Part shown: positions 1 to 64,000 of the stretch, one piece after another
Layout: each line of letters starts with the position of its first letter
How positions within the stretch are numbered: position 1 is the stretch's first letter
Source: Paracoccus sanguinis
GTDB lineage: Bacteria; Pseudomonadota; Alphaproteobacteria; Rhodobacterales; Rhodobacteraceae
Direction: 5' to 3'
Length of the DNA stretch: 64,000 bases
Assembly (NCBI RefSeq): GCF_900106665.1
Contig: NZ_FNNA01000003.1
Span: 186,001-250,000, forward strand
Position numbers and translations under genes: made by a program
The notes under the pieces: model-generated
Told to the model about the DNA's origin: nothing
Seen by the model: the letters and a program-made list of their open reading frames with translations, nothing else
Databases searched by the model: none

Positions 1-1
1 C

Positions 2-319
2 CGCGACGCGATGATGAAGGTCATGGGCTTCCGCCTCAGCCCCGAAGAGGTCGAGGAGGTCGCCCACGCCTCGGGCCAGGTCATGGAATGCGTGGCCTTC
101 GGCACCGACAACCCGCTGATGGGGCAGGCCGTCCACCTTGCGCTCGTGCCGCGGCCGGGGTTCGACCGCGCCGCGCTCGAGAGCCATTTCCGCCGCCACG
201 CGCCCAGCTATATGCTGCCCCAGGCCTTGCACCTGTGGGAGGGGGAGATGCCGCGCATCTCCTCGGGCAAGATCGATCGCCAGGCCGTTGCGGCCCGCTT
301 TTCAAAGGAGCCGACATGA
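2..319 (+). CDS. AMP-forming acyl-CoA/acyl-ACP ligase, C-terminal end (5' truncated by window)
   Basis: The reading frame is open at the left edge, so only the last ~105 residues are seen. They match the C-terminal lid domain of adenylate-forming ligases: a KVMGFRLSPEEVEEV stretch (hinge plus start of the mobile lid) and a final PRISSGKIDRQAV containing the conserved lid lysine that adenylation needs. The stop overlaps the start of the next gene, an acyl carrier protein, by 4 bases (ATGA), so the ligase probably loads an acyl or amino-acyl group onto that carrier. Substrate cannot be judged from this fragment. The ligase / carrier / PLP-decarboxylase order resembles the exosortase A-associated trio, but no exosortase is visible. 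Confidence 0.85.
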   Translation, partial: RDAMMKVMGFRLSPEEVEEVAHASGQVMECVAFGTDNPLMGQAVHLALVPRPGFDRAALESHFRRHAPSYMLPQALHLWEGEMPRISSGKIDRQAVAARFSKEPT

Positions 320-555
320 CCCGATCCGAACCGCTGACCGAACCCGAACTGCTGGCCGAGCTGTCCCGGCTGGCCGGGCAGGACGGGATCGCCGCCGACA
401 CGCCGCTGTTCTCGACCGGGTTGCTCGACTCGGTGACGATGATCCAGCTCATCGGCTATCTCGAGGACCGCACCGGGCAGAGCGTGGGCGCCGCCGACGT
501 GACGCTTGAGAATTTCGACAGCGCCGGGCGGATCATGGCCTATGTCGGCGGCTGA
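316..555 (+). CDS. Acyl carrier protein-like protein
   Basis: 79 residues, the size of a free-standing acyl carrier protein. The sequence has a four-helix carrier pattern with LLDSVTMIQLIGYLED; the serine of LDS is the expected 4'-phosphopantetheine attachment site. The start ATG overlaps the ligase stop by 4 bases and the end overlaps the start of the downstream decarboxylase by 14 bases, which argues for a tightly coupled three-gene unit. It is not the fatty-acid synthase AcpP, since it lacks the acidic DSLD-type context and lies away from fab genes. It probably serves as the tether for whatever the upstream ligase activates. Confidence 0.8.
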   Translation: MTRSEPLTEPELLAELSRLAGQDGIAADTPLFSTGLLDSVTMIQLIGYLEDRTGQSVGAADVTLENFDSAGRIMAYVGG

Positions 556-1750
556 CCCGGCCGCCTGCGACGCCGCCCCCGACGCCGCCGCGCTCGCGGC
601 GCTGGCTGAGCGGCACGGAACGCCGCTCTACGTCTACGACGTCGGCCGGGTCGCGACCCGCGCGGCGCGGCTGCGGGCCGCGTTCGGCGGGCGGGTGAGC
701 TTGAGCTACGCGGTCAAGGCCAACCCCCACGGGGGCGTGCTGTCGGGTCTGCGCGGCCTCGTCGAGACGCTGGACGTCTCGTCGCTGGGCGAGTTCCGGC
801 GCGCCGTCGCCGCGGGTTGGCAGCCGGGGGAGATCAGCTTCACCGGACCGGGCAAGCGGCCGCCCGAGCTGTCCGAAAGCATCGGCGCCGGCCTCGGCGA
901 GCTGGTGATCGAGCATCCCGCCGAGGCCCGCGCCGCCGACGCCATCGCACGCGCCGCGGGCCGGGTGCAGGACGTGCTGGTGCGGATCACGCCCCCAGCC
1001 GTGCCGCGCGGGTTCGGCGACACCATGGCGGGCCGCCCGGTCCCCTTCGGCATCGACGCCGAGGACGCCGTCCCCGCCCTGCGCGAGATCGCCACCCTGC
1101 CCGGGCTGCGGCTGACGGGGCTGCATTTTTACTCGGGCACCCAGTGCCTGTCGGCCCCTGCCATCGCCGCCAACTACCGCATCTTCCACGACCTCTCCGC
1201 CCAGCTTTGCGCCGCAACCGGCCTCATCCCCGCGCGGCTGGTGTTCGGGGCCGGGATGGGCATCCCCTATCACGAGACGGACGCGCCCCTCGACCTGCCC
1301 GCGCTGGGGGCGGAGGCGTCCGCCGACCTCGACCGGATGCGCGGCGTGCCGCAGCTCGCGGGGGCGGCGGTGGCGCTGGAACTCGGGCGCTATCTCGTCG
1401 GGCCGGCCGGCTGGCTGCTGACCCGCGTGATCGCCGTCAAGCATTCGCGCGGCCACCGCATCCTGATCTGCGACGCGGGGCTGAACAACCACCTCGCCGC
1501 GGCGGGGCGGTTCGGCATGGTGCTGCACCGGAACTACCGGATGAGCGCGCCGCTGGCCGAGGGGCAGGCCGAGCCGCAGGATGTGTTCGGGCCGCTCTGC
1601 ACCTCGCTCGACCGGCTCGCGTCGGGGGTGATGCTGCCGCCGCTCGAGCCGGGCGGGCTGATCGCCATCCACATGAGCGGCGCCTACGGGCTGACGGCGA
1701 GCCCCACCGGCTTCATCAGCCATCCGGTGCCGGGCGAGGTCGTCATCTGA
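542..1750 (+). CDS. PLP-dependent fold-III decarboxylase (ornithine/DAP/arginine decarboxylase family)
   Basis: 402 residues from the ATG at 542; the alternative ATG at 506 would add a stretch lying inside the carrier gene. The N-terminal TIM barrel has SYAVKANPHGG with the PLP-binding Lys59, and HFYSGTQ, which in this family is followed by the Ser/Gly residues that bind the cofactor. The C-terminal beta domain has GPLCTS with the active-site cysteine and GAYG with the conserved tyrosine. Classical DAP decarboxylase would be near lysine or cell-wall genes; here it follows a ligase and a carrier, as in the exosortase A-associated decarboxylase group. The substrate is unknown. It ends convergently with the next gene, overlapping by 8 bases. 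Confidence 0.82.
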   Translation: MSAADPAACDAAPDAAALAALAERHGTPLYVYDVGRVATRAARLRAAFGGRVSLSYAVKANPHGGVLSGLRGLVETLDVSSLGEFRRAVAAGWQPGEISFTGPGKRPPELSESIGAGLGELVIEHPAEARAADAIARAAGRVQDVLVRITPPAVPRGFGDTMAGRPVPFGIDAEDAVPALREIATLPGLRLTGLHFYSGTQCLSAPAIAANYRIFHDLSAQLCAATGLIPARLVFGAGMGIPYHETDAPLDLPALGAEASADLDRMRGVPQLAGAAVALELGRYLVGPAGWLLTRVIAVKHSRGHRILICDAGLNNHLAAAGRFGMVLHRNYRMSAPLAEGQAEPQDVFGPLCTSLDRLASGVMLPPLEPGGLIAIHMSGAYGLTASPTGFISHPVPGEVVI

Positions 1751-2882
1751 TCCCGACGGCCGCCAGATGGTCCAGCACCGCGGCGGCCGCCGCGGCGTGT
1801 TCGGCCTCGGTCGGGTGCCACAGGCAGGCCCCGAGGCTCATCCGCGGCAGGTCGATGAGGTCGAGCGCCGTCTCGCCCGCCGCCAACCGCGCCTCGCGCG
1901 CCCGGACCAGCGCGCGACGCAGCGGGCGGCCGTAGTTCGGCCAAGCCACCAGCACGATCCGCGCCCCCGGCTGGGCCGCGCGCAAATCGGCCAGCAGCCG
2001 CTCCATCGCCGCCGCGAAATCCGAAGCGAGCGCCGCGCGGTCCGGCCAGCGCTCGCCGGGCTGTGGGGCGTCGTCGCTGAAGTCGTTCGACCCGAGCGCG
2101 ATCAGGATCGCCGCCGCCGCCTCGTCCCCCGGCGGGGCGGTGTCCGCGGCGAACCGGGCCGGCATCGTGGGCGCCGGATCGTTGGCGTAGTTGCGCACCA
2201 GGCCGATCCCCGACTGCGCCCTGAGCCGCAGCCCTGCTCCCAGCGCCGCCGCGACCCGCGCAGGCCAAGCGAGGGTGCTGTCGGTCGCCGCCCGCAGCTC
2301 GGCCGGGTCGCAGTCCCGGCCCTCGTGGCGGGCGCCGAAGCCGGTGCTGTCCGAATCGCCGATCACCTCGATCCAGCGCCCCGGCGCCGGGGCCACCAGC
2401 GCCGCCCCCGGGGGCACGGCGAACCGGGGCAGCGCCTCCGGCGCCAGCCCGGACTCGCCCAGCGACACGAGCCGCAGGTCGTGCGGCCCCGGCCCCAGCC
2501 CGTCGATCTGCCAGCGCCCCGGCGCGGTCGCGTCGAGCGTGGCTGTCACCGTGCCGAGGGTCAGGCGGAACACCCCCTCGCCCGCGGGCAGCGTTACCGT
2601 CACGCGGTCGCCCGCAAAGCGCCCGCGCAGGTCGAGGCCGGGCCACGGGCGCGCCCCCGCCGGGGCGGGCGGGCTGCCCCAGCGGGTCAGTGGCAGCGGC
2701 ACCTCGGTCGGGTCGGGCTGGATGGGCGCCACGCGCGCCGGGCCGGTCGAGAGCGCCAGCCCCTCGGCCAGCAGGCGCGGCGCGAGTGCCCCGGCCCCGC
2801 CGATCGCCAGCAGCACGGCGATCCCTCGCCGGGTCCAGGGGACCGCGGCGCGCCGGTCGCGCGAGGGGGTCAGGACGGCCAT
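1743..2882 (-). CDS. SGNH/GDSL hydrolase with N-terminal beta-sandwich (CE2-like esterase)
   Basis: 379 residues. An N-terminal hydrophobic stretch (about residues 20-42) is a signal anchor or signal peptide, so the enzyme is probably exported. About residues 80-165 look like a beta-sandwich carbohydrate-binding module, followed by an SGNH hydrolase domain: block I IGDSDSTGFGA with the nucleophilic serine, block III ALGSNDFSDD, and block V LWHPTEAEH with the catalytic histidine. A jelly-roll domain before SGNH is the layout of carbohydrate esterase family 2, which removes acetyl groups from polysaccharides. The exact substrate is inference. It lies 49 bases downstream of the NUDIX gene on the same strand. 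Confidence 0.75.
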   Translation of the reverse strand: MAVLTPSRDRRAAVPWTRRGIAVLLAIGGAGALAPRLLAEGLALSTGPARVAPIQPDPTEVPLPLTRWGSPPAPAGARPWPGLDLRGRFAGDRVTVTLPAGEGVFRLTLGTVTATLDATAPGRWQIDGLGPGPHDLRLVSLGESGLAPEALPRFAVPPGAALVAPAPGRWIEVIGDSDSTGFGARHEGRDCDPAELRAATDSTLAWPARVAAALGAGLRLRAQSGIGLVRNYANDPAPTMPARFAADTAPPGDEAAAAILIALGSNDFSDDAPQPGERWPDRAALASDFAAAMERLLADLRAAQPGARIVLVAWPNYGRPLRRALVRAREARLAAGETALDLIDLPRMSLGACLWHPTEAEHAAAAAAVLDHLAAVGIR

Positions 2883-2931
2883 CGGGGCCTCACTGCTCTG
2901 CCCTCAGGCTACCGCCCTGCCCGCCCGCCTG

Positions 2932-3879
2932 TCAAAGCGCCGCCGCCTCGCCCAGCCACCCCCGCATCAGCCACCCCGCGATCGCCCCCCGGCGCGGCGC
3001 CCGCAGCACCGGGTGCGTCCCCGCCATCACCGCCGCCAGATCGGCGCGCGACAGCCACAGCGCATCCTCGAGCTCGACCGGGTCGAGGGTGATCGCCTCG
3101 CTCTCGGCCTCGGCCACCAGCCCGATCATCAGCGAGGCCGGGAACGGCCACGGCTGGCTGCCGGCATAGCGCACCGCGCCGACGCGGATGCCGGTCTCTT
3201 CGGCGACCTCGCGGCGGACGGCAGCCTCGAGCGTCTCGCCCGGCTCGATGAAGCCGGCGAGGCAGGAATACATCCCCTCGGGCCAGCCGGGCGAGCGGCC
3301 CAGCAGCACCCGGTCGCCGCGGGTGACGAGCATGATGACGACCGGGTCGGTGCGCGGGAAATGGGTGCGCCCGCAGCCCGGGCAGCGGCGCTGCCAGCCC
3401 GATTGCGCGGCCTGCGTCTCGTGCCCGCAGGCGGGGCAGAAGCGGTGGGTGGCGTGCCAGCCGGTCAGCGCCCGGGCGGTGGCGGCGAGTTCCGCGTCGA
3501 GCGGCGACAGCCGCATCATCGCGCCGCGCAGCTCGACGAACCCGGCGCCGGGGATCGCCGGGTGGACCTGCTCGGAGGGGTCGAAGAACAGCTCGGTCTC
3601 GGGCAGGTTCGGCGGCGCCCAGGCGCTGATGTCGCAGGCGGCGACCGCCTGTCCCGCCCCGTCGCGGCCGAGCAGCACCGGCCCCGCCTCGCCCGTGTCG
3701 GCCAGCGCCGGGTGCCCGACGGGCAGCCGCACCAGCCCGCCGTCGGCATCGAGACAGACCTTGCCGCGCCATACCGGGACCATCGCCGCCCCCGCCTGCC
3801 AGTCCGCGTCGCCCCGCGCCTCGGCCGCGCGGTCCAGCCCGCCGCCGGCGAACGCCAGCCCTGCCCGATCCCCGATCAT
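2932..3879 (-). CDS. nudC: NAD(H) pyrophosphatase / RNA deNADding enzyme NudC
   Basis: 315 residues, usual for NudC. A degenerate N-terminal domain is followed by a zinc ribbon (FCPACG and RRCPGCG, four cysteines) and a NUDIX domain with the box GFIEPGETLEAAVRREVAEE. Downstream of the box is SQPWPFPASLM, the NudC signature that separates NADH pyrophosphatases from other NUDIX enzymes. The family cleaves NAD(H) to NMN(H) and AMP and removes NAD caps from RNA. It is transcribed away from dnaX, with 84 bases between the two starts. Confidence 0.93.
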   Translation of the reverse strand: MIGDRAGLAFAGGGLDRAAEARGDADWQAGAAMVPVWRGKVCLDADGGLVRLPVGHPALADTGEAGPVLLGRDGAGQAVAACDISAWAPPNLPETELFFDPSEQVHPAIPGAGFVELRGAMMRLSPLDAELAATARALTGWHATHRFCPACGHETQAAQSGWQRRCPGCGRTHFPRTDPVVIMLVTRGDRVLLGRSPGWPEGMYSCLAGFIEPGETLEAAVRREVAEETGIRVGAVRYAGSQPWPFPASLMIGLVAEAESEAITLDPVELEDALWLSRADLAAVMAGTHPVLRAPRRGAIAGWLMRGWLGEAAAL

Positions 3880-3963
3880 CCCCTCATCCCCTCACCCCGT
3901 CCCCTCTGCCGTTGCCCTCGGCGGGCCGTCCCCCTACATTCCCCCGGTCTGACGAGGGAACCC

Positions 3964-5781
3964 ATGACCGACACGCCCGCCTATCGGGTGCTCGCCCGGA
4001 AATACCGGCCCGAGACCTTTGCCGATCTGGTCGGGCAGGACGCCATGGTCCGCACGCTGAAGAATGCCTTCGAGGCCGACCGCATCGCGCAGGCCTTCAT
4101 CATGACCGGCATCCGCGGCACCGGAAAGACCACCACCGCGCGGATCATCGCCAAGGGGATGAACTGTATCGGCCCGGACGGCACCGGCGGCCCGACCACG
4201 CAGCCCTGCGGGGTGTGCGAGCATTGCGTGGCCATCGCCGAGGGCCGCCACGTCGACGTGCTGGAGATGGACGCGGCCTCGCGCACCGGCGTGGGCGACA
4301 TCCGCGAGATCATCGAGAGCGTGCACTACGCGCCCGGCGCCGCGCGCTACAAGATCTACATCATCGACGAGGTGCATATGCTCAGCACCTCGGCCTTCAA
4401 CGCGCTGCTCAAGACGCTCGAGGAGCCCCCGCCGCACGTCAAGTTCATCTTCGCCACCACCGAGATCCGCAAGGTGCCGGTCACCGTGCTCAGCCGCTGC
4501 CAGCGCTTCGACCTGCGCCGGATCGAGCCCGAGGTGATGCTGGCCCTCCTGCGCCGCATCGCGGGGGCCGAGGGCGCGGCGATCACCGACGACGCGCTGG
4601 CGCTGATCACGCGCGCGGCCGAGGGCTCGGCGCGGGACGCGACCTCGCTTTTGGACCAGGCGATCAGCCACGGCGCGGGCGAGACGACGGCCGCCGAGGT
4701 CCGCGCGATGCTGGGCCTCGCCGATCGTGGCCGGGTGCTCGACCTCTTCGACATGATCCTGCGCGGGGCGGCGGCCGAGGCGCTGGCCGAGTTGCAGGCG
4801 CAATATGCCGAGGGCGCCGATCCGCTCGCCGTGCTGCGCGATCTGGCCGAGATCACCCATTGGGTCAGCGTGGTGAAGATCACCCCCGCCGCCGCCGAGG
4901 ACCCGACCGTGGGCCCGGATGAGCGCGCCCGCGGCGCCGACATGGCGAGCCGCGTCCCGATGCGGGCGCTGACGCGGCTGTGGCAGATGCTGCTCAAGGC
5001 GCTCGAGGAGGTCGCGGCGGCGCCGAACGCGATGATGGCCGCCGAGATGGCGATCATCCGCCTGACCCATGTCGCCGACCTGCCCGACCCCGAGGCGCTG
5101 ATCCGCCGGGTGCAGGCGGGCCAGGCGGCGGGCGAGTTCGCCCGCGGCCCCGCGGCCGGTGCAGGCGGCGGCGCCCCGCAGGGCGCGGCCCACGCGCCGC
5201 AGGCGGTGGCGGCCCCTGCCCCCGCGCTGCGCCGCGTCGCGGGCGGCGCGGCGATTGCCGCCGCGCCCGAGCCGCAGCGCGCCGCCGACGCGGTCGCCGC
5301 CTATCCCGACTTCCAGTCGGTGGTCGATCTGATCCGCCGGATGAAGGACGGGCTGCTGCTGACACAGGTCGAGGATCACGTCCGCCTCGTCCGCTATACC
5401 CCCGGCCGGATCGAGTTCGAGCCGACGCCCGAGGCGCCCCGCGACCTCGCCCAGCGGCTCGCCGAGCGGCTGCGCGGCTGGACCGGCGGGGCGCGCTGGG
5501 GCGTCTCGGTCACCGCGCAGGGCGGCGGGCCGACGCTCTCCGAGCGCAAGGCCGAGGCGCGCGCGAAGGCCGAGGCCGAGGCGATGCAGAACCCGGTGAT
5601 CGCCGCGATCTTCGCCGCCGCCCCCGGCGCGCGCTTTGCCGAGATCCGCGACGAGACCCCGCCCCCCGCCCCCGCGGGGCCCGAGGGCGAGGGCGAGACG
5701 CCGCCCGCCGACCCGCACGCCACCGCCGAGGGCGGGCTGGCCGCGGCCGAGGAATGGGACCCCTTCGAGGACGAGGAGTAA
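3964..5781 (+). CDS. dnaX: DNA polymerase III subunits gamma/tau
   Basis: 605 residues from the ATG at 3964, which sits 5 bases after a GAGGG ribosome site. The AAA+ clamp-loader ATPase holds the P-loop GIRGTGKTT with Lys55, a zinc module (Cys68, Cys82, Cys85, Cys88), Walker B IIDEVHML and the SRC motif LSRCQRFDLRR. An Ala/Gly/Pro-rich linker (about residues 390-440) leads to the tau-specific C-terminal domain, and the protein ends in an acidic tail EEWDPFEDEE. No A-AAA-AAG slippery heptamer was seen, so gamma, if made, would need another route. It is first in dnaX-ybaB-recR. Confidence 0.96.
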   Translation: MTDTPAYRVLARKYRPETFADLVGQDAMVRTLKNAFEADRIAQAFIMTGIRGTGKTTTARIIAKGMNCIGPDGTGGPTTQPCGVCEHCVAIAEGRHVDVLEMDAASRTGVGDIREIIESVHYAPGAARYKIYIIDEVHMLSTSAFNALLKTLEEPPPHVKFIFATTEIRKVPVTVLSRCQRFDLRRIEPEVMLALLRRIAGAEGAAITDDALALITRAAEGSARDATSLLDQAISHGAGETTAAEVRAMLGLADRGRVLDLFDMILRGAAAEALAELQAQYAEGADPLAVLRDLAEITHWVSVVKITPAAAEDPTVGPDERARGADMASRVPMRALTRLWQMLLKALEEVAAAPNAMMAAEMAIIRLTHVADLPDPEALIRRVQAGQAAGEFARGPAAGAGGGAPQGAAHAPQAVAAPAPALRRVAGGAAIAAAPEPQRAADAVAAYPDFQSVVDLIRRMKDGLLLTQVEDHVRLVRYTPGRIEFEPTPEAPRDLAQRLAERLRGWTGGARWGVSVTAQGGGPTLSERKAEARAKAEAEAMQNPVIAAIFAAAPGARFAEIRDETPPPAPAGPEGEGETPPADPHATAEGGLAAAEEWDPFEDEE

Positions 5782-5785
5782 GCGC

Positions 5786-6148
5786 ATGAAGAACCCGTTT
5801 GGCGGCATGGGGGGCCTCGGCGGCCTCGGCGACATGGCCAAGATGATGAGCGCCGCCCGCGACATGCAGGGCAAGGTCGAAGAGTTCCAGAAATCGCTCG
5901 AGGCGATCACCGTCACCGGTGAGGCCGGCGCCGGTCTGGTGCGCGTGACCGCCACCGCCAAGGGCGATCTGACCGGGCTCGAGATCGACCCGTCGATCTT
6001 CGTGCCCTCGGAAAAGCAGGTGGTCGAGGATTTGATCCTCGCCGCGATCAAGGACGTGCAGGCCCGCGCGACCGAGCGCGCCCAGTCCGAGGCCCAGCGG
6101 CTCGCGCAGGAGATGGGCCTGCCGCCGGGGATGAAGCTGCCGGTCTGA
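5786..6148 (+). CDS. ybaB: YbaB/EbfC nucleoid-associated protein
   Basis: 120 residues starting 4 bases after the dnaX stop. A Gly/Met-rich start ([15 protein letters not shown]) precedes the coiled-coil DNA-binding region and the conserved [11 protein letters not shown]-like core (here [19 protein letters not shown]). YbaB/EbfC dimers bind DNA with tweezer-like helices and affect nucleoid structure. Its place between dnaX and recR is conserved in many bacteria and settles the call. The in-frame upstream ATG at 5636 lies inside dnaX and is not used. Confidence 0.95.
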
Positions 6149-6165
6149 TCCGGCAGCAGGCCGCG

Positions 6166-6765
6166 ATGACCGAGGGCAGCGACGCCATCCAGACGCTGAT
6201 CGCGCAGATCGCGCGGCTGCCGGGGCTCGGCCCCCGGTCGGCGCGGCGCATCGTGCTGGCGCTGATCCGGCGCCGGACCGGGCAGATGGCGCAGCTTGCC
6301 GCGCAGATGGCCGAGGTCGCCGCCCGCTCGCGCGAGTGCGCCCGCTGCGGCAACATCTGCGAGGCCGAGCTGTGCCCGATCTGCGCCGACCCGGCCAGGG
6401 CCAACGGGGCGCTCTGCGTGGTCGAGGACGTGGCCGACCTCTGGGCGCTCGAACGCGGGCGGCAGTTCCGCGGCCGCTATCACGTCCTCGGCGGCACGCT
6501 GTCGGCGCTGGACGAGATCGGCCCGGACGAACTGGGCATCCCCCGCCTCGTCGCCCGCGTGACTGACGAGGGGGTGACCGAGGTGATCCTCGCGCTCAAC
6601 GCCACGGTCGAGGGGCAGACCACGGCGCATTATGTCGCCGACGCGCTCGCGCCCTCGGGCGTGACGGTGACGACGCTCGCCCAGGGGGTGCCGGTCGGCG
6701 GCGAGCTCGACTATCTCGACGACGGCACCATCGGCGCGGCGCTGCGCGCCCGGCGGCGGCTGTGA
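6166..6765 (+). CDS. recR: Recombination mediator RecR
   Basis: 199 residues, full length. The N-terminal helix-hairpin-helix [21 protein letters not shown] is followed by a four-cysteine zinc finger ([16 protein letters not shown]) and a Toprim domain with [12 protein letters not shown]. RecR works with RecO/RecF to load RecA onto gapped DNA. It is the third gene of the dnaX cluster, and its stop overlaps the GTG start of the next gene by 4 bases. Confidence 0.96.
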
Positions 6766-7271
6766 GCGCGCCGGGCGCGGTGCCCGCGCCGTTCAGCTCA
6801 GGCCCCCGCGACGTGCTGGCCGAGTGGGCGGATTACAACGGCCATCTGAACATGGCCTACTACCACGTGCTCTTCGACAACGCGATCGACGTGGTGCTCG
6901 ACTGGCTGGGGCTGGGACCGGCGGTAGCGGCCGAGAAGGGGCAGTCGGTGTTCACCGCGCAGGCGCAGGTCCATTATCTGCGCGAGGTCGCGCCCGGCAG
7001 CCGCGTCATCGTCGAGACGAGGCTCATCGCCCATGACGCCAAGCGCCTGCACTATGTCCAGACGATGCGCGACGCCGCCGAAGGCTGGGTCGCGGCGATC
7101 AGCGAGAACATCGTGCTGCACGTCGATCTGCGGGTGCGGCGGGTCACGCCGTGGTCCGCGCCGGTCGCCGCGCGGCTGGCGCAGGCGGTGGCGGCACACG
7201 GCCCCCTGCCCCTGCCGCCGCAGGTCGGACGGCGGGTGGAGTTGCCGGGCCGACCCGGCTTGTCAGGCTGA
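6762..7271 (+). CDS. Hotdog-fold acyl-CoA thioesterase
   Basis: 169 residues from a GTG overlapping the recR stop (GTGA), so translation is probably coupled. The pattern [14 protein letters not shown] is the start of the 4-hydroxybenzoyl-CoA thioesterase-like hotdog fold, where the Asp/Asn region binds the thioester. Related proteins in Rhodobacteraceae act in carnitine/betainyl-CoA turnover, but nothing in this neighbourhood supports that. The fold is secure; the substrate is unknown. Confidence 0.8.
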
Positions 7272-7333
7272 CAGTTACAATATAACAATCCGCTTTCGCC
7301 GGGGCTCCCTCCGGTCGCCGCCGTGCACAGGCG

Positions 7334-7365
7334 AAAAAGGGGCGCGAGTCCTCCGCTCGCGCCCC
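7334..7365 (-). terminator. Rho-independent terminator of the small heat-shock gene
   Basis: On the minus strand a perfect 10-bp stem (GGGGCGCGAG at 7339-7348 pairing with CTCGCGCCCC at 7356-7365, loop of 7) runs into five U residues (AAAAA at 7334-7338 on plus). It lies 22 bases past the hsp20 stop. Confidence 0.88.
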
Positions 7366-7387
7366 TCCATCCGTCGCTCGGCCGTGA

Positions 7388-7873
7388 TCAGGCGTCGAGC
7401 TTGCGGGTCTCGGCCTCGACCGTCTCGCCCGCCTCGATGGTCGAGGGCGCGCTGCGCGAGATGGCGATGCGGCGCGGCTTGAGCGCCTCGGGGATCTCGC
7501 GCACGAGGTCGATGTGCAGCATCCCGTCCACGTGGCTCGCGCCCTCGACGCGGACGTGATCGGCCAGCGCGAACTTGCGCTCGAACGCGCGGGTGGCGAT
7601 GCCGCGGTGCAGGTAGGTGCGGGCCTCGTCCTCGGCGGCCTTGCGGGCCGAGACGATCACCGCGCCGTCGCGCATTTCCACCGACAGGTCATCGGCGGCG
7701 AAGCCGGCCACGGCGATCGAGATGCGATAGGCGTTCTCGCCGGTCTTCTCGATGTTGTAGGGGGGATAGGTGGGCGCGGCGACCTCGGAGGTCAGGGCGC
7801 GGTCCATCAGGTCGGCGATGCGGTCAAAGCCCACCGAAGCGCGGTAGAGCGGGGTCAGGTCCATGTTACGCAT
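7388..7873 (-). CDS. Hsp20/IbpA-family small heat-shock protein
   Basis: 161 residues. The N-terminal MRNMDLTPLYRASVGFDRI is typical of alphaproteobacterial class A small heat-shock proteins. An alpha-crystallin domain follows (about residues 35-130, with PPYNIEKTGENAYRISIAVAGF and the GMLHIDLVREIPE end of the domain), then a C-terminal tail with the anchoring I-x-I motif (RIAI). It should act as an ATP-independent holdase with IbpA-like function. The start at 7873 is preferred over the ATG at 7864 because the AGGA ribosome site 6 bases upstream lies in the thermometer hairpin. Confidence 0.92.
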   Translation of the reverse strand: MRNMDLTPLYRASVGFDRIADLMDRALTSEVAAPTYPPYNIEKTGENAYRISIAVAGFAADDLSVEMRDGAVIVSARKAAEDEARTYLHRGIATRAFERKFALADHVRVEGASHVDGMLHIDLVREIPEALKPRRIAISRSAPSTIEAGETVEAETRKLDA

Positions 7874-7957
7874 GATCCATCCTTTGCAGCGATGATGTTG
7901 TGATGCCCCCCGAAACCGGGCGGGCGCAGTCGCCGGACGCCACGCTGGGCCGCCCGA
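7874..7957 (-). promoter_or_regulatory. ROSE-like RNA thermometer in the hsp20 5' leader
   Basis: Read on the minus strand, the leader ends in a hairpin at 7877-7894: CAUCGCU, a GCAA tetraloop, AGGAUGG. The arms pair as C-G, A-U, U-A, C-G, then one unpaired G, C-G, U-A, burying the AGGA Shine-Dalgarno. The UCGCU with its bulged G opposite AGGA is the conserved UYGCU signature of ROSE elements, which block translation of small heat-shock genes at low temperature. The leader upstream is GC-rich and can form further hairpins, as ROSE leaders do. The 5' limit assumes transcription starts about 7 bases after the -10. Confidence 0.75.
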
Positions 7958-7963
7958 CAGGGT

Positions 7964-7993
7964 TGATGTGGTTGCGTCGGGCGGGGTTTCAAG
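7964..7993 (-). promoter_or_regulatory. RpoH (sigma-32)-type heat-shock promoter of hsp20
   Basis: On the minus strand CTTGAAA (7987-7993) and CCACATCA (7964-7971) are separated by 15 bases, close to the sigma-32 consensus CTTGAAA-N13-15-CCCCATNT. It is placed to start an ~85-base leader on hsp20. Confidence 0.65.
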
Positions 7994-8029
7994 ACCTCGT
8001 CCCCGGTGCGCCGCACGCGGGCGCGGCGC

Positions 8030-8464
8030 TCAGCCCTCGGCCCAGATCGCCGGATCGGCGAGCTCGATCGAGTTGCCCGCCGGGTCGCGGAAATAGATCG
8101 ACCGCCCGCCGTTCGGCCACTCGAAATCCGCCTCGATGCCGATGCCGCAGGCTTCCAGGTGCGCCCGCCAGCCGTCCAGCCGGTCCGGTGCGACCGCGAG
8201 GCACGCGTGCCCCGGCCCGCGCGCCCCGTGCGGCGGGACGGGCAGCCGTGCGCCGGGCGCGGGCGGCTCTTCGGTCGCCGCGGGGTTGAAGATCAGCAGC
8301 ACCTGCGGGCGCGGCTCGGACGCGGTGCGCAGGAAGAGGTGCCGCCCCGCGACCTTGGTGATGACCGAAAGCCCCATCACTCCGGTCCAGAACGCCTCGG
8401 CCGCGTCGAGATCGTCGGCATAGAGCGCCGTCTCGAGCGTGCCGAGCACGGGCGGCGCGCTCAT
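8030..8464 (-). CDS. VOC (glyoxalase/bleomycin resistance) family protein
   Basis: 144 residues from the ATG at 8464, which overlaps the glcF stop by 4 bases (ATGA). The fold is a pair of beta-alpha-beta-beta-beta units: LETALYADDLDAAEAFWTGVMGL at the start and a C-terminal WPNGGRSIYFRDPAGNSIELADP with the metal-ligand glutamate (IEL). Glyoxalase-superfamily proteins use a divalent metal; the substrate is not evident. Translational coupling to glycolate oxidase subunits suggests a role with glyoxylate or a related alpha-keto compound, but that is inference. Confidence 0.85.
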   Translation of the reverse strand: MSAPPVLGTLETALYADDLDAAEAFWTGVMGLSVITKVAGRHLFLRTASEPRPQVLLIFNPAATEEPPAPGARLPVPPHGARGPGHACLAVAPDRLDGWRAHLEACGIGIEADFEWPNGGRSIYFRDPAGNSIELADPAIWAEG

Positions 8465-9768
8465 CGTCCCGCCTCGAGCGCGTCGGGGCGCGGCCCGCCC
8501 GTCGCCCAGTCGAGCAGCTCGACGGTGTGGACCACCGGCAGGGCGGTGCCCGAGCCGATCTGCATCAGGCAGCCGATGTTGCCCGCCGCCACCACCTGCG
8601 GCCCGAGCGCCTCGATGGTGCGCACCTTGCGGTCGCGCAGCCGGACCGAAAGCTCGGGCTGCAGCAGGTTGTAGGTGCCCGCCGAGCCGCAGCAGAGGTG
8701 GCTGTCGGCCGGGGTGACGACGCTGAACCCCGCCTCGGCCAGCAGATCCTTGGGGGCGGCGACGATCCGTTGCCCGTGCTGCAGCGAGCAGGCGGCGTGA
8801 TAGGCGACCCTCAGCGGCGCGTCCCCGCCCCCGGGCCGGGTCACGGGGGGCAGGCCGTGGCTGGCAAGGAACTCGGTCACGTCGCGGGCGAGCGAGGCCA
8901 CCCGCTCGGCCCCCGCCCGGTCGGGATCGCGCGCGAACATGTGGCCGTAGTCCTTCACCGTCGTCCCGCAGCCCGAGGCGTTGACGATGATCGCGTCCAG
9001 CGGCGCCTCGGCGTCCGCGGCCAGAAACGCCCCGATCGCTGCGCGGGCCTGCGCCATGGCCGTCCCCTCTTTCCCCATGTGATGGGTCAGCGCGCCGCAG
9101 CAGCCGAGGTTTCGGGGGACGACCACCTCGCACCCGGCGCGGGTGAGCAGCCGGATCGTCGCCGCGTTGATCGCGGGGTCGAGCGCCTTTTGCGCGCAGC
9201 CGGTCAGCAGCGCCACCCGCGCCCGCCGCGCCCCCTGCGCGGGGTAGGTCGCGCCGAGATCGTCGCGCGACGGCCCAGCGATCCGCGCCGGCGCCATCGC
9301 CAGCATCGCGCGCAGCCGCCGGTCGGGCATCAGCCGGGCGATGGGCCGGGCGATCTTCGCGCCGAGCAGCGCCAGCCGGAACCGGCCCGGATGCGGGATC
9401 ACCGCCGCGAGCAGCGCCCTGAGCGCCCGGTCGTGCCAAGGCCGCCGATAAGTCCGCTCGACGTGCACCCGGGCGTGGTCGATCAGGTGCATGTAGTCGA
9501 CGCCCGAGGGGCAGGTCGTCATGCAGGCGAGGCACGACAGGCAGCGATCGACGTGCAGCGCCGTTCTGGCATCCGCCGGGCGGCCGGATTCGAGCATGTC
9601 CTTGATCAGGTAGATGCGGCCGCGCGGGCTGTCGAGCTCGTCGCCCAGAAGCTGATAGGTCGGGCAGGTCGCGGTGCAGAAGCCGCAGTGCACGCAGGTC
9701 CGCAGGATGCGGTTGGCGGTGGCGATCTCGGGGTCGGCGAGCTGCTCGGCGGTGAAGTTCGTCTGCAT
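8461..9768 (-). CDS. glcF: Glycolate oxidase iron-sulfur subunit GlcF
   Basis: 435 residues. Two [4Fe-4S] ferredoxin motifs (CVHCGFCTATCPTYQ and CLSCLACMTTCPSGV) near the N terminus are followed by two cysteine-rich CCG domains (NLGCCGALTHHMG and HLCCGSAGTYNLLQ). GlcF passes electrons from the flavin subunits GlcD/GlcE to the membrane quinone pool during glycolate oxidation to glyoxylate. It overlaps glcE by one base and the VOC gene by four. Confidence 0.95.
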   Translation of the reverse strand: MQTNFTAEQLADPEIATANRILRTCVHCGFCTATCPTYQLLGDELDSPRGRIYLIKDMLESGRPADARTALHVDRCLSCLACMTTCPSGVDYMHLIDHARVHVERTYRRPWHDRALRALLAAVIPHPGRFRLALLGAKIARPIARLMPDRRLRAMLAMAPARIAGPSRDDLGATYPAQGARRARVALLTGCAQKALDPAINAATIRLLTRAGCEVVVPRNLGCCGALTHHMGKEGTAMAQARAAIGAFLAADAEAPLDAIIVNASGCGTTVKDYGHMFARDPDRAGAERVASLARDVTEFLASHGLPPVTRPGGGDAPLRVAYHAACSLQHGQRIVAAPKDLLAEAGFSVVTPADSHLCCGSAGTYNLLQPELSVRLRDRKVRTIEALGPQVVAAGNIGCLMQIGSGTALPVVHTVELLDWATGGPRPDALEAGR

Positions 9769-10946
9769 CAGAAGGCCCCCGTGAAGAGGCCGCGCGGGTC
9801 GAACTTTTCCCGAAGTCCAGCCTCGAGCCGTGCCGTGACCGGATCGGGGTCAGGCAAGGTCAGGGGCCTGCCCGTCAACCGCCGGGCATGGGCGCCGGGG
9901 GGCAGCAGCGGCTCTGCCTTGAAACCGCCCAAAGTTAGGATCAGGCCGCCCCCCCAGTCCATCATCAGCGGGGAAATGCCCTGTCGATCCACGCCTTGTG
10001 CCAGCAGCGAGGCCGTCTGCGATGGGCGGCAAACGGTGCGCCAGACCGTGCCCTTTATGACGCCCTCGGCCTCCAGCCCCCAACCGGCCGCGACTGTGCC
10101 AAGCCGCAGCCATGCCGCCCGTGCGTCCTCGGGTGCCATCGGCTCTGGCGGTTCCATGTCGGGGGACATGCGAAGCGCGTCCGTCAAAGCCTCAGCCCGC
10201 AGCCTGACCGACGCCGGCAACCCTTCGAGGCGAAGGAGTGCGCCAAGATCGGGAAGCCAGCCCGCTCCGCTGACGTCGAACGGGCCACCGAGCGCAAGGG
10301 TCAGGGCTTCGACCGCCCGCCATGCCGGCACTTGAAGGCGCAGGGTCATCGAAGCGCGCGGGATCGGCGCGGTTTTCAGCGAGACCTCGGTGATGACGCC
10401 CAGCCGTCCACGGCTGCCGGCCATCAGCTTCACGAGGTCATAGCCGGTAACATTCTTCATCACCCGCCCGCCATTGGCGACGATCTCGCCGGTGCCATCG
10501 ACAAAGCGCACGCCGATCAGCGCGTCCCGCGCCGCGCCGACCTGCACCCGGCGCGAGCCAGAGGCATTCGCGGCGATCACGCCGCCGATGGTTCCGTGAT
10601 CGCTTGGCTCGGCCAAGCCGGTGCGATCATCCTCGTCGCGCAGCTCCAGAATGGCGCCGCCCGTGCGCGCGTGGCGACGACTGGGCGGCTCGAACGCCAG
10701 CATCTGTCCCTCGGTCGCCAAAAGGGCCTCGATCTCGGCCAGGGGCGTCCCGGCACGGGCCACCAAGGTCAGGGCCGCGGGCTCATAAAGGGTGATGCCG
10801 GTCAGTCCCGTGGTCTCGATCACCGGCCGGCTCGGGAAGCCGCGTTGGCGAGTGTTGCCGCCGCGGATGGACAGAGGTCCGGTCGCCCCCCGGATCATCG
10901 CCGCCAGCTCGGCCTCGGACTCCGGCCGCAGCACGTCAGGCGACAT
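9768..10946 (-). CDS. glcE: Glycolate oxidase FAD-binding subunit GlcE
   Basis: 392 residues. A PCMH-type FAD-binding domain carries PLSIRGGNTRQRG near the start and a GTIGGVIAANASGSRRVQ region; the VMKNVTGYDLVKLMAGSRGRLGVITEVSLK segment is typical of GlcE. It is shorter than GlcD and lacks its full substrate domain, as expected for the E subunit. It overlaps glcD by 11 bases. Base composition within the gene is slightly less GC-rich than in its neighbours, with no sign of a break. Confidence 0.93.
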   Translation of the reverse strand: MSPDVLRPESEAELAAMIRGATGPLSIRGGNTRQRGFPSRPVIETTGLTGITLYEPAALTLVARAGTPLAEIEALLATEGQMLAFEPPSRRHARTGGAILELRDEDDRTGLAEPSDHGTIGGVIAANASGSRRVQVGAARDALIGVRFVDGTGEIVANGGRVMKNVTGYDLVKLMAGSRGRLGVITEVSLKTAPIPRASMTLRLQVPAWRAVEALTLALGGPFDVSGAGWLPDLGALLRLEGLPASVRLRAEALTDALRMSPDMEPPEPMAPEDARAAWLRLGTVAAGWGLEAEGVIKGTVWRTVCRPSQTASLLAQGVDRQGISPLMMDWGGGLILTLGGFKAEPLLPPGAHARRLTGRPLTLPDPDPVTARLEAGLREKFDPRGLFTGAF

Positions 10947-12384
10947 TGCGCAGCCCCTCGCGGCGGCTGGCCGAGACGTGCAGCGGAAACACCTTGGCCG
11001 CGTTCAGCAGCCAGTGCGGGTCGAAGACGTCCTTGACCCGCATCTGCGCCTCGAGATCGGCGTCGGTGAACTGCGCCGTCATCAGGTCGCGCTTCTCGAC
11101 CCCCACCCCGTGCTCGCCGGTCAGGCAGCCGCCGACCTCGACGCAGAGGCGCAGGATGTCGGCCCCCAGCGCCTCGACCCGTTCCAGATCGCCGGGCCGG
11201 TTGGCGTCGAAGATGATCAGCGGGTGCATGTTGCCGTCGCCCGCGTGGAAGACGTTGGCGACCGGCAGGCCGGCGGCGTCGGACATCTCGGCGATGCGCC
11301 GCAGCACCTGCGGCAGCGCGCTGACCGGGATCGTCCCGTCGAGGCACATGTAGTCGCCCATCTGCCCCATCGCGCCAAAGGCCGACTTGCGGCCCAGCCA
11401 GATGCGGCGCGATTCCTCGTCAGAGCGGCTTTCGCGGAACTCGACCGGGGCGAAGTCGTCGGCGATGGCGCGGATCAGGGAGAGCTGCTCGTCGATCTCG
11501 GGGGGCGTGCCCTCGACCTCGACGATCAGCAGCGCCTCGCAGTCGGGATAGCCGGGGGCGGCGAAGTTTTCCGTGGCGGTGATGCAGGGGCGGTCCATGA
11601 ACTCGATGGCGACCGGCAGGACGCCGGCACGGATTATCGCCGCCACGCAGGCGCCGGCCGTCTCGCTCGAGTCAAACCCGATCAGCACCGGCCGCGCGCC
11701 CGCGGGCTTGGGCAGGATGCGCAGCGTCGCCTCGGTCACGACGCCCAGCTGCCCCTCGGCCCCGCAGACGACGCCCAGCAGGTCCAGTCCCGGCGCCTCG
11801 CCCATCGGGCCGCCGAGCTCGACCACCGTGCCGTCCATCAGCACCATCGTGACGCCCAGCAGGTTGTTGGTCGTCACCCCGTATTTCAGGCAATGCGCCC
11901 CGCCCGAGTTCATGCCGATGTTGCCGCCGATGGCGCAGGCGAGCTGGCTCGACGGGTCGGGGGCGTAGAAGAACCCGGCCTCGTCCACCGCCCCCGAGAT
12001 CGAGAGGTTCGTCCGCCCCGCCTGCACCCGGATCTGCCGGTCGGCGTAATCCACCTCGAGCACCGCGTTCATCCGGGCGAGGCCAAGGACCACCGCATCC
12101 GCCGTGGGCATCGACCCGCCCGCGAGGCTGGTCCCCGCGCCGCGCGGGACGACCGGCACGCGCTCGGCGTGGCAGACCTGCAGGATGGCGGCGACCTCCG
12201 CGGTGGTGGTCGGCAGCGCCACGGCCAGCGGCGGGCAACGATAGGCCGAGAGCGCGTCGCATTCGTAGGCGCGCGCCTCGACCGGGTCGTCGATCACGTC
12301 GCCCCCCCCGATGACGGCGCGCAGCCGCGCGACGATGGCGGCGCGGCGGGACAGGATCGCGGGGTCGGGGACGGGCATCTGCAT
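10936..12384 (-). CDS. glcD: Glycolate oxidase catalytic subunit GlcD
   Basis: 482 residues, full length for GlcD. The FAD-binding PCMH domain has VPVVPRGAGTSLAGGSMPT and the C-terminal FAD-oxidase domain ends with the family marker GCLTGEHGVGVEKRDLM. GlcD oxidises glycolate (and D-lactate) to the keto acid. It is the first gene of glcD-glcE-glcF-VOC on the minus strand; no GlcC-type regulator lies next to it. The next gene upstream, for the YdcH-like protein, ends 167 bases away behind its own terminator. Confidence 0.95.
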   Translation of the reverse strand: MQMPVPDPAILSRRAAIVARLRAVIGGGDVIDDPVEARAYECDALSAYRCPPLAVALPTTTAEVAAILQVCHAERVPVVPRGAGTSLAGGSMPTADAVVLGLARMNAVLEVDYADRQIRVQAGRTNLSISGAVDEAGFFYAPDPSSQLACAIGGNIGMNSGGAHCLKYGVTTNNLLGVTMVLMDGTVVELGGPMGEAPGLDLLGVVCGAEGQLGVVTEATLRILPKPAGARPVLIGFDSSETAGACVAAIIRAGVLPVAIEFMDRPCITATENFAAPGYPDCEALLIVEVEGTPPEIDEQLSLIRAIADDFAPVEFRESRSDEESRRIWLGRKSAFGAMGQMGDYMCLDGTIPVSALPQVLRRIAEMSDAAGLPVANVFHAGDGNMHPLIIFDANRPGDLERVEALGADILRLCVEVGGCLTGEHGVGVEKRDLMTAQFTDADLEAQMRVKDVFDPHWLLNAAKVFPLHVSASRREGLRNVA

Positions 12385-12484
12385 CGGATCGGCCTTTCTC
12401 GCCCTCGGCGGGTCGGGGCCAGACTAGCAGAGCCGAGGCGGCGGGCGACACGCAAATCCGCCGCCCCGCGTTTCCCGCATGGCG

Positions 12485-12511
12485 AAAGGCCGCGCCCCGT
12501 CGGGCGCGGCC
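12485..12511 (-). terminator. Rho-independent terminator after the YdcH-like gene
   Basis: Perfect 10-bp stem GGCCGCGCCC (12488-12497) with GGGCGCGGCC (12502-12511) around a 4-base loop. On the minus strand it is followed by UUU, a short U tract. It lies ~40 bases past the stop at 12552. Confidence 0.7.
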
Positions 12512-12551
12512 GTGCCGCGTGTCAATGGGACGTCACAAGCCCCGGCGCGTC

Positions 12552-12797
12552 TCAGCCGGCCTGCGCGGCCGACAGCATCCGGGCGATCTCGTCCTTCAGA
12601 TGCGCGCGCTTCTTGCGCAGCGCCTGCTCGGCCTCGTCCGACATCGGGGTCTGGCGGGATTCCGCGCCCGCGACCTCGTCGTTGACCGAGTCGTATTCGT
12701 CGAGCAGCCGCGCGAAATGCGCGTCCGAGACCTTCAGCGCGTGGATGCGCTCGGCGTCGTTCGGGAACTCTTCGTGAATCGCGTGCGGTGCGGCCAT
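12552..12797 (-). CDS. YdcH/DUF465-family small protein
   Basis: 81 residues, charged and helical: IHEEFPNDAERIHALKVSDAHFARLLDEYDSVNDEV then EQALRKKRAHLKDEIARML. This is the DUF465 (YdcH) pattern, a short coiled-coil hairpin found widely in Proteobacteria with no settled function. The gene stands alone, with a terminator behind it and a divergent gene on the other side. Confidence 0.88.
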   Translation of the reverse strand: MAAPHAIHEEFPNDAERIHALKVSDAHFARLLDEYDSVNDEVAGAESRQTPMSDEAEQALRKKRAHLKDEIARMLSAAQAG

Positions 12798-12892
12798 GTC
12801 CTCGTCCTTTCCTGGTCGTCCGGTTCGCCCGAGGGGATAGCCGCCGCAGCGGGTGCTGGCAACGGGGCGCGGCCCGGCCTATCGTCGGGCCG

Positions 12893-13609
12893 ATGCCCAT
12901 GCCGCTGACCCTGCACCTGCCCCTGTCGCTGACCGCCACCGACCTCGTCGCGCTGGCGCTCTTGCTCGTCGCGTGGTTCGGCACCGGGCGGCTGATCGAA
13001 AAGCCGCCCGCGTCCCGGCCGTCGGTCTCGATGCTGATGCGCCGCTACCGCCGCGACTGGATGGTGCAGTTCGTCCACCGCGAGCCGCGGATCTTCGACG
13101 GCAACATCCTGTCGAGCCTGCGCGAGGGCACCTCGTTCTACGCCTCGGCCTGCATGATCGCGATCGGCGGGGGCCTCGCGCTGATCGGCAACACCGACCC
13201 GCTGGCCGGCATCGCCCGCGATCTCGAGGCGACCGAGGTCCCGTCCCTCGTGTGGAAGGTCAAGATCCTGCTGGTGCTCGGCTTCCTCGCCAACGCCTTC
13301 CTCAAGTTCGTCTGGTCGCACCGGCTGTTCGGCTATTGCGCGATCATGATGGCGGCGGTCCCGAACGACCCCCGCGCTGCCGAGGCCGAGACCCGCGCCC
13401 GCGCCGCGGCCGAGGTCAACATCCACGCCGCCCGCAACTTCAACATCGGCCTGCGGGCGGTCTATTTCGCGCTCGGCGCGATGTGCTGGATGGCCGGTCC
13501 CTGGGCGCTGATGACGGGGACGGCGCTCGTCACCGCACTGACGCTCCGGCGCGAGTTCGCCTCGGGCTCGCGCCGGGCGATCCTCGCCGATCTGGGCGAC
13601 CGGCGCTGA
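12893..13609 (+). CDS. DUF599 family inner-membrane protein
   Basis: 238 residues from the ATG at 12893 (12899 is an alternative). Hydrophobic segments lie near residues 12-30, 88-108, 122-142 and 190-225. RRYRRDWMVQFVHREPRIFDGNILSSL between the first two is the conserved DUF599 cytosolic loop. Function of the family is unknown. It is convergent with the enoyl-CoA hydratase gene, 3 bases apart. Confidence 0.85.
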   Translation: MPMPLTLHLPLSLTATDLVALALLLVAWFGTGRLIEKPPASRPSVSMLMRRYRRDWMVQFVHREPRIFDGNILSSLREGTSFYASACMIAIGGGLALIGNTDPLAGIARDLEATEVPSLVWKVKILLVLGFLANAFLKFVWSHRLFGYCAIMMAAVPNDPRAAEAETRARAAAEVNIHAARNFNIGLRAVYFALGAMCWMAGPWALMTGTALVTALTLRREFASGSRRAILADLGDRR

Positions 13610-13612
13610 GGG

Positions 13613-14398
13613 CTACGCCTGCCAGCGCGGCTTGCGCTTGGCGAAGAAGGCGGCGATCCCCTCGGGGGCCTCGTCATCCTCCCACACCGCCACCAGCGCG
13701 TCGATGCTGTCGGCGATCACCTCGGCGTCGATCCGCGGCCCCAGCCTGCGGGCCAGCCGCTTGGCCGCCGCCACCGCCTTGGGCGCGGTCGAGAGATAGG
13801 GCACCACCTCGTCCTCGATTGCGGCGTCGAGATCCTCGGCGTCCACGACGTAGGAGAGCAGGTTCAGCCGTTCCGCCTCGGCCGCATCGAAGAGCCGCGC
13901 CGACGTGAAGACGCGGCGCGCCCGGTCCTCGCCCATCCGCGCCAGCACATAGGGCCCGATGGTGGCGGGGATCAGCCCCAGCTTCGTCTCGGTCAGCCCG
14001 AAGTTCGCGCCGCGCGCGCCCACGGCCACGTCGCAGACCGCCATCATCCCCACGCCGCCGCCGAAGGCGTTGCCCTGCACCCGCCCGATCAGCGGCTTCG
14101 GCAGTTCGTTGAGCGCATTCAGCATCCCCGCGAGTGCCGCGGCCCCCGCCCGGCGCGTGGCGGCATCGGCGGTCATCTGCGCCTGCATCCAGCCCAGATC
14201 GCCACCGGCGCAGAAGCTCTTGCCCTCGGCCGCGAGGATCACCGCCCGCACCGCGGGGTCCGCGCCCAGCTCGCCCGCCGCGGCCGTCAGCTCGTCGATC
14301 ATTTGCGCCGACAGCGCGTTGTGCTTGTCGGCGCGCGCCAGCCACAGGGTCGCCACGCCGCGGGCGTCGGTCTCGATGCGGATCGTCTCATGGGTCAT
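13613..14398 (-). CDS. liuC: Enoyl-CoA hydratase (probable 3-methylglutaconyl-CoA hydratase)
   Basis: 261 residues of the crotonase fold. The oxyanion-hole regions are visible as DKHNALSAQMIDEL / GKSFCAGGDLGWMQ and VQGNAFGGGVGMMAVCDVAVG. Its start overlaps the HMG-CoA lyase stop by 4 bases and it is the last gene of the leucine-degradation set, so the natural role is hydration of 3-methylglutaconyl-CoA to HMG-CoA (LiuC). Sequence alone would only say crotonase family; the specific call comes from context. Confidence 0.85.
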   Translation of the reverse strand: MTHETIRIETDARGVATLWLARADKHNALSAQMIDELTAAAGELGADPAVRAVILAAEGKSFCAGGDLGWMQAQMTADAATRRAGAAALAGMLNALNELPKPLIGRVQGNAFGGGVGMMAVCDVAVGARGANFGLTETKLGLIPATIGPYVLARMGEDRARRVFTSARLFDAAEAERLNLLSYVVDAEDLDAAIEDEVVPYLSTAPKAVAAAKRLARRLGPRIDAEVIADSIDALVAVWEDDEAPEGIAAFFAKRKPRWQA

Positions 14399-15255
14399 GC
14401 GGGGGCTCCTGAACGCAAGCTGCGGGCGAAGGCGGCGGCGCGGGCCAGCACCGCGGGGTCGAGGCCGGTCTCGTGGCCGGCGGCGGCGAGATGCGTGGCC
14501 ACTGCCTCGGTCGCCACGTTGCCGGCGGCGCCGGGGGCGTAGGGGCAGCCGCCGAGGCCCCCCACGGCGGCGTCGAACACCCGCACGCCGCGGGCGATGC
14601 TCGCGTCGATGTTGGCGAGCGCCCGGCCGGCGGTGTCGTGGTAATGCCCGGCGAGCTGTCCGGCCGGCACTGCGTCCAGCACCGCCCCCAGCATCGCGTC
14701 GATGGTCTCGGGGCGGCCCTGGCCGATGGTGTCGCCCAGGCTGATCTCATAGCAGCCCATCTCGAACAGCCTTGCCGCCACACGCGCCACGTTGGCCGGC
14801 GGGGTCGGGCCGTCGAAGGGGCAGTCGGTGACGACCGAGACATAGCCGCGCACCGGGATGCCGTCGGCCCGCGCGGCCTCCATCACCGGGGCGAAGCGGG
14901 CGAGGCTCTCGTCGATCGTGGCGTTGAGGTTGGCCTTCGAGAACCCCTCCGAGGCCGAGGCGAACACCGCGACCTCGTCGGCCCGCGCCGCCCGCGCCCC
15001 CTGGTAGCCCTTGAGGTTCGGGGTCAGCGCCGCATAGCGCACGCCCGGCGCGCGGGTGGTGCCGGCCAGCACCTCGGCCGCATCGGCCATCTGCGGCACC
15101 CATTTCGGGCTGACGAAGCTCGTCACCTCGATCCGCCGGAAGCCCGCCCCGCTCAGCAGATCCACCAGCGCGATCTTGTCGGCGGCGGGGATCAGCCGCT
15201 TTTCATTCTGCAGCCCGTCGCGCGGGCCCATCTCGAAGATCTCGATCTCAGCCAT
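14395..15255 (-). CDS. liuE: Hydroxymethylglutaryl-CoA lyase
   Basis: 286 residues from the ATG at 15255 (MAEIEIFEMGPRDGLQNEK); an upstream in-frame start at 15333 would run into GST coding sequence. The TIM-barrel motifs are present: RDGLQNE metal/substrate site, EISLGDTIG, HYHDTAG metal ligands and GLGGCPYAPGAAGN with the catalytic cysteine loop. It splits HMG-CoA to acetyl-CoA and acetoacetate, the last step of leucine breakdown. It overlaps the GST gene by 8 bases and liuC by 4. Confidence 0.94.
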   Translation of the reverse strand: MAEIEIFEMGPRDGLQNEKRLIPAADKIALVDLLSGAGFRRIEVTSFVSPKWVPQMADAAEVLAGTTRAPGVRYAALTPNLKGYQGARAARADEVAVFASASEGFSKANLNATIDESLARFAPVMEAARADGIPVRGYVSVVTDCPFDGPTPPANVARVAARLFEMGCYEISLGDTIGQGRPETIDAMLGAVLDAVPAGQLAGHYHDTAGRALANIDASIARGVRVFDAAVGGLGGCPYAPGAAGNVATEAVATHLAAAGHETGLDPAVLARAAAFARSLRSGAPA

Positions 15256-15898
15256 TGGGAATCTCGTAGAAGTCACGGTCGAACATCTCGCCCCCCTCGC
15301 GGTCGAGCGCGCGGGCGCAGGCCGGGCGCTCACGCATCCGGTCCCACCAGCCGAAGACGGCGGGATAGTCGGCCGGTGGCAGAAAATACCCCAGCGATCG
15401 GACGTTGAAGCCGAACATGCAGTCGGCGGCCGAGAACCCCGAATCGAGCAGATGCGCCCGCCCGGTCAGCCGCGCCTCGAGCGCGCGGGCGGTGACCGCC
15501 AGCCGCCGGGTTTCCAGCTTGATCGTGGGGATCGAGCGCGCCTCGGCCGGGCGGATGAAGTTGTGCTGGATGTTGAGGTTCTGCAGGCAGATCGCCTGGG
15601 TCTCGGCGAAATGCAGCCATTGCAGGAAATCGGCCCGCTCGGCCTCGCCGGGCTTCGGCGCCAGCCGCCCGGCCTGCTCGGTGAGAAGCTGGACGATGGC
15701 GCCCGATTCAAACAGCGCCGCCCCGTCGATCTCGAGCGCCGGCACCTTGCCCGCGGGCGAGCGCGCCAGATGCTCGGGCGCCCGCAGGCTGCCGTCGGCA
15801 AAGTCATACTCGGTCAGCCCGTAGTCGAGCCCCAGCTCCTCGAGCAGCCACAGCACCCGGAAGCTGCGCGACCCCCGCGCATGATGCAGATGGATCAT
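15248..15898 (-). CDS. Glutathione S-transferase family protein
   Basis: 216 residues from the ATG at 15898, which has AAGGGGG about 5 bases upstream. The thioredoxin-like N domain (MIHLHHARGSRSFRVLWLLEELGLDY, with the GSRS residues where glutathione would bind and GKVPALEIDG carrying the cis-proline) is followed by an all-helical C domain. It lies between the MccA and HMG-CoA lyase genes, overlapping the latter by 8 bases, so it is co-expressed with leucine catabolism; its task there is not known. The stem-loop repeat at 15908-15951 sits directly upstream and supplies part of its ribosome-site region. Confidence 0.88.
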   Translation of the reverse strand: MIHLHHARGSRSFRVLWLLEELGLDYGLTEYDFADGSLRAPEHLARSPAGKVPALEIDGAALFESGAIVQLLTEQAGRLAPKPGEAERADFLQWLHFAETQAICLQNLNIQHNFIRPAEARSIPTIKLETRRLAVTARALEARLTGRAHLLDSGFSAADCMFGFNVRSLGYFLPPADYPAVFGWWDRMRERPACARALDREGGEMFDRDFYEIPNG

Positions 15899-15907
15899 CG
15901 CGCCCCC

Positions 15908-15951
15908 TTCTTTCTTGCCCAAATATCCCGGGGTCCGGGGCAGCGCCCCGG
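15908..15951. repeat. Stem-loop intergenic repeat, copy 1
   Basis: CTTGCCCAAATATCCCGGGG followed by a 7-bp perfect stem, CCGGGGC (15935-15941) with GCCCCGG (15945-15951), loop AGC. The 20-base core recurs exactly in the copy at 31904-31950, which has a different but equally paired stem. On the minus strand the hairpin lies between liuD and the GST start. Confidence 0.75.
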
Positions 15952-15980
15952 TCCGGCGCGGCCACGCGCGCGGCGGCGGC

Positions 15981-17912
15981 TCATGCCGCGGCCTCCTCGT
16001 CCGCCAGCCGGATCAGCGGCGCGCCGGCCTCGACCTGGTCGCCCGCCGCCGCCAGCACCTCGGCCACCACCCCGTCGCGGGCGGCGGTCAGCGTGTGCTC
16101 CATCTTCATCGCCTCGAGGATGGCGAGCCGGTCGCCCGCCGCCACCGCCTGCCCGGTCGCGACGAACACCGCCTTGACCAGCCCCGGCATGGGAGAGAGC
16201 GTCAGCCCGCCCCCCGCCGCCTCGGCCTGCCGGTCGAGCGGGTCCTGCGGCACCAGCGTCAGCGAGCGCCCGCCGAAGACGCTGACCCCCGCCGGGTGGG
16301 TCACGATGCGAGAGCGACGCGGCGCGCCGTTCACCCACCAGCGCCCGCCCTCGTGCGCGACCTCATGCACCGCACCGTCCAGCGTCACCCGCGCCGCGCC
16401 GGGGCCCAGCACCTCGACGACGCCCTCGCCCCCGTCCCACGTCACCGTGCGGCGCAAGGGGGCCCAGAGCGTCACGCCACCGCGCACCGCCGGGTCGTGC
16501 AGCCCGGCGACGCCGAGCGCGGCGAGCGCGCGGGTCTCGGGCGAGGGCTCGGCCTGGTCCAGCAGCGCGTCGAGATCGCGGGCGATCAGCCCGGTGTCGA
16601 CCTCGCCGGCGCGGAACCCCTCGTGGCGGGTCAGCGCGATCAGGAAATCGAGGTTCGTCACCGTCCCCGCCACCTCGGTATCGACCAGCGCCTGCTCCAG
16701 CGCCCGCAGCGCGATGGCGCGCGTCGGCCCGTGGGTCACGATCTTGGCGATCATCGGGTCATACCAGGGCGAGATCGCATCCCCCTGCCGCACCCCGGTC
16801 TCGTTGCGCGCGCCGTCCGCGAAGCGCAGATGCGCGAGCCGCCCGGTGGCGGGCAGGAACCCCGCCGGCACGTCCTCGGCGTAAAGCCGCGCCTCGAAGG
16901 CGTGGCCCCGGATCGTCAGGTCCTGCTGGCGGGCGGGCAGCGGCTCGCCGCTCGCCACGCGCAACTGCCACTCCACGAGGTCGATGCCGGTGATCGCCTC
17001 TGTCACCGGGTGCTCGACCTGCAGCCGGGTGTTCATCTCCATGAACCAGAACCCGTCCGGGCGCAGGCCGTGGCTGCCGTCGACGATGAACTCGATGGTG
17101 CCGGCGCCGGCGTAGCCGATGGCCTCGGCCGCGCGCACCGCGGCGGCGCCCATCGCGGCGCGGACCTCGGGCGTCATGCCGGGGGCCGGGGCTTCCTCGA
17201 TCACCTTCTGGTGGCGGCGCTGCAGCGAGCAGTCGCGCTCGAACAGATGCACGGCCCGCTGGCCGTCGCCGAACACCTGCACCTCGATATGGCGGGGGGC
17301 AGTGACGTATTTCTCGATCAGCACGGCGGGGTTGCCGAAGGCCGTCTGCGCCTCGCCCTGGGCGCTGGAAAGCGCCTCGGCGAAGCCCTGGGGCGCGTCG
17401 ACCCGGCGCATCCCCTTGCCGCCGCCGCCCGCCACGGCCTTGATCAGCACCGGATAGCCGATCCGGTCCGCCTCGGCGGCCAGATGTGCGGCGTCCTGGT
17501 TCTCGCCGTGATAGCCGGGGACGACCGGGACGCCCGCCTCCTCCATCAGCGCCTTGGCGGCGTCCTTGAGGCCCATGGCGCGGATCGCCCTGGCCGAGGG
17601 GCCGATGAAGACCAGCCCCGCCGCCTCGACCGCGTCCACGAACTCGGGGTTCTCGGACAGGAAGCCATAGCCCGGGTGGATCGCCTCGGCGCCGGTCGCC
17701 AGCGCCGCCTCGATGATCGCGTCGCCGCGCAGGTAGCTGTCCTTGGGCGCCGGGCCGCCGATGTGAACCGCCTCGTCGGCCAGCGCCACGTGGCGCGCGC
17801 CGCGGTCGGCGTCGGAATAGACGGCCACGGTCGCCACCCCCATCCGGCGGCAGCTGTCCATGACGCGGCAGGCGATCTCGCCGCGGTTGGCGATCAGGAT
17901 CTTGCTGAACAT
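15981..17912 (-). CDS. liuD: 3-methylcrotonyl-CoA carboxylase, biotin-containing alpha subunit
   Basis: 643 residues. Biotin carboxylase (about 1-450): MFSKILIANRGEIACRV, ATP-grasp AGGGGKGMRRV and the HPGYGFLSEN signature. A central BT-like linker is followed by a C-terminal biotinyl domain with EAMKMEH, where Lys603 carries biotin. It fixes CO2 on biotin for transfer by the beta subunit to 3-methylcrotonyl-CoA in leucine catabolism. Propionyl- or acetyl-CoA carboxylase alpha subunits look similar; the liuB partner and HMG-CoA lyase nearby decide the call. Confidence 0.93.
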   Translation of the reverse strand: MFSKILIANRGEIACRVMDSCRRMGVATVAVYSDADRGARHVALADEAVHIGGPAPKDSYLRGDAIIEAALATGAEAIHPGYGFLSENPEFVDAVEAAGLVFIGPSARAIRAMGLKDAAKALMEEAGVPVVPGYHGENQDAAHLAAEADRIGYPVLIKAVAGGGGKGMRRVDAPQGFAEALSSAQGEAQTAFGNPAVLIEKYVTAPRHIEVQVFGDGQRAVHLFERDCSLQRRHQKVIEEAPAPGMTPEVRAAMGAAAVRAAEAIGYAGAGTIEFIVDGSHGLRPDGFWFMEMNTRLQVEHPVTEAITGIDLVEWQLRVASGEPLPARQQDLTIRGHAFEARLYAEDVPAGFLPATGRLAHLRFADGARNETGVRQGDAISPWYDPMIAKIVTHGPTRAIALRALEQALVDTEVAGTVTNLDFLIALTRHEGFRAGEVDTGLIARDLDALLDQAEPSPETRALAALGVAGLHDPAVRGGVTLWAPLRRTVTWDGGEGVVEVLGPGAARVTLDGAVHEVAHEGGRWWVNGAPRRSRIVTHPAGVSVFGGRSLTLVPQDPLDRQAEAAGGGLTLSPMPGLVKAVFVATGQAVAAGDRLAILEAMKMEHTLTAARDGVVAEVLAAAGDQVEAGAPLIRLADEEAAA

Positions 17913-17994
17913 GGCGTTCCTCTCGTGACGGCGCAGGACCCGGGGCGCCGCCCCGGCCCCCGGAGAATGTGGATCGAGACGCGGCCGGCGCGCC

Positions 17995-18282
17995 TCACGT
18001 CGGCGACCCGAGGCTGAGCGTCGTGCCGGTCAGCCCGGCGGGGTCGTCGAACAGCCGCGCGTCGGGCGTCACGATCAGCGTGACCACCCGCCCCGCGGGC
18101 AGCGGAAAATCCGGCGCCTCGGGGCGATGCTCGATCATCGCCTCGACCTCGTACTCGGCCCCGCCGGCGTGGAAGCGCTGGCCGGGACGGGCCGTGCCCT
18201 CGGCGTCCGCGACCGCGAGACCGGCACGCGCGGCGCCCCTGTGAACGACCGGGTAGGCCCCGGCTATCTTGCCCTTGAACAT
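17995..18282 (-). CDS. Small uncharacterised protein between liuB and liuD
   Basis: 95 residues, not recognised. It starts 6 bases after the liuB stop behind a GAGGGATC ribosome site, which is good evidence that it is translated as part of the operon. Predicted beta-rich (MFKGKIAGAYPVVHRGAARAG, then PLPAGRVVTLIVTPDARLF), no signal peptide, no membrane segment, no cysteines. The glycine/proline-rich end and size would fit a small accessory or assembly factor, but no function can be stated. Confidence 0.65.
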   Translation of the reverse strand: MFKGKIAGAYPVVHRGAARAGLAVADAEGTARPGQRFHAGGAEYEVEAMIEHRPEAPDFPLPAGRVVTLIVTPDARLFDDPAGLTGTTLSLGSPT

Positions 18283-18288
18283 GATCCC

Positions 18289-19893
18289 TCACATCCTGAA
18301 GACGCCGAAGCGCGTGGGTTCGATCGGCGCATTGAGCGACGCCCTGAGCGACAACGCCAGCACGTCGCGGGTCTTGCGGGGGTCCACAACCCCGTCGTCC
18401 CAGAGCCGGGCCGAGGCATAGAGCGGGTGCGACTGGCGGTCGAACATCTCGATCGTCGGGCGCTTGAACTCGGCCTCGTCCTCGGCCGACCAGGTCCCGC
18501 CCTTGCGCTCGATCCCCTCGCGCCGGACGGTGGCGAGCACGCCCGCCGCCTGCTCGCCGCCCATGACCGAGATGCGGCTGTTGGGCCAGGTCCACAGGAA
18601 CCGCGGCGAATAGGCGCGGCCCGCCATGCCGTAGTTGCCGGCCCCGAAGCTGCCGCCGACCAGCATGGTGATCTTGGGCACCGCGGTCGTCGCCACCGCC
18701 GTCACCATCTTGGCGCCGTGCCGGGCGATCCCCTCGTTCTCGTATTTCCGCCCGACCATGAAGCCGGTGATGTTCTGCAGGAAGACCAGCGGGATGCCGC
18801 GCTGCGAGCAGAGTTCGATGAAATGCGCGCCCTTGATCGCGGCCTCGGAGAACAGCACCCCGTTGTTGGCGACGATCCCCACCGGGCAGCCCTCGAGATG
18901 GGCGAAGCCCGTCACCAGCGTCTCGCCGAAGCGCGGCTTGAACTCGTCGAAGCGCGAGCCGTCGACCACCCGGGCGATGACCTCGCGGATGTCATAGGGG
19001 GTGCGCAGGTCGGCGGGCACTACGCCCAGGATCTCGTCGGGGTCGTAGGCGGGCGGCTCGGGTGCCTGCCACACCACCGTCTCGGGCAGGCGGCGGTTGA
19101 GGTGGCTGACCGCGCGCCGCGCCAGCGCCAGCGCATGGGTGTCGTCCTCGGCGAGGTAATCCGCGACGCCCGACAGCCGCGTGTGCACGTCGCCGCCGCC
19201 GAGGTCTTCTGCGCTGACGACCTCGCCCGTCGCGGCCTTCACCAGCGGCGGCCCGGCGAGGAAGATCGTCCCCTGGTTCCGCACGATGATCGACACGTCG
19301 CACATCGCCGGCACATAAGCGCCGCCTGCGGTCGACGAGCCCATGACCACGGCGATCTGCGCGATCCCCTTGGCCGAGAGATTGGCCTGATTGTAGAAGA
19401 TGCGCCCGAAATGCTCGCGGTCGGGGAACACCTCGTCCTGGTTCGGCAGGTTCGCCCCGCCCGAATCGACGAGGTAGATGCAGGGCAACCGGCACTCGCC
19501 CGCGATCTCCTGCGCGCGCAGGTGCTTCTTGACCGTCATCGGGTAGTAGGTGCCGCCCTTCACCGTGGCGTCGTTGGCGACCACCATCACGTCCTGCCCG
19601 TGGACCCGCCCCACCCCGGCGATCACGCCCGCGCCGGGCGCGGCCCCGTCATACATCCCGTGCGCCGCCGTCGCCCCGATCTCGAGGAACGGCGAGCCGG
19701 GGTCGAGCAGGTTCGCCACCCGCTCGCGCGGGGGCATCTTGCCGCGGCTGGTGTGGCGGGCGAGCGCCTCGGCCCCGCCCCCACCGGCCGCCGCCTCGGC
19801 CGCGGCCCGGATCGTGGCCAGCATCTCGAGATGGGCGGCGCGGTTGGCGCGGAACGCCTCCGACGACGGCAGGGCTGAGGTCTTGAGTTTCAT
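18289..19893 (-). CDS. liuB: 3-methylcrotonyl-CoA carboxylase, carboxyltransferase beta subunit
   Basis: 534 residues from the ATG at 19893 ([21 protein letters not shown]); the in-frame start at 19962 would add a low-complexity tail. Crotonase-like carboxyltransferase halves are visible: [51 protein letters not shown], and in the C half [18 protein letters not shown]. It moves carboxyl from biotin to 3-methylcrotonyl-CoA. It is separated from the upstream acyl-CoA synthetase by the ompW gene on the opposite strand, so it probably has its own promoter in 19894-20010. Confidence 0.95.
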
Positions 19894-20012
19894 GCGGCGG
19901 ACTCCTCGGAAGGCAAACGGACGGGCAAGGGCGGGGGCAAGGGCGGGGGCGGGACCGCGCACCTGCCAAGGGCGCGGCGCACTGTCGCAGGGGCCGGGTT
20001 CGCGGCCCCGGA

Positions 20013-20026
20013 TTGATCCAGATCAT
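20013..20026 (+). promoter_or_regulatory. FNR/FnrL-type box upstream of ompW
   Basis: TTGATCCAGATCAT matches TTGAT-N4-ATCAA with one difference in the last base. It lies 104 bases before the ompW start. OmpW is a known FNR target in enterobacteria, which strengthens the reading; the orphan site could also act on liuB transcribed the other way (about 120 bases from its start). Confidence 0.6.
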
Positions 20027-20129
20027 GCAGCAAGGCCGCGGAATCGTTCACGTCCGCAGCATCAGGCACGGGCGACGCCCGGCCCGCCACCCTACCGAAC
20101 GCCACTTCACTGAACGACGGAGAACGACG

Positions 20130-20753
20130 ATGACCACCCCTCGCGCAACCTTGATCCCCGTGGCCCTGGCGGCCGCGCTGCTGGCCGGGCCGGCGCTGGC
20201 GCAGTCGGCGGGCGAATGGACGGTCGGCATCGGCGCGGCCAGCGTGCAGCCCAAGGGCGACAACGGCCGGCTCGCGGGGACCTATGACACCGAGGTCGGC
20301 AACGACGTGCGCCCCTCGCTGACGCTGGAATACTTCGTGCGTGACAACGTCGGCGTCGAGCTGCTGGCCGCGACCCCCTTCGAGCACGAGGTCAAGTTCG
20401 ACGGCGTGGGCAAGGTCGGCACCGTCAAGCACCTGCCCCCGACGCTGAGCCTCAACTACCACTTCGAGACGAACACCCCGTTCAAGCCCTACATCGGTGC
20501 CGGTCTGAACTGGACCAGCTTCTGGGGCGAGAAGACCAGCGGCCCGCTGGCCGGGGCCGACCTCGACCTCAAGCACAGCTTCGGCGTCGCGCTGCAGGCC
20601 GGGGCGGACTACTGGGTGAACGACAAGTCGGCGATCCGCGGCACGCTGCGCTGGATCGACATCGACAGCGACGTCTATCTGAACGGCGCCAAGGTCGGCA
20701 CGGTCGAGATCGACCCGCTGGTCGTGCAGGCGGCCTATGTGATGAAATTCTGA
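20130..20753 (+). CDS. ompW: OmpW-family outer-membrane beta-barrel protein
   Basis: 207 residues from the ATG at 20130, preceded by GGAG. A signal peptide is clear (MTTPRATLIPVALAAALLAGPALA, cleavage near residue 24). The mature part has alternating beta-strands, GAASVQPKGDNG, PPTLSLNYHF and PYIGAGLNWTSF, the OmpW strand pattern, and ends with a terminal phenylalanine as outer-membrane barrels do. OmpW forms an eight-stranded barrel for small hydrophobic compounds. The gene breaks the minus-strand leucine-catabolism cluster in two. Confidence 0.92.
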   Translation: MTTPRATLIPVALAAALLAGPALAQSAGEWTVGIGAASVQPKGDNGRLAGTYDTEVGNDVRPSLTLEYFVRDNVGVELLAATPFEHEVKFDGVGKVGTVKHLPPTLSLNYHFETNTPFKPYIGAGLNWTSFWGEKTSGPLAGADLDLKHSFGVALQAGADYWVNDKSAIRGTLRWIDIDSDVYLNGAKVGTVEIDPLVVQAAYVMKF

Positions 20754-20779
20754 CCCGCCAGCTTCCCGGCGGTCTCCCG

Positions 20780-20813
20780 GACGGCGCGCCCCCGTGGCGC
20801 GTCGTCTCGTTTC
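20780..20813 (+). terminator. Possible terminator after ompW
   Basis: Ten-bp stem GACGGCGCGC (20780-20789) with GCGCGTCGTC (20797-20806), one G-U pair, then UCGUUUC. The U tract is weak, so termination may be partial. Confidence 0.5.
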
Positions 20814-20830
20814 AAGGGAGCGAGGGGCGC

Positions 20831-22390
20831 TCATGACGCCTCCGCCAGCCGGCGCAGCTCGCGCCGCATCACCTTGCCGGTGACGGTAGTCGGCAGGGCG
20901 TCGAGAAACCGCACCTCGCGCGGATAGGAATGCGCCGCGCAATGGACGCGGGCGTGGTCCTGCAGTTCCGCGGCGAGCGCGTCCGAGGGCGCCTGCCCCG
21001 CGCGCAGCACGACATAGGCCACCACGATCTCGGTCCGCAGCGGATCGGGGCGCCCGATCACCCCCGCGGCGGCGACGGCGGGGTGCTTGAGCAGCACATC
21101 CTCGATCTCGGACGGGCCGATGCGATAGCCGGCCGAGGTGATCACGTCGTCGTCGCGCCCGACGAAGCGCAGATAGCCGTCCTCGATCACCCCGCGGTCG
21201 CCGGTCAGCATCCACTCGCCGCGGAACTTCCCGTCCGTCGCCGCGGGGTTCTGCCAGTAGCCGAGGAACATCGAGCCCGCCCCGCGGCGGATGGCGATGT
21301 CGCCCTCGCCCGTCGTGGGCGTTCCGCCCGCGTCGATCACCTGCACGTCGAAACCCGGCACCGGCTTGCCGATGCTCCCCGGCCGGGGCGGAAACAGCGA
21401 GGCCGCGGACGAGGCGACCATGTTGCACTCGGTCTGGCCGTAGAACTCGTTGATCGTCAGCCCCAGCGCCTCGCGGCCCCAGTCGAGCATCTCGGCGCCC
21501 AGCGTCTCGCCGCCCGAGGCGACCGAGCGCAGGCCGCCGATCCGCGCCCCTGCTGCCCGCAGCATCCTGAGCGCGGTCGGCGGCAGGAAGGCCGCAGTCA
21601 CGCCGCAATCCGCGATCACCCGGGCGGCGGCGTCCGCGTCGAACCGCGGCAGCCGGGCGGCCACGACCGGGATGCCGAGCGCCAGCGCCGGCATCGCCAC
21701 GTCGAAGAGCCCGCCGATCCAGGCCCAGTCGGCCGGGGTCCACAGCACGTCCGCGCCGGGGCACAGGCGGTCGTGGCTCATCTCGACGCCCGGCAGATGG
21801 CCGACGAGCATCCGGTGCCCGTGCAGCGCCCCCTTGGGCGCGCCGGTGGTGCCCGAGGTGTAGATCATCACCGCCGGGTCCTCGGGACAGGTCGCGGCGG
21901 CGGCCAAGGGGCCGGCGTCGGGCAGCACGTCCTCCTCGGGGACGATCACCCTGAGGCCGAAGGGCGCGAGCATCGCCCGCCCCTCGGGGTCGGTGATCAC
22001 CGTCTCGATCCCCGCATCGCCCAGCCGCAGCCGCAGCGCCTCATCCCCGAAGAGCTTGAAGAGCGGCACGGAGATCGCGCCGGATTTCCAGATCGCCGCA
22101 TGGGCGGCCGTGGTCCAGGCCGACTGGGTGCGCAGCACCCCGATCCGCGCCCCCGGCGCGGCGGCGAGCGCGTGCGCCAGCCGGTCGGTCATGCCGCGCA
22201 GCGCGGCCCGCGTCGTGACCGCCACCCGGCCCTCGGCCCAGTCCAGCACCGCCGGCGCTTCGGGGTCGGCTGCGGCGGGGGCATCGACCACCTGCGCGCC
22301 CATGTTCATCCGCGCCGGCAGGGCCCAGCGGAACGCCGCGCGGGCGGTGTCGTAATCGCCGTCCGGCAGGGTCGGGCGCAGCATGGTCAT
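20831..22390 (-). CDS. AMP-forming acyl-CoA synthetase (medium/short-chain type)
   Basis: 519 residues from the ATG at 22390 (MTMLRPTLPDGDYDTARA), overlapping the upstream gene's stop by 4 bases. Adenylation motifs: A3 MIYTSGTTGAPKGALHGHR, A5 EFYGQTECN, A8 SAGYRIGPSEIED and A10 TVTGKVMRRE with the catalytic lysine. SAGYRIGPSEIE is typical of medium-chain acyl-CoA synthetases. With isovaleryl-CoA dehydrogenase upstream, it may activate isovalerate or related branched acids; that is inference from position. Confidence 0.87.
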   Translation of the reverse strand: MTMLRPTLPDGDYDTARAAFRWALPARMNMGAQVVDAPAAADPEAPAVLDWAEGRVAVTTRAALRGMTDRLAHALAAAPGARIGVLRTQSAWTTAAHAAIWKSGAISVPLFKLFGDEALRLRLGDAGIETVITDPEGRAMLAPFGLRVIVPEEDVLPDAGPLAAAATCPEDPAVMIYTSGTTGAPKGALHGHRMLVGHLPGVEMSHDRLCPGADVLWTPADWAWIGGLFDVAMPALALGIPVVAARLPRFDADAAARVIADCGVTAAFLPPTALRMLRAAGARIGGLRSVASGGETLGAEMLDWGREALGLTINEFYGQTECNMVASSAASLFPPRPGSIGKPVPGFDVQVIDAGGTPTTGEGDIAIRRGAGSMFLGYWQNPAATDGKFRGEWMLTGDRGVIEDGYLRFVGRDDDVITSAGYRIGPSEIEDVLLKHPAVAAAGVIGRPDPLRTEIVVAYVVLRAGQAPSDALAAELQDHARVHCAAHSYPREVRFLDALPTTVTGKVMRRELRRLAEAS

Positions 22391-22938
22391 GGCCCCGTCA
22401 CCGCCTGCCCCTGCGGCTCGAGCGAGAGCACCCGCTGCGCCACCCCGCGCATCCGGCACTCGGCGGTGGCGACGGTGGCGGCCTCGGGGTCGAAACCCTG
22501 CGCATACCACGCACATTCCGCCGCCCGCCACGCCGCCCAGGCGTCCTGCGCCCGGGTCAGCGCCGAAAGCCGCGGCCCCGGCGGGGCGGCGGGGGCCGCG
22601 GTCGGCACTGTCCCGGCCATCCCGGGCTCGGGCGCCGCGCCCACCGCATCCGCCGCGGCGGCATCGCCCCGCAGGCTCACCAGCGCCGCGTCGAGCCGAC
22701 CCTGCCACGCCGCCCGCTCGCGGTCATAGCAGGCTGCCACCGTCTCGACCGTCCCGGCCTGATCCCCTAGACAGCCGCTCGACAGAACCCCGATGCAAGC
22801 ATGGGCGTCCTCGGCCTCGCTCACGCAGGCCTCCAGCGCCGCCGCATCCTCGGCCGGCGTGCCCTCGGGTGCCGGCGCTTGCGCCAGCGCCGGGGCGCCG
22901 CCCAGCAGCGCCAGCAGGGCGAGACTACCGCCCCGCAT
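22387..22938 (-). CDS. Secreted LprI-like (DUF1311) protein
   Basis: 183 residues from the ATG at 22938; a GTG at 22959 would add seven residues. A signal peptide (MRGGSLALLALLGGAPALA) leads to a cysteine-containing helical domain with ACIGVLSSGCLGDQAGTVETVAACYDRERAAW, which is the pattern of the lysozyme-inhibitor LprI N-terminal family. An Ala/Pro-rich linker separates it from a second similar segment ending in AAECAWYAQGF / ATAECRMRGVAQRVLSLE, so the protein may hold a degenerate duplication. It sits between the synthetase and liuA, an unexpected place for an envelope protein; its role there is unknown. Confidence 0.7.
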   Translation of the reverse strand: MRGGSLALLALLGGAPALAQAPAPEGTPAEDAAALEACVSEAEDAHACIGVLSSGCLGDQAGTVETVAACYDRERAAWQGRLDAALVSLRGDAAAADAVGAAPEPGMAGTVPTAAPAAPPGPRLSALTRAQDAWAAWRAAECAWYAQGFDPEAATVATAECRMRGVAQRVLSLEPQGQAVTGP

Positions 22939-22992
22939 CGCACCGGGTCCGCGGCGCACGCGCGTGCCTCGCAGGGGCCGGGCCCGCCCGCA

Positions 22993-24153
22993 TCACTCCA
23001 GCGCCATCAGCTCGCGGCCGATCAGCATCCGCCGGATCTCGCTGGTCCCGGCGCCGATCTCCATCAGCTTGGCGTCGCGGAAGAGCCGGCTCACGGTCGA
23101 ATCGTTCAGGAACCCCGCCCCGCCAAGCGCCTGCACCGCCTGGTGGGCCTGCACCATCGCCTGTTCCGAGGCATAGAGCACCGCCCCCGCCGCGTCCTGC
23201 CGCGTGACCTTGCCCGCGTCGCAGGCCTTGGCGACCTCGTAGACATAGGCCTTGGCGGTGTTCATCGCGACATACATGTCGGCGATCTTGCCCTGCATGA
23301 GCTGGAAGTTCCCGATCGGCTGGCCGAACTGCCGCCGCTCGCGCGCATAGGGCAGCACCGCGTCGAGGCAGGCCGCCATGATGCCCGTGCCGATTCCCGA
23401 CAGCACGAGGCGCTCGTAGTCGAGGCCCGACATCAGCACCCGCACGCCCTTGCCCTCGGCGCCGAGGACGTTCTCGAACGGCACCTCTGCGTTGTCGAAG
23501 ATCAGCTCGCCCGTGTTCGACCCGCGCATCCCAAGCTTGTCGAAATGCGGCCCCTGGGTGAACCCCTTGATCCCCTTCTCGACGATGAAGGCGGTGATGC
23601 CCTTGCTGCCCGCCTCGGGGTCGGTCTTGGCATAGACGACCAGCGTGTCGGCGTCCGGTCCGTTGGTGATCCAGTATTTCGAGCCGTTGAGGACGTAATA
23701 GCCGTTCCGCTTCTCGGCCCGAAGCTTCATCCCGACCACGTCCGAGCCCGCGCCTTCCTCGGACATGGCGAGCGCACCGACGTGCTCGCCCGAGCAGAGC
23801 TTGGGCAGGTATTTCCGCTTCTGCTCGTCGGTCCCGTTCAGCTTCAGCTGGTTGACGCACAGGTTCGAGTGCGCCCCGTAGCTGAGGCTGATCGACGGCG
23901 AGACGCGGGCGATCTCCTCGACCGCGACGGTGTGGGCGAGATAGCCCATGCCGGTGCCGCCGTATTCCTCGGGGACGGTGATCCCGAGCAGGCCCAGCTC
24001 GCCCATCTCGCGCCACAGCTCGGCCGGATAGACGTTGTCGCGGTCCACGCGACCGGCGATCGGGCCCAGCCGGTCCTGCGCCCAGCGGTGCACCATCTCG
24101 CGCAGCGCGCCCACATCCTCGCCCAGATCGAATTCCATCCCGCGCGTGAACAT
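22993..24153 (-). CDS. liuA: Isovaleryl-CoA dehydrogenase
   Basis: 386 residues from the ATG at 24153, which follows GGAGGGG and gives the usual length of the enzyme; an in-frame start at 24222 would cross the operator palindrome. Acyl-CoA dehydrogenase motifs are present: LGITVPEEYGGTGMGYLAH, ALAMSEEGAGSD, YWITNGPDADTLVVYAKTD and QALGGAGFLNDSTVSRLFRD. SGLDYERLVLSG carries the glutamate that is the catalytic base in isovaleryl-CoA dehydrogenase, separating it from straight-chain enzymes. It starts leucine degradation after branched-chain keto acid dehydrogenase. Confidence 0.95.
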   Translation of the reverse strand: MFTRGMEFDLGEDVGALREMVHRWAQDRLGPIAGRVDRDNVYPAELWREMGELGLLGITVPEEYGGTGMGYLAHTVAVEEIARVSPSISLSYGAHSNLCVNQLKLNGTDEQKRKYLPKLCSGEHVGALAMSEEGAGSDVVGMKLRAEKRNGYYVLNGSKYWITNGPDADTLVVYAKTDPEAGSKGITAFIVEKGIKGFTQGPHFDKLGMRGSNTGELIFDNAEVPFENVLGAEGKGVRVLMSGLDYERLVLSGIGTGIMAACLDAVLPYARERRQFGQPIGNFQLMQGKIADMYVAMNTAKAYVYEVAKACDAGKVTRQDAAGAVLYASEQAMVQAHQAVQALGGAGFLNDSTVSRLFRDAKLMEIGAGTSEIRRMLIGRELMALE

Positions 24154-24564
24154 CGGCGCAACCCCTCCCCGGTTATTGAACGGCCGTTCATATACCGGCG
24201 TTATGACGCACCCCGCCCCCACCGGTCAAGAGAGTTTAGCGGCCGGACCGCCCCGCCCGGCAAGCGGTTTCGCAGCGCCGCGCGCACGCCGCGCGAAACG
24301 CCGCCTGCCCGTTTTGGCGGCAACCCCCGCAGCAGCGCGACCGGAAAAGCGCCACAGGCGGAATCCGCGCCGCGATAGCGTCGTGCCGCGTTGCCGCATG
24401 CCGCGGGGCCGGGCTTTCTGCAGGTGCAAAGGGCGCCGCCCGAGCCTGCCGGGACGGACCGCCCGCCCGCTGCCAAAAAGACCGAATCGACCGTGCACTC
24501 ACCCTGCACCGCCCCGCCTGCCGCGGGCGGACGGGGGGGGCGCGGCCCGCGAACAGGGGACAGG
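24154..24564. other. Divergent promoter region between liuA and urtA
   Basis: 411 bases without a convincing gene. The liuA side holds the 14-bp palindrome at 24177-24190. The urtA side contains a direct repeat of TGCAC at an 11-base period (24494-24498 and 24505-24509), the sort of spacing seen for regulators binding one face of the helix, but not a proper NtrC site. Short open frames here have no ribosome sites and read as shuffled arginine/alanine. Confidence 0.6.
24177..24190. promoter_or_regulatory. Palindromic operator upstream of liuA
   Basis: TGAACGGCCGTTCA is a perfect 14-bp inverted repeat, 23 bases before the liuA ATG, where it would overlap the promoter or early leader. This TGAACG-N2-CGTTCA form resembles TetR-family operators. 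No regulator gene is adjacent, so the protein that binds it is not known. Confidence 0.6.
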
Positions 24565-25848
24565 ATGAACCGCTACACTCACCTCATGGCCGGCGCCGCG
24601 CTGGCGCTGGCGCTCGCCGGACCGGCCGCGGCGGCCGACGACACGATCAAGATCGGCGTGCTGCACTCGCTCTCCGGCACCATGGCGATCTCGGAAACCA
24701 CGCTCAAGGACACGGTTCTGATGATGGTCGATCAGCAGAACGCCAAGGGCGGGCTGCTGGGCAAGAAGATCGAGGCCGTGGTCGTCGACCCCGCCTCGGA
24801 CTGGCCGCTCTTTGCCGAAAAGGCGCGCGAGCTAATCTCGGTGCAGGGCGTGGACGCGATCTTCGGCTGCTGGACCAGCGTCAGCCGCAAGTCGGTGCTG
24901 CCGGTCGTCGAGGAACTGAACGGCCTGCTCTTCTACCCTGTGCAGTACGAGGGCGAGGAATCCTCGAAGAACGTCATCTACACGGGCGCCGCCCCGAACC
25001 AGCAGGCGATCCCGGCCGTGGACTACATGGCCGACGAGCTGGGGGTCGAGAAATGGGCGCTGCTCGGGACCGACTACGTCTATCCGCGCACCACCAACAC
25101 GATCCTTGAAAGCTACCTCAAGTCGAAGGGCGTGGCGCAGGGCGACATCTTCGTGAACTACACCCCCTTCGGCCACTCGGACTGGTCCAAGATCGTCGCC
25201 GACGTGGTGGCGCTCGGCAAGGACGGCAAGAAGGTCGGCGTCGTCTCGACCATCAACGGCGACGCCAACGTGGGCTTTTACAAGGAGCTCGCCGCCGCCG
25301 GCGTCTCGGCCGAGGACATCCCGGTCATGGCCTTCTCGGTGGGTGAGGAGGAGCTGTCTGGCCTCGACACCAAGAACCTTGCCGGTCACCTCGCGGCCTG
25401 GAACTACTTCCAGTCGGCCGACACGCCCGAGAACAAGGCCTTCATCGAGGGCTGGCACAAGTTCACCGGCAACGAGAAGCGCGTGACCAACGACCCGATG
25501 GAGGCGACGAAGCTCGGCTTCGAGGCCTGGGTCAAGGCGGTCGAGAAGGCCGGGTCGACGGACACCGACAAGGTGCTGGACGCGATCGTCGGGGTCGAGG
25601 TGCCGAACCTGACCGGCAGCGTGGCCAAGGTGCTGCCCAACCACCACCTGACCAAACCGGTGCTGATCGGAGAGATCCGCGACGACGGCCAGTTCGACAT
25701 CGTGAGCCAGACCGAGCCGGTCGCCGGCGACGCCTGGACCGACTTCCTGCCCGAGAGCGCCAAGCTCGACGCCGACTGGCCGGGCAAGAAATGCGGGATG
25801 TGGAACACCGAGACGCAAAGCTGCGTGCAGGTGAAGTCGAACTACTGA
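24565..25848 (+). CDS. urtA: Urea ABC transporter substrate-binding protein
   Basis: 427 residues from the ATG at 24565, behind an AGGGGACAGG ribosome site. Signal peptide MNRYTHLMAGAALALALAGPAAA, then a periplasmic type-I binding protein: TIKIGVLHSLSGTMAISE, FGCWTSVSRKSVLPVVEELNGLLFYPVQYEGEE and DYVYPRTTNTILESYL, all characteristic of UrtA/FmdD-type proteins rather than branched-chain amino acid binders. The C terminus KCGMWNTETQSCVQVKSNY has two cysteines. It captures urea for UrtBCDE. Confidence 0.95.
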   Translation: MNRYTHLMAGAALALALAGPAAAADDTIKIGVLHSLSGTMAISETTLKDTVLMMVDQQNAKGGLLGKKIEAVVVDPASDWPLFAEKARELISVQGVDAIFGCWTSVSRKSVLPVVEELNGLLFYPVQYEGEESSKNVIYTGAAPNQQAIPAVDYMADELGVEKWALLGTDYVYPRTTNTILESYLKSKGVAQGDIFVNYTPFGHSDWSKIVADVVALGKDGKKVGVVSTINGDANVGFYKELAAAGVSAEDIPVMAFSVGEEELSGLDTKNLAGHLAAWNYFQSADTPENKAFIEGWHKFTGNEKRVTNDPMEATKLGFEAWVKAVEKAGSTDTDKVLDAIVGVEVPNLTGSVAKVLPNHHLTKPVLIGEIRDDGQFDIVSQTEPVAGDAWTDFLPESAKLDADWPGKKCGMWNTETQSCVQVKSNY

Positions 25849-26382
25849 CGGGAACGGGGCGGCGTCCCGCGCGCCGCCCCTGCTTCCGGGTTGCCGGTGC
25901 CGCCGGTGGGTCGGATGGGTCGGGTCACTTTGGAGTTGCGGGGGTGATCCGGGTTTCTCGCGCGGTCCCCCGGCATCTGCGGAGCGGCTGGCCCAACGTC
26001 CGCACGATCCCCGCGGAGCGTCCGGTCCAAGGTCCGCTCGGTTGGACGTCCAAGGTGGCGCGACAGGGAACCCGCCGGTCAGCGTCCAAGAGTGGCGACA
26101 GACAGTCGGTTGAACGCAGCCCTCGCCACCCTCGGCCAGATCGCCGCACGGGCGGCGCCCGGTCCGCCTGACCAGCGCCTCGGCCTCGCGATCCGGCAAC
26201 CCGGCACGCCCGGCCTCGCCCGCCCCCGGCGCGGTTCGCTCAGACCGCCCTGCGCCCTGATCGCCTCGCGCCCCGATCCCGGCTCGGGCCACCCTCGTGG
26301 CCCGCGCCTTACCGCCGCCCCGCCCCGCAGCGCCTCACGGTAGCGCGGGGCGAGGCCCCCCTTCCTGAACCTCGGCAGGTCC
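25849..26382 (+). other. urtA-urtB intergenic region with stem-loop and short repeats
   Basis: 534 bases with no supported gene. A perfect 9-bp stem (GGGGCGGCG at 25856-25864, CGCCGCCCC at 25872-25880, 7-base loop, no U tract) follows urtA and is of the kind that lets the binding-protein mRNA outlive the rest of the operon. Further on are a perfect 12-bp palindrome TTGGACGTCCAA (26042-26053) and an imperfect 20-base direct repeat starting CGTCCAAG at 26047 and 26083. The remainder is GC-rich with no clear frame. Confidence 0.6.
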
Positions 26383-28590
26383 ATGCGTCCCCTGATCCAC
26401 GCCCTTCTCGTGCTGCTCGCGCTCCCCGTCCTTCCCGCGATGGCTCAGGTCACCTCGGAGACGCCGGTCGAAGCGCCGTTGGCCACGCCCGCGCCGTCCC
26501 CGACTGCCGCCGAGCCCGCACCCGCGACCACGGCTGACCTCCCACCGGCCCTTGCCGCCGCGCCGCCCGCTTCCCCAGTCGGCGACGCCACCCCATCCCC
26601 GGCGACCCCGGCCGCATCGGCCCCCGCCGCCGCGCCGGCCGCCTCCCCGGCGACCCCGGCCGACCCCGCACCGGCCGCCGCCGCAGCGCCCTCCGCTGGC
26701 CCTGCCCCCGACCCTGCGCCTTTCCCGGCAGCCACGTCCGCCCCCCTCGCCGAGGCGCTCGCCACGCACGCCGACCAGATCGCCCGCCCCTCGCGCCAGA
26801 CCGTCGCCCCCGCCATCGCCGCCCTCGCCGCCGCCGGCGGGGCCGAGGTGCTCTCCGCCTGGCAGGACCGCCGCCTCGGCCGCACCCCAGACGGCCGCTT
26901 CGTCATCGTCGCGGCCGACACGCCCGACACCGCCACCGATGCCCTCACCGGCGCCCCGGTCACCGCCGAGTGGGAGGTGCTGAAACCCAACTCGGGCGTC
27001 CGGGCGCTGATCGCCGCGGCACTGGTGCCCGCGCAGCTCTCGGACCCCGACCCGGCCCGGCGCGCCGCGGCGCTCGACGCCATCGCGCGGGCGCCCGAGG
27101 CCGCGCATCTCGCCGCCATCCGCTCGGCCGCGCCCGAGCGTGACCCGGCCCTCGCCCAGCGCCGCGACCGGCTGGGGCGACTGCTCACGGTCCGCTTCGA
27201 CACCCAGCAGACCGCCCGCCTCGCCGCCATCGACAGCTTCGGCCGCGACACCGGCGCGGATTTCCAGGCGGTCCTGAACCCGCTGCTCGCCACGACCCGC
27301 ATCGCCGCCCCCGCCCTGCCCGAGGGCGCCAACGTCGCCGCCACCCTGACGCCGGGCGAGGACATCGGGCGCGAGGCCGCCTATGCGCTGCTCGTGGACC
27401 AGGGCCTCGCCCCCGCGCCCCTCGACCCCGCCGCGCAGAAGGCCGCGCTCGCCGCCCATCTCGCCGACGGCGCCGTGGGCGGGGTGCCCGTCGCGGACCT
27501 CTCGGACCCCGCCCGCCGCGATGCCGCCTACGAGGCGCTCGCCGCCGCAGGCCGTGTCCCCGACGCCGCCACCACCGCCGAGATCGACGCGGCGCTGGCC
27601 GCCCACCGCTTCGCCGATGTCTATGTCGAGCCGGACCCCGCCGTCACCGACGCCGCCCGCGCCGCCCTGCGCGGCATGGCGGTCCGGCAGGGCGCGGCGC
27701 AGGCCGCCGACCTCGCGCTCGACGCGCTGTCGCTGGCCTCGATCTACTTCCTCGCCGCCATCGGCCTCGCCATCACCTTCGGCGTCATGGGCGTCATCAA
27801 CATGGCGCATGGCGAGTTCATCATGATGGGCGCCTATACCGGCTACGTCGTCCAGACGCTGATCGCCAACCGCACGCTGTCCCTGATCGTGGCGCTGCCG
27901 GCGGCGTTCCTCGTCACCGCGCTGGCCGGGGTGGTGCTCTACCGCGTCGTCATCCGCCGCCTCGCCCGCCGCCCGCTCGAGACGCTGCTGGCGACCTTCG
28001 GGGTGTCCATCGCGCTGCAGCAGATCGCCAAGAACGTGTTCGGCACCCAGGCCCGGCCGCTGACCGCGCCCGCCTGGCTCGAGGGGTCGGTCGGCTGGGG
28101 CGAGACGATCCAGATCTCGTCGATCCGGGTGGCGATCTTCGTCCTGGCGCTCATGTTCCTCGCCCTGTTCGTGGTCATCATGAACCGCACCCGCCTGGGG
28201 CTGCAGGTCCGCGCCGTGACCCAGAATCCCGGCATGGCGGCCAGCATGGGGATCGACCCCGACCGCATCGCCATGCTGACCTTCGGCCTGGGCTCCGGCA
28301 TCGCCGGCATCGCGGGCGTCGCCATCGGCCTCTTCGCCAAGGTCACCTCGGAACTCGGCAGCGACTACATCGTGCAGAGCTTCATGACGGTCGTCGTGGG
28401 CGGGGTCGGCAACATCTGGGGGACGCTCGCCGGGGCCGCGCTGATCGGCGGGCTGCAGAAGGGGATCGAGGTCATGAACCCCGGCAACACGCTCGCCGCC
28501 CAGACCTTCATGATCCTCTTCATCATCGTCTTCATCCAGTTCCGGCCGCGCGGGATCATGCCGCAGCGGGGCCGGGCCGCCGCGGCCTGA
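26383..28590 (+). CDS. urtB: Urea ABC transporter permease UrtB with long Ala/Pro-rich N-terminal linker
   Basis: 735 residues, clearly longer than the ~530 usual for proteobacterial UrtB. Signal peptide MRPLIHALLVLLALPVLPAMAQ; residues ~22-118 are a low-complexity Ala/Pro/Ser/Thr linker; ~120-440 form the UrtB periplasmic domain (PLAEALATHADQIARPSRQTVAP, LLTVRFDTQQTARLAAIDSFG); the rest is a LivH-type permease (FGVMGVINMAHGEFIMMGAY, VTQNPGMAASMGIDPDRIAMLTFGLG, VVGGVGNIWGTLAGA). The extra length is almost entirely the linker. It forms the urea channel with UrtC. Confidence 0.92.
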   Translation: MRPLIHALLVLLALPVLPAMAQVTSETPVEAPLATPAPSPTAAEPAPATTADLPPALAAAPPASPVGDATPSPATPAASAPAAAPAASPATPADPAPAAAAAPSAGPAPDPAPFPAATSAPLAEALATHADQIARPSRQTVAPAIAALAAAGGAEVLSAWQDRRLGRTPDGRFVIVAADTPDTATDALTGAPVTAEWEVLKPNSGVRALIAAALVPAQLSDPDPARRAAALDAIARAPEAAHLAAIRSAAPERDPALAQRRDRLGRLLTVRFDTQQTARLAAIDSFGRDTGADFQAVLNPLLATTRIAAPALPEGANVAATLTPGEDIGREAAYALLVDQGLAPAPLDPAAQKAALAAHLADGAVGGVPVADLSDPARRDAAYEALAAAGRVPDAATTAEIDAALAAHRFADVYVEPDPAVTDAARAALRGMAVRQGAAQAADLALDALSLASIYFLAAIGLAITFGVMGVINMAHGEFIMMGAYTGYVVQTLIANRTLSLIVALPAAFLVTALAGVVLYRVVIRRLARRPLETLLATFGVSIALQQIAKNVFGTQARPLTAPAWLEGSVGWGETIQISSIRVAIFVLALMFLALFVVIMNRTRLGLQVRAVTQNPGMAASMGIDPDRIAMLTFGLGSGIAGIAGVAIGLFAKVTSELGSDYIVQSFMTVVVGGVGNIWGTLAGAALIGGLQKGIEVMNPGNTLAAQTFMILFIIVFIQFRPRGIMPQRGRAAAA

Positions 28591-28605
28591 GGGAGGGGCC
28601 CACCC

Positions 28606-29829
28606 ATGCTGATCCGCCGCCACCCCGCGCTGCTCACCGCGCTCTTGCTGCTGGCGCTCGCCACGCTCGCCATCACGCTGGGGTCCGAGGCCTACGGCTC
28701 GGGCACCCTCGCCACCTCGACCGTCAAGCTTCTGGGCAAGACCCTCTGCCTCGCGCTCGCCGCCGTGGCGATGGACCTCGTCTGGGGCTACGCGGGGATC
28801 CTGTCGCTCGGCCACATGGCCTTCTTCGCGCTCGGCGGCTACATGATCGGCCAGTGGCTGATGTATGCCCGCACCGCCGAGGGCGTCGCCGCCACCCTCG
28901 CCACCGCCCCCATCCCGCCGACCCCCGCCGAACTGGCGCAGGGCACCGCGGCGCAGATCTTCGGCGTCGTCGGCTCGACCGACCTGCCGTGGAGCTGGAC
29001 GTTCGCCCACTCCCTGCCCGCGCAACTCGTGCTGGTCCTCGCCGTGCCGGGACTGCTCGCCGCGCTCTTCGGCTGGCTCGCCTTCCGGGCGCGGGTGAAC
29101 GGGGTCTATCTCTCGATCCTCACCCAGGCGATGACGCTGGCGCTGGCGCTGTGGCTCTTCCAGAACGACGCGGGCTTTCGCGGCAACAACGGGCTGTCGG
29201 GCTTGCAGAACATCCCCGGCGCGGCCGACGTGCCGCAATCGGTGATCTCGATCCGCTTCCTCTGGGCGTCCGCCTTCGCGCTCGCCTGCGGGATGGTGCT
29301 CGCGACCTGGATCACCGGCGGCAAGTTCGGCAGCGTGATCCGCGCCATCCGCGACGACGAGGCGCGGGTGCGCTTCCTCGGCTACCCGGTCGAGACCTTC
29401 AAGCTGACCGTCTTCACGCTCTCGGCGATGATCTGCGGGGTGGCCGGCGCGCTCTACTACCCGCAGGCGGGGATCATCAACCCGGCCGAGCTGATGCCCA
29501 TCGCCTCGATCTACCTCGCCGTCTGGGTGGCGATCGGCGGGCGCGGGCGCATCTACGGCGCCATCGTCGGCGCCATCGCCGTGTCGCTGCTGTCGAGCTG
29601 GTTCACCGGCGGCCGCGCCCCCGACCTCACCCTCGGGCCGCTGACCATCCGCTGGGTGGACTGGTGGCAGGTGCTGCTCGGCTTCGGCTTCGTCGCCGTG
29701 ACCCTGCTGGCGCCGCGCGGGCTCTCGTCGCTCTGGGATGCGCTCATGCGCCTGCGCCCCCCACGCCGGCACGGCGCCGACCTCGGCCCCGACCTCGGCG
29801 CGCTGCGCGAACGCGAGGCCCAGGCATGA
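28606..29829 (+). CDS. urtC: Urea ABC transporter permease UrtC
   Basis: 407 residues, LivM-like with about nine membrane segments. VWGYAGILSLGHMAFFALGGYMIG near the start and GKFGSVIRAIRDDEARVRFLGYPVETFKLTVF in the cytoplasmic loop are family hallmarks; VAIGGRGRIYGAIVGA is near the end. It starts behind GAGGGAGGGG, 15 bases after urtB, and its stop overlaps the urtD start by 4 bases. Confidence 0.95.
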   Translation: MLIRRHPALLTALLLLALATLAITLGSEAYGSGTLATSTVKLLGKTLCLALAAVAMDLVWGYAGILSLGHMAFFALGGYMIGQWLMYARTAEGVAATLATAPIPPTPAELAQGTAAQIFGVVGSTDLPWSWTFAHSLPAQLVLVLAVPGLLAALFGWLAFRARVNGVYLSILTQAMTLALALWLFQNDAGFRGNNGLSGLQNIPGAADVPQSVISIRFLWASAFALACGMVLATWITGGKFGSVIRAIRDDEARVRFLGYPVETFKLTVFTLSAMICGVAGALYYPQAGIINPAELMPIASIYLAVWVAIGGRGRIYGAIVGAIAVSLLSSWFTGGRAPDLTLGPLTIRWVDWWQVLLGFGFVAVTLLAPRGLSSLWDALMRLRPPRRHGADLGPDLGALREREAQA

Positions 29830-30566
29830 GCGCGCTTCTTGAAGTTTCCGGCGTCAGCAAGACCTTCGACGGGTTCCGCGCCATCAACGGCCTGTCCTTC
29901 GCCATCGGCCCGGCCGAGCTGCGCGCCATCATCGGCCCGAACGGCGCCGGCAAGACCACCTTCATGGACATCGTGACCGGCAAGACCCGCCCCGACACGG
30001 GCGACGTGCTGTGGGGCGAACGCTCGGTCTCGCTCGTCGGGATGTCCGAGGCGCGGATCGCCCGCGCCGGCATCGGCCGCAAGTTCCAGCGCCCCACGGT
30101 GTTCGAGGATCAGTGCGTGGCCGAGAACCTGACCCTCGCGCTCAAGGCCGCGCGGGGGCCGCTGGCGGTGCTGCGCTGGCGCCCGACGCCCGCCAGCCGC
30201 GCCCGCGTGGCGGCGCTTGCGGCCGAGGTCGGGCTGGGGGACCAGCTTCACCGCAAGGCGGGCGAGCTGTCCCACGGGCAGAAGCAATGGCTCGAGATCG
30301 GAATGCTGCTCGCGTCCGAGCCGCGGCTGCTGCTGGTGGACGAGCCCGCCGCCGGCATGACGCTCGCCGAGCGCGAGGCGACCACGGCGCTCTTGCGCCG
30401 CCTGGCCGAGACCCGCGCCGTGGTGGTGGTCGAGCATGACATGGAGTTCGTGCGCCGCCTCGACTGCAAGGTCACCGTGCTGCACCAGGGCGCGGTGCTG
30501 GCCGAGGGGTCGCTCGACCACGTCTCGGCCAATGCGCAGGTGATCGACGTCTATCTGGGGCGCTAG
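29826..30566 (+). CDS. urtD: Urea ABC transporter ATPase UrtD
   Basis: 246 residues, LivG-like. Walker A IIGPNGAGKTTF, signature LSHGQKQWLEIGM (the HGQKQ form typical of UrtD rather than GQQQ), Walker B LLLVDEPAAGMT and the switch histidine in VVVEHDMEFV. The start ATG overlaps urtC by four bases. It powers urea import together with UrtE. Confidence 0.95.
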   Translation: MSALLEVSGVSKTFDGFRAINGLSFAIGPAELRAIIGPNGAGKTTFMDIVTGKTRPDTGDVLWGERSVSLVGMSEARIARAGIGRKFQRPTVFEDQCVAENLTLALKAARGPLAVLRWRPTPASRARVAALAAEVGLGDQLHRKAGELSHGQKQWLEIGMLLASEPRLLLVDEPAAGMTLAEREATTALLRRLAETRAVVVVEHDMEFVRRLDCKVTVLHQGAVLAEGSLDHVSANAQVIDVYLGR

Positions 30567-30580
30567 GGAAGGGAACCACC

Positions 30581-31282
30581 ATGATCGAGGCCGAGAACGT
30601 GACGCTGCACTATGGCGGCAGCCAGATCCTGCACGGCGTGTCGCTGAGCGCCGCCCCGGGCGAGGTCGCCTGCGTGATGGGCAACAACGGCGTGGGCAAG
30701 ACCTCGCTGATGAACCTGCTGGCCGGGCGCCACCCCCGCTCGGGCGGCGAGCTGCGGCTGATGGGCGAGCGGCTGGGGCGGGTGACGGCGCAGGGCATGG
30801 CGCGGCGGGGCGTGGCCTATGTGCCGCAGGGGCGGGCGATCTTTCCGATGCTGACGGTGCGCGAGAACCTCGAGACCGGGCTCGGCTGCCTGCCCCGCGG
30901 CGCGCGGCGGGTGCCGGATGCGATCTATGACAGCTTCCCGGTGCTGGCCGAGATGGCCCACCGCCGCGGCGGCGACCTGTCGGGCGGCCAGCAGCAGCAG
31001 CTCGCCATCGCCCGGGCGCTGGTGATCCGGCCGAAGGTGCTGTTGATGGACGAGCCGACCGAGGGCATCCAGCCCAACATCATCGCCCAGATCGGCCGGG
31101 TCATCACCGCGCTGCGCGACGCGGGCGAGATGGCGATCGTGCTGGTCGAGCAGTATTTCGACTTCGCCTGGTCACTCGGCGACCGCATCACGGTGATGGA
31201 CCGCGGGCGCGCGGTGCTCGCAGGCCCACGGGGCGAGGTGGAGCGCGAGGCGGTGCGGCAGCGCCTGTCGGCGATGGGGTGA
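30581..31282 (+). CDS. urtE: Urea ABC transporter ATPase UrtE
   Basis: 233 residues, LivF-like. Walker A VMGNNGVGKTSLMN, signature LSGGQQQQLAIARAL, Walker B VLLMDEPTEGIQPNII and VEQYFDFAWSLGDRITVMDRG. A GGGAAGGGAA ribosome site precedes the ATG. It is the last gene of the operon; no urease structural or accessory gene follows within the window. Confidence 0.95.
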   Translation: MIEAENVTLHYGGSQILHGVSLSAAPGEVACVMGNNGVGKTSLMNLLAGRHPRSGGELRLMGERLGRVTAQGMARRGVAYVPQGRAIFPMLTVRENLETGLGCLPRGARRVPDAIYDSFPVLAEMAHRRGGDLSGGQQQQLAIARALVIRPKVLLMDEPTEGIQPNIIAQIGRVITALRDAGEMAIVLVEQYFDFAWSLGDRITVMDRGRAVLAGPRGEVEREAVRQRLSAMG

Positions 31283-32112
31283 GGTGGCTGGGGGAGGAGG
31301 GGTGAGGGCGGTGCATGGTGCCTGCGCCGGGCGAGGTCGGCTTGGCGTGCGATGGCGTGCGGGTCATAGACGATCTGCCTTATTCCTAAGGTCTGCTTGC
31401 TTGCCCGCACCGATTTTCGCACACCTTAGTTTGCAATGGCGCAGATCGGAGGCGATCCCACGAGGCAGCCATGCGTTTTGAGGAACCGGCCGCACGTCAA
31501 AGCGATAGCATCGTTCGGCACACCGCCAAAGGCCTCTGAGCGCGGGACTACCGGCAGCGCAGGGTGCTCGGCGTGATAGCGCCCCCTACCCGTCAACAAG
31601 CTGGGCGCGGAGTGATGGTCCCGTCTCTCTCGCCGGATCGCGGCCGCCACGCGTGTCATGCGCACCAACGCGCCCTCTCGGACAACACGCCCAGCACCGA
31701 CCGTTCCCACCATCCCTCTCGTCCGATTGCGGGAGCGGCGCGCGTCCGGCACCATTGCACCCCTGCGCGTCCAACCCGCTAGGCGAATAATGTGCGCCCC
31801 CGCTTTCTTGCCGGATCTCGGCACAGAAGGCAGCAACAATTACCCTGATCGAGACGTCCCCGTCCCGCCTGCGTGCTTCCGATGGACGCCCTCCACCGGC
31901 CCATTCTTCCTTGCCCAAATATCCCGGGGGGTCGGCCCGCAGGGCCGACGGGCCAAGCCGCCTAAAAGGACCGCCACCCCGGCACGCGCCAACTGAATCC
32001 ACGCCCCAACCCGGGGGATGGCGCGCCGCGAAAGCGCTGCTACAGACTGGAGGCCGCATGGCACGCCCGGCATCTCTCAACGTCACGCGGTGACACCGCC
32101 CTCCCTCACCGC
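31283..32112. other. Gene-poor stretch after urtE
   Basis: 830 bases. Parts of it are visibly less GC-rich than the flanks (about 31360-31860), and open frames here (for example 31426-31839 on minus, 137 codons) lack ribosome sites, recognisable motifs and the strong GC third-position bias of the real genes. A small inverted repeat CCTTA/TAAGG lies at 31378-31391. The copy-2 stem-loop repeat is at 31904-31950. This may be decayed coding sequence, but I cannot identify any ancestor. Confidence 0.55.
31904..31950. repeat. Stem-loop intergenic repeat, copy 2
   Basis: CTTGCCCAAATATCCCGGGG as in copy 1 (15908-15951), here followed by an 8-bp perfect stem GTCGGCCC (31931-31938) with GGGCCGAC (31942-31949), loop GCA. 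The stem bases differ from copy 1 but pairing is kept. Nearest gene start is far away, so it is not a leader here. Confidence 0.72.
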
Positions 32113-32643
32113 TCACCCCCGACCCGTCCGCTTCTCACCACGCCCCGCGCCTGGCAGCCACGCCCGCCGCGCCACGCCCATCCGAACCCGACGCATCTGC
32201 TCGGGCGGGATCACCCCCATCGCGGCCGCGACGGCGGCCTCGGCGGCGACGCCGACCGCCGCGCCTGCCACCACATCCGCGAGGTGATGCGTCGCGCGCG
32301 GCACCTGGACCAGCCCGATCAGCGCCGCGAGCCCCAGCGCCGGACCGCGCAGCCCCGGCGCTACCCGCCCGATCGCCTGCGCCGCGGCAAAGGCATCCGC
32401 GGTGTGGCCCGAGGGAAACGAGTTGTAGGGATGCTCATCCGGCCCGCCGACGCCAGTCTCGTAATGCCCCTCGTCCAGCAGCTTGTAGGGCCGGGTGCGC
32501 ACCACCGCCTTCTTGATCGCAGCCTTGGTCTGGATTGCCACGGTCAGGGCGAGGAACGCCCGCACCCCGCCCTCGGCCAGCCGCGGCCGCCCGGCGAGCA
32601 CTCCCTTCGGCGCGCCCGTGTCGCGGGTTGTGCGGTCGTTCAT
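32113..32643 (-). CDS. PAP2-family phosphatase
   Basis: 176 residues from the ATG at 32643, preceded by AAGGGG. The three acid-phosphatase motifs are in order: KKAVVRTRPY (K-x6-RP), SFPSGHTADAF (PSGH) and VPRATHHLADVVAG (SR-x5-H-x3-D, with PR in place of SR). Two or three membrane spans are likely around residues 30-50, 85-120 and 125-150. Such short membrane PAP2 proteins act on lipid phosphates or undecaprenyl pyrophosphate; the substrate is not shown. Four 11-bp repeats lie 85-125 bases upstream. Confidence 0.83.
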   Translation of the reverse strand: MNDRTTRDTGAPKGVLAGRPRLAEGGVRAFLALTVAIQTKAAIKKAVVRTRPYKLLDEGHYETGVGGPDEHPYNSFPSGHTADAFAAAQAIGRVAPGLRGPALGLAALIGLVQVPRATHHLADVVAGAAVGVAAEAAVAAAMGVIPPEQMRRVRMGVARRAWLPGAGRGEKRTGRG

Positions 32644-32727
32644 GGCCTGATCCCCTTGCGATGCCGCCACCGAACCCGCGACGCGCCGCTCGGGTTGCAC
32701 CGCGGCCTGTCACGCCGCGTGGCATTC

Positions 32728-32768
32728 GCATGAACTGTGCATGAACATCGCATGAACGATGCACGAAC
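32728..32768. repeat. Four direct repeats of GCATGAAC at an 11-bp period
   Basis: GCATGAAC at 32728, 32739 and 32750 and GCACGAAC at 32761 are spaced exactly 11 bases apart, so all face the same side of the helix. Read on minus, towards the PAP2 gene, the unit is GTTCATGC. An 11-base period of 7-8-base units is the layout of PhoB-type response-regulator boxes. The array lies between the glmS stop and the PAP2 start. Confidence 0.6.
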
Positions 32769-32787
32769 CCTGCAGGGATCGTGCATC
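32758..32787. repeat. 30-bp near-perfect palindrome after glmS
   Basis: GATGCACGA (32758-32766) and CCCTGCAGGG in the centre mirror TCGTGCATC (32779-32787) with a single mismatch pair. It starts 27 bases past the glmS stop (minus strand) and overlaps the last 11-bp repeat. It could be the glmS transcript's 3' hairpin, though no U tract follows, or a protein-binding site. Confidence 0.5.
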
Positions 32788-32813
32788 GCCGTGTCCCGGG
32801 TCGCGGGGCGGCG

Positions 32814-34631
32814 TTACTCGACCGTCACCGACTTGGCGAGGTTGCGCGGCTGGTCCACGTCGGTCCCCTTGGCGACCGCCGTGTGATAGGCCAGCAGCTG
32901 CATCGGCACCGCATGCACGATCGGCGCGAACGCCCCGCCCCCGGCCGGCATCGTGAGCGCCGCGTGCACCCCCTCGCCCGCCGCGGCGATCCCCTCGGCG
33001 TCCGAGACGAGCAGCACCGGCCCCTGCCGCGCCATCACCTCCTGCATGTTTGAGACGGTCTTCTCGAACAGCGGGTCGGACGGCGCCACGACCACCACCG
33101 GTACCATCCGGTCCACCAGCGCGATGGGCCCGTGCTTGAGTTCGCCCGACGCGTAACCTTCGGCGTGGATGTAGCTGATTTCCTTGAGCTTCAGCGCTCC
33201 CTCGAGGGCGATGGGATACAGCGCCCCGCGGCCGAGGAACAGCACGTCCTGCGCCTCGGACAGCCAGCCCGCCAGCCGCTTGCAGTCGTCGCTCGTCCCC
33301 ACCGCCTGGCTGACCAGCGCCGGGATCGACAGCAGGTCATCCAGATGCGCCGAGAGCGACGCCGGGTCCAGCACGCCGCGATCCTGCGCCGCCTTGAGCG
33401 CCAGCACCGCCAGCACCGCGAGCTGGCAGGTGAAGGCCTTGGTCGAGGCCACGCCGACCTCGACCCCCGCCATGATCGGCAGCGCCACATCGGCCTCGCG
33501 CGCGATGGCCGAGGTGCCCACGTTCACCACGCCGAGCGTCCGCGCCACCTTGTCCTTGCAGTAGTGCAGCGCCGCGAGCGTGTCCGCCGTCTCGCCCGAC
33601 TGGCTGACGAAGATCGCCCACGAGCGCGGCGACAGCGGCGGCTCGCGGTAGCGGAACTCCGAGGCGACATCGACCTCGGCCGGGAGGCCCGCGATCCGCT
33701 CGAACCAGTATTTCGCCACCCAGGCGGCGTAATAGGCGGTGCCGCAGCCGACCAGCGTGACGCGCTCGACGCCGGTGAAATCGACGGTCTCCGGGAGGAC
33801 GATCCGCCCGTCCTTGATGTAATGCGACAGCGCGTCGGCCAGCACGCCGGGCTGCTGGGCGATCTCCTTGGCCATGAAATGCCGGTAGCCGCCCTTGTCG
33901 ATGGCGGTCGTGCCCACGTCGATGCGCGCGGCCTCGCGGTTCACCAGCCGCCCCTCGGCATCATAGACCTGCGCGCCGCCGCGGGTCAGGACCACGTGAT
34001 CGCCGTCCTCGAGATAGGTCACGAGGTCGGTGAAGGGCGCGAGCGCGATGGCGTCCGAGCCGAGGAACATCTCGCCCTCGCCATGCCCAAGCGCCAGCGG
34101 GCTGCCCTTGCGGGCGCCGATCATCAGGTCCCCCTCGCCCTCGAAGAGGAACGCGAGCGCGAAGGCCCCGCGCAGCCGCGAAAGCGTCGCCCGCACCGCC
34201 TCGAGCGGCGCCATGCCCTGGGCCATGTGGTGCCCGGTCAACAGCGCCACGGTCTCGGTGTCGGTCTCGCTTTCGGGGACGATCCCCTCGGCCGCAAGCT
34301 CGGCGCGCAGCTCGCGGAAGTTCTCGATGATGCCGTTGTGGACGACCGCGACCGGGCCGTGGCGGTGCGGGTGGGCATTGCCCTCGGTCGCAGCGCCGTG
34401 GGTGGCCCAGCGGGTGTGGCCGATCCCGCTGCGCCCCTCGAGCGGGTCGAGCACCAGCCGGTCCGACAGGTTGACGAGCTTGCCCACCGCGCGGCGGCGG
34501 TCGAGGCGGCCGGCGTCGTCCACCGTCGCCACCCCGGCGCTGTCATAGCCGCGATATTCGAGCCGCTGCAGCGCCTCGACCAGTTGCGGCCCGACCTGAT
34601 GGTTGCCTAGGATGCCGATGATTCCACACAT
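32814..34631 (-). CDS. glmS: Glutamine-fructose-6-phosphate aminotransferase
   Basis: 605 residues, full length. MCGIIGILGN exposes the N-terminal Cys for glutamine hydrolysis after Met removal; EYRGYDSAGVA, GHTRWATHG and NGIIEN complete the glutaminase domain. The isomerase half has two SIS domains (VGCGTAYYAAW, SQSGETADTLAAL, GRGALYPIALEGALKLKEISYIHAE) and ends in NLAKSVTVE. It makes glucosamine-6-phosphate for peptidoglycan and LPS. It sits 2 bases after glmU, so the two are an operon. Confidence 0.97.
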   Translation of the reverse strand: MCGIIGILGNHQVGPQLVEALQRLEYRGYDSAGVATVDDAGRLDRRRAVGKLVNLSDRLVLDPLEGRSGIGHTRWATHGAATEGNAHPHRHGPVAVVHNGIIENFRELRAELAAEGIVPESETDTETVALLTGHHMAQGMAPLEAVRATLSRLRGAFALAFLFEGEGDLMIGARKGSPLALGHGEGEMFLGSDAIALAPFTDLVTYLEDGDHVVLTRGGAQVYDAEGRLVNREAARIDVGTTAIDKGGYRHFMAKEIAQQPGVLADALSHYIKDGRIVLPETVDFTGVERVTLVGCGTAYYAAWVAKYWFERIAGLPAEVDVASEFRYREPPLSPRSWAIFVSQSGETADTLAALHYCKDKVARTLGVVNVGTSAIAREADVALPIMAGVEVGVASTKAFTCQLAVLAVLALKAAQDRGVLDPASLSAHLDDLLSIPALVSQAVGTSDDCKRLAGWLSEAQDVLFLGRGALYPIALEGALKLKEISYIHAEGYASGELKHGPIALVDRMVPVVVVAPSDPLFEKTVSNMQEVMARQGPVLLVSDAEGIAAAGEGVHAALTMPAGGGAFAPIVHAVPMQLLAYHTAVAKGTDVDQPRNLAKSVTVE

Positions 34632-34633
34632 GA

Positions 34634-36049
34634 TTATCGTCCCTTTGCGGCGCGCAGCGCCTGCATGATGCGGGCCGCGAGGCCGGGTTTCGTCACCTGC
34701 CGGGCGCGGCCGAGCCCCAGCGCGTCGTCGGGGATGTCGGCCGTGATCACCGAGCCCGAACCGGTCATCGCCCGCGCCCCCACACGCACCGGCGCCACCA
34801 GCATCGTGTCCGATCCGATGAAGGCGTCCGCGCCGATCTCGGTCCGGTGCTTGCCGACGCCGTCATAGTTGCAGGTCACCGTGCCCGCGCCGATGTTGGC
34901 GCGCTCGCCCACATGGGCGTCGCCGAGATAGGTCAGGTGGCCGACCTTCACGCCGGCGTCGAGCACGCTGTTCTTGATCTCGACGAAGTTCCCGACATGG
35001 ACGTCGCCGCCGAGTTCCGCGCCCGGGCGCAGCCGGGCGAACGGGCCGACCGTGGCGCCGGCGCTGACGTGGCAGCCCTCGAGATGGCAGAAGGGCAGGA
35101 TCTCGGCCCCGCTCTCGACCGTCACGCCGGGGCCGAACACCACGTTCTGCCCGATCACCGCATCGCGGCCGATGGCGGTGTCGGGGGCGAACCAGACCGT
35201 CGCGGGGTCGGCCAGCGCCACGCCCGCCTCGACGGCCTCGGCGCGCTTGCGGGCCTGGAACGCGGCCTCGGCGGCGGCGAGTTCGGCGCGGGTGTTGATC
35301 CCCAGCGTCTCGGCCTCGTCGCAGGTCACCACGGCCGCCGTGCGTCCCTCGGCGCGGGCAAGGCCCACGATGTCGGTGAGGTAGTATTCGCCGGCCGCGT
35401 TGTCGTTGCCGAGCCGGCCGACGAGCTCGGCCAGCAGCGCCGCCTCGACCGCCATGACGCCCGAATTGCAGAGCGCGACCTGCCGGGTCGCCTCGTCGGC
35501 ATCCTTGAACTCGACGATCCGGTCGAGCGTGTCGCCCTTGACGATCAGCCGCCCGTAGCGGCCGGGATCGGCGGCCTCGAACCCCAGCACGACCACGTCG
35601 GCGGGGTGCGCGGCCAGCGCCGCCAGCGTCTCGGCCGAGATGAAGGGCGTGTCGCCGTAAAGCACCACGACCCGGCCCGCGAACCCCTCGAGCAGCGGCA
35701 GCGCCTGCGCGACCGCGTGGCCGGTGCCGAGCTGCTCGGCCTGCAGCGCCACCTGCGCCTCGGGGTCGAGCTTGCCGACCGCCTTCGTCACCGCCTCGGC
35801 GCCGTGCCCCGCGACCACGACGACCCGCGCGGGGTCGAGGCTGCGCCCGGCGGCGAGGGCATGGCCGACCAGCGGCACGCCGCCCAGCCGGTGCAGCACC
35901 TTGGGCAGGTCCGACAGCATCCGGCTGCCCTGCCCCGCCGCCAGCACCACCAGCGCCACCGGCTGCGTCGCAGCGGACGCGACGTGCGAGTCCCCGGGGG
36001 CCACATGTTCCGAATGGCCCTGCCCGGCCGCGCGCTCGTCCGCCATCAT
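34634..36049 (-). CDS. glmU: Bifunctional GlmU: N-acetylglucosamine-1-P uridyltransferase / glucosamine-1-P acetyltransferase
   Basis: 471 residues. Pyrophosphorylase domain: LAAGQGSRMLSDLPKVLHRLGG and VVLYGDTPFIS. A left-handed beta-helix acyltransferase domain follows from about residue 260 with hexapeptide repeats (GRDAVIGQNVVFGPGVTV, GDAHVGERANIGAGTVTCNYDG). The start adds about 28 residues before the first strand; the ribosome site is weak, and an internal GTG just before VALVVLAAG is an alternative. It makes UDP-GlcNAc from the product of GlmS/GlmM. Confidence 0.95.
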   Translation of the reverse strand: MMADERAAGQGHSEHVAPGDSHVASAATQPVALVVLAAGQGSRMLSDLPKVLHRLGGVPLVGHALAAGRSLDPARVVVVAGHGAEAVTKAVGKLDPEAQVALQAEQLGTGHAVAQALPLLEGFAGRVVVLYGDTPFISAETLAALAAHPADVVVLGFEAADPGRYGRLIVKGDTLDRIVEFKDADEATRQVALCNSGVMAVEAALLAELVGRLGNDNAAGEYYLTDIVGLARAEGRTAAVVTCDEAETLGINTRAELAAAEAAFQARKRAEAVEAGVALADPATVWFAPDTAIGRDAVIGQNVVFGPGVTVESGAEILPFCHLEGCHVSAGATVGPFARLRPGAELGGDVHVGNFVEIKNSVLDAGVKVGHLTYLGDAHVGERANIGAGTVTCNYDGVGKHRTEIGADAFIGSDTMLVAPVRVGARAMTGSGSVITADIPDDALGLGRARQVTKPGLAARIMQALRAAKGR

Positions 36050-36145
36050 CCTGCCGTCCCGTCGTTTGTCCGGGGACTTCTAGCCACGCCGGGCGCGGTG
36101 TGAAAGGGTGCGGCCGCTCACAAGGTTTGACGAAAGGTTACGGGC

Positions 36146-36838
36146 GTGACGCAGAACGGCAGGGATCGCGGGACGGTGGTGTTCGACCTCGACGGAACGC
36201 TGGCCGACACGGCGGGCGACCTCATCGCCGCGGCCAACGCCTGTCTGGCCGCGCGCGGGCTGGGGCGGCCGCTCGACCCGGTGGCGGATGCGGGCATCGC
36301 CTTTCACGGCGGCCGGGCGATGCTGCGCGCGGGCTATGCGCGGGCGCCCGCCGAGATGCTGCTGCCGCCCGGCGCCGAGGACGAGGATTTCCCGCTGCTG
36401 CTCGACCACTACGGCAACTGCCTTGCCGACACGACGCGGCTTTATCCCGGCACCGAGGCCGCACTCGAGGCGCTGGCGGCGGCGGGCTACGCGCTCGCCG
36501 TCTGCACCAACAAGCCCGAGGCGCTGGCCGAGCGGCTGCTCGCCGCGCTGGGGGTGCGGGAGCGGTTCACCGCGCTCGTAGGGGCCGATACGCTGCCGGT
36601 GCGCAAGCCGGACCCGCGCCCCTACGCCGAAAGCGTGGCGCGGGCCGGGGGCACGGTGGCGCGGTCGTTTCTGGTCGGCGACACCGAGACGGATCTCAGG
36701 ACCGCGCGCGCCGCGGGCGTGCGGGTGGCGCTGGTCGGGTTCGGACCCGAGGGCGAGGGGATCGCGCGGCTCGGGCCGGACGCGATGCTGGAGGAGTTTG
36801 CGGCCCTGCCGGGGCTGGCGCGCGACTGGCTCGGCTGA
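36146..36838 (+). CDS. gph: Phosphoglycolate phosphatase (HAD family)
   Basis: 230 residues from a GTG at 36146 with GAAAGG upstream. HAD motifs: FDLDGTLADT with the nucleophilic aspartate, CTNKPEAL, KPDPRPY and VGDTETDLRTARAAGV. The helical cap sits between motif I and II (PLLLDHYGNCLADTTRLYPG). Phosphoglycolate phosphatase is the best family match and would supply the glycolate oxidase genes seen at 8-12 kb, though related HAD enzymes cannot be excluded. It is divergent from glmU. Confidence 0.88.
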   Translation: MTQNGRDRGTVVFDLDGTLADTAGDLIAAANACLAARGLGRPLDPVADAGIAFHGGRAMLRAGYARAPAEMLLPPGAEDEDFPLLLDHYGNCLADTTRLYPGTEAALEALAAAGYALAVCTNKPEALAERLLAALGVRERFTALVGADTLPVRKPDPRPYAESVARAGGTVARSFLVGDTETDLRTARAAGVRVALVGFGPEGEGIARLGPDAMLEEFAALPGLARDWLG

Positions 36839-36841
36839 GGC

Positions 36842-37888
36842 TCAGGCGCGGCGGGTCAGCGCGTCGAGCTCGGCCCTGAGCGCGGCGGGGTCGGCGTCGT
36901 CCGGCGGGCCGCGGCGGGCCAGAGCGGCCGTCGCGCGGGCGGCGGCGGCTTCGGACATCGGGCCTGCGGCCTCGGCCACGGCGGCGAACTCGGCCCGCGT
37001 CAGGTTGCAGACCAGCACGAGGTCGCAACCCGCGGCGATGGCGGCGGCGGCGCGCTCGGCCGGGGTGCCGGACAGCGCGTTCATCCCGATGTCGTCGCTC
37101 ATCAGAAGCCCGCCAAACCCGATCCGCTCGCGGATCAGCGCTATGGCGGCCGGCGAGGCCGTCGCCGGGCGGTCATCGAGCGCCGTCAACCGGATATGCG
37201 CGGTCATCCCCAGCGGCAGATCGGCGAGCGCCCGGAACGGCGCGAAGTCGCGGGCATCGAGCGCGTCGAGCGCCACGTCGAGCACCGGCAGGTCGTGGTG
37301 GCTGTCCACCCGCGCCCGCCCGTGCCCCGGCATGTGCTTGACGATCGGCAGCACGCCCGCGGCCATGAGCCCGTCGGCCGCCGCCCGGCCCATGCGGGCC
37401 ACGGTGTCGGTGTCGGTGCCGAAGCAGCGGTTGCGCAGGAAGGGATGGGTCTCGGCGTCCGCCACGTCGAGGCAGGGGGCGGCGTCGGCGTCGATGCCGA
37501 CCGCCCGCAGTTCCTGCCCCATCAGCCGGTGGCGCAGCGCCACCGCGCGGGCGCCGTCGGCGGCCGAATCCATCGCCGCAGGCCAGTCGGTCCAATGCGG
37601 CGCGGTCAGGCGCTGGACGCGCCCACCCTCCTGATCGACCATCACCACCGCGTCGCGGCCCACCGCCTCGCGCAGATCGGCGGTCAGGCGCGCGAGCTGC
37701 GCGGGGTCTGCGACGTTGCGGGCGAAGAGAATGAAGCCCCAGGGATCGGCGTCGCGCAGGAAGGCGCGCTCGTCCGCGCCGAGCGTCAGACCCTCGACGC
37801 CGAGGATCGTGGCGCCGTGCCGCGGACCCGGGGACGCGAACGCCCCGCCCGAGGGGGGCGGGGCGGGATTCGCAGGCGTCAGGCTCAC
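36842..37888 (-). CDS. nagZ: Beta-N-acetylhexosaminidase NagZ (GH3)
   Basis: 348 residues from a GTG at 37888 that overlaps the stop of the SPOR gene by 4 bases. GH3 motifs: GFILFARNVADP, VDQEGGRVQRL, IVKHMPGHGRARVDSHHDLPVL containing the conserved KH and the acid/base histidine loop, and GLLMSDDIGMNAL with the nucleophile aspartate. NagZ removes GlcNAc from anhydromuropeptides during cell-wall recycling, which fits its coupling to a peptidoglycan-binding SPOR protein. It is convergent with gph, 3 bases apart. Confidence 0.94.
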   Translation of the reverse strand: MSLTPANPAPPPSGGAFASPGPRHGATILGVEGLTLGADERAFLRDADPWGFILFARNVADPAQLARLTADLREAVGRDAVVMVDQEGGRVQRLTAPHWTDWPAAMDSAADGARAVALRHRLMGQELRAVGIDADAAPCLDVADAETHPFLRNRCFGTDTDTVARMGRAAADGLMAAGVLPIVKHMPGHGRARVDSHHDLPVLDVALDALDARDFAPFRALADLPLGMTAHIRLTALDDRPATASPAAIALIRERIGFGGLLMSDDIGMNALSGTPAERAAAAIAAGCDLVLVCNLTRAEFAAVAEAAGPMSEAAAARATAALARRGPPDDADPAALRAELDALTRRA

Positions 37889-39081
37889 TTCGCCGCCGCG
37901 GGGATGCAGTCGGTGCCGGCGGCGATCAGCGCGGCGCAGAACTTGCGCGCCTCGTCGCGCGTCTCGAACCCGGCCACGCGCAGGCGGTAGAACGTGCGCC
38001 CGCCGGCCTTGTGCTCCTGCACCAGCGGCGACTTGCCCGAGAACAGGTCGCCGTAGCGGCCCGACACGCGGCTCCATTCGCTTTCGGCGATGGCGCCCGA
38101 GTCGAAGGCGCCGATCTGGACCAGCGGCGCGCCGGACTTGACCACGGCCTGGGCGACGGCCGCGGCGGGCGGCTCGGCGGCGTCCGGGGTGGCCGCCTCG
38201 GCGCTCGCCGGCCCCTCGGGGGCGACGGCGGCCAGCGGCGCGGCGTCGTTGGCGACCGGCACCTGGCTCGCCGCGGCGATGCGGCGCGGGCGCGGCAGCG
38301 GCCGGGTCGGCGTGGTGACCGCCGGGGCGGCCCCGGCCTCGGCCAGCGCGGCGGTGATGGCGGTGTCCTGGGTCGGCAGCCCGGCCACGTCGGTGACGGC
38401 GGCCGAGGCGGCGACGCTGTCGGCCTCGAGTGGGGCGACCGCGGGCACGGCGGCCTGCTGTTCGGCGGCGAGGCGCGCGGCCTCGCTGTCCGTGAGGGCG
38501 ATGGCGGCGGGCGCCGGGGCCTCGACCGCTTCGCTCGTCACGGTGGGGTTCTGGGCGGTGGCGCCGAGTTCGCCCATCGCCACGTCCTGCCCGTCGAGCG
38601 CGGTCGGCGCGGGGGCGATCGCCACCTTCTCGGCGGCCTTGGCGTTGCCGCCGCCGGCGACGGTGTTCACCGCCAGCCCGGTGCGGTCGGTCAGCTCGCC
38701 GCCCGGCTCGTCGGGGGCGGTGCGGGCCTCGCCCTCGACCGCGCGGATCACCGGGACGCCCGAGACGTCGCGGACGATGAGCTGGTAGCCCCAGACGGCC
38801 AGCCCGACCATCAGCCCGACCGAGACGAGCGCGCCGAGGTAATGCGTCAGCCGCGCCACCCGGCCCAGCACGCCCTCGCGGTCCGAGAGCCGCGCGGCGC
38901 TGCCGGCGGCGGCGTAGCGGGTGGCGTCCCAGTCGTCGTCGTGCCAGTCGGGGTGCCATTCGGGCGCGGGCTCGCCGTGGCGGGCGCCATGCCAGTGGGT
39001 CGCGTGGCCCGGCGCGTCATCGGACAGCTGCCCGTCACGCGCATCCGCGTATCCGCCCGAGCGGAAATCCAGCACCGTCAT
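37885..39081 (-). CDS. SPOR-domain single-pass membrane protein
   Basis: 398 residues. An acidic, histidine-rich cytoplasmic N terminus (HWHGARHGEPAPEWHPDWHDDDWD) precedes one membrane span (about residues 77-99, YLGALVSVGLMVGLAVWGY). A long Ala/Pro/Thr-rich periplasmic linker leads to a C-terminal SPOR domain (about 315-395: PLVQIGAFDSGAIAESEW, GRTFYRLRVAGFETRDEARKFC). SPOR domains bind denuded septal glycan, so a division or cell-wall role is likely. Translationally coupled to nagZ downstream. Confidence 0.9.
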   Translation of the reverse strand: MTVLDFRSGGYADARDGQLSDDAPGHATHWHGARHGEPAPEWHPDWHDDDWDATRYAAAGSAARLSDREGVLGRVARLTHYLGALVSVGLMVGLAVWGYQLIVRDVSGVPVIRAVEGEARTAPDEPGGELTDRTGLAVNTVAGGGNAKAAEKVAIAPAPTALDGQDVAMGELGATAQNPTVTSEAVEAPAPAAIALTDSEAARLAAEQQAAVPAVAPLEADSVAASAAVTDVAGLPTQDTAITAALAEAGAAPAVTTPTRPLPRPRRIAAASQVPVANDAAPLAAVAPEGPASAEAATPDAAEPPAAAVAQAVVKSGAPLVQIGAFDSGAIAESEWSRVSGRYGDLFSGKSPLVQEHKAGGRTFYRLRVAGFETRDEARKFCAALIAAGTDCIPAAAK

Positions 39082-39162
39082 CGTCGTGTTCCTGCCTGTC
39101 CGCCGGGTGGTCCCGGTCGTCGTTCACTGCTCGTGCCCCGACAGGCTGCGCCGTTATCTCGT

Positions 39163-39184
39163 GCCCCGGTGCTCTGACCGGGGC
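39163..39184 (-). terminator. Hairpin just after argS
   Basis: GCCCCGGT (39163-39170) pairs perfectly with ACCGGGGC (39177-39184) around a 6-base loop, 2 bases past the argS stop. No U tract follows on the minus strand, so it may be an mRNA-stabilising end rather than an intrinsic terminator. Confidence 0.4.
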
Positions 39185-39186
39185 CC

Positions 39187-40932
39187 TCAGCGCATTTCCG
39201 TCGCCGGAGTCACGCCCAAGATACCCAAGCCCGCCGAAATGACAACGCCGACCGCACGGGCAAGCGCAATTTTCGCGGCTGTTGCAGACGGGTCACCCTC
39301 GGTGACGAAGCGCAGCTCAACCTCGTCGTTGCCGCGGTTCCAGAAGCCGTGCAGGTCCGAGGCGAGCTCGTAGAGGAAGAAGGCCACCCGGTGCGGCTCA
39401 TGCGCGCGGGCCGCGATCTCGACCGTGCGCGGCCACTCGGCGAGCTTGCGCATCAGCGCGAGCTGCGCGGGATGGGTGAGCTGCGACAGGTCCGCGGCGG
39501 CGAGCGCCGCGTCCGAGGTGTCCACGCCCATCTCGGCCGCGCGGCGCAGGACCGAGTTGATCCGGGCGCTGGCATACTGGACGTACCACACCGGGTTGTC
39601 CTTGGACTGCTCGAGCACCTTGTCGAAGTCGAAGTCGAGCGGTGCGTCGTTCTTGCGGGTCAGCATGTGGAAGCGGGTCACGTCGCGGCCCGCCTGCTCG
39701 ACCACGTCGCGCAGGGTGACGAAGGTGCCGGCGCGCTTGGACATCTTGAACGGCTCGCCGTTCTTGAACAGCCGCACGAGCTGGATCAGCTTGATGTCGA
39801 GCGGCACCCGCCCGTTCGAGAGCGCGTGCACCACCGCCGTCAGCCGCTTGACGTAGCCGCCGTGGTCGGCGCCGAAGACGTTGATGAGTTGGTCGTAGCC
39901 GCGGTCGATCTTGTCCCAGTGATAGGCGATGTCGGGGGCGAAATAGGTCCAGGCGCCGTCCGATTTCTTCACCGGCCGGTCCACGTCGTCCCCGAACGCG
40001 GTCGAGCGGAACAGCGTCTGCTCGCGCGCCTCCCAGTCCTCGGGCAGCTTGCCCTTGGGGGGCTCGAGCGTGCCCTCGTAGATCAGCCCGGCGCTTTCGA
40101 GCCGGGCGATGGCCGCCTCGATCCGGCCGGTGCCGTAGAGCGCCTTTTCCGACGAGAACACGTCCATCTCGACGCCCAGCAGGGCGAGGTCGGCGCGGAT
40201 CGTCTCCATCATCGCCTCGGTCGCGACCTCGCGCACCTCGGCCAGCCACTCAGCCTCGGGCTTGTCGAGCAGGCTGTCGCCGAACCGCGCCTTGAGCGCC
40301 TCGCCCACCGGGATCAGGTAGTCGCCGGGATAGAGCCCCTCGGCGATCTGCGGCTCGAGCCCGTGGGCCTCGCGGTAGCGCTCATAGGCCGAGCGGGCGA
40401 GCACGTCGACCTGCGCGCCGCCGTCGTTGACGTAGTATTCGCGCGTGACCTCGTGGCCGGCGAAGCCCAGCAGGCTGGCCAGCGCGTCGCCGAAGACCGC
40501 GCCGCGCATGTGGCCGACGTGCATCGGGCCGGTCGGGTTGGCGCTCACGAACTCGATGTTGATCCGCTCGCCCGCGCCCTGCGGCACGCGCCCGAAATCG
40601 GCCGGTGCGGCCAGCGCCGCAGCCATCACCTCGCGCCAGAGCGCGGGCGCGAGGCGCAGGTTCAGGAACCCCGGGCCGGCGACCTCGGCGGCCTCGATCC
40701 GCGGGTCGGTGCCCAGCCGGGCGGCCAGCGCCTCGGCGATCTCGCGCGGCTTCTTCGCGGCGGGCTTGGCCAGCACCATCGCGGCGTTGGTCGCCATGTC
40801 GCCATGCGCCGGATCGCGCGGCGGCTCGACCGCCACGGCGTCGAAGCTGAGCCCAGCGGGCAGCTCGCCCGCGTCGGTCATGGCGGTGAGCGCGTCGAGG
40901 ACAAGGGCGCGGATGTCGGCGAAGAGGTTCAT
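39187..40932 (-). CDS. argS: Arginyl-tRNA synthetase
   Basis: 581 residues, normal length. N-terminal additional domain, then [19 protein letters not shown] with the HIGH-type [23 protein letters not shown]-like region ([17 protein letters not shown]), [12 protein letters not shown] with KMSKR, and a C-terminal anticodon-binding helical domain ([16 protein letters not shown]). The argS-SPOR-nagZ order is common in Rhodobacteraceae. Confidence 0.97.
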
Positions 40933-41043
40933 GGATCACTCGGAATGCAGCTTGACCCTGCGATAGCGAAGCCGCCCCGCCACCGCAACCGCCCGCCACC
41001 GCGGGCGGCCCCCGCCGCAGCGGGCCAGCCGCGGGCAGGGCCG

Positions 41044-42924
41044 TCAGACGTCCAGCGCGTCGGCGTTGTCGTCGGCGGCGCGCTGCAGCCGGGTGTCGTT
41101 GGCCGCGGCGCGGATGCGGGCGGCGAGTTCCGGCGGGATCAGCGACACGATCCGAAGCCCGGGCTGGTCGGGGATGCGTTCGGGGTCCGAGACCATCACG
41201 ATCCGGTCGGCCTCGTCGTCGAGCGTCACCAGCGGGACGGCGCCCGGCCGGGCCGCGCGCCACTCCTCGACCCCGTATTCCTCGGTCAGCCGGGTGGTGC
41301 GGAACACCCAGCCCTCGGCCAGCATCTCGTTCAGCCGCGCCAGCGTCAGCCCGCCGCCGAACCCCTGCCCGCGCAGCTGGCTGGGCAGGCTGTGGCGCGG
41401 CCGGTCGTCGTTCTCGCGCGCGACCTGCCAGATCACCTCTCGGCCGAAATCGGGCGCGAGGTCGGTCGCCACCAGCGTGTTGTAGGCGTCGTTGTCCGAG
41501 GCCGCGACGACGTAAGTGTAGGCGAGGAACTCGACGTTCGTCTCGGCCGCCTCGCCCAGCACGTCGCCGTAATAGGTGGGCACCCCGGCCGTGCGGGCCG
41601 AGCGCAGGTGGTCGCGGTTGGGGTCGGTGACGAGCACCTCGACCCCCTCCTTGATCAGCGCCTGGGCGAGGCCGGTGGCGAAGGGCGAGCCGCCGACGAT
41701 CATCACCCCGGGCGTGTCGCCCGAGGTCAGCCCCAGCCGCCGCGCCAGCGGCCCGAGGGTGAAGCCGTGCAGGATCACCGTGGCCAGCACGAGGCAGAAG
41801 GCCAGCGGCGCGACCATCCCGCCGTCGGGCACGCCCTCGGCCACCAGCCGCTCGGCGAAGATCCCCGAGACGGCGACCAGCACCACCCCGCGCGGGCCGG
41901 TGAAGGCGATGAGCAGCCGCTCTTTCATCGGCAGGTTGGTGCCGATCAGCGACAGCATCACGGTCGCCGGCCGCACCAGCAGGATCACCGCCGCGATCAG
42001 CAGGACCGCGCGCCACGACAGCTGGGTGAGCTGCGAGAACTGGATCCCCGCGGCCAGGATGATGAACACGCCCGAGACGAGCAGCACCGTCGCTTGTTCC
42101 TTGAAGCGGTAAAGCTCGGTGTAGGACGGCAGGTTCGCGTTCGCCACGATCAGCCCCATCAGCGTCACCGCCAGCAGCCCGGATTCGTGCAGGATCGAGT
42201 CGGCCGCCGTGAAGGCGCCGATGACGGTGACGAACAGCACCGGCACCTTCATGTATTCGGGCACGATGTGGCGGCGGAACGCCTGCACGATGGCCCAGCC
42301 GGCGGCGATGCCGATCAGGCAGGCGGCCAGCACGCCCGGCACCACGCGGGCGAGCGCCTGGCCCCAGAAGAGCCCGGCGTTGGCGACCAGCACGATCTGC
42401 ATGGCCAGCGCCGCGGCGAGCGCGCCGATGGGGTCGTTGACGATCCCCTCCCACTGCAGGACCTGGGCGGGGCGGGTAACGAGCTTGGCCTGCCGCAGAA
42501 GCGGCGCGATCACGGTGGGGCCGGTGACGATCATGATCCCGCCGAAGACGAGCGACGCCTTCCAGCTCAGCCCGCCGATCCAGATCAGCGCCAGCGTGGA
42601 GAGCAGCCAGCCGAGCGGCGCGCCGACATAGACCAGCCGCCGCACCGCCGGGCGCGCATCCGCGAGGCGGTGGAAGTTGAGGGTCAGCCCGCCCTCGAAC
42701 AGGATCACCGACACGGCGAGCGACACCATCGGCGCGATCAGCGGGCCGATGTCGCGGGCGGGCACGAGGATGCCCGTGACCGGCCCGAGGAGGAGCCCCG
42801 CGGTCAGCATCAGCACGATCGCGGGCATCCGCAGCCGCCACGCCAGCCATTGCGCGCCGACCCCGGCCACGCCGATCACGGCAAAGGCCTCCATCGCGCT
42901 CAGTCCCGTCGTCGGTGTCGCCAT
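41044..42924 (-). CDS. Monovalent cation/proton antiporter with C-terminal RCK domain
   Basis: 626 residues. The first ~400 form a CPA1-type exchanger with about twelve membrane spans; VSLAVSVILFEGGLTL, TGPTVIAPLL and WEGIVNDPIGALAAA carry the conserved ND pair of the ion site. A Rossmann RCK/TrkA-N domain follows (GVMIVGGSPFATGLAQALIKEG, TYYGDVLGEAAETN, YTYVVAASDNDAYN) and a C-terminal TrkA-C-like part. NAD(H) or another nucleotide probably gates it. Whether Na+ or K+ is exchanged is not evident. Confidence 0.85.
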   Translation of the reverse strand: MATPTTGLSAMEAFAVIGVAGVGAQWLAWRLRMPAIVLMLTAGLLLGPVTGILVPARDIGPLIAPMVSLAVSVILFEGGLTLNFHRLADARPAVRRLVYVGAPLGWLLSTLALIWIGGLSWKASLVFGGIMIVTGPTVIAPLLRQAKLVTRPAQVLQWEGIVNDPIGALAAALAMQIVLVANAGLFWGQALARVVPGVLAACLIGIAAGWAIVQAFRRHIVPEYMKVPVLFVTVIGAFTAADSILHESGLLAVTLMGLIVANANLPSYTELYRFKEQATVLLVSGVFIILAAGIQFSQLTQLSWRAVLLIAAVILLVRPATVMLSLIGTNLPMKERLLIAFTGPRGVVLVAVSGIFAERLVAEGVPDGGMVAPLAFCLVLATVILHGFTLGPLARRLGLTSGDTPGVMIVGGSPFATGLAQALIKEGVEVLVTDPNRDHLRSARTAGVPTYYGDVLGEAAETNVEFLAYTYVVAASDNDAYNTLVATDLAPDFGREVIWQVARENDDRPRHSLPSQLRGQGFGGGLTLARLNEMLAEGWVFRTTRLTEEYGVEEWRAARPGAVPLVTLDDEADRIVMVSDPERIPDQPGLRIVSLIPPELAARIRAAANDTRLQRAADDNADALDV

Positions 42925-42962
42925 CCGGCCTGTTTCCCTCTTGCGACGACTCGGCGCCGGAA

Positions 42963-42991
42963 TTGACCTTGTGCCGGTTTTGCGCTAGGGG
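42963..42991 (+). promoter_or_regulatory. Possible sigma-70-type promoter of the helicase gene
   Basis: TTGACC (42963-42968) and TAGGGG (42986-42991) are 17 bases apart in the divergent region. The -35 is good for alphaproteobacteria, the -10 poor. The leader to the ATG at 43103 would be about 105 bases and begins with a GCCCGC/GCGGGC hairpin. Confidence 0.3.
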
Positions 42992-43102
42992 CCGCAAGCC
43001 CGCGTCCGGCGGGCAAGCCGAGGGGCGCATGGATGAGCCGCGTCCCGTGACCGCGCCCGAATGGCGCGTCGGACCGCGACGATACTCAACCGAAAGACCC
43101 CG

Positions 43103-45490
43103 ATGACCAAGTTTTCCGATCTCAAGCTCGACCCCAAGGTGCTCAAGGCTGTGGCCGAGGCGGGCTACGAGACCCCTACCCCCATCCAGCTCGGGGCGAT
43201 TCCCCCGGCGCTCGAGGGGCGCGACGTGCTGGGCATCGCCCAGACCGGGACCGGCAAGACCGCGTCCTTCACCCTGCCGATGATCACCCTGCTCGGCCGT
43301 GGCCGCGCCCGCGCGCGGATGCCGCGCAGCCTGGTGCTGTGCCCGACGCGCGAACTCGCCGCCCAGGTGGCCGAGAACTTCGACACCTACGCCAGCCACA
43401 CGCGGCTGACCAAGGCGCTGCTGATCGGCGGCGTCTCGTTCGGCGAGCAGGACAAGCTGATCGACCGCGGCGTGGACGTGCTGATCGCCACCCCCGGCCG
43501 CCTGCTCGACCATTTCGAGCGCGGCAAGCTGCTGCTCACCGGCGTGCAGATCATGGTCGTGGACGAGGCCGACCGGATGCTCGACATGGGGTTCATCCCT
43601 GACATCGAGCGGATCTTCCAGCTCACCCCGGCGCTGACCCGGCAGACGCTGTTCTTCTCGGCCACCATGGCGCCCGAGATCGAGCGGATCACCAACACCT
43701 TCCTGAACGCCCCGGTGCGGATCGAGGTCGCGCGCCAGGCCACCACCAGCGAGACGATCACCCAGAAGCTCGTCGAGCTGACGCCCACCCGCAAGGACCA
43801 GAGCGCCAAGCAGAAGCGCGAGCTGCTGCGGGCGCTGATCGACGCCGAGGGCGAGGGGCTGAAGAACGCGATCATCTTCTGCAACCGCAAGACCGAGGTC
43901 GACGTGGTGGCGAAGTCGCTCAAGAAGCACGGCTATGACGCGGCGCCGATCCACGGCGACCTGGACCAGCGGGTGCGGATGGCGACGCTGGACGGGTTCC
44001 GCGACGGCACGCTGCGGTTCCTCGTGGCCTCGGACGTCGCGGCGCGCGGGCTCGACATCCCGGCGGTGAGCCATGTGGTGAACTTCGACCTGCCGAGCCA
44101 CGCCGAGGATTACGTCCACCGCATCGGCCGCACCGGCCGGGCCGGGCGGCTCGGGACCGCGATCTCGATCGCGACGCCGGCGGACGAGAAGTATCTGGCC
44201 GCGATCGAGAACCTGGTGAAGCAGTCCCTGCCCCGGGCCGAGAAGCCCGAGGGGTTCAGCCTGTCCGAGGCGGCGCAATCCGCCCCCCGCGAGCGGAGCG
44301 AGCGCGAGCGCGGCCCCCGCGCCGGCAGCCGGGTCCGCACCCGCGGCCGGCGCAGCGAGGCGGCCGCGAAGCCCGCGGCCGAGGTCGAGGCGCTGCCCGA
44401 GGCCATCGAGGTCGCGGCGAGCCCCGAGCCGCGCCGTGACGAACGCCGCGATGAGCGCGCCAGCGACGACCGCCGTGGCGACGACCGCCGCACGGAGGAC
44501 CGCCGCACGGACGAGCGCCGTGGCGAGGATCGGGGCGAGCGCCGCTCGGGCGAGCGCGGCGAACGTAACGGCGACCGCCGCAACGACCGCGCGGCGGACC
44601 GCAACGGCGACCGCCGCGAGGATCGCAACGGCGACCGCCGCGACGAGCGTCGGGACGAGCGCAAGGATGATCGGCGCGACGACCGGCGCGAGCGTTACCG
44701 CGACCGCGACCGCGGCCCGGCGGTGCTGGGCATGGGCGATCACGTCCCCGAGTTCCTGACCACCAGCTTCGCCGAGGCCATCGCCATCACCGACGCCCGC
44801 TCGGCCGCCTCGGCGCGCGCCGAAGCCGCAGGCGCCGAGCGGACCGGCGACGACACCCGCAGCGAGGCCCAGCCCGCCGAGCGCCCGGCCCGGTCCGAGG
44901 GCGACGAGGCCGCGCCCCGCAGCCGCTCGCGCCGCGGTCGCGGACGTGGTCGGGGCAGCGACGCCGCGTCCGACTCCAACCGCGAGGCCGAGGGCGCTGC
45001 CGAGGCGCCGGTCCACGAGACCAGCCCCGAGGCGACGCCCGCTGAGGTGACCGCCGAGGCGACGGTCGAAGCCGTCACCGAAACCCCCGCGCCCGAGGCT
45101 GCCGACGCCGCGCCGGAGGCACCGGCCAAGCCGCGCCGCACCCGCACGCGCCGCAAGCCCGCCGCCGAGCTGCCGGAAGAGCGCGAGGCCCGCGAGGCCG
45201 AGGCGACCCCGGCGGAGACCGCCGAGCCTGCGCCCGTGACCGCCGACCCCGCTCCCGACGCGCTGCCCGAGGAACGCGCCGCGCAAGAGGGCGAGACCGA
45301 CGGCAGCACCGAGACCGGCGCCGAAGCGGACGCCGAGGCTGACGCGAAGCCCGCGCCGAAGCCCCGCAAGCCGCGCGCCCCGCACAAGCCGCGGGCGACC
45401 AAGGCCAAGGCCGACGCTTCCGACGACGCCGCGCCCGCCGCCGCGCCGGTGGCCGAGGCCACCTCGGGGACCGTCGCCGGCGCGGAGTGA
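43103..45490 (+). CDS. DEAD-box RNA helicase with long charged C-terminal extension
   Basis: 795 residues from the ATG at 43103; the core is ~400. Motifs: Q (TPTPIQLGAIPPAL), I (AQTGTGKT), Ia (PTRELAAQV), II (VVDEADRMLD), III (FSATM), V (ASDVAARGLDIPAV) and VI (HRIGRTGRAG). After the core, residues ~440-540 are an Arg/Asp/Glu/Asn-rich tract of DRR/DERR/GDRR-type units, then a short ordered motif (LGMGDHVPEFLTTSFAEA), then a ~230-residue Ala/Glu/Pro tail ending in a Lys/Arg-rich patch. The core is RhlE-like. The tail is expected to be disordered and to bind RNA or drive condensation. Confidence 0.93.
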   Translation: MTKFSDLKLDPKVLKAVAEAGYETPTPIQLGAIPPALEGRDVLGIAQTGTGKTASFTLPMITLLGRGRARARMPRSLVLCPTRELAAQVAENFDTYASHTRLTKALLIGGVSFGEQDKLIDRGVDVLIATPGRLLDHFERGKLLLTGVQIMVVDEADRMLDMGFIPDIERIFQLTPALTRQTLFFSATMAPEIERITNTFLNAPVRIEVARQATTSETITQKLVELTPTRKDQSAKQKRELLRALIDAEGEGLKNAIIFCNRKTEVDVVAKSLKKHGYDAAPIHGDLDQRVRMATLDGFRDGTLRFLVASDVAARGLDIPAVSHVVNFDLPSHAEDYVHRIGRTGRAGRLGTAISIATPADEKYLAAIENLVKQSLPRAEKPEGFSLSEAAQSAPRERSERERGPRAGSRVRTRGRRSEAAAKPAAEVEALPEAIEVAASPEPRRDERRDERASDDRRGDDRRTEDRRTDERRGEDRGERRSGERGERNGDRRNDRAADRNGDRREDRNGDRRDERRDERKDDRRDDRRERYRDRDRGPAVLGMGDHVPEFLTTSFAEAIAITDARSAASARAEAAGAERTGDDTRSEAQPAERPARSEGDEAAPRSRSRRGRGRGRGSDAASDSNREAEGAAEAPVHETSPEATPAEVTAEATVEAVTETPAPEAADAAPEAPAKPRRTRTRRKPAAELPEEREAREAEATPAETAEPAPVTADPAPDALPEERAAQEGETDGSTETGAEADAEADAKPAPKPRKPRAPHKPRATKAKADASDDAAPAAAPVAEATSGTVAGAE

Positions 45491-45512
45491 TCCGCGCCGC
45501 CCGGACCCGGCC

Positions 45513-47126
45513 ATGAGCGGCCGCCCGCACGACCCGAGGCCCCTGCCCCCCGCCCCGCGGGCGCGCGGGGTTTTGCCCTCCCGCCCCCTGCCCGCGCCCG
45601 CGCGGCTCGCGCTCGACGTCGGTCTGGGGGTGGCGGCGGCGCTGGGACAAGCGCCGTGGGGCCTGTGGCCGGTCACGCTGATCGCACTCGCCGCGCTGCT
45701 CTGGCGGATCGGCGGCGCCCCCTCGGCCCGCGCGGCGTTCCTGCGGGCGCTGGCGGGCGGCGCGGGGCATTTCGCCCTCGCGCTCTTCTGGATCACCCAG
45801 CCCTTCCTCGTCGAGGCCGAGATCTACGGCTGGATGGCGCCCTTCGCGCTGGTGCTGATGGCGCTTGGCGGCGGGCTGTTCTGGGCCATCCCGGCTGCGG
45901 CGCTGCACCCGCTCGGTCACGACCGGCGGACGCGGGCGCTGGCTCTGGCGCTGGGGCTGGTCCTCTCGGACTGGCTGCGCGGCTGGATCTTCACCGGCTT
46001 TCCCTGGGCGCTCAGCGGCCACATCTGGATCGACACCCCCGCGGGCCAGCTCGCGGCCTGGGGCGGTGCGCTGGGTCTGTCGGCGCTGACGCTCGCCGCT
46101 GCAGCGCTGCCTGCCTGGGGCTGGACGCCCGCCCGTCCCCGCTGGCGGGCCTGGGTGCGCGGTACGACGCTCGCCGCGATGCTGGTCGCCGCGGCTTGGG
46201 TTGCCGGGCTCGCGCGGCTCGCGCAGCCGCTGCCGCCCGACCACTCCGCGGTGATCCGGCTCGTCCAGCCCAACGCCGACCAGACGCTGAAATGGACCCC
46301 CGAATGGGCGCCGGTGTTCTACGCCCGGCTGCTCGAGCTCAGCGCCCTGCCCGTCGATCCGCGCCTGGGCGGCGGTCGCCCCGCGGCGGTGGTCTGGCCC
46401 GAAACCTCGGTTCCGTTCCTTCTGAACGAGGCGGACCCCTTCCTGCCCGAGATCGCCGCCGCCGCCGGCGCCCCGGTCCTCGCCGGCATCCAGCGCGGCG
46501 ACGGGGCTCGCTGGTACAACAGCCTCGCCGAGTTCACCGCCGAAGGCAGCATCGGCCCGGTCTACGACAAGTTCCACCTCGTCCCCTTCGGCGAATACAT
46601 CCCCTGGGGCGACGCGCTGGCGCGCTTCGGCGTCTCGGCCTTCGCCGCGCAGGCGGGCAACGGCTATGCGCGCGGAACGGGGCCGACGGTGCTGACCCTC
46701 GCCGGTCTGCCGCCGGTGCAGCCGATGATCTGCTACGAGACGATCTTCGAGCGCGACCTCGCCCGCCCGCCACGGTGGGCGGGTGAGCGGCCCGCGTGGC
46801 TCTTGCAGGTGACGAACGACGCCTGGTTCGGCAGCTGGTCGGGCCCCTACCAGCATCTCGCGCAAGCGAGGCTGCGCGCCATCCAGACCGGGCTGCCGCT
46901 GCTGCGCGCGGCCAACACCGGCGTCTCGGCGGTGATCGATGCACAGGGGCGGGTGCGCGACCGGCTGGCGCTGAACGGGGCCGGCGTGCTCGACGCGCGC
47001 CTGCCGGGGGCGCTGCCCCCGACGCTCTGGTGGCGCTGGGGCGACGCGCCGCTGCTGGCGCTGCTGGGGCTGGCGCTCGCGGGGCTCATCGCCCGCCGTC
47101 CGCGGCGGGCCCGCAGCGGCCGTTGA
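45513..47126 (+). CDS. lnt: Apolipoprotein N-acyltransferase
   Basis: 537 residues. A hydrophobic N-terminal half (about six spans, with LGVAAALGQAPWGLWPVTL and LSDWLRGWIFTGFPW) precedes a periplasmic nitrilase domain: VVWPETSVPFL (catalytic Glu), YDKFHLVPFGEYIPWGD (Lys) and MICYETIFE (nucleophile Cys). It adds the third acyl chain to outer-membrane lipoproteins. It starts 22 bases after the helicase stop and runs towards metK. Confidence 0.95.
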   Translation: MSGRPHDPRPLPPAPRARGVLPSRPLPAPARLALDVGLGVAAALGQAPWGLWPVTLIALAALLWRIGGAPSARAAFLRALAGGAGHFALALFWITQPFLVEAEIYGWMAPFALVLMALGGGLFWAIPAAALHPLGHDRRTRALALALGLVLSDWLRGWIFTGFPWALSGHIWIDTPAGQLAAWGGALGLSALTLAAAALPAWGWTPARPRWRAWVRGTTLAAMLVAAAWVAGLARLAQPLPPDHSAVIRLVQPNADQTLKWTPEWAPVFYARLLELSALPVDPRLGGGRPAAVVWPETSVPFLLNEADPFLPEIAAAAGAPVLAGIQRGDGARWYNSLAEFTAEGSIGPVYDKFHLVPFGEYIPWGDALARFGVSAFAAQAGNGYARGTGPTVLTLAGLPPVQPMICYETIFERDLARPPRWAGERPAWLLQVTNDAWFGSWSGPYQHLAQARLRAIQTGLPLLRAANTGVSAVIDAQGRVRDRLALNGAGVLDARLPGALPPTLWWRWGDAPLLALLGLALAGLIARRPRRARSGR

Positions 47127-47163
47127 CGCCGCCGCGCGGTTGGCGTAGCTGCGGGCTTCGGCC

Positions 47164-47209
47164 CCCACAACGGCTTCCTGGCGTGGCGCGGCCCTGACCC
47201 AATGGAGCA
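47164..47209 (+). promoter_or_regulatory. SAM/SAH riboswitch in the metK leader
   Basis: CCAC (47165-47168) and GTGG (47183-47186) close a hairpin whose loop is AACGGCTTCCTGGC, and AATGGAGCA lies at 47201-47209, just before the metK ATG at 47213. The loop CUUCC and the downstream GGAG are the two halves of the pseudoknot in this riboswitch class; GGAG is also the Shine-Dalgarno, so ligand binding would hide it and lower MetK synthesis. The CACAACGGCUUCCUGGCGUG core matches the published SAM/SAH consensus found in Rhodobacterales. Confidence 0.9.
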
Positions 47210-47212
47210 ATC

Positions 47213-48379
47213 ATGTCCCGTCAGAATTATGTCTTCACCTCGGAGTCCGTCTCCGAGGGGCACCCCGACAAATTGTGCGACCAGATCTCGGACGCCGTCC
47301 TCGACGCGCTCTTGACCGAGGAAGAGCAGGCCCGGGTGGCATGCGAGGCCTTTGCCACCTCAGGCATGGTGGTCATCGGCGGTGAAATCGGGCTGCGGGA
47401 CAAGGCCCGGCTCACCTCGATGATGGGCCGCATCCCCGAAATCGCCCGCGGGGTGATCAAGGACATTGGCTACGAGCAGGAGAAGTTCCACTGGAACACC
47501 TGCCACGTCCTGAACTTCCTGCACCAGCAGTCGGCGCATATCGCACAGGGCGTGGACAAGGACGGCGCCGGCGACCAGGGGATCATGTTCGGCTATGCCG
47601 TGGACGAGACGCCCGAGTTGATGCCGGCGCCGATCCAGTATGCCCACGCGATCCTGCGCCGCCTGGCCGAGGCGCGGAAGTCGGGTGAGCAGCCGACGCT
47701 CGGTCCCGACGCCAAGTCGCAGCTGTCGGTGCGCTACGAAAACGGCAAGCCGGTGGGCGTGACCCAGATCGTCGTCAGCCACCAGCACCACGACGAGTTC
47801 CAGACCTCGGACGACATCCGCGCCATCGTCGAGCCCTATGTCCGCGAGGTCCTGCCCGAAGGCTGGCTGACCGAAGAGACGGTGTGGCACGTCAACCCGA
47901 CCGGCAAGTTCGTGATCGGCGGGCCGGACGGGGACGCCGGGCTGACCGGGCGCAAGATCATCGTGGACACCTACGGCGGCGCGGCCCCGCATGGCGGCGG
48001 GGCGTTCTCGGGCAAGGACGCGACCAAGGTGGACCGCTCGGCGGCCTATGCGGCGCGCTATCTGGCCAAGAACGTGGTTGCGGCGGGGCTGGCGAAGCGC
48101 TGCGTGATCCAGCTGTCCTATGCGATCGGCGTGGCCGAGCCGCTGTCGATCTATGCCGACACCTTCGGCACCGGCGAGATCCCGAATGCCGAGATCGAGC
48201 GCGCGGTGCGGGCGGTGATGGACCTCAAGCCCACGGGCATCCGCGACCACCTGAACCTGAACCGCCCGATCTACCGCCGCACCGCCGCCTACGGCCACTT
48301 CGGCCGCGCGCCCGAGGCGGACGGCGGCTTCAGCTGGGAACGCACGGACCTGGTCGAGGCGCTGAAGGGCGCGGTCTGA
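47213..48379 (+). CDS. metK: S-adenosylmethionine synthetase
   Basis: 388 residues, full length. [22 protein letters not shown] opens the protein with the ATP/Mg site, [12 protein letters not shown] is the signature hexapeptide region, and [23 protein letters not shown] holds the P-loop-like motif. It makes SAM from methionine and ATP and is placed under control of its own product by the riboswitch just upstream. A strong terminator follows. Confidence 0.97.
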
Positions 48380-48403
48380 CCTTTCAGCGATTGGGAAATG
48401 ATG

Positions 48404-48433
48404 CGCCCGCCGGTCCCATCCGGCGGGCGTTTT
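48404..48433 (+). terminator. Rho-independent terminator of metK
   Basis: Perfect 10-bp stem CGCCCGCCGG (48404-48413) with CCGGCGGGCG (48420-48429), 6-base loop, then UUUU (48430-48433). Confidence 0.92.
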
Positions 48434-48456
48434 CTCTGTCACCCGCCTGTCGCAAA

Positions 48457-48497
48457 TAGCATGACAATATCGCCGCGTCGGCTATGATTGACATGAT
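48457..48497 (+). promoter_or_regulatory. Probable EnuR operator upstream of enuR
   Basis: Contains TAGCATGACAATAT (48457-48470), the exact reverse complement of ATATTGTCATGCTA upstream of ehuA, and GATTGACATGAT (48486-48497), identical to a site upstream of ehuA. It ends 21 bases before the enuR ATG, where bound regulator would block its own gene. Confidence 0.6.
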
Positions 48498-48518
48498 CCT
48501 TCACGACGGCGTTCCTTC

Positions 48519-49901
48519 ATGCAATGGCATCCCGATCCCCAGCGGCTGGCCCGTCCTGTCTACCTTTCGCTGGCAGAGCAGTTCACCCAGGCCATCCAGA
48601 CGGGGCGGCTGGGTGCGGGAACACGGCTGCCGCCGCAGCGCGCGCTGGCGGACCGGCTCGGCGTTTCGCTGCAGACCGTGTCGCGCGCCTATGATGAGCT
48701 GGGCCGCCGCGGCATGATCGCGGGCGAGGTCGGGCGCGGCACCTTCGTGCTGCCGCAGTCGGCCGAGGCGCCCGCGCCCTATCTGAACCGGCGGACCGGC
48801 GGGGTGGTGGATCTGTCGATCCTCAAGCCCGTTACCGACGCGCTGCATCTTCAGAAGATGCGTGAGGGGCTGGCCTGGCTGGCCGAGAACCTGCCGCCGC
48901 AGGCGGCGCTGTCGTTCCGGCCGACCTCGGTGATGCCTGAGCATCTCAAGACCGCCGCCGCGTGGCTGGCGCGTGGCGGGATCGACGTCGCGCCCGAGCA
49001 GATCGTGATCACCGATGGCGCGACGCCGGCGATCACCACGGCGGTGATGACGGCCGTGCCGCCCGGCGGGACGCTCGCCGCGGCCGAGCTGACCCACCAC
49101 CTGCTGCAACCCCTGACCCGCTATCTCGGCCTGCACCTCGAGCCACTGCCGCTGGACGACCACGGGATCGTGCCGGCCGCGCTCGAGCAGGCGGCCCGGA
49201 CCAAGGGGCTGTCGGCGCTCTACCTGCAGCCCGCGGCCATCAACCCGCGGGGCGTGCTGTCGCCGGCCGACCGGCGGGCCGAGATCGTGGCCATCGCCCG
49301 GCGCCACAACCTCGCGCTGATCGAGAACGACATCCTGAACCAGCTTCTGACCGACCGCCCGACGCCCTACGCGGCGCTGGCGCCTGAGCGGGTGCTGCAC
49401 ATCAACGGCTTCACCAAGATCAGCCTGCCGGGGCTGCGGGTGGCCTATCTGACGCTGCCCGAGCGGCTCGCGCGCGCAGCCGCCAACCGCCACCTCGTGA
49501 CGAACTGGATGGCGACGCCGATCATGGTCGAGCTACTCGGCCGCTGGATCGCCGACGGGACCATGACCGGGCTGATCGGCTGGCAGCGCCAGGCGCTGGC
49601 CGAACGGCACGCCATCGCCCGCGCGGTGCTGCCGGAGGGCCTGTGCCGGTCCCACGCCCAGGCGCTGCACCTCTGGCTCGAGCTGCCGGCCGGCATCCGG
49701 GAGGAGGAGTTCGTCGCCATGGCGCACCGGCGCGGCGTCGCGGTTGCCTCGAGCCAGTCGTTCCGCATCGGCGGGCAGCCCGGACCGGGGGCGTTGCGCA
49801 TCGCACTGGGTCCGCCGAGCCGCGACGATCTGAGCCGCGGCCTCGCCACCGTGGCCGAGCTGCTCGCCGAGTCGGACGAGCCGATCCTGCCGCTGGTCTG
49901 A
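48519..49901 (+). CDS. enuR: MocR-type transcriptional regulator of ectoine use (EnuR-like)
   Basis: 460 residues. The N-terminal GntR-type winged helix (YLSLAEQFTQAIQTGRLGAGTRLPPQRALADRLGVSLQTVSRAYDELGRRG, about 15-75) is joined to an aminotransferase-fold domain with the PLP lysine at residue 300 (NGFTKISLPGLR). In the characterised Ruegeria protein EnuR, PLP on the equivalent lysine senses ectoine-breakdown intermediates and relieves repression. It heads the ectoine island, with matching operator motifs on both sides of the gene. Confidence 0.88.
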   Translation: MQWHPDPQRLARPVYLSLAEQFTQAIQTGRLGAGTRLPPQRALADRLGVSLQTVSRAYDELGRRGMIAGEVGRGTFVLPQSAEAPAPYLNRRTGGVVDLSILKPVTDALHLQKMREGLAWLAENLPPQAALSFRPTSVMPEHLKTAAAWLARGGIDVAPEQIVITDGATPAITTAVMTAVPPGGTLAAAELTHHLLQPLTRYLGLHLEPLPLDDHGIVPAALEQAARTKGLSALYLQPAAINPRGVLSPADRRAEIVAIARRHNLALIENDILNQLLTDRPTPYAALAPERVLHINGFTKISLPGLRVAYLTLPERLARAAANRHLVTNWMATPIMVELLGRWIADGTMTGLIGWQRQALAERHAIARAVLPEGLCRSHAQALHLWLELPAGIREEEFVAMAHRRGVAVASSQSFRIGGQPGPGALRIALGPPSRDDLSRGLATVAELLAESDEPILPLV

Positions 49902-49912
49902 CGACCCGGCTC

Positions 49913-49948
49913 ATATTGTCATGCTACAATATTGTCGATTGACATGAT
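49913..49948 (+). promoter_or_regulatory. Probable EnuR operator upstream of ehuA
   Basis: ATATTGTC occurs twice as direct repeats (49913-49920 and 49929-49936) and the unit ATTG[T/A]CATG[C/A]T occurs at 49915-49925 and 49938-49948, 23 bases (about two turns) apart. Both flanking motifs recur upstream of enuR. The region is AT-rich against a GC-rich background. MocR regulators commonly bind such direct repeats. Confidence 0.65.
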
Positions 49949-49991
49949 TTGAGGTGGCGCCGATGCTGGGCCGAACTTTGGTGCGGGGGCC

Positions 49992-50777
49992 ATGGACCAG
50001 CCAGTCATCCGGGTCGAGAATCTCAGAAAGTCGTTCGGCGCGCTGACCGTCATCGACGGCTTGTCGTTCGACGTGGCGCGCGGCGAGAAACTGGCGCTGA
50101 TCGGGCCATCCGGATCTGGGAAGACGACCATCCTGCGCATCCTCATGACGCTCGAAACGATCTCGGGCGGGCGCATCGAGATCTGCGGTGAGCCGCTGTT
50201 CCACATGCGCCGGGGCGGGGCCGAGGTGCCCGCCGACGAGGCCCATCTGCACAGGATGCGCCGCCATATCGGCATGGTCTTCCAGCACTTCAACCTGTTC
50301 CCGCACAAGTCGGTGCTCGACAACATCACCCTCGCCCCGATCCTGACCAAGGGCGAGACGCGCCCGGCCGCCGAGGCGCGCGCCCGCGAGCTGCTCGAGA
50401 TGGTCGGGCTGTCGGACAAGGCATCGGCGATGCCGGCGCAGCTGTCGGGCGGACAGAAGCAGCGCGTGGCGATCGCCCGTGCGCTGGCGCTCAACCCGCA
50501 GATCATGCTCTTCGACGAGGTCACCTCGGCCCTCGACCCCGAGCTGGTCGAGGAGGTGCTCGAGGTGATGAAGCGGCTCGCCGCCGAGACCGACATGACC
50601 ATGCTGCTCGTGACCCACGAGATGGGCTTCGCGCGCGAGTTCGCCGACCGGGTGCTGTTCTTCGACGGCGGCCGGATCTGCGAGCAGGGCCCGCCCGAGC
50701 AGCTTTTCACCAATCCCACGCAGGAGCGCACCAGAACCTTCCTGCGCAAGATCATCGCCGCGGGTCACCGCGTGTGA
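49992..50777 (+). CDS. ehuA: Ectoine/hydroxyectoine ABC transporter ATP-binding protein
   Basis: 261 residues of the polar amino-acid ABC ATPase family. Walker [13 protein letters not shown]-loop [12 protein letters not shown], signature [16 protein letters not shown], Walker [16 protein letters not shown] and H-loop [13 protein letters not shown]. The segment [19 protein letters not shown] between the Walker A region and Q-loop is an insertion seen in EhuA proteins. It supplies energy for ectoine import with EhuB and the EhuCD permease. Confidence 0.9.
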
Positions 50778-50805
50778 TGCCCCCCAACAGGAGAGAGATG
50801 CGACC

Positions 50806-51645
50806 ATGAAAGCCAGTATCCTCGCGGCGTTCGCCATCGCCGTCCCGGTCCTTGCGGCGCCGACGCTCGCCGCGGCCGACAAGCTCGACGACCTGAAATC
50901 GGCCGGCAAGGTCACGATCGCCATCGGCAATGAGCCGCCCTTCACCGCCATCGCCCCCGATGGCGCCGTCTCGGGCGCGGCGCCTGACGTGGCCCGCGCG
51001 GTGTTCCAGAAACTCGGCGTCGATTCGCTCGGCGCGCAGGTGATCGAGTACGGCGCAATGATCCCGAGCCTGCAGGCGGGCCGCGTGGACGCCATCGCCG
51101 CCGGGCTGTTCATGAAGCCCGAGCGCTGCGCCGCGGTCGCCTATTCCGAGCCCGTGCTCTGCGACGCCGAGGCGATGCTGGTCGCCAAGGGCAACCCCAA
51201 GGGCTTCAAGTCCTACGCCGACATCGCCGCGGCCGACGGCGCCCGCATCGGCGCGCCCGGCGGCGGCACCGAGGAGAAGCTGGCGCTCGAGGCGGGCGTG
51301 CCGCGAGACCGGGTAATCGTGGTGCCGGACCCGCAGTCGGGGCTGAAGATGCTGCAGGACGGCCGGCTTGACGCCTATTCGCTGCCGGTGCTGTCGATGA
51401 GCGACCTGATGAAGAAAGGCGGCGAGGGCAGCGTCGACCTGATCGCGCCGGTCGAGGGGGCGCCGGTCTCGTGCGACGGCGTGGCGTTCAACCGCAACGA
51501 CGCCGCCCTGCGCGACGCCTTCGACGTCGAGCTGGCGAAGCTGAAGGAGTCGGGCGAGTTCGCGAAGATCGTCGAGCCCTACGGCTTCTCGGCCCAGGCC
51601 GCGCTGTCGACGACCCGCGACAAGCAGTGCGCCGCGCCGCAGTGA
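50806..51645 (+). CDS. ehuB: Ectoine/hydroxyectoine-binding periplasmic protein
   Basis: 279 residues, extracellular solute-binding family 3. Signal peptide MKASILAAFAIAVPVLAAPTLAAA (about 24 residues), then KVTIAIGNEPPFTAIAPDG, the N-terminal lobe of EhuB with NEPPFT near the ligand pocket, and GAPGGGTEEKLALEAGV where EhuB proteins place the second-lobe contact. Two cysteine pairs are visible (RCAAVAYSEPVLCDAE and SCDG...KQC). Its place between ehuA and the permease supports the ectoine call over other amino acids. Confidence 0.88.
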   Translation: MKASILAAFAIAVPVLAAPTLAAADKLDDLKSAGKVTIAIGNEPPFTAIAPDGAVSGAAPDVARAVFQKLGVDSLGAQVIEYGAMIPSLQAGRVDAIAAGLFMKPERCAAVAYSEPVLCDAEAMLVAKGNPKGFKSYADIAAADGARIGAPGGGTEEKLALEAGVPRDRVIVVPDPQSGLKMLQDGRLDAYSLPVLSMSDLMKKGGEGSVDLIAPVEGAPVSCDGVAFNRNDAALRDAFDVELAKLKESGEFAKIVEPYGFSAQAALSTTRDKQCAAPQ

Positions 51646-51749
51646 CGCGCGCGCCCGGGCCGTGGCGCTGACGGTCCGGGGCCAGCGGGGCGTCCCCGCC
51701 CCCACCGGCCACGGGGCAAGTGCGCCCCCGGCCCCGATCCCCGCCCGAT

Positions 51750-51772
51750 GGGCCGCGGCTGACCCGTGGCCC
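51750..51772 (+). other. Hairpin between ehuB and the permease gene
   Basis: GGGCCGCGG (51750-51758) pairs with CCGTGGCCC (51764-51772) with one G-U, loop of 5, in a 167-base gap. No U tract. Such hairpins after a binding-protein gene usually protect the upstream mRNA and reduce permease expression. Confidence 0.4.
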
Positions 51773-51812
51773 CGGGTGACCCCTTGGCTTCCAACAGGCG
51801 GACCGTATCCCC

Positions 51813-53123
51813 ATGGGCGACTGGGCAGGCTATCTGACGCTGATCCTCGACGGCGCCTGGGTCACGGTCAGGCTGACCGTGATGGGCGCCGCGGTGGCGC
51901 TGGTGTTCGCCTTCCTCGCCGGCCTGGGCCGCCTGTCCCGGCACGCCGCCGTCCGCTGGCTCGCCACCGCCTACATCGAGTTCTTCCGCGGCACCTCGAT
52001 CTTCGTCCAGCTGTTCTGGATCTACTTCGTGCTGCCGCTGACTGGCGTCACCTTGACCCCGATGCAGGCGGGGGTGATGGCCCTCGGGCTGAACGTCGGG
52101 GCCTACGGGGCCGAGGTGGTGCGCGGCGCGATCCTGTCAGTCCCGCGCGACCAGTATGAGGCGACGACGGCCCTCAACCTCACGCGCTGGCAGCGGATGC
52201 GGCACGTCATCCTGCCCCAGGCGCTGCCGCTGATGGTGCCGACCTTCGGCAACAACGCCATCGAGCTGCTCAAGGCGACCTCGGTCGTGTCGCTCATCTC
52301 GCTCTCGGACATGACCTTCCAGGCCCAGGTCGTGCGCTCGCAGACCGGCAACACGCTGATCCCCTTCGTGACCGTGCTGGTGATCTATTTCGCGCTCTCG
52401 ATGACGATCGCCGCGGCCGTGGGCGCGCTCGAGCGGCGTCACCCGCGGGCTGGACGGGGTGCGCTGATGGATTGGGACTGGTCCTTCGCATGGTCGATCA
52501 TGCCCCAGCTTCTCGCCGGGGTCCGCATCACCATCCTCGCCACGATCCTCGGCGCGGCGGTGGCGGCGGTGCTGGGGCTGGTCTTCGCGATCCTGCGCCG
52601 TTCGCCGAACCGCTGGATCGCCCGGCCCACCGCCTTCGTCGTGCAGTTCATCCGGGGCACGCCGCTGCTGGTGCAGCTCTATTTCATCTTCTACGTGCTG
52701 CCCGACATCGGCATCCGCCTGCCCGCGCTGGCTGCGGGCGTGCTGGGCATGGGGCTGCACTATGCGACCTATGCGGCCGAGGTCTATCGCGGCGGCATCG
52801 AGGCCGTCCCCCGCGGCCAGTGGGAGGCCGCCCGCGCCACAAACCTGACCGCCCGCCAGACCTGGGTCCACGTCATCCTGCCGCAGGCGCTGCCGCCGAT
52901 GATCCCGGCGATGGCCAACTATCTGCTGGCGATGTTCAAGGAAACGCCGCTGCTGTCGGCGATCACCGTGCTGGAACTGATGAACCAGGCGCGCTCGGCC
53001 GCCAACTTCTCGTATCGCTATGTCGAGCCGATGACGCTGGTGGGGGTGTTCTTCCTCGTCATCAGCCTGATCTCGGTGGCGATCCTGCGCTGGCTCGAGC
53101 GCCGCTATGCGAGGCGCGCATGA
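51813..53123 (+). CDS. ehuCD: Ectoine ABC transporter permease: EhuC and EhuD joined in one frame
   Basis: 436 residues containing two full BPD_transp_1 permease domains, each usually a separate ~220-residue protein. EhuC part (1-~210): AAYIEFFRGTSIFVQLFWIYF-like segment, EAT...WQRMRHVILPQALP (EAA loop). EhuD part from Met219 (MDWDWSFAWSIMPQLLAG): FIRGTPLLVQLYFIFY and TWVHVILPQALPPMIPAM. The +1 frame at 52441-52467 reads TRGLDGVR then TGA, an expected EhuC ending, and this TGA overlaps the EhuD ATG (TGATG at 52465-52469). So a small indel near 52437-52440 (real or a sequencing error) probably fused two genes. The ATGA at the end overlaps eutA. Confidence 0.85.
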   Translation: MGDWAGYLTLILDGAWVTVRLTVMGAAVALVFAFLAGLGRLSRHAAVRWLATAYIEFFRGTSIFVQLFWIYFVLPLTGVTLTPMQAGVMALGLNVGAYGAEVVRGAILSVPRDQYEATTALNLTRWQRMRHVILPQALPLMVPTFGNNAIELLKATSVVSLISLSDMTFQAQVVRSQTGNTLIPFVTVLVIYFALSMTIAAAVGALERRHPRAGRGALMDWDWSFAWSIMPQLLAGVRITILATILGAAVAAVLGLVFAILRRSPNRWIARPTAFVVQFIRGTPLLVQLYFIFYVLPDIGIRLPALAAGVLGMGLHYATYAAEVYRGGIEAVPRGQWEAARATNLTARQTWVHVILPQALPPMIPAMANYLLAMFKETPLLSAITVLELMNQARSAANFSYRYVEPMTLVGVFFLVISLISVAILRWLERRYARRA

Positions 53124-53899
53124 GCGGCGCGGGGTTGGGCGGGGGCGTGACGCTCGACGACCGGCCGATGCGGGCCCGGGTGGGGCTGGTGGTGCTGGCC
53201 ACCGACCACACGACCGAGCCGGATTATGCCCGCATCGTCGCCCCGCAGGGGATCGGCGTCTATGCCACCCGCATCCCCTTTGCGAACCCCGTCACGGCAG
53301 AAAGCCTTGCCGCGATGGCCCCCGATATCACCGCCGCCGCGGCGCTGATCCTGCCGGGCGAGGCGCTTGACGCGGTGGTCTATTCCTGCACCTCGGCCTC
53401 GGTCGGGATCGGGGACGCCGCGGTGCGGGCGGCGCTTGGCGCGGGCAAGCCGGGGGCGCGGGCGATCACCCCGATTTCGGCCGCCTTTGCGGCCTTCGAC
53501 GCCCTCGGCGCCCGGCGAGTGAGCCTGCTCACCCCCTATGACGACGACACGACGGCGGCGATGGCGGGCTGCCTCGAGGCCGGGGGCGTCTCTCTCGACG
53601 CCGTCACCGGCCTTGGTCTGACCGACGACCGCGACATGGCCCGGCTGAGCCGCGCGACCCTCGTCGAGGCCGCCGCCCGCGCCACCGCACCCGGGTCCGC
53701 GGCCCTGTTCGTCGCCTGCACCGCGGTCCGCGCCGCGGCGTGGGTCGAGGCGCTCGAGGCCTCTGCGGGCGTCCCGGTCGTCACCGCCAACCTCGCCACC
53801 GCCTGGGCCGCGCTGCGGCTCTGCGGCCACGCAGGCGCGGCCGCCCCGGGGCGGCTGATGACCCTGCCCCTCAACGACACCTACCCGACAACGCCCTGA
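53120..53899 (+). CDS. eutA: EutA, Asp/Glu racemase-superfamily protein of ectoine catabolism
   Basis: 259 residues from the ATG at 53120, overlapping the permease stop. It is of the maleate isomerase/arylmalonate decarboxylase fold: TDHTTEPDYARI near the start and two cysteines in the expected places (Cys90 in VVYSCTSAS, Cys200 in LFVACTAV). EutA normally acts with EutB and EutC on the hydroxyectoine branch, yet neither follows here, so its present role is uncertain. Confidence 0.87.
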   Translation: MSGAGLGGGVTLDDRPMRARVGLVVLATDHTTEPDYARIVAPQGIGVYATRIPFANPVTAESLAAMAPDITAAAALILPGEALDAVVYSCTSASVGIGDAAVRAALGAGKPGARAITPISAAFAAFDALGARRVSLLTPYDDDTTAAMAGCLEAGGVSLDAVTGLGLTDDRDMARLSRATLVEAAARATAPGSAALFVACTAVRAAAWVEALEASAGVPVVTANLATAWAALRLCGHAGAAAPGRLMTLPLNDTYPTTP

Positions 53900-53923
53900 C
53901 CGCGCCCCAACCCCAGGTGCCCC

Positions 53924-55105
53924 ATGCCCGACATCCCGCTGAACTTCTCCCGTGCCGAATACGCCGCCCGCCTCGACAAGACTCGCCGCGCGATGGAGTC
54001 GGCCGGGGTCGAGCTGCTGGTCGTCACCGACCCCTCGAACATGAACTGGCTGACCGGCTATGACGGCTGGTCCTTCTACGTCCCGCAATGCGTGATCGTC
54101 CCCCCGCACGGCGAGCCGCTGTTCTTCGGCCGGGGCATGGACGCGGTCGGCGCGCGCTTCACCGCCTGGATCGGTGAGGAGTCGATCATCGGCTATCCCG
54201 ACGACTACGTGATGAACCCCGCCAAGCACCCGATGGAGCTCTTGGCGCAGATCCTGACCGACCGCGGCTGGGGGCGGCCCAGGGTCGGGGTCGAGATGGA
54301 CAACTACTGGTACACCGCGCGCAGCCATGCGGCGCTGGCGGCCGGGCTGCCGGACGCGCGGCTGAGCGACACGACCGGCCTCGTGAACTGGCAGCGGGCG
54401 GTCAAGTCGCCCACCGAACTCGACTACATGCGCAAGGCCGGCGAGATAGTCACCGCGATGCACGCCCGCATCCTCGAGGTGGTGGCGCCGGGCATCCGCA
54501 AGAACGACCTCGTGGCCGAGATCATGGCCACCGGCGTCCGCGGCGTCCCCGGAGCGGGCGGCGACTACCCGGCCATCGTGCCGCTGCTGCCCTCGGGGCG
54601 CGAGGCGGCGGCGGCCCACCTGACCTGGGACGACCGGCCGATGCGCGCAGGCGAAGGCACCTTCTTCGAGATCGCCGGCTGCCATCACCGCTATCACTGC
54701 CCGCTGTCGCGCACCGTGTTCCTCGGCAAGCCGCCGCAGGTCTTCGTCGAGGGCGAAAAGGCCGTGCTCGAGGGGATGGAGGCCGGGCTCGAGGCCGCCC
54801 GCGCCGGCAACACCTGCGAGGAGTTCGCCGGGGCCTTCTACGCCGTCCTGAAGAAGCATGGCATCACCAAGGACGGCCGCACCGGCTATCCGATCGGGGT
54901 CAGCTATCCGCCCGACTGGGGCGAGCGCACGATGTCGCTGCGCCCCGGCGACCGGACCGTGCTGGAACCCGGCATGACCTTCCACTTCATGACCGGGCTC
55001 TGGTCGGACGACATGGGGCTTGAGATCACCGAGAGCCTGGTGATCACCGAGGGCGCGCCCGAGCTGCTGGCCAACGTCCCGCGCCAGCTCTTCGTCAAGG
55101 ACTAG
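53924..55105 (+). CDS. doeA: Ectoine hydrolase (DoeA/EutD)
   Basis: 393 residues, peptidase M24 (pita-bread) fold with a creatinase-like N domain. MNWLTGYDGWSFYVPQCVIV and VGVEMDNYWYTARSHAALAAGLP are typical of DoeA/EutD. In the catalytic domain, FFEIAGCHHRYHCPLSRTVFLG replaces metal ligands of true aminopeptidases with the residues used by this hydrolase. It opens the ectoine ring to N-acetyl-diaminobutyrate. It starts 24 bases after eutA. Confidence 0.92.
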   Translation: MPDIPLNFSRAEYAARLDKTRRAMESAGVELLVVTDPSNMNWLTGYDGWSFYVPQCVIVPPHGEPLFFGRGMDAVGARFTAWIGEESIIGYPDDYVMNPAKHPMELLAQILTDRGWGRPRVGVEMDNYWYTARSHAALAAGLPDARLSDTTGLVNWQRAVKSPTELDYMRKAGEIVTAMHARILEVVAPGIRKNDLVAEIMATGVRGVPGAGGDYPAIVPLLPSGREAAAAHLTWDDRPMRAGEGTFFEIAGCHHRYHCPLSRTVFLGKPPQVFVEGEKAVLEGMEAGLEAARAGNTCEEFAGAFYAVLKKHGITKDGRTGYPIGVSYPPDWGERTMSLRPGDRTVLEPGMTFHFMTGLWSDDMGLEITESLVITEGAPELLANVPRQLFVKD

Positions 55106-55109
55106 GGCG

Positions 55110-56198
55110 ATGGAGGCGACGCTCCGCCCCTCTCCGGTGCTGGCCACGGTCGATTACGACCGGCCGGGCGTTCAGCACGGGTTCCTGCGCCTGCCCTATA
55201 GCCGCGACGACAGCGCCTGGGGGTCGGTCGTGATCCCGATCACCGTGATCCGCGGCGGCGAGGGGCCGACGGCGCTGTTGACCGGCGCCAACCACGGCGA
55301 CGAATACGAGGGGCCGCTGGCGCTCTTCGACCTCGCGCAGACATTGCGCCCCGATGAGGTGGTGGGCCGGGTCATCATCGTCCCGGCGATGAACTATCCC
55401 GCGTTCCTGGCCGGCACCCGGACCTCACCCATCGACCGCGGCAACCTCAACCGCAGCTTTCCGGGCCGCCCGGACGGCAGCGTGACCGAAAAGATCGCGG
55501 ACTACTTCCAGCGGGTGCTGCTGCCGCTGGCGGACGTGGTGCTCGACTTCCATTCAGGCGGCAAGACGCTGGATTTCCTGCCGTTCTGCGCGGCCCACAT
55601 CCTGCCCGGCGAGGGGCCCGAGGTGCGCGCGCAAGAGGAACGGGCCTTCGCGCTGGTGCGCGCCTTCGCCGCGCCGTTCAGCGTGCGGATGCTCGAGATT
55701 GACGCGATCGGGATGTATGACACCGCCGCCGAAGAGATGGGCAAGGTATTCGTCACGACCGAGCTGGGGGGCGGCGGGACTGCGACGGCGCGCACGGTTC
55801 GGATCGCGCGCGAGGGTCTGCGCCGGGTGCTGGCCGCCGCCGGGGTGACCCGCGGCCCGGGCGCTCCCGCGCCCGCGCCGCTGCCGCCGACCCGCTGGCT
55901 CGACATGCCCGACGCGGACTGCTTCGTCTTCGCCGAGGACGGCGGGCTGGTCGAGTTCCTGGCCGATCTGGGCGACAGCGTGGCCGCCGGCGACCCGGTG
56001 GCGCGGCTGTGGCCGCTGGGCCGCACCGGCGTCGCCCCCTCCGAGCTGACGGCGGCGCGGGCGGGCGTGCTCTGCGCGCGCCACGTCCCCGGAATCGTCA
56101 AGCCCGGCGACTGCGTCGCGGTCCTCGCGGTCGAGGTCGCCGACGCCTCGCAGCTCGAGGGTCCGGGCCCGCGCGAGCTCGAGGGGGTGGTGCCATGA
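55110..56198 (+). CDS. doeB: N-acetyl-L-2,4-diaminobutyrate deacetylase (DoeB/EutE)
   Basis: 362 residues, succinylglutamate desuccinylase/aspartoacylase-like zinc enzyme. The metal site is GANHGDEYEGPLALFDL (H-x2-E) with VVLDFHSGGKTLDF supplying the second histidine; RGNLNRSFPG is the substrate loop. A C-terminal beta domain (from about residue 260) is usual in the family. It removes the acetyl group to give diaminobutyrate. It starts 4 bases after doeA and overlaps the next gene by 4. Confidence 0.92.
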   Translation: MEATLRPSPVLATVDYDRPGVQHGFLRLPYSRDDSAWGSVVIPITVIRGGEGPTALLTGANHGDEYEGPLALFDLAQTLRPDEVVGRVIIVPAMNYPAFLAGTRTSPIDRGNLNRSFPGRPDGSVTEKIADYFQRVLLPLADVVLDFHSGGKTLDFLPFCAAHILPGEGPEVRAQEERAFALVRAFAAPFSVRMLEIDAIGMYDTAAEEMGKVFVTTELGGGGTATARTVRIAREGLRRVLAAAGVTRGPGAPAPAPLPPTRWLDMPDADCFVFAEDGGLVEFLADLGDSVAAGDPVARLWPLGRTGVAPSELTAARAGVLCARHVPGIVKPGDCVAVLAVEVADASQLEGPGPRELEGVVP

Positions 56199-57652
56199 CC
56201 GCGCTCGCGCTGAGTGACCCGACCCTTCTGCGGCGTGAGGGGTTGCTGGACGGACGCTGGCAGGGCGCCCCGCAGAGCTTCCCCGTCACCGACCCCGCGA
56301 CCGGCTCGCGCGTGGCCGACGTCGCCCGGCTCGATGCCGACGCGGCCCGCACCGCGGTCGAGGCCGCCCATCGCGCCTTCGACGACTGGGCCTGGGCGCT
56401 GCCGCAGACCCGCGCGACCTTGCTGCGGCGCTGGTTCGACCAGATCACCGCGCACCGCGAGGACCTCGCCCTCATCATGGTGGCCGAGCAGGGCAAGCCT
56501 CTGTCAGAGGCGCGGGGCGAGATCGACTATGCCGCGAGCTTCGTCGAGTTCTACGCCGAAGAGGCGCGCCGCCCGAACATCGAAAGCGTCACCTCGCATC
56601 TTGCCACGGCCGAGATGGAGCTGTGGCGCGAGCCCGTGGGGGTGGCGGCGCTGGTCACGCCCTGGAACTTCCCCGCCGCGATGCTGACCCGCAAGGCGGC
56701 CGCGGCGCTGGCGGCGGGCTGCACGGTCGTGGCTCACCCCTCGGCCCAGACCCCGCTTTCGGCGCTGGCGCTCGCCGAACTGGCGCAGCGCGCGGGGTTT
56801 CCGCCGGGGCTCTTCAACGTCATTCCCGGAGACGCGGCCGAGATCGTCGGCGCATGGTCCGCGGCGCCGCGGGTCCGGGCGCTCAGCTTCACCGGCTCGA
56901 CCGAGATCGGGCGGCTCATCTACCGCCAGTCCGCGGATACCGTGAAGCGGCTGGTGCTCGAACTCGGCGGGCACGCGCCCTTCCTTGTCTTCGCCGAGGC
57001 CGATCAGGAGCTTGCGGTGGCCGAGGCGATCAAGGCCAAGTTCGCCACCTCGGGGCAGGATTGCCTCGGCGCCAACCGCTTCCTGATCGAGCGCCCGGTC
57101 TATGACGCCTTCTGCACCGCCTTCACCGCCCGCGCCCGGGCGCTGACGCTGGGACCGGGGATGGCGGATTGCGACCTCGGGCCCTTGATGAACGAGGCCG
57201 CCGTGGCCAAGCAGGAGGCGCAGGTCGCCGACGCGCTCACCCGCGGGGCGCGGCTACTCTGCGGCGGTGCGCGGGATCCGCAGGGGCCGCTTTTCTACCC
57301 GGCGACGGTGCTGGCCGACGTGCCGCCCGACGCGCTGATCTTCCATGAGGAGACCTTCGGCCCGGTCGCGGCCCTCGCCCCCTTCGACACCGAGGACGAG
57401 GCGGTGCGGATCGCCAACGACACCGAATACGGGCTGGTGGCCTATCTGCACAGCCAGGACCCGCGCCGGATCTATCGCCTGACCCGGGCGCTCGACTTCG
57501 GCATGGTCGCGGTCAACCGCACCAAGGTCACCGGCCCGCCCATCCCCTTCGGCGGGATGAAGCAGTCCGGCCTCGGGCGCGAAGGCTCGCGCCACGGGCT
57601 CGAGGCCTTCACCGACATCAAATACGTCTGCCGCGACTGGTCGGACGGTTAG
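56195..57652 (+). CDS. doeC: Semialdehyde dehydrogenase of ectoine catabolism (Ssd/DoeC)
   Basis: 485 residues, ALDH superfamily. VTPWNFPAAMLTRKAAAALAAG binds NAD(P), LSFTGSTEIG follows the nucleotide turn, VLELGGHAPFLVF carries the general-base glutamate and ATSGQDCLGANR the nucleophilic cysteine. It resembles succinate-semialdehyde dehydrogenases; in this cluster it should oxidise aspartate semialdehyde to aspartate. The ATG overlaps the doeB stop (ATGA). Cofactor preference is not readable from sequence. Confidence 0.88.
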   Translation: MTALALSDPTLLRREGLLDGRWQGAPQSFPVTDPATGSRVADVARLDADAARTAVEAAHRAFDDWAWALPQTRATLLRRWFDQITAHREDLALIMVAEQGKPLSEARGEIDYAASFVEFYAEEARRPNIESVTSHLATAEMELWREPVGVAALVTPWNFPAAMLTRKAAAALAAGCTVVAHPSAQTPLSALALAELAQRAGFPPGLFNVIPGDAAEIVGAWSAAPRVRALSFTGSTEIGRLIYRQSADTVKRLVLELGGHAPFLVFAEADQELAVAEAIKAKFATSGQDCLGANRFLIERPVYDAFCTAFTARARALTLGPGMADCDLGPLMNEAAVAKQEAQVADALTRGARLLCGGARDPQGPLFYPATVLADVPPDALIFHEETFGPVAALAPFDTEDEAVRIANDTEYGLVAYLHSQDPRRIYRLTRALDFGMVAVNRTKVTGPPIPFGGMKQSGLGREGSRHGLEAFTDIKYVCRDWSDG

Positions 57653-57661
57653 GAGGACCAC

Positions 57662-59035
57662 ATGCTGACGAATGACGAGCTGGCCCAGTGGGACCGCGAG
57701 GCGTTCATGCACCCCTCGACGCATCTGGGCCAGTTCGCCCGTGGCGAGGCGGCGCAGCGGATCATCCGCACCGGAGAGGGCAGCACCATCGTCGACCGCG
57801 ACGGCAACCGGCTGCTCGACGGGTTCGCGGGGCTCTATTGCGTCAACGTGGGCTATGGCCGCCCCGAGATTGCCGAGGCGATCGCCGCGCAGGCCCGCGA
57901 GCTGGCCTATTACCACGCCTACGCCGGGCACGGGTCCGAGGCGGCGATCACGCTGGCGCGGATGGTGATGGACCGCGCGCCCGCCGGCATGGCGCGGGTC
58001 TATTTCGGCCTCTCGGGGTCGGACGCGAACGAGACCAACATCAAGCTCGTCTGGTACTACAACAACATCCTCGGCCGGCCCGAGAAGAAGAAGATCATCT
58101 CGCGCTGGCGCGGCTATCACGGCTCGGGGCTGATGACCGGCAGCCTGACGGGGCTCGAGCTGTTCCACCACAAGTTCGACCTGCCGCTCGGGCAGGTGAT
58201 CCACACCGAGGCGCCCTATTACTACCGCCGTGCCGACACGGGCCTGACCGAGGCCGAGTTCACCGCCCATTGCGCCGCGGCGCTCGAGGCGCTGATCGCC
58301 CGCGAGGGGGCCGAGACCATCGCCGCCTTCATCGGCGAGCCGGTGCTCGGGACCGGGGGGATCGTGCCGCCGCCGGCGGGGTATTGGGACGCGATCCAGA
58401 CGGTGCTCGCCCGCCACGACATCCTGCTGATCGCAGACGAGGTGGTGACGGGCTTCGGGCGGCTCGGGACGATGTTCGGGTCGGACCACTACGGGCTGCG
58501 CCCCGACCTGATCACCTGCGCCAAGGGGCTGACCTCGGCCTATGCGCCGCTCTCGGCCAGCATCGTGGGTCAGCGGGTCTGGGACGTGCTGATGCAGGGC
58601 ACGGACGAGAACGGGGTGTTCGGCCACGGCTGGACCTACTCGGCCCACCCCATCGGCGCCGCGGCGGGCGTGGCCAACCTGCGGCTGATCGACGAGCTGG
58701 GGCTGGTCGGGAACGCCGCCCGGGTCGGCGGACATCTCACCGCCGCGATGCGCGCCGCGGTCGGCGACCACCCCCATGTCGGCGAGGTGCGGGGCGAGGG
58801 GATGCTCTGCGCGGTCGAGCTGGTCCGCGACCGCGACCCGCGCACCTTCTTCGCCGCCGACGAGGGCATCGGCGCCAAGGTCGTCGCCGCCATGCTGCGC
58901 CGCGGGGTGATCGCCCGGGCGATGCCGCAGGGCGACATCATCGGCCTCGCGCCTCCGCTGTGTCTGACCGAGGCCGAGGCCGACCGCATCGTCGCGGTGA
59001 CGGCCGAGGCGATCGGCGAAATCCTCGGGGCTTAG
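57662..59035 (+). CDS. doeD: Class III aminotransferase of ectoine catabolism (Atf/DoeD)
   Basis: 457 residues, omega-aminotransferase. [33 protein letters not shown] (PLP phosphate), [16 protein letters not shown] (PLP ring Asp) and [15 protein letters not shown] with PLP Lys288. A strong GGAGG ribosome site precedes the ATG. It should convert diaminobutyrate to aspartate semialdehyde. It is the last gene of the island; a 117-base gap without notable structure separates it from the convergent hydrolase gene. Confidence 0.9.
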
Positions 59036-59152
59036 CGTCTTTACGGCGGGACCGCGCTGCGGGGATTGGGGTCAGTTGAGAGGCGGCTCGCCAGACGAAA
59101 GCCGGTGAGCGCAGGCTTGAGAACGTACTCCGGCGCGTCGCAGGGACCGGCG

Positions 59153-61909
59153 CTACTGCGCCGGCCTCAGCCAAGTCACCCCCGACGCCCCCGCCCGCGC
59201 CAGCGTGGGGTCAAGCGACATGGCGATGTACTCCCCCCGCCGCCAGCGTTCGGCGAGGTCGTCGTAGTGGCGCGAGAGCGGGTGCCCGGACTGCCCGGTC
59301 GAGATCACGAAGACTGAGCTGTCCGGGTCGGCGAGGTCATAGACGCCGCGGAACCCCGCCCCGGTGACCGCCTGCCACGGGTCGGCCCCCTCGCCCAGCG
59401 TGCCGGCGCGCGCGAGGCTCGAGCCGTCGCCCGAGATCGACTGCACGAGGTTAACCACCCAGGCCACCCCCGGCATACGGCCGAGCGCCGGGTGCAGGTG
59501 GCGCGCGGCGTGGACGTCGCCCCAGCGCCAGCTCGTCACGTCGGGGCCGAAGCGGGCGGTCAGATCGACCAGCGCCGCGTCGAGCGCCCGGCGGGCGATG
59601 GTCGCGCAATCCTCGACCGGCGCCGACTGCACCACGTCGCACCACACCGCCGCGCCGCCGGTGTTGCGGAACACCCGGTCGATAAACGCCGGTCGTAGCC
59701 GCCCCGCGACCACGGGGGCGAGCGCCCCCAGCTCGTCATGCACCAGCCGGTCCTGCAGCGCAGCCATCCAGGCGGCGTAGATCAGCGGCTCGGGCAGGTG
59801 CTCGCCCATGTTGCCGTCCCACTCGGCAAGCAGGCCAAGCGCGTCCTGCCGCTGGCGTTCGGGCGTGCCGGGGGCCGCGGGCTCTCCGGTGAACCACAGG
59901 TCGGCGCCGACCAGCGGCAGCAGCGCGCGGGCCGCCGGGCTCACGGTGTCGAGCTGGGCATCGATGAAGCTGTCGCGCGAGTGGATCTCGCGCGCCGCGA
60001 GCAGGCGGCGCAGGCGCGCGAGGCGCAGCGGGTCGTCGCGGTCGAAGCCGAGCGCGAGCGGGCCGGTGGCCGGGGCCAACGCGGGAGCGGCCGCCGCCGG
60101 CGCGGCGGGTTGCGCGGGTGCAGGCTGGGCAGTGTTCGGTGTTGCGGGTGCGGGGGCGGCCCCGCCAGCCGCGGTGGCCGGTGCAGCGGCCATCGCGGCG
60201 CCGCCGGTGGCCGTGCCCGCGCCCGGTGCGCCGATTGCGCCGATGGGCACAGCCGTCGCACTCCCACCGGGCGCCGCCGCACCCGGTGCAGCCGCGCCCG
60301 CGGCCACGGCGCTGCCGGGGATTTCCCCCCCGGTCGCGGCCACAAGCCCCTGCGCGGGCTGCGTCTCGCGTCGCGGGTCACCCGGGGGCACCAGCCCCTG
60401 CCACGTCGTGCGGGGATCGCTGCCCGGGGCCGGCATCCGCCCGCCGGTCGGGTGATCGCCGCGGATCGGGATCGCCCCGGCCAGCACCTGCGCCACCCCG
60501 GCCTTGTCGGCCAGCGTGACCTCGACCGCGGGGGCCACCACCGCCTCGACCGCGCGGCGGGCGGCGGCACGGTCCGGGGCGGCCATCAGCGCCACGAGCG
60601 CGCTCATCGTCCCGTCGTCGGTGGCAAGCCCCGTCCAGCGCAGCGCCGGGACGAAGCCCGCGGGCGTGACCGAAGCGAGCCCCAGATGCGCCGGCGGGAT
60701 CACTGGCCCGGCCAGCGATTCGCGCAGCGTGATGCGGCGCGGCTCGGCGTCGCGCACCCGGATGATCTCGTGCGTGGTGACGAAGTCGCGCCAGCCGCCG
60801 GGACCGAGATAGCGGTCGGGGGCGCCGGGCTGCACCTCCTCCATCACCAGGTCCTGGTCGTCGATCGCCGCCGGGGTCAGCCCCCAGGCGAGCGTCGGGT
60901 TGCGGCCCGAGAGCACCGCCGGGATGCCCGGGATGGTGCCACCGATCACGCTGCCCGCGCGCAGGTCCATCCGGGCGAGGTACCACAGCGACGGTGCCGT
61001 CAGCGCCACATGGGGGTCGTTGGCGAGGATCGGGGCGCCCGCCGCGGTGCGCTCGGCCACGGCGGCGAAGGCGTTGGCCGAGGTGCCCTCGAACAGCGGC
61101 ACATAGCCCAGCAACCGCGCGGCCCAGGCGGCCGCGGCATCGCCCGGACCCGCCGGGCGCGCGGCGTCGCCCCGCGCCCCCTCGGCCCCGCCGGGGGCCA
61201 GCGGCTGGAACAGCGCGCCCTCGCCGAAGAGCGCGGCATAGGCGGGCAACGGCGGCTCACCCGCTGCGCCGACGAGGTCCGCGGCGCGCTCGGGGACGGC
61301 GAGCGACACCTGCGCCCGCTCGATTTCGGCCACCGCCTGCGTGGTGGCGCCGGCCGCGATCAGCTTGAGGATGGCGAGCGAATCCGCCGGCTGCCAATAG
61401 GTGATGTCACCGGGCAGCAGGAAGAACTCGGGCGCGCCGCGGCCGCGGGCGCCGCTGTTGACCTGCTCGACCCAGGCGTTGACCCCGTCGGCATAGGCCG
61501 CAAGCGCCGCCTGCGTCGTCTCATCCTGCGCGGCGAGCGAGGCCTGCGCCGTGCGCCACAGCCCGAGCCGGCGGGCGAGGTCGTCGCCGGCATAGGCGCG
61601 GGCGCCGAACAGCTCGGCCAGCCGCCCCTGCGCGGCGCGGCGCAGCACGACCATCTGGAACAGCCGGTCCTGCGCATGGGCGAGCCCGAGCGCGAAGAAC
61701 GCGTCGTGGTCGGTCTGGGCGAGGATATGCGGCACCCCTTCGGTGGTGCGCACGATCTCGACCGGCTGCTCGATCCCGGCGAGGTCGAAGCTCTCGTCAT
61801 AGCCCGGCAGCGAGCGGACGGCGAAATACCAGACCAGCGCCACGGCCGCGACAAGCCCGAGGATCAGCCCGATCGTCAGCCGGACGAGCCAGCGAAACAG
61901 CGTCAGCAT
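59153..61909 (-). CDS. Penicillin acylase family (Ntn) hydrolase with Ala/Pro/Gly-rich insertion
   Basis: 918 residues from the ATG at 61909. One N-terminal membrane span (about 11-32) or uncleaved signal. The alpha part has VRTTEGVPHILAQTDHDAFFALGLAHAQDRLFQM, the family's start. The chain-break region EGTSANAF has the candidate N-terminal nucleophile Ser277, followed by PILANDPHVALTAPSLWY. Residues ~529-616 (60062-60325) are almost pure Ala/Pro/Gly/Thr, placed in a loop between LVAATGGEI and LALGFDRDDPLRL. Substrate (beta-lactam, acyl-homoserine lactone or other amide) is not predictable. Confidence 0.87.
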   Translation of the reverse strand: MLTLFRWLVRLTIGLILGLVAAVALVWYFAVRSLPGYDESFDLAGIEQPVEIVRTTEGVPHILAQTDHDAFFALGLAHAQDRLFQMVVLRRAAQGRLAELFGARAYAGDDLARRLGLWRTAQASLAAQDETTQAALAAYADGVNAWVEQVNSGARGRGAPEFFLLPGDITYWQPADSLAILKLIAAGATTQAVAEIERAQVSLAVPERAADLVGAAGEPPLPAYAALFGEGALFQPLAPGGAEGARGDAARPAGPGDAAAAWAARLLGYVPLFEGTSANAFAAVAERTAAGAPILANDPHVALTAPSLWYLARMDLRAGSVIGGTIPGIPAVLSGRNPTLAWGLTPAAIDDQDLVMEEVQPGAPDRYLGPGGWRDFVTTHEIIRVRDAEPRRITLRESLAGPVIPPAHLGLASVTPAGFVPALRWTGLATDDGTMSALVALMAAPDRAAARRAVEAVVAPAVEVTLADKAGVAQVLAGAIPIRGDHPTGGRMPAPGSDPRTTWQGLVPPGDPRRETQPAQGLVAATGGEIPGSAVAAGAAAPGAAAPGGSATAVPIGAIGAPGAGTATGGAAMAAAPATAAGGAAPAPATPNTAQPAPAQPAAPAAAAPALAPATGPLALGFDRDDPLRLARLRRLLAAREIHSRDSFIDAQLDTVSPAARALLPLVGADLWFTGEPAAPGTPERQRQDALGLLAEWDGNMGEHLPEPLIYAAWMAALQDRLVHDELGALAPVVAGRLRPAFIDRVFRNTGGAAVWCDVVQSAPVEDCATIARRALDAALVDLTARFGPDVTSWRWGDVHAARHLHPALGRMPGVAWVVNLVQSISGDGSSLARAGTLGEGADPWQAVTGAGFRGVYDLADPDSSVFVISTGQSGHPLSRHYDDLAERWRRGEYIAMSLDPTLARAGASGVTWLRPAQ

Positions 61910-62057
61910 GGTGGGGGGCTGGTCCTTGGAAGCGTCGGCAGGCCGGTTGACCGTCCCGCGGGGGCGATGGAATGTGGCCTTGCTGATAGGCCAGCCGGCG
62001 CGGGTTTTCAACGCGCGAGGGGCGGGCGGCGCGCAGACGGGCAATCGGGGGGACGGC

Positions 62058-62924
62058 ATGGCACGGGTGGCATTTCTGGGGCTTGGGGTGATGGTGTTCC
62101 CGATGGCCGGGCATCTGGCGGCGGCGGGGCACGAGGTCACGGTCTACAACCGCACCCCCGCCCGCGCCGCCGACTGGGCCGCCCGCCACACCGGCCGCAC
62201 CGCCCCCACCCCGCGCGCGGCGGCCGAGGGCGCCGAGGTGGTCATGGCTTGTGTCGGCAACGACGACGACCTGCGAGCGGTCTGCCTCGGCCCCGAGGGC
62301 GCCTTTGCGGGCATGGCCGCGGGGGCGCTCTTCGTCGATCACACCACCGTCTCGGCCAAGGTCACGCGCGAACTGGCCGAGGCCGCGCGCGCCGCGGGGC
62401 TGGGCTTCGTCGATGCCCCCGTCTCGGGCGGGCAGGCGGGGGCCGAGACCGGCCAGCTTTCGATCATGTGCGGCGGCACGCCCGAGCATTACGCGCGGGC
62501 CGAGCCGGTGATCGCCGCTTATGCCCGGATCTGCCGGCGGATGGGCGACAGCGGCGCGGGGCAGCTGACCAAGATGGCCAACCAGATCGCCATCGCGGGG
62601 CTGGTACAGGGCCTCGCCGAATCGCTGAACTTCGCCGAGCGAGCCGGGCTCTCGATCCCCGAGGTGGTCGAGGTGATCAGCCAGGGCGCCGCCGGCAGCT
62701 GGCAGATGGTGAACCGCCACAAGGCGATGGCCGAGGGGGCCTTTGACTTCGGCTTCGCGGTTGACTGGATGCGCAAGGACCTGGGCATCTGCCTCGACAC
62801 CGCGGACGAGACCGGGGCCAGCCTGCCGGTCACGGCGCTGGTGGACCAGTTCTACAAGGAGGTGCAGGCGATGGGCGGCGGGCGCTGGGACACCTCATCG
62901 CTGATCGCGCGGCTGAGGCGGTGA
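62058..62924 (+). CDS. 3-hydroxyisobutyrate dehydrogenase-like NAD(P) oxidoreductase
   Basis: 288 residues, beta-hydroxyacid dehydrogenase family. Rossmann start FLGLGVMVFPMAGHLA, substrate motif DAPVSGGQAGAETGQLSIMCGG and GQLTKMANQIAIAGLVQGLAE with the catalytic lysine. In the signature G-L-G-x-M-G, the last glycine is valine here, a departure at a helix-capping position that may affect cofactor binding. A GGGGGGA ribosome site precedes the ATG. The stop overlaps the GTG start of the cupin gene. Confidence 0.86.
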   Translation: MARVAFLGLGVMVFPMAGHLAAAGHEVTVYNRTPARAADWAARHTGRTAPTPRAAAEGAEVVMACVGNDDDLRAVCLGPEGAFAGMAAGALFVDHTTVSAKVTRELAEAARAAGLGFVDAPVSGGQAGAETGQLSIMCGGTPEHYARAEPVIAAYARICRRMGDSGAGQLTKMANQIAIAGLVQGLAESLNFAERAGLSIPEVVEVISQGAAGSWQMVNRHKAMAEGAFDFGFAVDWMRKDLGICLDTADETGASLPVTALVDQFYKEVQAMGGGRWDTSSLIARLRR

Positions 62925-63367
62925 CGATCCCCGCCCATCAGCGACCGCTGATCCACCGCGCCGCGGGCCCGGCCGACCCCGCCTGGTTCGAGCGCCGCTT
63001 TGGCGCCAACGGCTGGACCGGCGCTTGGCGCGATGGCGTCTATGCGCGCCACCACTACCACGCGACGACGCACGAGGTGCTGGGCTGCTACGCGGGCACC
63101 GCCCGGCTGCAACTCGGCGGCCCCGCGGGCGAGGTCCACGACATCGCCGCCGGCGACGTGGTGGTGATCCCGGCCGGGCTGGCCCATTGCAACCTGCGCT
63201 CGAGCGCGGATTTCGCGGTGGTGGGCGCCTATCCGGGCGGGGTGTCGCCCGATCTGCGGGACGGCGCGGGCGATGCGGAGGTCGCGCTGCACCGGCCCGT
63301 GCGCGATCCGGTTCTGGGCGCAGGCGCCGGGTTTGCGGCGGATGCCGCACCCGTCTCGCGCGGCTGA
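62921..63367 (+). CDS. Cupin-domain protein
   Basis: 148 residues from a GTG overlapping the dehydrogenase stop. A single cupin barrel: YARHHYHATTHEVLGCYAGTARLQLGG contains the metal-binding His-His-Glu-type motif, and DVVVIPAGLAHCNLRSS has the second-motif histidine. Small stand-alone cupins of this size bind a metal and either isomerise or sense small molecules. Function unknown; coupling suggests work with the dehydrogenase. Confidence 0.83.
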   Translation: MTIPAHQRPLIHRAAGPADPAWFERRFGANGWTGAWRDGVYARHHYHATTHEVLGCYAGTARLQLGGPAGEVHDIAAGDVVVIPAGLAHCNLRSSADFAVVGAYPGGVSPDLRDGAGDAEVALHRPVRDPVLGAGAGFAADAAPVSRG

Positions 63368-63382
63368 AGGGTGGAGGGCGAA

Positions 63383-63459
63383 TGGCGGGCCCGGAAGGGC
63401 TCGAACCCTCAACCTGCCGATTAGAAGTCGGCTGCTCTATCCAGTTGAGCTACGGGCCC
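63383..63459 (-). tRNA. tRNA-Arg (anticodon TCT)
   Basis: 77 nt including an encoded CCA end. Acceptor GGGCCCG pairs with CGGGCCC; D arm GCTC...GAGC; anticodon stem CCGAC/ATCGG-type with loop CTTCTAA giving anticodon TCT; T arm GAGGG-TTCGAGC-CCTTC. It reads AGA, a rare codon in this GC-rich genome. Confidence 0.96.
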
Positions 63460-63539
63460 GCGCTGCCGTTTTCTCTGCGGCAAATGCCGCGCGCGTGCAA
63501 GGGACAGGCCGGGGCGACCAGCGGCCCCGGGCCGCGCGG

Positions 63540-64000
63540 TCAGATCGCCCGCGTCATGAAGACGCTCATCGGATCGGGGCGATAATCCCCGAAGGGCGGG
63601 CACTCAGCGAACCCGGCGCGGGCGTAGAGCGCGCGGGCGGGCGCAAAGCTCGGCTGCGCGCCGGTCTCGAGCGACAGGCGCGCGAGTCCCATTTCCCGCC
63701 CGGCCTCGACCAGATGCGTGACCATCAGCGCGGCGAGGCCGCGGCCGCGCGCCTCGTCGAGGACGTGCATCGACTTGATCTCGCCGTGCCCTGCGCCGAT
63801 CCGCTTGATCGCCCCCATCGCCAGCGGCTGCCCGGCGTCGCGCAGCACGAACAGCGCCACGCCCTCGGCCGCGAGCCCGGCGCGGTCCATCATGTGGATC
63901 GACTCGGGCGGCGTGTCGGCGTGGCAGAAGGCGTGATGGCGCTCGAAGAGCAGCCCGAGGTCGGGGGTCAGCGGATCCTCGCGCCCGACCGTCAGGCGGT
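63540..64000 (-). CDS. GNAT-family acetyltransferase (start beyond window)
   Basis: The frame stays open from the stop at 63540 to the right edge, so the N terminus is missing. Residues seen: FERHHAFCHADTPPESIHMMD, IKSMHVLDEARGRGLAALMVTHLVE with the acetyl-CoA P-loop (RGRGLA), and LYARAGFAEC near the end, the usual GNAT close. The shorter ATG at 63893 would cut off the conserved first strand. Related to YsnE/PA4866-type N-acetyltransferases; substrate unknown. Confidence 0.87.
   Translation of the reverse strand, partial: RLTVGREDPLTPDLGLLFERHHAFCHADTPPESIHMMDRAGLAAEGVALFVLRDAGQPLAMGAIKRIGAGHGEIKSMHVLDEARGRGLAALMVTHLVEAGREMGLARLSLETGAQPSFAPARALYARAGFAECPPFGDYRPDPMSVFMTRAI

Follow-up and report, generated by a model that had tools for sequence, protein, structure and literature searches.

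A joined ehuC–ehuD reading frame in a Paracoccus sanguinis ectoine operon is probably an ordinary frameshift where two genes overlap

The 64,000-nucleotide stretch of Paracoccus sanguinis DNA analysed here (the window) carries a predicted ectoine uptake operon in which the two permease genes, ehuC and ehuD, are read as one open frame. Is this a single-chain transporter, a frameshift mutation, or an error in the draft sequence? The joined frame (51813..53123, plus strand, as are all features below) starts with ATG and runs for 436 codons to a TGA. As the first-pass annotation had claimed, it holds two complete permease domains, and the ORF list and both profiles agree on this: the EhuC domain occupies residues 5–212 of the joined chain (TIGR03004, 456.6 bits against a curated cut-off of 196.95), and the EhuD domain residues 221–432 (TIGR03003, 516.5 bits against 205.2).

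As delimited by the profile and by alignment to 20 relatives, the EhuC part runs for 208 codons up to the conserved ALER(R) (51813..52436). It has no in-frame tail x-TRGLDGVR and no stop of its own; the tail is readable out of frame only. In the +1 frame relative to 51813, positions 52441..52467 read ACC CGC GGG CTG GAC GGG GTG CGC TGA, that is, TRGLDGVR followed by a stop, and this TGA (52465–52467) overlaps the ehuD ATG (52467–52469) as TGATG, just as initially annotated. The relic octapeptide matches the conserved C-terminus of the relatives’ EhuC at every residue and is therefore more than a chance reading. Codon bias falls to non-coding values from approximately 52420 to 52456 and comes back up in ehuD, as expected for a shifted EhuC tail. 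EhuD, for its part, keeps both its own start codon and its ribosome site: the ATG at 52467, codon 219 of the joined frame, opens a gene of 218 codons plus TGA (52467..53123; sequence, profile and relatives concur), preceded by the Shine-Dalgarno-like GGGGTG at 52456..52461, which is the same in most Paracoccus relatives and, with an anti-SD duplex of −8.6 kcal/mol, is at least as strong as the sites of the other operon genes.

The ehuC–ehuD junction in relatives

Every one of the 85 distinct related loci compared has ehuC and ehuD as two genes. The junction is exactly TGATG in 18 of them, and in a further eight it consists of a stop, one base and then ATG. The proposal that TGATG is the ancestral state is borne out, and aligning the window with the relatives’ ehuC and ehuD revealed no clean in-frame fusion. 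A second ehuC–ehuD fusion was found in none of 125 genomes of the genus, 397 of a family sample and 385 of a class sample. While many loci match the whole query in one frame, they have an in-frame stop between the genes, which rules out the existence of many fused relatives. The closest relatives for the joined gene are Paracoccus, the best at 84% DNA identity, taken as Paracoccus aeridis NZ_SELD02000005.1. In several relatives (loci L079, L081, L085, L093 and L098) high G+C leaves the ehuD frame without a stop for over 220 codons upstream, across ehuC, and such genomes could mislead automatic gene callers too.

The relatives’ EhuC ends almost invariably in ER(R)-x-(T/S)RG(L)(D/E)G(V/I/T)R, with the codon before TRGLDGVR encoding mostly V but also A, L or M. 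In alignment the window reads GAGCGGC--GTCACCCGCGGG where relatives have two bases more, which places the change at 52436..52440, where relatives have one full extra codon (V/A/L/M); two bases of this x codon are missing from the window. The first-pass annotation had put an indel here and left open a one-base gain or a two-base loss; the position and the two-base loss hold, while the one-base gain is ruled out, as it would leave EhuC one codon shorter than that of every relative.

The displaced tail is conserved across Paracoccus, Phyllobacterium, Ensifer, Shinella, Jiella and Inquilinus, and from Paracoccus to Phyllobacterium TRGLDGVR is near-invariant even where the genes do not overlap. In most Paracoccus, the DGV codons of the tail (GACGGGGTG) also contain the GGGGTG of ehuD. 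Since the tail and its stop are intact in the other frame, one could imagine programmed recoding, with ribosomes shifting near 52436–52440 to yield some normal EhuC beside the long chain. The site, GAGCGGCGTCACCC, has no slippery heptamer, however, and a comparable arrangement occurs in no relative; we consider recoding hardly credible.

Mutation or base error

Our preferred reading, to which we give a probability of roughly 0.6, is that two bases were recently deleted about nine codons upstream of the ehuC stop, with the joined frame as a by-product rather than a single-chain permease pair. In the competing explanation, the strain has two normal genes and the draft contig is simply short of two bases. 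The draft genome (3.59 Mb) consists of 21 contigs, of which C15, 355,583 bases long, contains the window, and the sequence around the site is G+C-rich with short CG/GT repeats. Both the draft state and this composition favour an error. So does the good condition of the genes: relative to four relatives, dN/dS is 0.14–0.24 for ehuC and 0.18–0.23 for ehuD, no higher than between intact relatives, and the tail is fully consensus, with no trace of decay after the supposed shift. These values rule out long-term decay of ehuC and ehuD and, taken together with the consensus tail, imply that the change, if it is in the DNA at all, must be very recent.

Against an error speak the nature of the site, which is no homopolymer and differs by two bases rather than one, and the low frameshift background of the genome. 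We screened 1.26 Mb of the same genome with a two-sided frame test for a change of coding frame without a stop and start; the test needs approximately 50 coding codons per side and would not flag the ehuC–ehuD site itself. Of eight candidates, judged by eye, seven were normal junctions and one a plausible frameshift. An earlier dynamic-programming screen had made 15 calls, mostly artefacts at gene ends or stretch edges, and was replaced. The sole plausible frameshift left by the 1.26-Mb screen is located inside a coding region (L191:18024; G000:C11, near 318024). With no more than about one further plausible frameshift in the 1.26 Mb screened, indel errors are rare in this genome, and a random two-base error outside a homopolymer is correspondingly unlikely, with the caveat that a site chosen for its oddness is enriched for errors. 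On balance, we put a real mutation over a base error at about two to one and infer that the change is in the DNA rather than in the reads. Of the two options initially offered, error or natural fusion, an error in the draft is less likely than a real mutation given the low frameshift background, and a natural fusion that forces a heterodimer is not supported, no relative being fused.

Topology of the joined chain and predicted effects on transport

Could the long chain nevertheless be a selected, working single-chain EhuC–EhuD heterodimer? Both domains are complete, and the closest whole-chain fold match to the AlphaFold model is a single-chain permease, FbpB of Thermus thermophilus (9j4r; TM-score 0.66 by query length), which likewise has two permease domains in one chain and shows that single-chain type I permeases exist. 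The model itself is of low confidence, with a mean pLDDT of 64.5. Each half matches the five-helix fold of the Art(QN)2 permease 4yms and of MetI (TM-score 0.83 by target length), although in those two the permeases are individual polypeptides that dimerise.

There are five membrane helices in each half, of which three precede the EAA loop and two follow it; in type I importers the EAA coupling helix lies in the cytoplasm (PMC12136057). This arrangement would give each half an N-out/C-in orientation, a deduction from the number of helices on either side of the EAA loop and from general background; the open literature yielded no usable statement that HisQM or MetI is N-out. The linker ERRHPRAGRGAL is basic and has no hydrophobic stretch, and the joint ERRHPRAGRGALMDWDW is mostly basic with no membrane-crossing helix (pLDDT below 50 at residues 206–229). 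With the orientation so deduced, linker and helix count do not orient the two halves alike, and two five-helix N-out/C-in halves on a short basic linker would place the second half the wrong way round. In FbpB the helices of each half are presumably even in number, which allows its halves to be joined in the cytoplasm; the joined EhuC–EhuD chain has five per half.

Neither does the sequence carry the marks of a selected fusion: the fusion is kept in no relative, and the conserved EhuC tail has been swapped for an unrelated out-of-frame read, while the old tail shows no drift. Moreover, the ehuD frame at a TGATG junction is the very frame into which every −2 or +1 shift close to the ehuC stop leads, so that the join follows automatically from the shift and needs no selection. 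One of the two possible shift classes at TGATG would print such a fusion, and we see no evidence of selection for a heterodimer. The suggestion of a natural fusion forcing a 1:1 heterodimer in one chain is accordingly not upheld: no relative is fused, the join is automatic and the deduced topology is against it. We regard a working single-chain heterodimer as unlikely on the deduced topology, and a natural, selected fusion as very improbable overall; if EhuCD did work as a single chain, its second half would have to adopt an unusual topology, or the chain would have to be cleaved once inserted. The case looks like an ordinary frameshift where two genes overlap rather than a designed single-chain transporter, and it usefully illustrates that a −2 shift at TGATG can give rise to a false fusion in annotation.

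How would a two-base deletion affect transport? It would move the ribosome into the ehuD frame, so that EhuC would lack the conserved tail on the cytoplasmic side (VTRGLDGVR or close to it) and instead read HPRAGRGAL into EhuD, yielding a 436-residue chain. This chain is probably no single-chain permease pair, as the end of EhuC would be cytoplasmic while the start of EhuD must be periplasmic, and it may well misfold, being faulty in the EhuD half. As the ribosome site and ATG of ehuD are unchanged, some separate EhuD would probably still be made, with translation starting independently, although the usual stop-then-restart coupling of EhuC and EhuD would be gone. Judging from sequence, ectoine uptake is more likely to be lowered or abolished than enhanced. 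Provided that the DNA is real, the strain is a natural test of the function of TRGLDGVR, the strictly conserved EhuC tail, and of whether EhuD is made without stop–start coupling.

Operon context and loss of eutB and eutC

The gene order is enuR-ehuA-ehuB-ehuC/D-eutA-doeA-doeB-ssd-atf. Upstream of the permeases lie an enuR-like MocR/GntR regulator (48519..49901; Pfam GntR plus aminotransferase, same place in relatives), the ATPase gene ehuA (49992..50777; TIGR03005, 429 bits, above cut-off) and ehuB for the ectoine-binding protein (50806..51645; TIGR02995, 354 bits, above cut-off). Downstream are eutA (53120..53899; TIGR02990, 305.6 bits, just under the curated cut-off of 318), the ectoine hydrolase gene doeA/eutD (53924..55105; TIGR02993, 684 bits), the deacetylase gene doeB/eutE (55110..56198; TIGR02994, 565 bits), and open frames for an ssd/doeC-type aldehyde dehydrogenase (56195..57652) and an atf/doeD-type aminotransferase (57662..59035), with 78–83% and 82–84% identity, respectively, to same-place relatives. 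With EhuA and EhuB beside the permeases and ectoine catabolic genes downstream, the genes alone predict an EhuABCD importer of the Sinorhizobium meliloti type. The locus shares ehuA, ehuB, both permease domains, enuR, eutA, doeA, doeB, ssd and atf with the known EhuABCD plus eut/doe operon, in the usual Paracoccus order (PMC5924519), but differs from it in having ehuC and ehuD joined in a single frame, no EhuC tail, and neither eutB nor eutC.

The gap between eutA and doeA (53900..53923) is 24 bases in the window, as compared to approximately 1.9–2.1 kb in every relative with both genes placed; eutB and eutC, together about 2 kb, are found here in every relative checked. The corresponding stretch of P. 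aeridis contains two genes, about 332 and about 331 codons long, that look like eutB (threonine-dehydratase-like) and eutC (cyclodeaminase-like). No EutB or EutC scored above cut-off elsewhere in the window’s genome. The loss of eutBC, which leaves eutA on its own, is a second, independent lesion of the operon and adds a little to the plausibility of a real ehuC mutation. EutABC have been proposed to act on 5-hydroxyectoine (PMC5924519), a role since revised (PMC13188858), and eutBC loss has been reported in Halomonadaceae (PMC13188858). With eutB and eutC missing, the strain probably keeps the breakdown of ectoine and has lost that of hydroxyectoine. The dN/dS of eutA, 0.33–0.41, lies inside the between-relatives range of 0.20–0.52, thus pointing to no clear relaxation of eutA after the loss of eutBC.
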